Source: Bacteroidales bacterium | GTDB lineage: Bacteria > Bacteroidota > Bacteroidia > Bacteroidales > 4484-276 | DNA: 32,095 nucleotides | Assembly (NCBI GenBank): GCA_012523265.1 | Contig: JAAYIU010000137.1 | Location: forward strand, 1 to 32,095 | Reading direction: 5' to 3' | Shown here: positions 1 to 32,095 of the stretch, one piece after another | Layout of the letters: each line of letters starts with the position of its first letter | How positions within the stretch are numbered: the first letter of the stretch is position 1 | The notes under the pieces: generated by a model | What the model saw: the letters and a program-made list of their open reading frames with translations, nothing else | The model's database searches: none | Told to the model about the DNA's origin: nothing | Program-made: the position numbers and the translations under genes

Positions 1-1263
1 AATATCAGCCATCAGATATAGTGAAGGAACATTTAAAAACATACCGGCTCTGAACCAAAGCTGGGCATCGAAACCGCCAATGCCGCCAACTTCATAGCCG
101 GCGATGAGCGAAAGTCCGGCATCGTTGCGTTGTTGCATCACCATGCCCGGACGAACTGTGCCGCCGTAAACCTGGTAAAACCGGCTTTCGCCACTTTCGC
201 CGGTGGCTACACCGCGATTATCAGCAATTTTTCCTGTGGCTCTTACAACGGCTTTGCGGTCGATCTCGGCAGTTCCGGTTTTTTCGTTCCACACATATTC
301 GTAAACAAAATACCGCTGGTCGCATCTTAAACCCTCTTTTTTACCAATTTTTGATCGGATGGGACGCGTTGCCGAAACATTCATTTTAACCCTGAAAGGC
401 TCCAGGTCTTTGTCGATGTTGAAGAGAGCATCCTCGTACATTTGTTGGGTTGTTTCATCCAGCAGTTGGTCGGAAGTTTTAGGTTTTTTAATGAGCGCAT
501 AAGTCTCCGTACCTGATGCCGACATTCCTTGTTTTCCGTAAAATGGGGACAACGAAAATGAAAGTGTATCGAAAGCAGCTATTTTTTCATTTTTCACATC
601 TTCGGGGTCATCATCAAATGGCCATTGGGCGTAGAACCGGCTCACCACGTCATTATCAAAATCGAGTTTAAAAAGGAAAATGTCGTAGGTCGCCGTCCAG
701 CCATGCGAAATTTCGTCGTCGCTGTAGACCAATTCTTTCGGTGACAATACGAGCACATAGGTTTTGTTTACCAATTTTTCGCCTGCATCAAACAGAACAG
801 CCTCCCCCCGCTTGGCTGCACCCGACATCATAACATCCTGGTCGGAGGCATTGTAAAGCCCGCATTGGTGGATGTAATCGAGATTAAACGTCCCGTCGGG
901 CTGCCTGCTGAACCATTTGGCAATCATTTTCCTGCCGACACCTTCCTTTTCGAGATACTTTTTCAGTTCAGTTTTTTTTGCTTCGTAGCTCAGATCTTTA
1001 AAACTCCTGCTTAGTTCGATGGAGATTTCGTTCAGGTTGTGATTGAAATACTTGTCGGTAAGGACAATTTTTTTGGCCGATTTAGCTGCTTTCTCGCTGT
1101 TGTTATCGCCGGGGAAAGTTGCAAAAAACATGGTGACAGATGGTCTCGAATATTCACTTTCAGGGGCTTGTGGGTTACGCTGGCCAAACGCATCGTTTGA
1201 TGACATCCCGGAAGTAAAGAACAAAACAACGATCGCCAAAACAAGGTGTAATGATGTTTTCAT
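1..1263 (-). CDS. Hypothetical secreted protein, partial (C-terminus beyond left window edge)
   Basis: My reverse-strand reading from the ATG at 1263 is open to position 1: MKTSLHLVLAIVVLFFTSGMSSNDAFGQRNPQAPESEYSRPSVTMFFATFPGDNNSEKAAKSAKKIVLTDKYFNHNLNEISIELSRSF...; N-terminal signal peptide. Not in the supplied ORF track, probably because it has no stop inside the window. Confidence 0.8.
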   Translation of the reverse strand, partial: MKTSLHLVLAIVVLFFTSGMSSNDAFGQRNPQAPESEYSRPSVTMFFATFPGDNNSEKAAKSAKKIVLTDKYFNHNLNEISIELSRSFKDLSYEAKKTELKKYLEKEGVGRKMIAKWFSRQPDGTFNLDYIHQCGLYNASDQDVMMSGAAKRGEAVLFDAGEKLVNKTYVLVLSPKELVYSDDEISHGWTATYDIFLFKLDFDNDVVSRFYAQWPFDDDPEDVKNEKIAAFDTLSFSLSPFYGKQGMSASGTETYALIKKPKTSDQLLDETTQQMYEDALFNIDKDLEPFRVKMNVSATRPIRSKIGKKEGLRCDQRYFVYEYVWNEKTGTAEIDRKAVVRATGKIADNRGVATGESGESRFYQVYGGTVRPGMVMQQRNDAGLSLIAGYEVGGIGGFDAQLWFRAGMFLNVPSLYLMADI

Positions 1264-1572
1264 AAAAAGCATTTTAGTTGATATTTCATTTTTTTTGATG
1301 ATCAAGATCAAAAGGTTTCGCTTAAAACACAGCAAAAACAGCATAGACAAAATTAACTTTTTCTTAACATGTAAGAATATTAAGCTAAATAAAATGATCT
1401 GACGTGATTTCTCAATTCCTCGCCGCGCATTTTCTACATCTCTGACGGGAAAGAGGTTTCTGATTTTGATCATGTTTGGATCTGGCTCTTAAAACAATCC
1501 CCAAATGACCGCCACGTGAAAAAATAGCTACTTTTGAAACCTTTTTTAGCTTCAGCTAAACAATGTGGGTGC

Positions 1573-1590
1573 ATTTGCATTAATGCAAAT
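1573..1590. promoter_or_regulatory. Perfect 18-bp palindrome ATTTGCATTAATGCAAAT upstream of the antiporter
   Basis: Sequence equals its own reverse complement; ends 20 nt before the ATG at 1611. Confidence 0.5.
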
Positions 1591-1610
1591 TTCAACTTAA
1601 AAAATATGAT

Positions 1611-3419
1611 ATGTCGGAAGAGATAATGATAAGTCTGGCCAGTCTGATAATTCTTGGCATCGGCGCGCAATGGCTTGCGTGGCGGATTAAGTTTCCCAGC
1701 ATCCTCTTCCTTTTAATCTTTGGTTTTGTTGCCGGGCCTGTCACAGGTTTTTTGCAGCCTGACCTGCTGATGGGCGACCTGCTGCTGCCCTTTGTGTCGC
1801 TGGCTGTTGCCATCATCCTGTTCGAGGGCGGGCTGACGCTCAACCTCAAAGAGCTGCGCGAGATTGGCGGCGTAGTGGTAGGCCTGATAACCATTGGTGT
1901 GATCGTAACCTGGGTGGTGACTGCTGCTGCGGCCTATTTCCTGCTGGAGCTAAACCTGCAAATCTCTATCCTTTTGGGCGCCATCCTGGTGGTGACCGGC
2001 CCAACGGTGATAGGTCCGCTGCTGCGGCACATCCGTCCCAACCAGCGCGTGAACGACATCCTGAAATGGGAAGGCATCGTGATAGACCCTATCGGGGCGC
2101 TGCTTGCCGTGCTGGTGTTCGAAGCCATTGGCGTAAGCCGCTTTCAGGACGCGACTACTGAAGTTTTGTTTAGTCTGGGCAGAACGATACTTTTTGGCAG
2201 CCTCACAGGATTTTTCTTTGCCTGGCTGCTGGTGTTGCTCATCCGCAAATACTGGGTGCCCGATTTTCTGCAGGTCACCGTTTCGTTGTCGCTGGTGGTA
2301 GCTGCATACCTGTCGAGCGACCTGATTCAGCCCGAGTCGGGGTTGTTTTCGGCAACGCTGATGGGCATTGTGATGGCCAACCAGAAATACGTTTCGGTAA
2401 AACACATCCTGGAGTTTAAAGAGAACCTGCGGGTGCTCATCATCTCGATATTGTTTATCCTGCTCTCCGCCCGCTTAAACCTGAGCGCCTTCGCGGATCT
2501 GTCGCTCAACATACCGTGGTTTTTGGCAATATTAATCCTGGTGGCGCGTCCGTTGTCGGTATTTCTCTCGTCGATAGGCAGCGGGCTGACGGTGCGCGAA
2601 AAACTGTTTTTGTCGTGGATGGCGCCACGTGGTATCGTGGCTGCCGCCGTGTCGAGTATTTTTGCGCTGCGCCTGGCCGAAACGGGCATGGAAAATGCCG
2701 GCGCCCTTGTGCCGGTTACTTTCTCGGTAATCGTGGCCACGGTGGTGATTTATGGGCTTACCTCCAAACCTGTGGCGCACTGGCTCAAGGTGGCCGAAAG
2801 CGACTCGCAGGGGATCCTGTTTGTAGGCGCCCACACCTGGGCGCTCGAGATTGCCAAAGCCGTAAAAAAAGAAGGTTTCAAAGTGGTGGTGGTCGACACC
2901 AACCGCTCCGACATCGCCAAAGCGCGGCTGGCCGGCATCACCACGGTGTATGGCAGCGTCCTTAGCGAAAACGTGGTGGAAGACATCCCGCTGAGCGGCA
3001 TCGGAAAGCTCTTTGCGCTTACCTCAAACGATGAGGTGAACTCCCTGGCAGTGGTTCTCTTCAACAGCATCTTCGACAGCCACGAGCTTTATCAGCTCAT
3101 CCCCGTAAAAACTGAAAAAGGCAAGGAGCAGGACTTCTCGCCCAAGCACCTGCGCGGGCGCTTCCTCTTTGGCGAAGGCATCAACTTTGCCCATCTGCGC
3201 AAGCTCTTCTTTGCCGGCGCCACTATCAAAAGCACAAAAATTACCAAAGACTTTACCTACAAAGATTTTTTGGCTAAATACAACGACAGCGCCATCCCGA
3301 TGTTTATAGTCACCGAGAGCAAAGAACTCACCGTGATAAGTACCGACACGGAAGCCAAACCCAAAATCGGCAGTACTATCATAGCGATGGTGACGGAGAA
3401 AGAGAAAAATGAAGCATGA
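1611..3419 (+). CDS. Cation:proton antiporter (CPA1/NhaP-like) with C-terminal TrkA-N/RCK-like domain
   Basis: 602 aa; multi-TM N-terminal half (LFEGGLTLNLKELR, GAILVVTGPTVIGPLLR, SWMAPRGIVAAAVSS) typical of Na+/H+ exchangers; C-terminal Rossmann-like segment GILFVGAHTWALEIAKAVKKEGFKVVVVDTNRSDIAKARLAGI. Confidence 0.9.
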   Translation: MSEEIMISLASLIILGIGAQWLAWRIKFPSILFLLIFGFVAGPVTGFLQPDLLMGDLLLPFVSLAVAIILFEGGLTLNLKELREIGGVVVGLITIGVIVTWVVTAAAAYFLLELNLQISILLGAILVVTGPTVIGPLLRHIRPNQRVNDILKWEGIVIDPIGALLAVLVFEAIGVSRFQDATTEVLFSLGRTILFGSLTGFFFAWLLVLLIRKYWVPDFLQVTVSLSLVVAAYLSSDLIQPESGLFSATLMGIVMANQKYVSVKHILEFKENLRVLIISILFILLSARLNLSAFADLSLNIPWFLAILILVARPLSVFLSSIGSGLTVREKLFLSWMAPRGIVAAAVSSIFALRLAETGMENAGALVPVTFSVIVATVVIYGLTSKPVAHWLKVAESDSQGILFVGAHTWALEIAKAVKKEGFKVVVVDTNRSDIAKARLAGITTVYGSVLSENVVEDIPLSGIGKLFALTSNDEVNSLAVVLFNSIFDSHELYQLIPVKTEKGKEQDFSPKHLRGRFLFGEGINFAHLRKLFFAGATIKSTKITKDFTYKDFLAKYNDSAIPMFIVTESKELTVISTDTEAKPKIGSTIIAMVTEKEKNEA

Positions 3420-3537
3420 TAGGAAATAAAAAAAAACCTCACCCTGCGGATGATTTTATCATAGCGATTGCCTAAGGTTTTTACTGCTGAGCATCAGGCT
3501 GAATCACAATGCCAGCAGATTTGCTCCAGTCCGTTAG

Positions 3538-5331
3538 CTACGAATCGAGCTTCAGCACCGCCAGAAATGCCGACTGCGGAACCTCTACATTACCAACCTG
3601 ACGCATGCGTTTCTTGCCTTTCTTTTGTTTTTCGAGAAGCTTCCGCTTTCGCGAAATGTCACCGCCATAGCATTTGGCAGTTACGTCTTTGCGGAGCGCT
3701 TTCACTGTTTCGCGGGCAATGATCTTGGCGCCGATGGCCGCCTGGATGGCTACGTCGAACTGCTGACGCGGGATAAGCTCACGCAACTTTTCGCACATGC
3801 GGCGCCCAAAGGTATAGGCGTTGTCGTGATGGATCAGGGTGGAGAGTGCATCTACCGGCTCGCCGTTGAGCAAGATATCCAGCCGCACCAGTTTGGCAGG
3901 TTGGTAGCCGGTGATGTGGTAGTCGAATGAAGCGTAGCCCCGCGAGATGCTTTTTAGTTTATCATAAAAATCGAAAACGATCTCGGCCAGAGGCAACATA
4001 AACGAAACCTCTACACGGTCGCTGGTGAGGTAAACCTGATTTTGTAGTTCTCCACGCCGGTCGATGCACAAATTCATGATAGCGCCCACATATTCTGATT
4101 TGGAAATAATGTGGGCCTGAATCATTGGCTCCTCTACATGTTCTAAAATATTGGGGCCCGGCATCCCCGACGGATTGTGCACATCTATTACTTCGCCTTT
4201 GGTGGTGTAGGCTTTATAGTTTACGTTGGGCACCGTTGTAATTACATCCATGTCGAACTCCCTGTCGAGCCGCTCCTGCACAATCTCCATATGCAGCAGT
4301 CCGAGAAATCCGCAGCGGAAACCAAAGCCCAGTGCTGCCGACGATTCAGGCTCAAAAGTTAGTGAGGCATCGTTTAGTTGCAGCTTTTCCATCGAGTTAC
4401 GCAGCTCTTCGTAGTCGTCGGCATCTACCGGGTAAATGCCGGCAAAGACCATCGGTTTCACGTTTTCAAAACCGGAGATCATCTCGCCGCATGGGTTGTC
4501 CACATGCGTGATGGTGTCGCCCACCTTCACCTCTTTAGAGCTTTTAATGCCGGAGATGATATAGCCCACATCGCCGGCCTCCATCGTTTCGCGCGGTTGA
4601 AGCCCCATACAAAGCACGCCAATCTCGTCGGCATTGTATTCTCTGCCGGTAGCTACAAATTTCACAAAGTCGTTTTTTCGTATCGTACCGTTAAAGATGC
4701 GGAAGTAGGCGATGATGCCGCGATAGGAATTATACACCGAATCAAAGATCAGCGCCTGAAGGGGTGCCTTCGGGTCGCCGGAGGGCGCCGGCACACGCTC
4801 CACGATTGCTTCAAGAATGCGCTCGACGCCGAATCCTGTTTTGCCACTGGTTTCGATGATGTCGTCGCGATCGCAGCCGATCAGATCTACTATCTGGTCT
4901 TTAACATCTTCGGGCATGGCAGCTTCCAGATCCATCTTGTTGAGCACCGGTATGATCTCCAGGTTGTGGTCGATGGCCAGATAAAGATTGGAGATGGTTT
5001 GTGCCTGAATACCCTGGGTAGCATCCACGATGAGCAAAGCCCCTTCGCAGGCGGCAATGGAACGGGATACTTCATACGAAAAGTCCACGTGCCCGGGCGT
5101 ATCGATCAGGTTAAAAAGATAGTCGACGCCATCATCGGTCTTATAGACCATTTGTATGGCGTGACTTTTTATGGTAATGCCGCGTTCGCGCTCCAGATCC
5201 ATGCTGTCGAGCACCTGTTCTTTTTTATCACGCTCACCAATGGTGTGTGTGAGGTCGAGCAATCGGTCGGCCAGGGTACTTTTTCCGTGGTCGATATGGG
5301 CAATGATACAGAAGTTTCTTATATTTTTCAT
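3538..5331 (-). CDS. lepA: Elongation factor 4 (LepA)
   Basis: [25 protein letters not shown]... G1-G5 GTPase motifs ([12 protein letters not shown]) and the LepA C-terminal domain ([40 protein letters not shown]). Start set at the ATG at 5331; the track start at 5340 is a TTG. Confidence 0.97.
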
Positions 5332-5337
5332 CGGCTG

Positions 5338-5345
5338 CAAAAGTA
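5338..5345 (-). promoter_or_regulatory. Putative Bacteroidetes -7 element (TACTTTTG) for lepA
   Basis: Reverse complement of 5338-5345 is TACTTTTG, matching TAnnTTTG, immediately upstream of the lepA ATG. Confidence 0.4.
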
Positions 5346-5401
5346 ATATTTTGCAATGATTAATTTTTATTGTAATTGTGGAATAGTGCAGCAGAAGCTA
5401 C

Positions 5402-6373
5402 CTACAAATCAATGATTGTTTCAGCCGCTAATCCTGTCTCTTTAATAATATCTTCGATGTCTGCTCCACTCTGCTTCATGTACGTTGCCAGCTTTAATGC
5501 CAGAGATTCTTTCTGCCTGCGCTCTGTTTCTTTCTGTCTGCGCTCTGTTTCTTTCTGCTTCCGTTCCAGTTTTTCACTCTTCCTTGCTTTCTTTTCTCTT
5601 GCTTCTGCCTCTGCAATCTTTTTCAGATATTTTGCTTCCTGCGCATCAAAAATGGTATCGATCTCTTCTTCAGCTTCCAGCGTGCGGCGAAATGTTTCAT
5701 CCATCAGCGGACGTTGCAGGTATTCAGCCATGTCGGCAAATCCTTCAGGAATTTCCTGTAGGTCGATGATGTAATTTTCCTCGGTACACCAGGCCTGATT
5801 GAACAACATCAGAAAATTTTCCAGGCGCGTCCGTCGTCGTTCGGGCAAACGCCGTACTTGTATAATGTGCGACTGGTGCGTAAGGTGATCGATGAAAAAA
5901 CTCCTGACTTCAATTTTTTCCTTGCTCACCGAATCGATTATCTCCCGATTTACAGTTACAGCCATGTAGGGTAAATCGTCGAGATTATAACCCAAAATGT
6001 AAATGGTAATGATGGGATAGCCCGACGAATACTCGGGCGGGGGCTCTTCAACACTGCTCAGGTCTTTTTGCCTGGCCATGTAATTGGCGCCAAGATAATT
6101 CCGAAAGCGTTGAATGTCGGTAGCATATTTTGATTTTTGTAGTTCGATGAGCACCGTTTTTCGGCTCCCATCGGCTTCTTTTATAACCGCTTTAAAGTCG
6201 AGCCGAAACAAGGTAAGGCTTCGTTTCACATCCGGGAAAGTAGTTTCCTGCTGGCCCAACGAAACCTCTTCCACCTCCACATCCATTATTACCGACAATA
6301 CTTTGCGGGCATATTTGGTGTTTTCCATCAGGTACTTAAAAGCTTTGTCGTAGAGAGGGTTTATGATTTTCAT
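5402..6373 (-). CDS. Rpn family recombination-promoting nuclease/putative transposase (PD-(D/E)XK, PDDEXK_2-like)
   Basis: MKIINPLYDKAFKYLMENTKYARKVLSVIMDVEVEEVSLGQQE... LTLFRLDFKAVIKEADGSRKTVLIELQKSK (D...E-x-Q/K nuclease-like core), charged C-terminal repeat region RRQKETERRQKE. Confidence 0.85.
   Translation of the reverse strand: MKIINPLYDKAFKYLMENTKYARKVLSVIMDVEVEEVSLGQQETTFPDVKRSLTLFRLDFKAVIKEADGSRKTVLIELQKSKYATDIQRFRNYLGANYMARQKDLSSVEEPPPEYSSGYPIITIYILGYNLDDLPYMAVTVNREIIDSVSKEKIEVRSFFIDHLTHQSHIIQVRRLPERRRTRLENFLMLFNQAWCTEENYIIDLQEIPEGFADMAEYLQRPLMDETFRRTLEAEEEIDTIFDAQEAKYLKKIAEAEAREKKARKSEKLERKQKETERRQKETERRQKESLALKLATYMKQSGADIEDIIKETGLAAETIIDL
5513..5555. repeat. 21-bp in-frame tandem repeat in the Rpn-family gene (RRQKETE x2)
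   Basis: ctgcctgcgctctgtttcttt / ctgtctgcgctctgtttcttt, then ctgcttccg; translates to KETERRQKETERRQKE. Confidence 0.8.
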
Positions 6374-6471
6374 GTCCGGTTTTTTTTAATGATTGCAAAT
6401 CTAATGTCTTAACAAAAATACACCAAATCAGTTTGCTTGCCCAGGGCAAATGACAAATTTCGGATAAAAGC

Positions 6472-6723
6472 GGCTCTGATATAAAATTTTGTGGCCATCT
6501 AATCACTAACCCCGGCCTTTAGGCCGGGGATAATAGTCAAAAACACTTCAGTGGGCTTTAGCCCAAATAAATAGAAATGTTATGATGAGTTCATGGAAAG
6601 ATATTGATGTAAAAATTTTGCGGGCTAAAGCCCGCAGGTTTCTGACCGGGCTATCTGACCCCGGACATCCGGGGTTATTGACATGTTGCAGATGAGCTAC
6701 AAACAATAAGTAATATCAGAGCT
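6472..6723 (+). mobile_element. Fold-back, palindrome-rich MITE-like element, copy 1
   Basis: Termini GGCTCTGATA (6472-6481) and TATCAGAGCT (6714-6723), 9-bp inverted match; exact 8-bp direct repeat ATAAAAGC at 6464-6471 and 6724-6731; internal palindromes at 6510-6529, 6552-6565, 6620-6635 and 6659-6674. Confidence 0.75.
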
Positions 6724-6764
6724 ATAAAAGCTAATATCCAAATTCAAAACAGCAATCAACACAT

Positions 6765-6800
6765 AAAAAAAAGCTGCCCGGTAGATGAGCAGCTTTTTTT
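6765..6800 (-). terminator. Intrinsic terminator downstream of the SusE-like gene
   Basis: aaaaaaaagctgcccggtagatgagcagcttttttt: AAAGCTGC/GCAGCTTT stem with A/T tracts on both sides. Confidence 0.75.
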
Positions 6801-6826
6801 TATTAAGAAATAAATTTTCCTCGATA

Positions 6827-7978
6827 CTACTGCGGATTCACAGTATAGGTCATTGTAATGGTATTCATCTTAATAAGATACTGGCCGGTGGCCGATGGCG
6901 GCGGAATGGACTTCGGATCGGGATCGCCTTCGGTTTCGCGATATACCAGTTCACCACTTTCAAAGTCGGCACCTTCCACGGTGCCGTACATTGGCGCCCA
7001 GGCTCCCTGATTCACCAGGAATTTGAAACCTTCGGTAGCATCTGCACTAAGATTGGTGACAAGCTCAAACACACCGGGAGAAACCTTTACCATAGGAATG
7101 GCAGCAGCAGCATCCCAACCTGCATCGGTAGCATCACCTACAATGTGCATCGATGGTGCAACGTTGGCAGGCACGATAGTATATTGCTTATTGACCAGGT
7201 CGAATGTCACCAGATAATCACCAGCTTCTGCCGGAGTAGGAATAGCTACCGGGTCGGGATCGGGATCGGTAGGACGATAAACCAGCGGGCCACTTTCGGA
7301 AGTGCCACTGTCATCAGTGCCCCATTGTGGCCACCACTGTCCGGGAACTTCGATAGCCTTTATAAGAAGGTTGGCGCCGAGTGTTGCCACGATCTTGTAA
7401 ACTTTAGCCTGGTCATCATAAGTAAATGGCAGATCGGTAGCAGCATTATCCCAACCAACAGAAGTGCCATCGCCAATAAGATACAAAGGCGGAGCCTCTA
7501 CTACGGTAGAGTAAGCAGTGACGTTGAGTGGGAATGTAGCGGAAACAGTACTGGTGTATTTGCTTTGGTTATTAATAATCGAAGAAACTCTTACAGAAAC
7601 ACCTACTACTGAATCCGGAGTGACTCCGAGGTTAAGCATGGTGCTGTTGAGCTTGCTTTGTTTGATCGAAAGCATCGTGGTGGTGGTGGTTCCCAAGTCG
7701 ATGACGTTCATAAAGTTGCTTTCAGCTAAGTCGATTTGCACAGTATATTTGGTGTTTTCCAAATCGGAGAGATTATAACTTGCCGGTGTCCATTTAAAAA
7801 TGATCATGCTGTCGGCCTGGTCTTTCATCAGGACAATAGTACTGTTAGCTTCTGGCATTGTCAGCGCCGGAGCGGTGGCTTTACCCATATCCAGAACCGG
7901 CTCGCTATCCTGTTTTTCGCAGGAGAAGAGCAGTCCGATACCTACGATTGCAAAAAGAATGAATGTTATCTTTTTCAT
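6827..7978 (-). CDS. SusE/SusF-like outer membrane glycan-binding lipoprotein
   Basis: Start revised to MKKITFILFAIVGIGLLFSCEKQ (7978), a lipoprotein signal with LFSC lipobox; SusE-like N-terminal domain and tandem modules (YLIGDGTSVGWDNAATDLPFTYD..., MHIVGDATDAGWDAAAAIPM...). The track start at 8182 overlaps SusD. Confidence 0.85.
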   Translation of the reverse strand: MKKITFILFAIVGIGLLFSCEKQDSEPVLDMGKATAPALTMPEANSTIVLMKDQADSMIIFKWTPASYNLSDLENTKYTVQIDLAESNFMNVIDLGTTTTTMLSIKQSKLNSTMLNLGVTPDSVVGVSVRVSSIINNQSKYTSTVSATFPLNVTAYSTVVEAPPLYLIGDGTSVGWDNAATDLPFTYDDQAKVYKIVATLGANLLIKAIEVPGQWWPQWGTDDSGTSESGPLVYRPTDPDPDPVAIPTPAEAGDYLVTFDLVNKQYTIVPANVAPSMHIVGDATDAGWDAAAAIPMVKVSPGVFELVTNLSADATEGFKFLVNQGAWAPMYGTVEGADFESGELVYRETEGDPDPKSIPPPSATGQYLIKMNTITMTYTVNPQ

Positions 7979-7998
7979 ATTTTTAATTGATTTAGAAA

Positions 7999-9582
7999 TT
8001 AATAACCTGTGTTTTGTTGAAGATTCGGATTGGCGTTGACGTCGGCAGTGGGCAACGGGAAAATCCGGTACTTGCCGGCGGTAGCCACACCCTGTGGTGC
8101 ACCACCTTTCCAGGGCCAAACATATTCGGCGCTGGTGAGCTTGTTGTGACGCACCAGGTCGGTACGGCGGTGGCACTCCCAATACAGTTCGCGACCGCGC
8201 TCATCGAGGATGAAATCCAGAGTGAGATCGCCGGCGCTGATGTTGCCCGAAGTGCCGTTGTAGGCTCTTTCTCTCACCTTATTTACGTAAGTAACAGCCA
8301 TGCCCATATCAGCAGCGCCACGAACGGCAGCCTCGGCATACATCAGATAGACGTCGGCCAGACGGAACAACGGGAAATCAGTATCGGGGTAGTCGATGTC
8401 TTTGCCGGCACTGCCGGTGGAAGTTACGTTTTTGAATTTGGTAATGGCATAGCCATCCGTAAATTCGCCAATGTTGATGATCTCCAGGTTTTGGCCATCG
8501 GTATGAAACATAGCCCGGCGGTCGGTATTTCCTGAGGCATCAGAGAATTTATTGACGAACGCGCTGGTAGTACGGATACCGCCCCATCCGCCGCCAACAC
8601 CAAAGTCGCTTGGATTCATCGAGCCGCCAACAGCAGCATGGATGATGAAGTTGGTGCCGCCATAGGTGCGGGTGTTGATGCCATCAAAGGCAATCGAGAA
8701 TATCTGCTCCGGGTTGTTTTGGTCGTTGTCGGCCAGAAAAAGATTTGCATACACAGGCGCAAGCTGATAGCCTGCGTCGATAACTTTCTGAGCGTAAGTA
8801 GCACATTCGCCGTAGCGGGCCATACCGGTATAAACTTCAGCATTCAGATAGTTCTTGGCAAGCAGCGTCCAGGCAGCAGCTTTGTCGGCACGGGCATACA
8901 CAGTGTGCGGCTCGAGGAGCTGACCTTCGATCTCTTTCAGCTCCGACTCCACATAGTTGAAAAGTTCGGCGCGCTGGATCTGCGGCGGGAAGAATAATCC
9001 TACCACGTCGTCTTCGGTAACGAAGGGAACGTTGGCAAACAAATCCATTGCATGCGAATAACTAAGTGCTCGCAGGAAACGTGCCTCAGCATGGTAAGTC
9101 TGTACCTGTGCTTTCAGATCGCCGGTAACGCCGCGTCCGTCGAGCTTGGCGTCGGTAGTTTCGCGGATGTATTCGTTACAAACTGCTATTTGATAAAAAA
9201 TACGGTAATACATGGCGGCGATAAATACGTCGCCGGCACCCCACGACTGCCCGTGGAAATCTTTGATGGTTTGGTCGTTCCAGCCAATCACAGCTTCGTC
9301 GGTAGGGAGTTCCTGATGATACCAATAGCCACGCAGGTATTGTCCGAAGCCTTCGTCGATGCCACTGATGTCGCCTTGTCCGGCGGGGCCTTCCTGGCCG
9401 CTCACTGCCAGGCCGGCATAGAGCTTGGCAAGTACCTGGAGGTAGGCTTCAGGGTTTTCGAAGACTGTGGCGGCGGTGGTAACCTTTTTATCCAAAGGCA
9501 CAGTATCGAGGTCTTTGGTGCAGGAGCTAAATGCGATGGTCAGCCCTGCTACAATCAAAAATATATTTGCGAATTTTTTCAT
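7999..9582 (-). CDS. RagB/SusD family nutrient uptake outer membrane lipoprotein
   Basis: MKKFANIFLIVAGLTIAFSSCTKDLDTVPLDKK... lipobox; C-terminal LDFILDERGRELYWECHRRTDLVRHNKL... typical of SusD. Confidence 0.95.
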   Translation of the reverse strand: MKKFANIFLIVAGLTIAFSSCTKDLDTVPLDKKVTTAATVFENPEAYLQVLAKLYAGLAVSGQEGPAGQGDISGIDEGFGQYLRGYWYHQELPTDEAVIGWNDQTIKDFHGQSWGAGDVFIAAMYYRIFYQIAVCNEYIRETTDAKLDGRGVTGDLKAQVQTYHAEARFLRALSYSHAMDLFANVPFVTEDDVVGLFFPPQIQRAELFNYVESELKEIEGQLLEPHTVYARADKAAAWTLLAKNYLNAEVYTGMARYGECATYAQKVIDAGYQLAPVYANLFLADNDQNNPEQIFSIAFDGINTRTYGGTNFIIHAAVGGSMNPSDFGVGGGWGGIRTTSAFVNKFSDASGNTDRRAMFHTDGQNLEIINIGEFTDGYAITKFKNVTSTGSAGKDIDYPDTDFPLFRLADVYLMYAEAAVRGAADMGMAVTYVNKVRERAYNGTSGNISAGDLTLDFILDERGRELYWECHRRTDLVRHNKLTSAEYVWPWKGGAPQGVATAGKYRIFPLPTADVNANPNLQQNTGY

Positions 9583-9601
9583 AATTACTAAAATTTAAAA
9601 A

Positions 9602-12600
9602 TTAGAACTGAAGAGTTAAGCCAAGCAAGTAGGTCCGGGGACGCGGATACAACCGATTGTCGATACCACCAGAAATCTCCGGGTCGATGCCGTCGTACTG
9701 GGTGATGGTAAACACGTTGGTAACGGTTGCGGTAAGACGCAGGCTGGCGAATTTTTTGATAGCATCCGGGAAGAAATAGCTCAACGACATATTGTCCATC
9801 CTAAAGAACGAGGCATCCTGGATGTAATAATCGGAAAGAAACTGTGGATTTACAAAGTTGGTTTCATACACCTTATCGGTGATGTTGCCCAGGTAGGGAC
9901 CTTCGGGGCGGTAGAGCCGCTCATAAACAGCATTTTCGCTGTTCACGTTGTCGTACACATAGTTACCAAAGTTGGCGCGTCCCGAGAATGCGAAGTCCCA
10001 GTTTTTGTAGGATACTGATGAGTTGATCCCGAAATAGAAATTGGCTGCCGGGTCTTTGTAGTAATAGCGGTCGGCATCGGTAATTTCGCCATCGCCATTT
10101 CTGTCGACATAAATACCTTGCAGCGGCTTGCCGTCGGTACCATAAACCTGTTCAAAAACAAAGTAGGTGTTGGCCGACTGACCTACAGCATGTTTCTGGA
10201 TGAAGTTACCCACACCGCCGGAGATACCACCTACATCTATTCCGGTGTAACTCGGGTCGTCGGTGGCAGTAAGTTTTGTGATCTCGTTTTGGTTGTAGGT
10301 GGCATTAAAGCCAAGTTCCCAGAATATCTTGTCGGTAGAAACTGGACGGGTAACAATGGTAAATTCAAAACCTTCGTTTTTAAGATCCCCTACATTGGTG
10401 AGGATATAATTGCTAAGGTTGGTACCAGCCGGTACGGCGATAAAGTTGATCAGGTCAGAAGTTTTGCGGTTGTAATAATCCAACGATCCATAAATCCGGT
10501 CGTTGGCAAAGCCAAAGTCGAAGCCGAAGTTAAGGGTAGTGGTCTCTTCCCATTTGATATTGTAGTCGTATCCTTCAGGACGCAGAGTGTAATAAAACTG
10601 GTTGCCAATCTGATACTGCGCAAACTGGTCGCTGAGTGTATAACGAGGCAAATACGGATAGTCATTATCGGTAATGTTTTGCTGACCGGTTACACCGTAG
10701 CCTGCTCTGAATTTCAGTTGCGACATATTAACGCCGGCCATAAAAGGCTCTTCGATGATCTGCCACGCAAAAGCTGCCGATGGGAACAAGCCCCAGCGGG
10801 TGTCGGGAGAGAAGCGCGAGCTGCCGTCATTACGAAGGGTGAAGGTAAGCAGATACCGCTCTTTAAAGGTGTAGTTGAAACGTCCGAAGAAAGATAACAG
10901 ATAACTTTCGGTAGGATTATCATCCGATTTGATGTTGTAGGTACGCATGTAGTCGCCATAGAAATTTTTCTGGTAGTTGCCCGGACGGATAGAGTCAAGT
11001 GTAAACTGACGGGAATAGTTACTGTTTAATGAGGAGTTGCTGCGATAGAAATGTTGCCACGAATAACCAGCCATCACATCAAAACGGCTTTCGATGCTTT
11101 TGACGGCTTTTACATAATTCAGGTAAAACTCCAGCAGTTCGTTTTTCTTTTCCTGATCGTAAGCACTCCAGTTGCCGCCACCATTCAGCGCGTCGTACGA
11201 CCAGGGAGCATAGTCGGGGGTAATGTTGTCGCCTTCAGCTTTCGAGTAGTCGTAGCCCAGGTTCAGGTTGGCACGCAACTCAGGGAGGAAGTGCATTTTA
11301 TAATCCATTTGGATGTTTCCGATGAAGCGGTTGACGGTCGACTGGTCGTCGCGCATGTTGAGCAGCGCCACCGGATTGCTCGATCCCTGTTCTACCGGGA
11401 TGTCGGTTCCGCCGGGCTGTACCCATGCATAGTAGCCGCCAAAGTCGGTTATTGGCATCCGCACCGTGTCGGGAGATCCATCGCCATTCACATCATTAAG
11501 ATAATAGGGATTGTAAAGGGTTCCGTCTTCTATGGGTTTGCTTGGGTCGTATTGCAACGCAGCGCCGATAGCATCGCGGTTACCAAATTGATTCTTGATG
11601 TTCATGTACTTGGCATTAACATCAATCTTCAGATGTCCGTCGAACAAAGTAGGATTCAGCGCAACGCTGGCGGTAGTACGTTTCAGATTGTCGGTTTTCA
11701 GGATACCATCCTGATCGGTGTAACCTATCGAGAGGCGATAGGGTAAAACCTTGTAGGCGCCCGAGATGCTCAGGTTGTGATCCATGCTAAAAGCATTCTG
11801 ATAGATCTCTTTTTGCCAGTCGGTGTTGGCTGTGCCAAGCAATCCTGCCTGGTTGGGATATCTATCCTGCACTTCTTTTCTGAACACATCAGCATCCAGT
11901 ACATCAATGGTTTTGATGGGTGTCGAAATTCCGAAATTACCACTATAAGTTACCGACAAGGGTTTTCCTTCTTTGCCTTTTTTGGTGGTAATAATGATAA
12001 CCCCGTTGGAGGCGCGCGAGCCGTAGATGGCAGTAGCCGAAGCATCTTTTAGCACCGTGAAGGTTTCGATGTCGTTGGGGTTGATGGTGTTCAGCGGGTT
12101 GCGCATCCCGGAGATGCCGTCGTTATCCACCGGCACACCGTCGATAACAAACAACGGGTCGTTGCTGGCTCTTAGCGACGAGCCGCCTCTGATGCGTATG
12201 GTAGCACCCTCGCCGGGGGCGCCGCCGCCACTGGTAATCTGTACACCGGCAATTTTACCCGAAACCAGTTCGGTGGGTGTGGTGAGTGTGCCGCGGTTAA
12301 AGTCTTTGCTGCCCACCGCGGTAACTGAGCCCGTAGCGTCATCGCGTTTTTGCACGCCGTAGCCGATTACTACCAGTTCTTCAAGATAGGTGTTTTGTTG
12401 CAGCAGCGCTACATTCACAGTAGTGTTTGGCTGTACCAATACTTCCTGCGATTCGTAGCCGATAAAAGAAAATACCAGTGTGGCATTTGGTGAAATAGTA
12501 ATGCTGTAGTTACCGTCGATGTCGGTAACGGTACCCTCCAGCGTTCCTTTCACCTGCACTGCAGCTCCGGGGAGGGTGCCGCCTTCTTTGGCATCGGTTA

Positions 12601-12700
12601 CAACGCCCCGCACTACACCAGTTTGAGCATAGCCCGCCGAAAACCCGAATACGAGCATCGACAAAAGCAAAATCATTGTGGCTGTTAGATGTTTTCCCAT
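9602..12700 (-). CDS. SusC/RagA family TonB-linked outer membrane protein
   Basis: Signal peptide, carboxypeptidase-regulatory-like domain (GVVTDAKEGGTLPGAAVQVKGT), plug motif (GVQITSGGGAPGEGATIRIRGGSSLRASNDPLFVIDGVPVD), C-terminal beta-barrel ending in LGLTLQF. Confidence 0.97.
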   Translation of the reverse strand: MGKHLTATMILLLSMLVFGFSAGYAQTGVVRGVVTDAKEGGTLPGAAVQVKGTLEGTVTDIDGNYSITISPNATLVFSFIGYESQEVLVQPNTTVNVALLQQNTYLEELVVIGYGVQKRDDATGSVTAVGSKDFNRGTLTTPTELVSGKIAGVQITSGGGAPGEGATIRIRGGSSLRASNDPLFVIDGVPVDNDGISGMRNPLNTINPNDIETFTVLKDASATAIYGSRASNGVIIITTKKGKEGKPLSVTYSGNFGISTPIKTIDVLDADVFRKEVQDRYPNQAGLLGTANTDWQKEIYQNAFSMDHNLSISGAYKVLPYRLSIGYTDQDGILKTDNLKRTTASVALNPTLFDGHLKIDVNAKYMNIKNQFGNRDAIGAALQYDPSKPIEDGTLYNPYYLNDVNGDGSPDTVRMPITDFGGYYAWVQPGGTDIPVEQGSSNPVALLNMRDDQSTVNRFIGNIQMDYKMHFLPELRANLNLGYDYSKAEGDNITPDYAPWSYDALNGGGNWSAYDQEKKNELLEFYLNYVKAVKSIESRFDVMAGYSWQHFYRSNSSLNSNYSRQFTLDSIRPGNYQKNFYGDYMRTYNIKSDDNPTESYLLSFFGRFNYTFKERYLLTFTLRNDGSSRFSPDTRWGLFPSAAFAWQIIEEPFMAGVNMSQLKFRAGYGVTGQQNITDNDYPYLPRYTLSDQFAQYQIGNQFYYTLRPEGYDYNIKWEETTTLNFGFDFGFANDRIYGSLDYYNRKTSDLINFIAVPAGTNLSNYILTNVGDLKNEGFEFTIVTRPVSTDKIFWELGFNATYNQNEITKLTATDDPSYTGIDVGGISGGVGNFIQKHAVGQSANTYFVFEQVYGTDGKPLQGIYVDRNGDGEITDADRYYYKDPAANFYFGINSSVSYKNWDFAFSGRANFGNYVYDNVNSENAVYERLYRPEGPYLGNITDKVYETNFVNPQFLSDYYIQDASFFRMDNMSLSYFFPDAIKKFASLRLTATVTNVFTITQYDGIDPEISGGIDNRLYPRPRTYLLGLTLQF

Positions 12701-12778
12701 AATTCAACGTTTAATTAGTTCTCATTTTTATTTAGTTTTACTTGATAATCGTATTCTGTAACAGATTAAATTAGGTTG

Positions 12779-12786
12779 CAAAATTA
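12779..12786 (-). promoter_or_regulatory. Candidate -7 element TAATTTTG for the susC-susD-susE transcript
   Basis: Minus-strand TAATTTTG followed by CA; matches TAnnTTTG; about 80 nt before the susC ATG. Confidence 0.4.
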
Positions 12787-12985
12787 ATAAAAACTTCATC
12801 TTGAAATTTTGTTGTGGGATTATATAAACTTCCTGCCATGTTGCATTGCGCAATTCATTAATTTGCAACTTACTATTGTTTTTTGCGTTTTTAAGGATAT
12901 AGATTTTTCAGTCGTCCTTTGGCGGGTTTCTGGCGGTTTAATCTTAAAAAGAATTTATTTTTACTTTCACATGTAGAATTTATCT

Positions 12986-12993
12986 TAATTTTG
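12986..12993 (+). promoter_or_regulatory. Candidate -7 element TAATTTTG for the T9SS protein gene
   Basis: TAATTTTG matches TAnnTTTG; about 58 nt before the ATG at 13051. Confidence 0.4.
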
Positions 12994-13050
12994 CTTTTGA
13001 ACAAACTTCAAAACTTATTTTTTAAAATTATTCATCAAAACTTTTTTATT

Positions 13051-14547
13051 ATGAGAAAACTAGTACTTTTCGCTCTTTCAATCTTCCTTTTTGGAAGTGT
13101 AATGGCACAATTCGACGTCACAATGAATGTGGACATGAACGGCGTGGCTGATTTTGATCCGGCCACACACGATGTTTATGTTACCGGTAACCCATGGGGC
13201 TGGCCCGAGCCAGGCTCCAATGCTGACCTGAAACTTACCCCCACAGCTGCTGATCCAATGATTTACACCATCACGGCTAACGTGGCTGAACCCATGGAAA
13301 TCCAATACAAATATGCTACTACAATGGTAGCTGGCTGGGACGGCACCGAATGGGCTGGTGATCCAAACCGCCACATCTACGTCACCGAAGAAACTGTAAT
13401 GAATGACGTATATGGCGAAAAACCAGCGGTAGTTACTTTTAAAGTAGATATGACCGCTGCAGAAGTCTTTGACCCCGCAACTGACGAGATTTTCATGGCC
13501 GGAAACATCAATTACCCCAAAGGGTGGGTTATGCCCGGCGAGACCCCCAACATGAAAATGATGCCAGAGACAGAAGGCTCGATGGTTTACATCCTTACAG
13601 TTACTATTCCCAATGGTGATTATGAATACAAATATTTCAGGGTGATCAATGGCGAAGCATCATGGGATAACGGCGAATGGGCCGGTGGAGATAATCGCAT
13701 GGTTACCATTAGTGGTGACGTAACTATCGCCGATTCATGGGGAGCAGTTGCAGAAGAAATGATGATTGTCGATTTTGAAGATGGTACCACTGGTCCGCTA
13801 ACTTTGCACGTGATGGGCAATGGCGATTGGGACAACGAAGAACTACATCCGGTTTCAGAAACCTTCGAGGTTATCGACAATCCCGATCCAAGTGGCATTA
13901 ATACGTCAGCAAAAGTGATGAAATTCAACCGTCGCGGTATGGATGAGGATGGCCAGCCCTGGGGTGGCTTCTGGGCTAATGTAGATCCGGCCGTCGATGT
14001 TACTACCTTCAAATATGTACACGTTATGGTATGGAAACCACGCATCAGCCCTGTGAAATTCAAACTCGAAGGCGGCCCCTCAGGCACCCTCGAATTGGTT
14101 AGCAGCAACGAACAAACCAAAGTGGATACATGGGTGGATATGGTTTTTAAATTTGACACAATGACCGGAACCTATCCGGTGATTGCTTTCATGCCCGACT
14201 TCGAAGATCCTTTTACTGCTCCTGAACTGCAGGTGATCTATTTCGACAACATTCGCATCAACAACGATTCAACTGCTTTTGGCGACACTTTTATCTTCAA
14301 CCCGGTAAAAAACAGCTCGCTGGCAGTTTATCCCAACCCGACTACCAGTGCGTTGTACATCGACCTCGACAACAATGCACAAAGCATTGGCGTTTATAAT
14401 TTGCTCGGACAACAGCAGGCTGTCTTTAACAATGTCAGCGCCGGCACATTTAGCTTCTCCACCTCCGATCTGCCCCGAGGCATCTACATGGTGGTAATGC
14501 GCGACAAGAACAACAAGCAATACACTGCTAAATTCGTTAAAGAATAA
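13051..14547 (+). CDS. T9SS type A sorting domain protein with two tandem glycan-binding-like modules
   Basis: Start revised to MRKLVLFALSIFLFGSVMAQ (13051). Two homologous modules (FDVTMNVDMNGVADFDPATHDVYVTGNPWGWPEPG... and VTFKVDMTAAEVFDPATDEIFMAGNINYPKGWVMPG...), a further carbohydrate-binding-like domain, and a T9SS CTD (LAVYPNPTTSALYIDLDNNAQSIGVYNLLGQQ...GIYMVVMRDKNNKQYTAKFVKE). Confidence 0.85.
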   Translation: MRKLVLFALSIFLFGSVMAQFDVTMNVDMNGVADFDPATHDVYVTGNPWGWPEPGSNADLKLTPTAADPMIYTITANVAEPMEIQYKYATTMVAGWDGTEWAGDPNRHIYVTEETVMNDVYGEKPAVVTFKVDMTAAEVFDPATDEIFMAGNINYPKGWVMPGETPNMKMMPETEGSMVYILTVTIPNGDYEYKYFRVINGEASWDNGEWAGGDNRMVTISGDVTIADSWGAVAEEMMIVDFEDGTTGPLTLHVMGNGDWDNEELHPVSETFEVIDNPDPSGINTSAKVMKFNRRGMDEDGQPWGGFWANVDPAVDVTTFKYVHVMVWKPRISPVKFKLEGGPSGTLELVSSNEQTKVDTWVDMVFKFDTMTGTYPVIAFMPDFEDPFTAPELQVIYFDNIRINNDSTAFGDTFIFNPVKNSSLAVYPNPTTSALYIDLDNNAQSIGVYNLLGQQQAVFNNVSAGTFSFSTSDLPRGIYMVVMRDKNNKQYTAKFVKE

Positions 14548-14585
14548 TTAATTGGTTTTTCATTTTATTTTTATTGTTTTAAGGA

Positions 14586-14622
14586 AAACCTGCCCTCTGA
14601 AAAGAGCGGCAGGTTTTTTTTG
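14586..14622 (+). terminator. Intrinsic terminator of the T9SS protein gene
   Basis: AAACCTGCC-CTCTGAAAAGAGC-GGCAGGTTT followed by a T run. Confidence 0.8.
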
Positions 14623-14644
14623 TTTTTTCCCCCGCCATTTCAAT

Positions 14645-14905
14645 CCCAGGCATAAATGCCTGGGCTACGGACATGAATGCCTGGGCTACGGATTCCCCAG
14701 ATAACCCCAGGCGCAAATGCCAGAGCGATGGAATTCCCCGATAATCCCAGGCATGAATGCCTGGGCTACGGATATTCCCGATAATCCCCGACATAAATGC
14801 CTGGGCGATGGAGTTCCCCGATAATTCCAGGCGCAAATGCCAGAGCGATGGAATTCCCCGATAATCCCAGGCATGAATGCCTGGGCTACGAAGTTCCCCG
14901 ATAAT
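14645..14905. repeat. About 40-bp tandem repeat array carrying CCCAGGCATNAATGCCTGGG palindromes
   Basis: TTCCC(C)GATAATCCCAGGCATGAATGCCTGGGCTACGGA-type units begin near 14693, 14734, 14774, 14814, 14854 and 14894. Confidence 0.85.
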
Positions 14906-14995
14906 CTTTGCGCCCGGCGCTCTGCGTTCTGCACCCTGCTCCTTGCTCCTTGCGCCCCGCGCCTTGCTCCTTGCGCCCTGCGCCCCGCGCCTTTT
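14906..14995. repeat. Low-complexity pyrimidine-biased GCGCC/CTTGC repeat tract
   Basis: ctttgcgcccggcgctctgcgttctgcaccctgctccttgctccttgcgccccgcgccttgctccttgcgccctgcgccccgcgcc. Confidence 0.7.
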
Positions 14996-17411
14996 ATTTC
15001 ACCACCGCCTTTTCTACACCAAAACCATTTTCCGTTTTTAAATGCAAAAGATAAACTCCTGATGGGATTCCTCTGACGTCGATCTGAAGAGATTGTTTTC
15101 CTTGCGAAAGTTTACCGGCTGTATTTGGTACCAGAACCTGCTGGCCGGTCAGGCTGTGCATTTCAACGATGACCTGTTGCGGTTTATCCAGCATAAAACC
15201 TATTGTCAGGTAATCCGTTGCGGGAACGGGAGAAACGGAAAGCGCTATTGTGCCTGCACCTGGTTCGAGAATGGATTGTGGGTCATACACAAAACCGATG
15301 GCATCGAGAGCGGGTTGCATTTCGGGGTTGGCCATAAAATTATTCCACAGCAGTTGAGACCGATGATTTTCGATCATAATAATAATAGGCCCCTGGTCGA
15401 TGGCCAGGTAAGAGGTGGCGTACCAATCGGCTTCGGGGTTGAAGGCGTCGGCAAAGCCCATGTTGCCCCAGATTTTGCCGCCCAGTGTGCGATAAAAATG
15501 TTTGAGTGCCGCCATAGATTCGTCGGGCGTGTAGGGCATCGACGACAAAGCTGCGCTAGGGGTAATGGTTCCGTTGTCGCGCGTGCCAACCGGCTCGTGT
15601 ACCATGTAGCCCCACGGATCGTCGCTGGCGGTAAGTCCCCACGAAACAGCCGAATAGCCTTCAAAGTTTTTTGGGTTGGCAATGCAGTAGGCGCGGTTGA
15701 TCAGGGTGTGGTTGCGGTTGTTGAGGACATAATTGGCGTAAGCATCTTTTTTGTTGCGCGGATCGAAGCCCAGATAGGAATAGTGAGCAAAAAAAAGCGG
15801 ACCGCCGTAATCCCATCCCACCCATAATTTATATCCATAAAACGAATCTCCATTAACATAATTTGTCGACGACGCCCAGCCGTCGTGCCACAGCGAGGCC
15901 GGTACGCCATGTGTTGGCGAGGCGATGGCCAGCAGATACACGATGGCAGCTTCGTTGGGGCCGCGAACCTGCATGTTGATTGCCCACTGGTGGTTGGGCG
16001 ACCAGTGCCAGTAAAGGAAATTCCCGTCGTTGCGGCGGTACCAGTCCCATTCTACGGTTTCCCAAAGCTGCGTAATGCGCTCGGCAATGGATTGCTCGTC
16101 AGCATTTGTCTGGTTAAAGTACTGCCGTGCTGCCAGCAGTCCCTGCACCAGAAAAGCCGTCTCCACCAGGTCGCCGCCATTATCAAGCTCGCTGAAAGGA
16201 ATCACCTTGCCCGTGTTGCCATCGAGCCAATGCGGCCATACGCCATGAAAGCGATCGGCGTTTTCGAGGAAGGTGAGTATTTTCTTCATGCGCGCAATGC
16301 CCTGATGGCGGGTGATAAACTGGCGTTCTATCCCCACCAGCAGCGCCATGATGCCAAAGCCGCTGCCACCACTGGTCACTATATTACCTGATGTATTGCG
16401 TTCACGCGCCATACCTGAGGCCGGGTGGGCAAAATCCCAGAAGTAACGGAACGTTGCCTCCTGCACCATTTCCATAAGTTGCTCATCATCCATATCGTAG
16501 GTACCCGTTTGCACCATTTCCGAAAAAGGAGAGGATTCGTTGGCGTCGTTCAATGCGGTAATTTTGTATTGTAGCCCCAGGTTGGTGCCCAAAGCTCTGA
16601 CGAAATCAGTATAGGATGTGTCGGTTTTCTCAACGTTGGCTCGCTTATCGAAGGTGGTGCCATTGTCGGTGGAAAGATATATTTCGTAGCCGTTCAGGTT
16701 GCTTTCGGTGTTGGGTTGCCAGGTAAGATACGCGTGGCTGTCGTAGCCTTTGGCAGCCAGTCCCTGTGGAGCTGCCACAGGTGGCGAAGTTCCGTCGCCT
16801 TTGAAGATGCGCATATCATCCACAAACAAAGTGTGGCTTTGGCCGTCGGCGGATAGTTGCGCAAAGCCAATGGTTTTGATCGCTTCGAAATTTACACCCG
16901 ATGAAGCATGAAACGGCGCCATCGGAATGGTGATCCTTTTCCATTCGTTAGCAGGCATGGCAGCAGCGTATTCGCTGATGGCAATTTTTACTGTTTGTTG
17001 ATTGTTGGCATCTTCCATAAAAATTGCCGGCAGGTTTTCAATATCGAAAACTACCGGGCTACGCAGAAAGAAGAGCAACGTGTCGGCATCAGCCACATTG
17101 TTGGCCGTCCAGTTGAGTCCGGCAGCGATGGCCTGCCAGTTGCCGCCGGCATTGGAACTCCACGTAAGACGCAGCGAATTGACACCCTGCTGCGCCGGCA
17201 CATCATTTTCCACCGGGAAACGATGCTCGTCGGCACCGGCAACTTCCAACATGCTGGGCGCATTTACCCAAAGCCAGCTAAAGTCATAAAACGCCTCATC
17301 AGGGCTGTCCTGAAAATAAAACCAAGTCTGAGCTTCTACTTTGCCCAGACCTGTGGTTATGATCATTATTAAAAGAAATACAATTTTATTTTTTAAAATT
17401 AAAATGTTCAT
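14994..17411 (-). CDS. Glycoamylase-like (PF10091; GH144-type) secreted protein with FN3-like region and T9SS sorting domain
   Basis: Signal peptide; FN3-like segment (PQGLAAKGYDSHAYLTWQPNTESNLNGYEIYLS); glycoamylase core (DDEQLMEMVQEATFRYFWDFAHPASGMARERNTSGNIVTSGGSGFGIMALLVGIERQFITRHQGIARM..., YPFTPDESMAALKHFYR-like region, DQGPIIIMIENHRSQLLW); C-terminal T9SS-type domain. Confidence 0.88.
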   Translation of the reverse strand: MNILILKNKIVFLLIMIITTGLGKVEAQTWFYFQDSPDEAFYDFSWLWVNAPSMLEVAGADEHRFPVENDVPAQQGVNSLRLTWSSNAGGNWQAIAAGLNWTANNVADADTLLFFLRSPVVFDIENLPAIFMEDANNQQTVKIAISEYAAAMPANEWKRITIPMAPFHASSGVNFEAIKTIGFAQLSADGQSHTLFVDDMRIFKGDGTSPPVAAPQGLAAKGYDSHAYLTWQPNTESNLNGYEIYLSTDNGTTFDKRANVEKTDTSYTDFVRALGTNLGLQYKITALNDANESSPFSEMVQTGTYDMDDEQLMEMVQEATFRYFWDFAHPASGMARERNTSGNIVTSGGSGFGIMALLVGIERQFITRHQGIARMKKILTFLENADRFHGVWPHWLDGNTGKVIPFSELDNGGDLVETAFLVQGLLAARQYFNQTNADEQSIAERITQLWETVEWDWYRRNDGNFLYWHWSPNHQWAINMQVRGPNEAAIVYLLAIASPTHGVPASLWHDGWASSTNYVNGDSFYGYKLWVGWDYGGPLFFAHYSYLGFDPRNKKDAYANYVLNNRNHTLINRAYCIANPKNFEGYSAVSWGLTASDDPWGYMVHEPVGTRDNGTITPSAALSSMPYTPDESMAALKHFYRTLGGKIWGNMGFADAFNPEADWYATSYLAIDQGPIIIMIENHRSQLLWNNFMANPEMQPALDAIGFVYDPQSILEPGAGTIALSVSPVPATDYLTIGFMLDKPQQVIVEMHSLTGQQVLVPNTAGKLSQGKQSLQIDVRGIPSGVYLLHLKTENGFGVEKAVVK

Positions 17412-17424
17412 GATTAGTGATTTT

Positions 17425-17668
17425 GGTTTTGATATTATTTATTGAGCGTGGCTCATCTGCAGCACTTCAATAACCCTGCCCTTCAGGGCGGGGTCAGATG
17501 GCCATGTAAGGAACCGGCGGGCTTTAGCCCGCATACTAATACATCAGCATCTTTACCTGCACTCAGCCTACATTCTATTTATTTGGGCTAAAGCCCATTG
17601 AAATATTTTTGTCTTTTACCCCGGCCTAAAGGCCGGGGATAGTGATCAGCCTGGCTACAATCAGAGCC
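17425..17668 (-). mobile_element. Fold-back, palindrome-rich MITE-like element, copy 2 (inverted relative to copy 1)
   Basis: Termini GGTTTTGATA (17425-17434) and AATCAGAGCC (17659-17668); candidate target duplication GTGATTTT (17417-17424) / ATGATTTT (17669-17676), 7/8 identical; palindromes including 17516-17532, 17584-17597 and 17619-17638 in the reverse order of copy 1. Confidence 0.7.
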
Positions 17669-17681
17669 ATGATTTTTAAGA

Positions 17682-19910
17682 TCACGGTGAATAGCTGAAG
17701 CGCACAGATTGAGTTGTGCCTGAATCCGTTCCTACAAAAACCTCAAACTCGCCTGGCTCAGCAGCCCATTGCATGTCGCGGGTGAGGAACCTTAGTGTTG
17801 CAGGAGTTATCCCGAAAGTAACAACAGATTGCGCGCCGGGTTCAAGATAAATTTTGCGGAAATCTTTCAGCTCTTTTACCGGCCGGGTAACGCTGCCCAC
17901 CAAATCGCGCACGTAAAGCTGCACCACCTCGTGGCCTGCCATTTTTCCGGTATTTGTCACCTCTACTGATACTTCAATCTTTTGGTTGTTTGTGAGCGTC
18001 GGCGATGAAATTTTCAGATTATCGTATTGAAATGTGGTGTAGCTAAGGCCGTAGCCAAAAGGATAGAGCGGTGTATTGGCAACATCGAGATATTTGCTGG
18101 TGTATTTATCAGCCGACATGGGACGACCGGTATTTTTATTATTATAAAAAATGGGCACCTGCCCCAGGTTGCGCGGGAAACTCACCGTGAGTTTTCCCGA
18201 AGGGTTGTAGTCGCCAAAGAGCACATCGGCCACAGCATGTCCGGCTTGTGTGCCGGGGAACCAGGCTTCGAGAATTGCAGGCGCATGGGCATCGAGCCAC
18301 GAGAGGTCGAGCGGGCGGCCATTCATCAGCACCACCACCACTGGTTTTCCTGTTGCGATAAGCGCTTCGGCCAACTGCTGCTGCACACCGGGCACAGTGA
18401 TTTCTGAGCGACTGGCAGCTTCGCCCGACATCTCTTTTGTTTCGCCTATTACCAAAACCACAGCGTCGGAGCGTCTGGCCAATGTAACTGCTTCGTCAAA
18501 TCCTGAGCGGTCGTCGCCATCAACTTCACAGCCGCGCGCAAAAACCACGCGTTGTGTCGGCAGTTTTGCTTTGATACCTTCCAGCACCGTCACACTCTTG
18601 TTAAAATCGCCAGCCGCCGACCAGGCGCCAATCATATCTTTTTTGCTGTCGGCCAATGGCCCGATCACTGCAATGGTGCTTGTTTGTTTGGATAAAGGCA
18701 ATGTCTGGTTTTGATTTTTGAGCAGTATCATGCTTTCGGCAGCAAACGCACGGGCAAACGCCAGATGCTCAGGATGGTAAATCAGCGTATCCTGTCGTTG
18801 CTTGTCGCAATATTTGTAAGGATCGTCAAACAATCCCAGCATCATCTTAATGCGCAAAATGCGCCTGACGGCATCATCGATATCCGAAATTTTTACTTTT
18901 CCTTCTTTGACCGATTGTGCCAGGTAGTCGTTGAAAATGCCGCTTTGCATGTCCATATCCACCCCGGCATTTACAGCCAGTTCGCCGGCCTCTTTGTTGT
19001 CGGCCACGATTCCGTGGGGAACCATCTCGGCTATAGAAGTGTAATCGGTTACAACGAAGCCATCAAAATCCCACTCCTTTTTCAGGATTTCGCGCAACAG
19101 ATATTCGTTGCCGGTGGCAGGAATTCCGTCCACTTCGTTGAAGCTGGTCATAAAAGTACCCACGCCTGCATCCACGCACGCCTTGAAGGGCGGCAGGTAG
19201 GTTTCGCGCAATACCCTGTCCGACACATCCACCGTGTTGTAGTCGCGGCCGGCGAGGGCAGCTCCATAAGCGGCATAATGTTTTGCGCAAGCTACCATTG
19301 TGTTATCAGCGGCGAGGTTATCACCCTGAAAGCCTTTGACCCGAGCCACTGCAATGCGGCTGGTGAGGTAGGTATCTTCGCCGGCACCTTCCATGATGCG
19401 TCCCCAGCGTGGGTCGCGCGCAACGTCCACCATTGGCGTGAATGTCCAGTTGAGGCCTTCGGCAGTGGCTTCGGTGGCCGCGATGCGCTCGGAATGTTCG
19501 ATGGCTTCCATATTCCAGGTGGCGGCTTGCGCCAATGGCATGGGAAAAATGGTGCGGTGGCCATGGATCACGTCGTAGCCAAACATCAGCGGTATTTTCA
19601 ACCGCGTATTCTCTACAGCAATGCTCTGTAGTTCTCTGACGTAGTCCACGCTGTATGCATTAAAGATAGCGCCTACCTTTCCGGCTTCGATATCTTTGCG
19701 ATAGCCGCTGCGCATGGTGGGGCCGGTTACGTCCCAATCGCTGGTGTAGAGCGTCATTTGCCCAATTTTTTCTTCCAGCGTCATTTGCTGCAACAGTGCG
19801 TCTATCTTGCTTTCGATTGCCGTATTGTCATCATTGATCTTTTGCGCAGCCACCTGATGAAAAGAACTCATGGATAAGGCCAGGAGAATTAATAAAATCT
19901 TCTTATTCAT
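17682..19910 (-). CDS. bglX: Glycoside hydrolase family 3 beta-glucosidase (BglX-like)
   Basis: MNKKILLILLALSMSSFHQVAAQ signal peptide; LLQQMTLEEKIGQMTLYTSDWDVTGPTMR; nucleophile region FDGFVVTDYTSI; GH3 C-terminal and fibronectin III-like domains (GHEVVQLYVRDLVGSVTRPVKELKDFRKIYL). Start revised from 19943 to 19910. Confidence 0.95.
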   Translation of the reverse strand: MNKKILLILLALSMSSFHQVAAQKINDDNTAIESKIDALLQQMTLEEKIGQMTLYTSDWDVTGPTMRSGYRKDIEAGKVGAIFNAYSVDYVRELQSIAVENTRLKIPLMFGYDVIHGHRTIFPMPLAQAATWNMEAIEHSERIAATEATAEGLNWTFTPMVDVARDPRWGRIMEGAGEDTYLTSRIAVARVKGFQGDNLAADNTMVACAKHYAAYGAALAGRDYNTVDVSDRVLRETYLPPFKACVDAGVGTFMTSFNEVDGIPATGNEYLLREILKKEWDFDGFVVTDYTSIAEMVPHGIVADNKEAGELAVNAGVDMDMQSGIFNDYLAQSVKEGKVKISDIDDAVRRILRIKMMLGLFDDPYKYCDKQRQDTLIYHPEHLAFARAFAAESMILLKNQNQTLPLSKQTSTIAVIGPLADSKKDMIGAWSAAGDFNKSVTVLEGIKAKLPTQRVVFARGCEVDGDDRSGFDEAVTLARRSDAVVLVIGETKEMSGEAASRSEITVPGVQQQLAEALIATGKPVVVVLMNGRPLDLSWLDAHAPAILEAWFPGTQAGHAVADVLFGDYNPSGKLTVSFPRNLGQVPIFYNNKNTGRPMSADKYTSKYLDVANTPLYPFGYGLSYTTFQYDNLKISSPTLTNNQKIEVSVEVTNTGKMAGHEVVQLYVRDLVGSVTRPVKELKDFRKIYLEPGAQSVVTFGITPATLRFLTRDMQWAAEPGEFEVFVGTDSGTTQSVRFSYSP

Positions 19911-20099
19911 GGTTAAAATATTTTTAGTGAAGCTGGCGTCCATTTTGGGCGCCAGCAGTTATTTATTTTCAGAATGAAAGCCCGGAATTTTGATTTTCAA
20001 CAATCTAATATCTCCTAAATGGAAAAAGCTGATGAAAATCCGAACTCCGGACGTTGTTCATTACAATTTTCAAAATTGTTTATTTCCTTTAGGTACTTA

Positions 20100-21614
20100 T
20101 CAATATCCTGGATTCTGGGTAAGTTTACCGCCGCTGGCGTAAATTTCGCTTTGCGGGATTGGGAAGAGTTCATTTTTACCATCCACGAAATTTTTACCAT
20201 GCGCACGGAGCACCTGGCCGGCTCTGCCCTGCCGCACCAAATCGTAGAAACGGTCGTATTCCATGGCCAGTTCAAAGCGGCGTTCGCGCCAGATAGCCTG
20301 CCGCAGTTCTTCGTGTCCGGCGGCTTGTGTATCGCCCAGTCCGGCACGATTGCGCACTGCGTTGAGCGAGGCAAGGGCTTTGGCTGTGTTGCCAAGTGCA
20401 TTGGCGGCTTCGGCATTGATGAGATAAATCTCACCCATACGAAGAAGGCGTACATTCTTATTGGTGCGGTCGTCGTTGCCGGTCCAGCTTTCTTCATATT
20501 TGCTTACGTAGGCTTTGTAATTATAGCGGGGGTTGGCAGCGGTATCGATGATGACGTTGTCGAATAGTGTATCGCCAATCGACATGATGGTAGCTTTGCG
20601 GCGCAGGTCGCCGGGCTCGTAGCTGTTGAAAAGGTCGAGTGATGGCGTATTAAAACCCCATCCCGTAAAGGCGGAGGTGTCGCGGCCATTATTACCGACA
20701 AATGAAAATTTTCCGCCACGGATGCCTTGCGGTGAACAATATTGCTGCACGGCAGCTATGGGAATTCCGGCGCGCGCCTGAATTTCGAAAAGCGACTCTA
20801 TGCTGTTTTCGCCCACTTCGCGCCAGATGGTGGCATAGTCGGGCACCAGGCCATAGTTGCCCACTTCGCCATTGATGATTTGGTTGGTGAGATCGAAAGC
20901 CTGCTGCCATTTCTTTTGGTACATGCTCACTTTTGCCAGCAGTGCGATAGCAGCTCCTTTGGTGGCACGTCCCAGCTCCGGTGCCGGGTAACTCACCGGA
21001 AGCACGGCAATGGCCTCGTTGAGGTTTTGTTCGATAAAGGCATATACCTCTTCTACAGGTACGCGTGTGTTGGCTTTATTGATGTCGGCAGGATTGTCAG
21101 CGTCGATTACCTGATCCAGCACAGGCACTGCGCCATAGGTGCGCACCAGGTTGAAATAATAATAAGCGCGCAGAAATTTGGCTTCAGCCATCAGGCGGTT
21201 TTTCAAATCTTGCGGGATATCGAATTTGGGAACATTGGCCAGCGCCTGGTTGCAATTGCTGACGCCCTGGAAATTGCCTTTCCACACTTCCGTTACCGAG
21301 ATGGTGGTAGGTGTGTAGGTGATGGCGTCCATTTGGTCTTTGTCGGCGCCCAGGTCGCCGGGATCGCTGCCTTTGTCGGCGTCGTCGGAGGTGATGCTGG
21401 CCACGCCCATCCACGAAAAAGCGCTTTGCTCCCAGGTGAGGAGGTTGGCGTAGCAGGCATTAACAAAACGTGTGGCATTGGCCGGATCGGCAAAAGTAGA
21501 ATCGGAAGTCACAAGCTGATTTTCCGGTGCGGGGTCGAGCCAATCTTTGTCGCAGGCACCCATCACTAAAGCGGTTGCCACAAGGACGATGATGAAACGA
21601 ATATATTTTTTCAT
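20100..21614 (-). CDS. RagB/SusD family nutrient uptake outer membrane lipoprotein (second copy)
   Basis: MKKYIRFIIVLVATALVMGACDKDWLDPAPENQLVTSDSTFADPANATRFVNACYANLL... SusD fold motifs; AIWRERRFELAMEYDRFYDLVRQGRA near the C-terminus. Confidence 0.95.
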   Translation of the reverse strand: MKKYIRFIIVLVATALVMGACDKDWLDPAPENQLVTSDSTFADPANATRFVNACYANLLTWEQSAFSWMGVASITSDDADKGSDPGDLGADKDQMDAITYTPTTISVTEVWKGNFQGVSNCNQALANVPKFDIPQDLKNRLMAEAKFLRAYYYFNLVRTYGAVPVLDQVIDADNPADINKANTRVPVEEVYAFIEQNLNEAIAVLPVSYPAPELGRATKGAAIALLAKVSMYQKKWQQAFDLTNQIINGEVGNYGLVPDYATIWREVGENSIESLFEIQARAGIPIAAVQQYCSPQGIRGGKFSFVGNNGRDTSAFTGWGFNTPSLDLFNSYEPGDLRRKATIMSIGDTLFDNVIIDTAANPRYNYKAYVSKYEESWTGNDDRTNKNVRLLRMGEIYLINAEAANALGNTAKALASLNAVRNRAGLGDTQAAGHEELRQAIWRERRFELAMEYDRFYDLVRQGRAGQVLRAHGKNFVDGKNELFPIPQSEIYASGGKLTQNPGY

Positions 21615-21626
21615 GATTTTTACAAT

Positions 21627-24584
21627 TTAAAATTGAACGTTGATACCAAATAAATATGCAGAAGTGACGGGATAGATGTTCAGCTCGATACCACTGCTGG
21701 TGTTGGAGCCGGGCAGTTCGGGCGTAAAGCCTGAATAATTGGTGAAGATGACAGGATTTTGGGCCGTGACATAAAACCGCAAACTGTTCATTTTCCATTT
21801 GGTGAGCGGCAGGGTGTAGCCCAGCGTTACGTTGTTGATGCGGAAAAACGATCCCGACTCAACAAAATAGGTCGATGGCTTGGGAATACTGTTGGAGGCG
21901 CGGGGTTCGGTTCCGTTGGGATTGTCGGGGCTCCAGCGGTTGGCAGCGCGCTCTTCTTCGATATTGTCGTTGCCAAAACGCAATCCTTTTTTACCATTAT
22001 AAACCTTGTTGCCGCCGTTGCCATAGCAATCCACCGAAAAGTCGAGCTGCTTCCAGTTGATACCCGCACTGATGCCGTAATAAAATTTAGGCTGATAACT
22101 TCCGGCAAACACGCGGTCGAGCTCGCTCAGGGTTCCGTCGCCGTTTACGTCGGCGTAGATAAGGTCGCCGGGCTTGGTGCCTGTAAAGTGTGGTGTAGCG
22201 TCTATCTCTTCCTGCGTGCGGTAGATACCTTCTGTTTGATATACCCAAAAGCTGCCGATAGGCTCGCCTTCTACGGTGTAGGTTACTATCTCGCCATTGC
22301 CCAGGCTTCCGCCACGGAGCTGCAGGTTTCCGTCAACCGATTCTACATTATTGTTATTAAAGGTGATGTTGCCACCAACGAAATAGGTGAAGTCATCGGC
22401 GATTTTGTCGTTCCAGTTTAGGGCAATTTCTACACCTTTGTTGCGCACGTCGGCAGCCTGCGAAAACACAGTACGATCGGCGTCGCCAACGGCTGAAGGC
22501 AGGGTAATACTCACGTAATTGTTGGAGAGTTTGTTGTAATAGCCTATGTCTCCACGCAAACGACGATTGAGGATGAGAAACTCCAATCCTATATCATATC
22601 CGGTGGTGGGCTCCCAGGTAGCCTGTGCATCTTTTATCTGATCGAAAGTGATGGCTTGTTGTGGCGTGCCGCTTTGTCCGCCAAAGGCGTAGTAGTTACT
22701 AAGGATGGTAACACCGGTGAGCACGCCCAGGTTGCGGATGTTGTCCTGCCCGATTTTGCCATAGCTTCCGCGCAGTTTTATTTCATCAAAAAAAGTTTGG
22801 TTTTCCATAAACGATTCCTGTGTAACAATCCAGGTAGCTCCTGCCGACCAGAAAGTTCCCCACTTTTCGTTGACAGGGAAGTTGCTGGAGCCATCGCGGC
22901 GCAGCGACCCGCTCAAAGTATAGCGGCTGCTGAAAGTGTAAGTAGCGCGGCCATACACAGCGGCGCGGGTATATAGATTTCCGGAACTGCCGCTGGTGGC
23001 GGTGGTCAGGTCGCCCTGCCCGATGTACCAGAGGTTGCTTTGGTCGGGCACATCTTTTACGTTGCCATACAACGAGCTGTACTTGTCCTGCTCAGCAGAA
23101 TAACCAGCGGTTACATTTATTTGATGCCGGAGTGCAAAAGTTTTGGTGTAATTGACATTGTTGTCGAAAATCCAATAAAACCCTTTGCCCGTAGAGATGG
23201 TAAGATCGGAGATATCGTTTTTTTGTCCGCTCCAGATAAAATATTCGGGTAGGTAGTTGGTGCCGTCGTTGTTATAACGATCGAAGTTGAAGCTGCTGCG
23301 AAGGGTGAGGCCATCCACAGGTTTCAATTCGGCGTAAACATTCCCGAGCAAACGTTGCTGTTTAAAAATGTCGTTGGTATAATGCAGCTGTGCCACTGGG
23401 TTGGCTACGCTCAGCGCCTGCAGATAGCCCCAGTCGCCGTTGGGGTATTGCACCGGAGCCGTTGGCGCCATGCGGTAGGCATCGTCGAAAACGTTGGGTT
23501 TGTTGTCGTTTTTCGATACGTTGATGTTCAGGTTGTAGCCCAACTTGATAAAGTCGGCAGGTTTAAAATCGTTGGCCAGCCTAAAAACATACCGCGAATA
23601 GTCGTTACCTTCGATGATGCCGTTATCCACAAAATATCCGGCGCTGAAGTAATAGGTTATTTTGTCGGAGCCGCCGCTGATGCTCAGGTTGTAGTTGTTC
23701 ATCAGCCCGGAGCGGCTCACCTCATCAAACCAGTCGGTATTGTATTTTAAGGTGTCGGGGTCAAACAGCGGATTCTGTCCGTCGTAGGCGCGGGCTTCGT
23801 TGGTGTAGTTGGCATAAAGATTTGCGTCAGCCATTTTCACTTTGTTGGTCATTTGGCGAAAGCCAACGTAGCTGTCGAAATTCACTTTCATTTTGCCGGC
23901 TTTGCCTGACTTGGTGGTAATTAATATTACACCGTTGCCAGCGCGGCTTCCGTAGATGGCTTGAGAGGCGGCATCTTTAAGCACCTCCATCGATTGGATG
24001 TCGGAGTTGTTGATGTTTGTAATGTCGGTAGTAATCATGCCGTCCACCACATAAATGGGGTTGCCGTCGGCAGTTACCGAGGTGATGCCGCGCACGCGTA
24101 CCTGGGGCTGGTCGCCAGGCTTACCGGTGGAGATTACCTGTACACCTGCACTTTTTCCCTGCAACGCCTGTGCAGCCGTCAGCACCGGCTCGCGCGCTAT
24201 TTTCCCGCCATCCACTTTGGTGATGGCACCCACCACCTGGCTCTTGAGCAACTGGCCGTAGCCTACCACAATCACCTCGTCGAGAAAGGTGGTGACCGGA
24301 GATAAGGCAACATTAATTACTGACTGGCTGCCGACAAGCTGCTCTTGCTTTTCGTAGCCGATAAACGAAAATTCCAACACATCGTCGGGGGCAGCCTGAA
24401 TAGTGTAGAAGCCGTTCACGTCGGTGACCGTTCCGGTAAAGGTGCCTTGTATCAGCACATTTACTCCCGGCAGGGTAGTGCCGTCGGCGTTGTCGGTCAC
24501 CGTTCCGGTCACAGTTTTTTGCTGTGCCCAGGCACTGGTGAAGCCGGCAATGAGCATCAATAACAGTAGAAGTTTTGATTTCAT
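21627..24584 (-). CDS. SusC/RagA family TonB-linked outer membrane protein (second copy)
   Basis: MKSKLLLLLMLIAGFTSAWAQQKTVTGTVTDNADGTTLPGVNVLIQGTFTGTVTDVNGFYTI...; plug motif VQVISTGKPGDQPQVRVRGITSVTADGNPIYVVDGMITT; barrel end YLFGINVQF. Confidence 0.97.
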   Translation of the reverse strand: MKSKLLLLLMLIAGFTSAWAQQKTVTGTVTDNADGTTLPGVNVLIQGTFTGTVTDVNGFYTIQAAPDDVLEFSFIGYEKQEQLVGSQSVINVALSPVTTFLDEVIVVGYGQLLKSQVVGAITKVDGGKIAREPVLTAAQALQGKSAGVQVISTGKPGDQPQVRVRGITSVTADGNPIYVVDGMITTDITNINNSDIQSMEVLKDAASQAIYGSRAGNGVILITTKSGKAGKMKVNFDSYVGFRQMTNKVKMADANLYANYTNEARAYDGQNPLFDPDTLKYNTDWFDEVSRSGLMNNYNLSISGGSDKITYYFSAGYFVDNGIIEGNDYSRYVFRLANDFKPADFIKLGYNLNINVSKNDNKPNVFDDAYRMAPTAPVQYPNGDWGYLQALSVANPVAQLHYTNDIFKQQRLLGNVYAELKPVDGLTLRSSFNFDRYNNDGTNYLPEYFIWSGQKNDISDLTISTGKGFYWIFDNNVNYTKTFALRHQINVTAGYSAEQDKYSSLYGNVKDVPDQSNLWYIGQGDLTTATSGSSGNLYTRAAVYGRATYTFSSRYTLSGSLRRDGSSNFPVNEKWGTFWSAGATWIVTQESFMENQTFFDEIKLRGSYGKIGQDNIRNLGVLTGVTILSNYYAFGGQSGTPQQAITFDQIKDAQATWEPTTGYDIGLEFLILNRRLRGDIGYYNKLSNNYVSITLPSAVGDADRTVFSQAADVRNKGVEIALNWNDKIADDFTYFVGGNITFNNNNVESVDGNLQLRGGSLGNGEIVTYTVEGEPIGSFWVYQTEGIYRTQEEIDATPHFTGTKPGDLIYADVNGDGTLSELDRVFAGSYQPKFYYGISAGINWKQLDFSVDCYGNGGNKVYNGKKGLRFGNDNIEEERAANRWSPDNPNGTEPRASNSIPKPSTYFVESGSFFRINNVTLGYTLPLTKWKMNSLRFYVTAQNPVIFTNYSGFTPELPGSNTSSGIELNIYPVTSAYLFGINVQF

Positions 24585-24628
24585 ATTTCTAATTTTTAAG
24601 TGATTATGTTGAACCTGTTAAAATTAAT

Positions 24629-24743
24629 GGCTATGATATTATTTATTAATTGGGCTAAAGCCCACTGAAATATTTTTGCCCAACCCCCGGCCTGAAGGCC
24701 GGGGTTAGTGAAATTATGGCCACACGATTTTTGTGTCATATCC
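24629..24743 (-). mobile_element. Short internally deleted copy (copy 3) of the fold-back MITE-like element
   Basis: Termini GGCTATGATA (24629-24638) and TGTCATATCC (24734-24743); retains TGGGCTAAAGCCCA and CCCCGGCCTGAAGGCCGGGG palindromes; AATAAATAATATCA end (minus strand) matches copy 2. Confidence 0.6.
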
Positions 24744-24783
24744 AGAATTTGAATCATTTTTCCATTTAATAAAAAACATTTTA

Positions 24784-26193
24784 TTATTCCTCCTTCTCCA
24801 GCCAGCCTCCGCTGAAGCCGGCTTTTTGCAAACCTTCCCGGATATATTTGTTTCGTTTCATCAATTCCCAGATCAGCTCAGTGCGATGATTTTCGAGCAT
24901 GATGAGGATGGCTCCCTGGTCGATGCCGATGTAATCCTCATCAAACCAGCCATCGGGATTTTTATCATCAACAAAAGTAAGATTAAAAGCATCTTTAAAA
25001 CCATAGCGATCATAAAGCCGTTTGCCATAGCGCTGGTACATTTCGCTTAAAGCGGACAGGCAGACAGCGGGAGCAAACGGGATGCTGCCGCCGGCAGCGG
25101 TAGGGGTTATGGTGCCATCATCCACCAGATAATCGGCGGCAGCGCCACGCGCCCGGTAGCCCATAAACTCGATGGTGTTGCCACCTATCCGCTGTCGTTT
25201 ATGGCCAGGGCCGTCGCAGGCGGTAAGCCCCCAGATGTCTTTGCCGTAACCGGCAAATCCTGTGGGGTTTTGGATGCAATAAGCACGGTTGGCCAGGGTG
25301 GCGCGGCGCGAGTTTTCGAAATAGTCGATGCCGCGCGCCTGCATGTAGGCATCGTGTATGCCGCGGAAGTCGATGTACATATGCGAATACTGATGTCCGA
25401 AAAGGGGACCGAAGTTTACATGCGCAAAACCCTGGTAATCGGCCCACAGATAGGTTGCTGTCCAATTTTCCCACACCACAGCAGGGATGGAATGGGTAGG
25501 TGAACCCAGCGCCAGAATGTTCAGGATCATGGCCTCGTTGTAACCGTTCCATTGGGCATCCAGAAATTTTTTGGTTTCGGGATGCCAGCCCATCGACAAC
25601 AACTGGTTGTCGTTGAGAAACCAATCCCACTCCACGCGGCGGTAGAGGCTGTCGGCGAGCTGGCGTATTTCCGCTTCGGTGCTGTCGGCGCCATCAAAAT
25701 ATTCGTAGCACGAAAGTATGCCGGCCATGAGCAACCCGGTATCGATGGTTGACAGTTCCACCTGCTTATAACGCAGGCCGGTGCGCATATCCAGGAAATG
25801 GTAAAAAAAGCCTTTGTAGCCGGCCACGCCTGTGGTGGCATCGCCCATAGGCAGATTCATGATAAAGCGGAGGGTTTTAAGTACGCGTTCGGCGGCTTGC
25901 TGTCGGGTTATGTAGTTGTTTTCGACGCCGGTGATGTAAGCCGTGAATCCAAAACCCATGGCAGCAATGCTCGAAAACGATTCGGTGGGCCAGCGATCGG
26001 GAGTGAGGCCGCTCACGCTGTCGACGGTTTCCCAAAAATAATCGAAAGTGCGGCGGTGCAGATCATCCGGATTCAGGCTGTCGTCCATCGCCAGACTATT
26101 GGCACCAGCCTCCTTTTGGCTTTGCTGATTGCACGCCAAAAAAACCATGGTGAGCAGCAGCGTTGACAGAATCAGTAGTAGCAGGTGTTTCAT
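24784..26193 (-). CDS. Glycoamylase-like (PF10091) family lipoprotein
   Basis: MKHLLLLILSTLLLTMVFLACNQQ lipobox; DDLHRRTFDYFWETVDSVSGLTPDRWPTESFSSIAAMGFGFTAYITGVENNYITRQQAAERVLKTL...; DYIGIDQGAILIMLENHRTELIWE. Confidence 0.88.
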   Translation of the reverse strand: MKHLLLLILSTLLLTMVFLACNQQSQKEAGANSLAMDDSLNPDDLHRRTFDYFWETVDSVSGLTPDRWPTESFSSIAAMGFGFTAYITGVENNYITRQQAAERVLKTLRFIMNLPMGDATTGVAGYKGFFYHFLDMRTGLRYKQVELSTIDTGLLMAGILSCYEYFDGADSTEAEIRQLADSLYRRVEWDWFLNDNQLLSMGWHPETKKFLDAQWNGYNEAMILNILALGSPTHSIPAVVWENWTATYLWADYQGFAHVNFGPLFGHQYSHMYIDFRGIHDAYMQARGIDYFENSRRATLANRAYCIQNPTGFAGYGKDIWGLTACDGPGHKRQRIGGNTIEFMGYRARGAAADYLVDDGTITPTAAGGSIPFAPAVCLSALSEMYQRYGKRLYDRYGFKDAFNLTFVDDKNPDGWFDEDYIGIDQGAILIMLENHRTELIWELMKRNKYIREGLQKAGFSGGWLEKEE

Positions 26194-26351
26194 TGTTCAG
26201 GTTTTAATGATTGTTGACTGAAACAGAAGATCAAAAGTATAAAAATCAGAACATCTGCTGACTTTAAAAATTTGTAAAAGAGACGGCGGGGGAAATTCCA
26301 GATTCCAGATTTATCAGCCACACTTTTTGCTCTGTTTAAAGACTTCGATAA

Positions 26352-26395
26352 ATTTTAATCGAATTTTAATCTCATTTTAATGCCGTTTTAATGTG
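26352..26395 (+). promoter_or_regulatory. Four 11-bp direct repeats (TTTTAAT boxes), site 1; candidate OmpR/PhoB-type operator
   Basis: attttaatcga / attttaatctc / attttaatgcc / gttttaatgtg, exact 11-bp period; followed 7 bp later by cacctttg (near TAnnTTTG). Confidence 0.7.
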
Positions 26396-26445
26396 GCTGC
26401 TCCACCTTTGCAGCAATTATTCACAACAATTAAATTTTAACGAAG

Positions 26446-27324
26446 ATGAAAACAAAATTCAAAAAAGAACAAATTATAGCCGCCACAGCGACTATTTTTC
26501 TGATTGCTGCGCTGATAGGTATTGGCGTGATGCAAAGGTCGAACAAATCATTGCAGGACTATCTGAGTGACGCCAAACTCAAAACCGAGAAACTTCTTTC
26601 GGAAAAACTCTCGCTCGACAAGCAAATCGATAAAAACAACAAAGAGCTTACCTTGCTGAACGAGAAAAACAAAAGCCTCGATAAGATGTTGGATGATCTC
26701 AAACAAAAACTGGTTCAAAAAGAGGCTGCCCTAAAGGCGCATAATAATGATGGAGCAAAGATAAAAAGCCTCGAAAAACAAATTGCTGACATCCAAAAAC
26801 AAAAAAGCGAGCTCAAAAAACAAATCGCTTCCGCTAATGCAGTGGCTGATCAGCTCAGGGGAGAAATAGATGCCTTAACCAAAACCAACGCCGGCTTGCT
26901 GGCTGAAAATAAAACGCTGACCGAAAATGCAAAAATACTTACCCGGCTTGCTGCCGACAATTTCATCGTTCAGAGCACGAAGGGTAAGAAAGACCGCCTT
27001 ACTGTAAATGCACGAAAAACTAAAAAGTTGTCGGTTGGTTTCGATGTGCCGCAAAATATTGTTACGGCGGTTTCTTTTAAGGTAACAACACCACAGGGTA
27101 AAACATACACCAGCAAGGATAAATCCGGTACAATTACTTCCGCGGTTGTTGATCAGGGCGATAATTTATACGCAAGCCTCTCGCCGCTCACCGGCGAATT
27201 TGAGGTGACCCGGCGAATAGAGATGGTGTATAAACCCACCGAAAAGCTCATGGCCGGGATTTACAAAATTGAAATCTACAACAAAGATGCAAAGTTGGGC
27301 AGTTGCCAGGTGAAACTCAGGTAG
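26446..27324 (+). CDS. Hypothetical single-TM protein with long coiled coil
   Basis: One N-terminal TM segment (IIAATATIFLIAALIGIGVMQ), heptad-rich region (KTEKLLSEKLSLDKQIDKNNKELTLLNEKNKSLDKMLDDLKQKL...), C-terminal globular beta-rich domain. Confidence 0.8.
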   Translation: MKTKFKKEQIIAATATIFLIAALIGIGVMQRSNKSLQDYLSDAKLKTEKLLSEKLSLDKQIDKNNKELTLLNEKNKSLDKMLDDLKQKLVQKEAALKAHNNDGAKIKSLEKQIADIQKQKSELKKQIASANAVADQLRGEIDALTKTNAGLLAENKTLTENAKILTRLAADNFIVQSTKGKKDRLTVNARKTKKLSVGFDVPQNIVTAVSFKVTTPQGKTYTSKDKSGTITSAVVDQGDNLYASLSPLTGEFEVTRRIEMVYKPTEKLMAGIYKIEIYNKDAKLGSCQVKLR

Positions 27325-27343
27325 CCATCCCAAATATCCTAAA

Positions 27344-27386
27344 GAAAACACACATCCGTCAGCTAAAGCGGGTGTGTGTTTTTTTA
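27344..27386 (+). terminator. Intrinsic terminator of the coiled-coil protein gene
   Basis: AAAACACACATCCG-TCAGCTAAAG-CGGGTGTGTGTTTTTTT. Confidence 0.75.
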
Positions 27387-27400
27387 TGGGCATACCGCTT

Positions 27401-27555
27401 GGTTCTGATATAAAATTTTGTTGCCGGTTGGCACTACCGCCGGCCTTTAGGCTCTACAGCGTGCAAACAAATAAAATGGTACAAGGATTACTAACCCCGG
27501 CCTTTAGGCCGGGGATAAAAATGTAAAAAAGTTTCAGTGGGCTTTAGCCCAAACA
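27401..27555 (+). mobile_element. Degenerate or truncated copy (copy 4) of the fold-back MITE-like element
   Basis: GGTTCTGATATAAAATTTTGT matches the copy 1 left end (GGCTCTGATATAAAATTTTGT); CTAACCCCGGCCTTTAGGCCGGGGATAA palindrome (27495-27514) and gtttcaGTGGGCTTTAGCCCA follow; no recognisable right end. Confidence 0.6.
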
Positions 27556-27690
27556 TTTTTTTTTGAAAGGTGACGAGGTGGTTATTAAGGATTGAAAAAC
27601 AATACAACCATCTTAATAATTATAAAAAAAACGCAGTTTATCCATCAACAAAAAGAGACTATTTTTGAAAGCTATTAAAGTATTCATACC

Positions 27691-28371
27691 ATGATAAAAA
27701 TTCTTATTGTTGAAGACGAACCCAAAGTAGCAGCCTTCCTTAAGCAAGGCCTCGAAGAGAGTGGTTACCTGCCCCAGGTAGTTGTAGATGGCATCGCGGG
27801 TAAAAAGCTGGCGCTTTCCAATCATTACGACCTGATCCTGCTCGATGTCATCATCCCGCACATCGGTGGTATCTAATTATGCAAAATCATAAAGCAAGAA
27901 AAACCGGACCAACCCATCCTGTTGCTCACAGCGCTCGGCACTACCGATGATAAGGTAAGCGGCTTTGATGCCGGAGCCGACGACTACCTGGTAAAACCAT
28001 TCGATTTTAAAGAACTCCTGGCCCGCATAAAAGTGCTTACCAAATGAGGCGCCGGCTTACCAGCGCAAAGCAAACAACTAAAGTTTGCCGATTTGATGTT
28101 GGATATTGATAAAAAAATTGCAATTCGCGGCGACAGAAATATTGAACTGACGGCAAAGGAATTTAGCCTTTTGGAATTTTTGATGCTAAACAAAGGAAGG
28201 GTTGTGTCGCGCGTGGACATCGCCGAAAAGGTATGGGAAATAACCTTCGACACCGGCACCAATGTGGTAGATGTGTATGTAAACCTGCTGCGCAAAAAAA
28301 TCGACAAAGACTTCCCGGTAAAGCTCATCCACACACGCATTGGCCTGGGATATATCTTTAAGGAAGGCTGA
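27691..28371 (+). pseudogene. OmpR-family DNA-binding response regulator interrupted by two in-frame stop codons
   Basis: Continuous frame MIKILIVEDEPKVAAFLKQGLEESGY...[134 protein letters not shown]...LGYIFKEG; TAA at 27874-27876, TGA at 28045-28047. Confidence 0.9.
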
Positions 28372-28373
28372 CC

Positions 28374-29747
28374 ATGCAAATCCGCAAAAAACTCACCCTT
28401 CAGTTTATTATTATTGTAGCGCTTATTTTGGCATTATCGTTATTGGCTATCTACTTTTTCTCGGCCGATTATCGCCGCGACGATTTTTATAATCGTTTGC
28501 TCAACAAAGGCACCAATAGCGCAAAACTGCTTATTGAGGTAGAGGAGATTGATGCCGGTTTGCTAAGGCGCATCGACCAGGACAATCCGATGAGCCTGCC
28601 CAAAGAAATTATTGCTATTTACAACTACAAAAACGAACTTCTGTATGGTTCGGATAATGACGAATTGCTGCATATCCACCAGGAATTACTCGACCGCATC
28701 CGCCTGGAACAGGAGATAAGATACCGGCAGGGCAATCACGAAATACTGGGATTTTTGTACGCCGACAAGTTCGACAGATTTGTGGTAATAATAGGAGCTG
28801 TGGATATTTATGGCCTGAAAAAGCTGCACAACCTGCAAACCGTAATCTTCCTGGTTTTCGCCATCAGCATTTTGGTGGTTTTTGTTTCGGGCAGTATTTA
28901 TGCCGCAAAAGCGCTGAAGCCCATTTCACGCGTAGTAGAACAGGTAAACAACATCACCATCACCAGCCTCAACCTAAAAGTGGACGAAGGCAATGGTAAG
29001 GATGAAATAGCACTACTGGCCGCTACTTTCAACAAAATGCTCAGTCGGCTTGAAGCTGCTTTTAAAATACAGAAAAACTTTATTGCCAATGCCTCTCACG
29101 AGCTCAGGACTCCCCTCACGGCCATCACCGGACAACTGGAGGTAGCTTTGATAAAACAGAGAACCCCGGCAGCATACCAGGAGATACTCCTTTCGGTGCT
29201 TGATGATATTAAACGCTTGAATCATTTAGCCAACCGATTGCTGTTGCTGGCTCAGACGGGAGCCGAAAATCCGGAGGCTAATTTTAACCCCCTGCATGTA
29301 GATGATGTTGTGTGGCAGGCACGTGCCGACATCATTAAAACGAACCCAAACTACAAAATCAACGTTACGCTGCACGAAACCTTCGAAGATAACCGCCAGC
29401 TCACCATCGCCGGCAACGCACATCTTATAAAAACCGCTGTGAGCAACCTGATGGACAACGCCTGCAAATACTCCGCCGATCATCAATGCTTGGTAAACAT
29501 CAGCCCTGCCCAAAATCATATTACACTCGAATTTTCTGATAACGGGATCGGCATAGCACCGCAGGATATTCCCACCATCTTCGAGCCTTTCCGCCGGGGC
29601 CGAAATGCAGCACATATTCATGGCCATGGCATTGGCCTTTCACTGGTGGAGCGCGTCGTAAAGTTGCACGGCGGAACCATTACGCTGTATTCTGCAATTA
29701 ACCAGGGTTCTACTTTTACCATCACGCTGCCCGTCGCTCAATTTTAA
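28374..29747 (+). CDS. Two-component sensor histidine kinase (HAMP, HisKA, HATPase)
   Basis: Two TM segments; H-box NASHELRTPLTAITGQLEVAL; N-box SNLMDNACKYSA; G-boxes FSDNGIGIAPQDIPTIFEPFRRG, GHGIGLSLVERVVKLHGG. Confidence 0.95.
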   Translation: MQIRKKLTLQFIIIVALILALSLLAIYFFSADYRRDDFYNRLLNKGTNSAKLLIEVEEIDAGLLRRIDQDNPMSLPKEIIAIYNYKNELLYGSDNDELLHIHQELLDRIRLEQEIRYRQGNHEILGFLYADKFDRFVVIIGAVDIYGLKKLHNLQTVIFLVFAISILVVFVSGSIYAAKALKPISRVVEQVNNITITSLNLKVDEGNGKDEIALLAATFNKMLSRLEAAFKIQKNFIANASHELRTPLTAITGQLEVALIKQRTPAAYQEILLSVLDDIKRLNHLANRLLLLAQTGAENPEANFNPLHVDDVVWQARADIIKTNPNYKINVTLHETFEDNRQLTIAGNAHLIKTAVSNLMDNACKYSADHQCLVNISPAQNHITLEFSDNGIGIAPQDIPTIFEPFRRGRNAAHIHGHGIGLSLVERVVKLHGGTITLYSAINQGSTFTITLPVAQF

Positions 29748-29784
29748 TCGAAATTTAATCGAAATTTAATCCCGTTTTAATGTG
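29741..29784 (+). promoter_or_regulatory. Four 11-bp direct repeats (TTTTAAT/ATTTAAT boxes), site 2; candidate OmpR/PhoB-type operator
   Basis: attttaatcga / aatttaatcga / aatttaatccc / gttttaatgtg, exact 11-bp period; followed 18 bp later by tacgtttg (29803-29810), an exact TAnnTTTG match. Confidence 0.75.
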
Positions 29785-29844
29785 GCGTGTTTGTGGCCGC
29801 TCTACGTTTGTTGCAGTTATTTTAACCTAAAAAATATTAACAAC

Positions 29845-30663
29845 ATGAAATCGAAATCCAAAGCAAAGGAACTTTTAATATCAGCCATGATGAGCGTCGT
29901 GCTCATCATGGCTTCATTGCATCCGGCGTGCGCGCAGGAGCCGAAAGTTTATGCCGGTTTGGCGGAATATTCCAAATGGAGCTTTGTTGCCGGGCCGGTA
30001 CTTTACAACAAGGCCGAAGTCACACCCCAATACGGAAACCACATTTTGGAGAACAGAAACATGCCCGGCCTTAATGCAGGTGTGATGTACGATTTTAATC
30101 CCGATCGTAAGTGGTCGTTTCAAACCGGATTGCTTGTAGCAAAAGAACCAATTTATTCTGTGCGAGTGAGAATAGATCATAATGATATTTATCCTGAATG
30201 GCCAGGTAATTTAAATGATAAATTTAAGGCTTATGCCATATACACTTTTTCATTTCCGCTGCTTTTACGTTTGAATGTGCAAACGGGCGATCATTCGTAT
30301 GCATCGTTTCTTACCGGCCTTAAAGCAATGTATTTCCCAAATGGACAACAAGAACTACCCTGGGCCATATCCAGCGATGAATTGGCGGATTATCGCGAAA
30401 TTTACGGATTAAAGCTCGAAAGCCCCGAAAACACCATGCAGGGTAGCTTTTTAATCGGCACAGGATATTCGCTGGCGCGAAAGAAGGTGCTACTCAAAGC
30501 AAGCTTGATTTACGTCATGAATTTCCAAAATACCATCACAGGCGAATACCAGTTTGCAAATTTATTTACCTCGCCTGATACCAGGGGCTACTATAACCTT
30601 TCGGGCAACTATCTCGGTTTGCTGTTTGCCGTTAGTTTTAAAAAGAAAAGTGATGAGAGATAA
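29845..30663 (+). CDS. Outer membrane beta-barrel-like hypothetical protein
   Basis: Start revised to MKSKSKAKELLISAMMSVVLIMASLHPACAQ (signal peptide); alternating aromatic strands (FVAGPVLYNKAEV, GLNAGVMYDFNPDRKWSFQTGLLVA, YLGLLFAVSFKKK). Confidence 0.7.
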   Translation: MKSKSKAKELLISAMMSVVLIMASLHPACAQEPKVYAGLAEYSKWSFVAGPVLYNKAEVTPQYGNHILENRNMPGLNAGVMYDFNPDRKWSFQTGLLVAKEPIYSVRVRIDHNDIYPEWPGNLNDKFKAYAIYTFSFPLLLRLNVQTGDHSYASFLTGLKAMYFPNGQQELPWAISSDELADYREIYGLKLESPENTMQGSFLIGTGYSLARKKVLLKASLIYVMNFQNTITGEYQFANLFTSPDTRGYYNLSGNYLGLLFAVSFKKKSDER

Positions 30664-30684
30664 GTTTTTTGTTTCTCCGCCCCA

Positions 30685-30745
30685 CACACCCGCTGCAGCG
30701 GCCTGTGTATCGGCGCTCCCCTTCTCCGCCAGCCGACGGAGAAGG
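30685..30745. repeat. Two consecutive GC-rich inverted repeats
   Basis: CCGCTGCAGCGG (30690-30701, perfect palindrome, extended by ACAC/GTGT flanks) and CCTTCTCCG-CCAGCCGA-CGGAGAAGG (30720-30745). Confidence 0.6.
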
Positions 30746-30955
30746 CCTGTTCCAATTATCGGCAAAGCAGGGGATGAGGTCTTACAGAAAGAATTATTGG
30801 TGTACACACGAATCTGCTGATTCCACAATCATTTAAATAGTGCCTGCAAGAAAACCCAGGATTTCGATTTTCAATATAGGTCGTTTTCTTTCTGACACTA
30901 AATTTTTAAAAAGCGTCAAAGAATCACCTTTTTTCTATCTACTACCAACCTTTTT

Positions 30956-31957
30956 CTAACCTCTAACTTCTCTCGGCCCAAAAGGCGTCAGCGGCTGCTG
31001 CATAAGGATGCGTCCTGCTTCAGCATCGAAAGCGTGCGGATCGTTGAGGTGTGAGAGCCGGTGGAAAATCTGATCAGCTTCCGTAAACCAACGCGCAAAA
31101 TACCACCAGTAGTCTTTTTTCTTGCCAAGTTGCGAAAGTGGTGAGCGCCCTTTGTCGGCCAATTCCAGCATCAGATCGCTATAAAAGCTCACCAGCCTGT
31201 GGCGGTGGGCTTGGCTGGGCATGGGTGTGGCCGTCAGCTTTATCTGTTCGGCCAGAAACGGGTTGGCCAGCACTCCGCGACCCAGCATCCAGCCGCTGGC
31301 AGTCGGGTACCTTTTGCGCAAAGCAAGAAAACTTTCCCTGTCGGTAATGTCGCCGCTGAAAATCCAGTCGTGCTTGAGTTTACCGATGGCAGCATCGAGA
31401 GTTTCGAGATGCATCTCACCGTCGTACATCTGCACGCCGATGCGCGGATGGATGACGAGGTTTTGCAGCGGATAGTCGTTAAAAACCTCTGTAAGTTTTT
31501 CAAATTCTTCTGGGCGCTGGTAGCCCAGCCGCGTTTTGATGGAGAGTGCGATGGGCAGCGCCGGAATAATCTCGTCGAGCAGTTGGCGCAGCAGGTCGGG
31601 GAAAGGCAGCAGACCTGAGCCACGTTTTTTGCGCGCCACCGCGGGTTTAGGGCAGCCCAGGTTCCAGTTGACGGTAGCATATCCAAGCTCCTGCAGCCGA
31701 CGGGCCAACAGCAGAAATTTCGGTGCGTCGTTGCCCAGCACCTGCGGAATGATGGTCAAACCCGGGTTGGCTTCGGGCAGCACGTCGCGCAAGTGCTGCT
31801 GCCTAAAACGCGTCCCTTCGGCCAACGGAATAAACGGACTCACCATCTGGTGGATACCAGTAAAATGCCGCGACCAGGCACGCCGAAATTCCGCCTCTGT
31901 AAAGCCTTGCAGCGGAGCCATGAGCATCATATCTTTTCGGCTTTTATAGTTATTCAT
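30956..31957 (-). CDS. tRNA-dihydrouridine synthase family protein
   Basis: MAPLQGFTEAEFRRAW..., VNWNLGCPKPAVARKKRGSGLL (catalytic Cys loop), LSIKTRLGYQ, LVIHPRIGVQMYDG, FSGDITDRESF, GWMLGRGVLANPFL; DUS fold motifs. Confidence 0.93.
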   Translation of the reverse strand: MNNYKSRKDMMLMAPLQGFTEAEFRRAWSRHFTGIHQMVSPFIPLAEGTRFRQQHLRDVLPEANPGLTIIPQVLGNDAPKFLLLARRLQELGYATVNWNLGCPKPAVARKKRGSGLLPFPDLLRQLLDEIIPALPIALSIKTRLGYQRPEEFEKLTEVFNDYPLQNLVIHPRIGVQMYDGEMHLETLDAAIGKLKHDWIFSGDITDRESFLALRKRYPTASGWMLGRGVLANPFLAEQIKLTATPMPSQAHRHRLVSFYSDLMLELADKGRSPLSQLGKKKDYWWYFARWFTEADQIFHRLSHLNDPHAFDAEAGRILMQQPLTPFGPREVRG

Positions 31958-31982
31958 TAAGTATTAGATGATAAATAGCACA

Positions 31983-32032
31983 ACATCGTTGACACTTTTA
32001 ATCGTAGCATAACATTGTTGACACCTTTTACT
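31983..32032. repeat. 29-bp-spaced direct repeat (ACATYGTTGACACYTTTTA) at the right edge
   Basis: acatcgttgacactttta and acattgttgacacctttta occur in the same orientation about 29 bp apart. Confidence 0.5.
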
Positions 32033-32095
32033 AAAAAGCGTTCTTTGACATAATTATTTCGTAACGTTCATTAAAAAAATGGACGCACACGAAAA

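Follow-up and report, generated by a model that had tools for sequence, protein, structure and literature searches.

A probable orphan MITE family with well-preserved internal hairpins in a Bacteroidales genome

Bacterial MITEs, including RUP, NEMIS, ERIC, Nezha, Chunjie and others, have been reviewed (PMC10969869). Like these, the element described here is short and non-coding, has inverted ends and target duplications, and lies between genes in tens of copies that include truncated variants (PMC10969869); unlike them, it has ends of its own, an 8-bp duplication, no parent IS that we could find, and four hairpins within a quasi-palindrome that spans its whole length. Larger elements that enclose palindromic repeats have also been described: QMITE2 of Coxiella carries a GTAG REP (PMC10969869), and in Anabaena variabilis GTAG-15 dimers lie inside long palindromes (PMC3733652). 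Similar to both, the present element nests a palindromic repeat in a larger inverted-repeat structure, whereas its hairpins lack GTAG, are arranged as two inverted doublets and come in designs that seem to be exchanged. Within the same order, BrickBuilt of Porphyromonas gingivalis contains a 23-nt tandem repeat and makes duplications without constant length (PMC4596501). The two are alike in being intergenic Bacteroidales MITEs with another repeat trapped inside (PMC4596501), but their ends differ, and neither the tandem-repeat payload nor the variable duplication length of BrickBuilt is shared. Finally, the short GC-rich palindromes, their pairing in doublets and the intergenic location recall REP/BIME/REPIN-RAYT systems, from whose REPs the element differs by its terminal inverted repeats (TIRs), its target duplication and the lack of a GTAG guide (PMC6006769, PMC3733652).

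The element represents a new family of the known composite-MITE kind, one whose ends and duplication length are particular to it and whose hairpins are unusually conserved and exchangeable. A search of the open-licence literature gave no prior description of the family. For a poorly studied lineage of Bacteroidota it contributes a clean MITE family backed by empty-site proof, and it is notable mainly for its unusually well-preserved hairpins and for the failure to find an enzyme that mobilises it.

Anatomy and copies of the element

The window, i.e., the whole stretch of 32,095 nucleotides that was analysed, is contig C210 of a 3.98-Mb genome assembly (476 contigs, 93% complete), and the SusC/SusD/SusE-type genes in it suggest a member of the Bacteroidota. 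Copy 1 of the element occupies window positions 6472-6723 (252 bp) between exact 8-bp duplications (Table 1). Its termini, GGCTCTGATA...TATCAGAGCT, form 22-bp inverted repeats with a mismatch at the outermost base pair, and the ends of the family as a whole are of the GGCTCTGATATNANNTNTTGTG type. The four palindromes CCCCGGCCTTTAGGCCGGGG, TGGGCTTTAGCCCA, GCGGGCTAAAGCCCGC and CCCCGGACATCCGGGG are all found in copy 1, and the hairpin doublets H1-H2 and H3-H4 stand in inverted orientation between the ends. An earlier note on this DNA, made from the sequence alone, had described a non-coding fold-back element with an 8-bp duplication, inverted termini and a quasi-symmetric interior; these three features were recovered exactly where it had placed them, and no ORF of at least 80 aa lies inside copy 1 in the ORF listing of the window. 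The term fold-back is apt, as the family profile matches its own reverse complement over its full length (for locus L010 with an E-value of 2e-14), which makes the element a quasi-palindrome. Folded as RNA, copy 1 reaches -100.9 kcal/mol (z = -7.9 against shuffled sequence), and its DNA fold has a z of -6.4 against shuffled sequence.

Table 1. Features of copy 1 and the other copies of the element in the window
Feature	Position	Strand	Remark
Target duplication, left copy ATAAAAGC	6464..6471	.	
Left terminal inverted repeat GGCTCTGATATAAAATTTTGTG	6472..6493	+	exact member of 22-bp end consensus
Hairpin H1 CCCCGGCCTTTAGGCCGGGG, 9-bp stem	6510..6529	.	stem 93% conserved, 23 copies
Hairpin H2 TGGGCTTTAGCCCA, 6-bp stem	6552..6565	.	
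Hairpin H3 TGCGGGCTAAAGCCCGCA	6619..6636	.	
Hairpin H4 ACCCCGGACATCCGGGGT; CCCCGCCCTNAAGGGCRGGG-type palindromes instead in other copies	6658..6675	.	
Right terminal inverted repeat, AGCTCTGATATTACTTATTGTT on - strand	6702..6723	-	3 mismatches to consensus
Target duplication, right copy ATAAAAGC	6724..6731	.	
Copy 2, full-length; flanks GTGATTTT / ATGATTTT	17425..17668	-	
Copy 3, shortened to 113 bp by internal deletion; consists of right end, H2-H1 and left end	24629..24741	-	
Copy 4, degenerate: left end 27401-27452, then stand-alone H1-H2 doublet 27486-27556	27401..27556	+	

Copy 2 is bordered on one side by the start of a glucoamylase-domain gene (14994-17411) and on the other by the end of a GH3 gene (17682-19943). 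In the genome as a whole, a BLAST search with a 268-bp query gave 44 matches in the same genome (best non-self E-value 5e-104), about 20 of them near full length and 75-93% identical to copy 1. The copies thus differ from copy 1 by 7-25%, so that no very recent transposition is seen. In a genome scan, the 22-bp end GGCTCTGATATWAWWTWTTGTG occurred 55 times at up to three mismatches, against none for a reversed control, and about 20 elements have both ends; recurrence on this scale goes far beyond chance. According to a scan for facing ends in the loci examined, these paired-end elements measure 241-258 bp, with shorter forms of 103, 126, 143 and 175 bp, and target duplications accompany the short forms as well as the long. 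Internal deletion with both ends left in place accounts for at least two of the shorter forms: L073 joins profile positions 1-98 to 207-252, and the 175-bp form at L081 joins 1-98 to 183-251. The majority of 21 paired elements lie outside ORFs of at least 100 aa, and the apparent exceptions mostly involve short or overlapping mechanical ORFs. The copy at L013 was considered as a gene disruption, a reading rejected because the insertion falls where two genes meet. Unpaired ends could have delimited a long autonomous element, but those inspected lead to truncated copies and host genes, with no transposase. Plasmids and phages gave no match to the element.

At L082 (2052-2216), the H1-H2 doublet of a partial copy is tandemly duplicated. 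The truncated copies at L080 and L085 share a left flank, and one of the two adjoins an apparent 5S rRNA gene; the shared flank is probably a duplicated end of an rRNA operon.

Target duplications and empty sites

Across 19 paired elements, the two flanking 8-mers agree at a mean of 6.7 of 8 positions, compared with 3.1 +/- 0.3 when partners are shuffled. The match is complete in seven elements and 7/8 in seven more, where 0.16 elements with at least 7/8 would be expected; copy 2 is undercounted in this set, its end having been set one base short (the correct end is 17668). The agreement is specific to length: flank identity is 84% at 8 bp and 35-50% at 5, 6, 7, 9 and 10 bp, with 39% for shuffled partners. 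In 16 of the 19 elements a T stands directly after the duplication, and an A usually stands before it, which indicates an A/T-rich, roughly symmetric target.

Unoccupied sites were found in G003, a genome of the same genus that shares synteny, at about 83%, with the right-hand portion of the window. At the site of copy 2, G003 reads TTCATGATAAATGATTTTAAAAT, with a single ATGATTTT and no element. Similarly, the L081 site carries one ATCATTTT in G003, where the present genome has ATCATTTT-element-ATCATTTC. The L009 site is also unoccupied in G003, with a diverged flank, and copy 3, which has no clear duplication, is absent there too. Around copy 1, window positions 5352-12348 could not be matched at the DNA level to the stretches of G003 examined. 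Over query positions of about 917-1003, the left flank of L009 itself matches another dispersed intergenic repeat, which occurs in about 20 or more places in G003. Separately, the GH3 and SusD-like genes are spaced by 194 bp in the window (19910-20104) and by 17 bp in G003, and neither ends nor a duplication were recognised in this interval.

The common ends, the peak of flank identity at 8 bp and the empty sister sites together show that this is a real, mobile MITE family. The expectations of the earlier note were borne out in this respect: searching the genome with copy 1 returned dispersed copies with common ends and 8-bp duplications; empty sites with a single target are present in G003 for copy 2 and L081; and the proposal of a non-autonomous MITE agrees with the common ends, duplications and empty sites seen at other copies, including copy 2. 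Inverted ends and a duplication of constant length imply DDE-type cutting and joining, as is established in transposition biology. We therefore regard copy 1, with high confidence, as a member of an orphan MITE family, i.e., a short, non-coding, TIR-bounded element that prefers A/T-rich intergenic sites and is mobilised in trans by a DDE-type transposase with an 8-bp stagger. From the inverted ends and the fixed-length duplication we infer both the class of this enzyme, which would cut the two target strands 8 bp apart, and its action in trans.

Hairpins inside and outside the element

Between copies, identity averages 92.6% for the stems of H1-H3 and 74.8% for the other internal positions (23 copies; column permutation p about 5e-5, with columns treated as independent). 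The few compensatory changes in H1 are explained by stems that hardly vary. At H4 the copies carry CCCCGGACATCCGGGG, CCCCGCCCTNAAGGGCRGGG or, in one case, an H1-like palindrome, and since H4 is replaced as a whole palindrome, column-wise covariation is not meaningful there. L019 carries CCCCGGATGTCCGGGG at H1, and the hairpin loops alternate between TTTA and TAAA from copy to copy. Palindromes thus seem to be exchanged between copies as units.

Because the stems have changed less than the remaining sequence, hairpin structure probably matters for the spread or tolerance of the element, be it as single-stranded DNA while the element is replicated or transposed, or as RNA when transcripts read through it. 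The same preserved stems, together with the stable folding and the intergenic location, would suit a host regulatory structure, terminator-like or an RNA element, conserved at each site and not mobile. However, two sites are precisely empty in the sister genome, the copies have common ends and site-specific duplications, and no Rfam family matches the element above curated thresholds. We consider such a structure extremely improbable, the empty sites ruling it out as the sole explanation; a secondary, domesticated host role is possible. For a mobile MITE, stem conservation makes the role of hairpins testable, since copies whose stems are broken or intact can be compared at known sites for which the sister species offers empty alleles.

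The H1-H2 doublet also occurs without ends, both in this genome and in relatives. Stand-alone doublets or TIR-less cores were found in G003, G004 and G007, whereas the full-length MITE was found once in G003 (81%) and was absent from G001 and G002; the full MITE therefore appears limited to this genus. In the genome under study, many partial copies end just 3' of H2, the 3' foot of which (profile positions about 98-106) is a frequent breakpoint. Together with the doublets and TIR-less cores in relatives, these frequent stops indicate that the hairpin module is broader in distribution than the MITE, and probably older. In the MITE reading, the payload consists of two REP-like hairpin doublets in inverted arrangement (H1-H2 ... 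H3-H4). The related doublets that lack ends point to capture, by the MITE, of a hairpin repeat already present in the bacterial family; TIR-less copies could also be decayed full elements. A further elaboration would make the element a composite parasite, in which the doublet spreads alone by a single-strand mechanism, with its breakpoint at the H2 foot, and also travels as inverted pairs in a TIR element that a DDE transposase from an undescribed family mobilises, with hairpins swapped between copies and structure selected. We hold this fuller scheme to be quite improbable.

Candidate mobilising enzymes

The family is widely spread, and its genome shows no transposase that is recognisable as a partner. 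Models for ISL3 (PF01610), IS1595, IS256, DDE_Tnp_1 and IS1 gave no match in this 93%-complete, 476-contig assembly; IS256 was included because its ends also run ...AAAATTTTGTG. The earlier note had tentatively linked the element to ISL3, a link left unsupported by the missing ISL3-type transposase. As a special case of the MITE reading, a non-autonomous ISL3 derivative would agree with the 8-bp duplication, the A/T-rich targets and the GGCTCT with which the ends begin. Nevertheless, 8-bp duplications are common to ISL3 and several other IS families, and the resemblance of the ends is not known to extend beyond these first few bases. Besides the lack of an ISL3 transposase in the genome, an exact-pattern scan for the TIR across 85,462 GTDB species genomes returned three matches, about the number expected by chance, none of which was seen bordering a transposon, and the corresponding scan of viral contigs returned none. 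An ISL3 origin is thus unlikely.

The element could alternatively be a REP/BIME cluster that owes its spread to a RAYT (TnpA-REP, a HuH single-strand transposase) acting on the hairpins, the ends being incidental. In line with this possibility, the hairpins have short loops, form doublets and occur as stand-alone modules in relatives, and the many partial copies that terminate just 3' of H2 would fit as well. Moreover, the genome has three Y1_Tnp (RAYT-type) genes, one of which (L091 1026-1698, contig C465) is flanked on both sides by GTAG-tagged GTAGCCCAGGCCTTCAGGCCTGGG palindromes, several of them in tandem upstream, which are apparently its cognate REPs. However, these GTAG REPs differ in sequence from the hairpins of the element. 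A GTAG or GTGG guide 5' of the hairpin foot, as expected for REPs served by a RAYT, is not a feature of the element, whose hairpins almost never carry GTAG: among the loci examined, almost all sites with GTAG next to a hairpin belong to other palindromes, an H3-type hairpin being involved in only two. No RAYT gene linked to the element's hairpins was found in this genome. Both 8-bp duplications and 22-bp inverted ends are present, and we know of no RAYT/IS200-type movement that makes 8-bp target duplications or needs such ends. Given these duplications and hairpins without GTAG, a RAYT is not a likely mover of the full element, and we judge that reading very improbable. The comparison with REP/BIME repeats drawn in the earlier note therefore holds in part: the hairpins resemble REPs and are also seen on their own, but they lack the GTAG tag, and no RAYT gene of this genome was found linked to them. 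Of the enzymes that it had proposed looking for, Y1_Tnp genes exist, and a transposase with matching ends was not found.

The window also contains a REP array of its own. At 14640-14910, GTAG-tagged REPs of the GTAGCCCAGGCATTCATGCCTGGG type are arranged in tandem, the units measuring about 40 and 120 bp, and their tag is the same as that of the REPs around the RAYT gene on C465.
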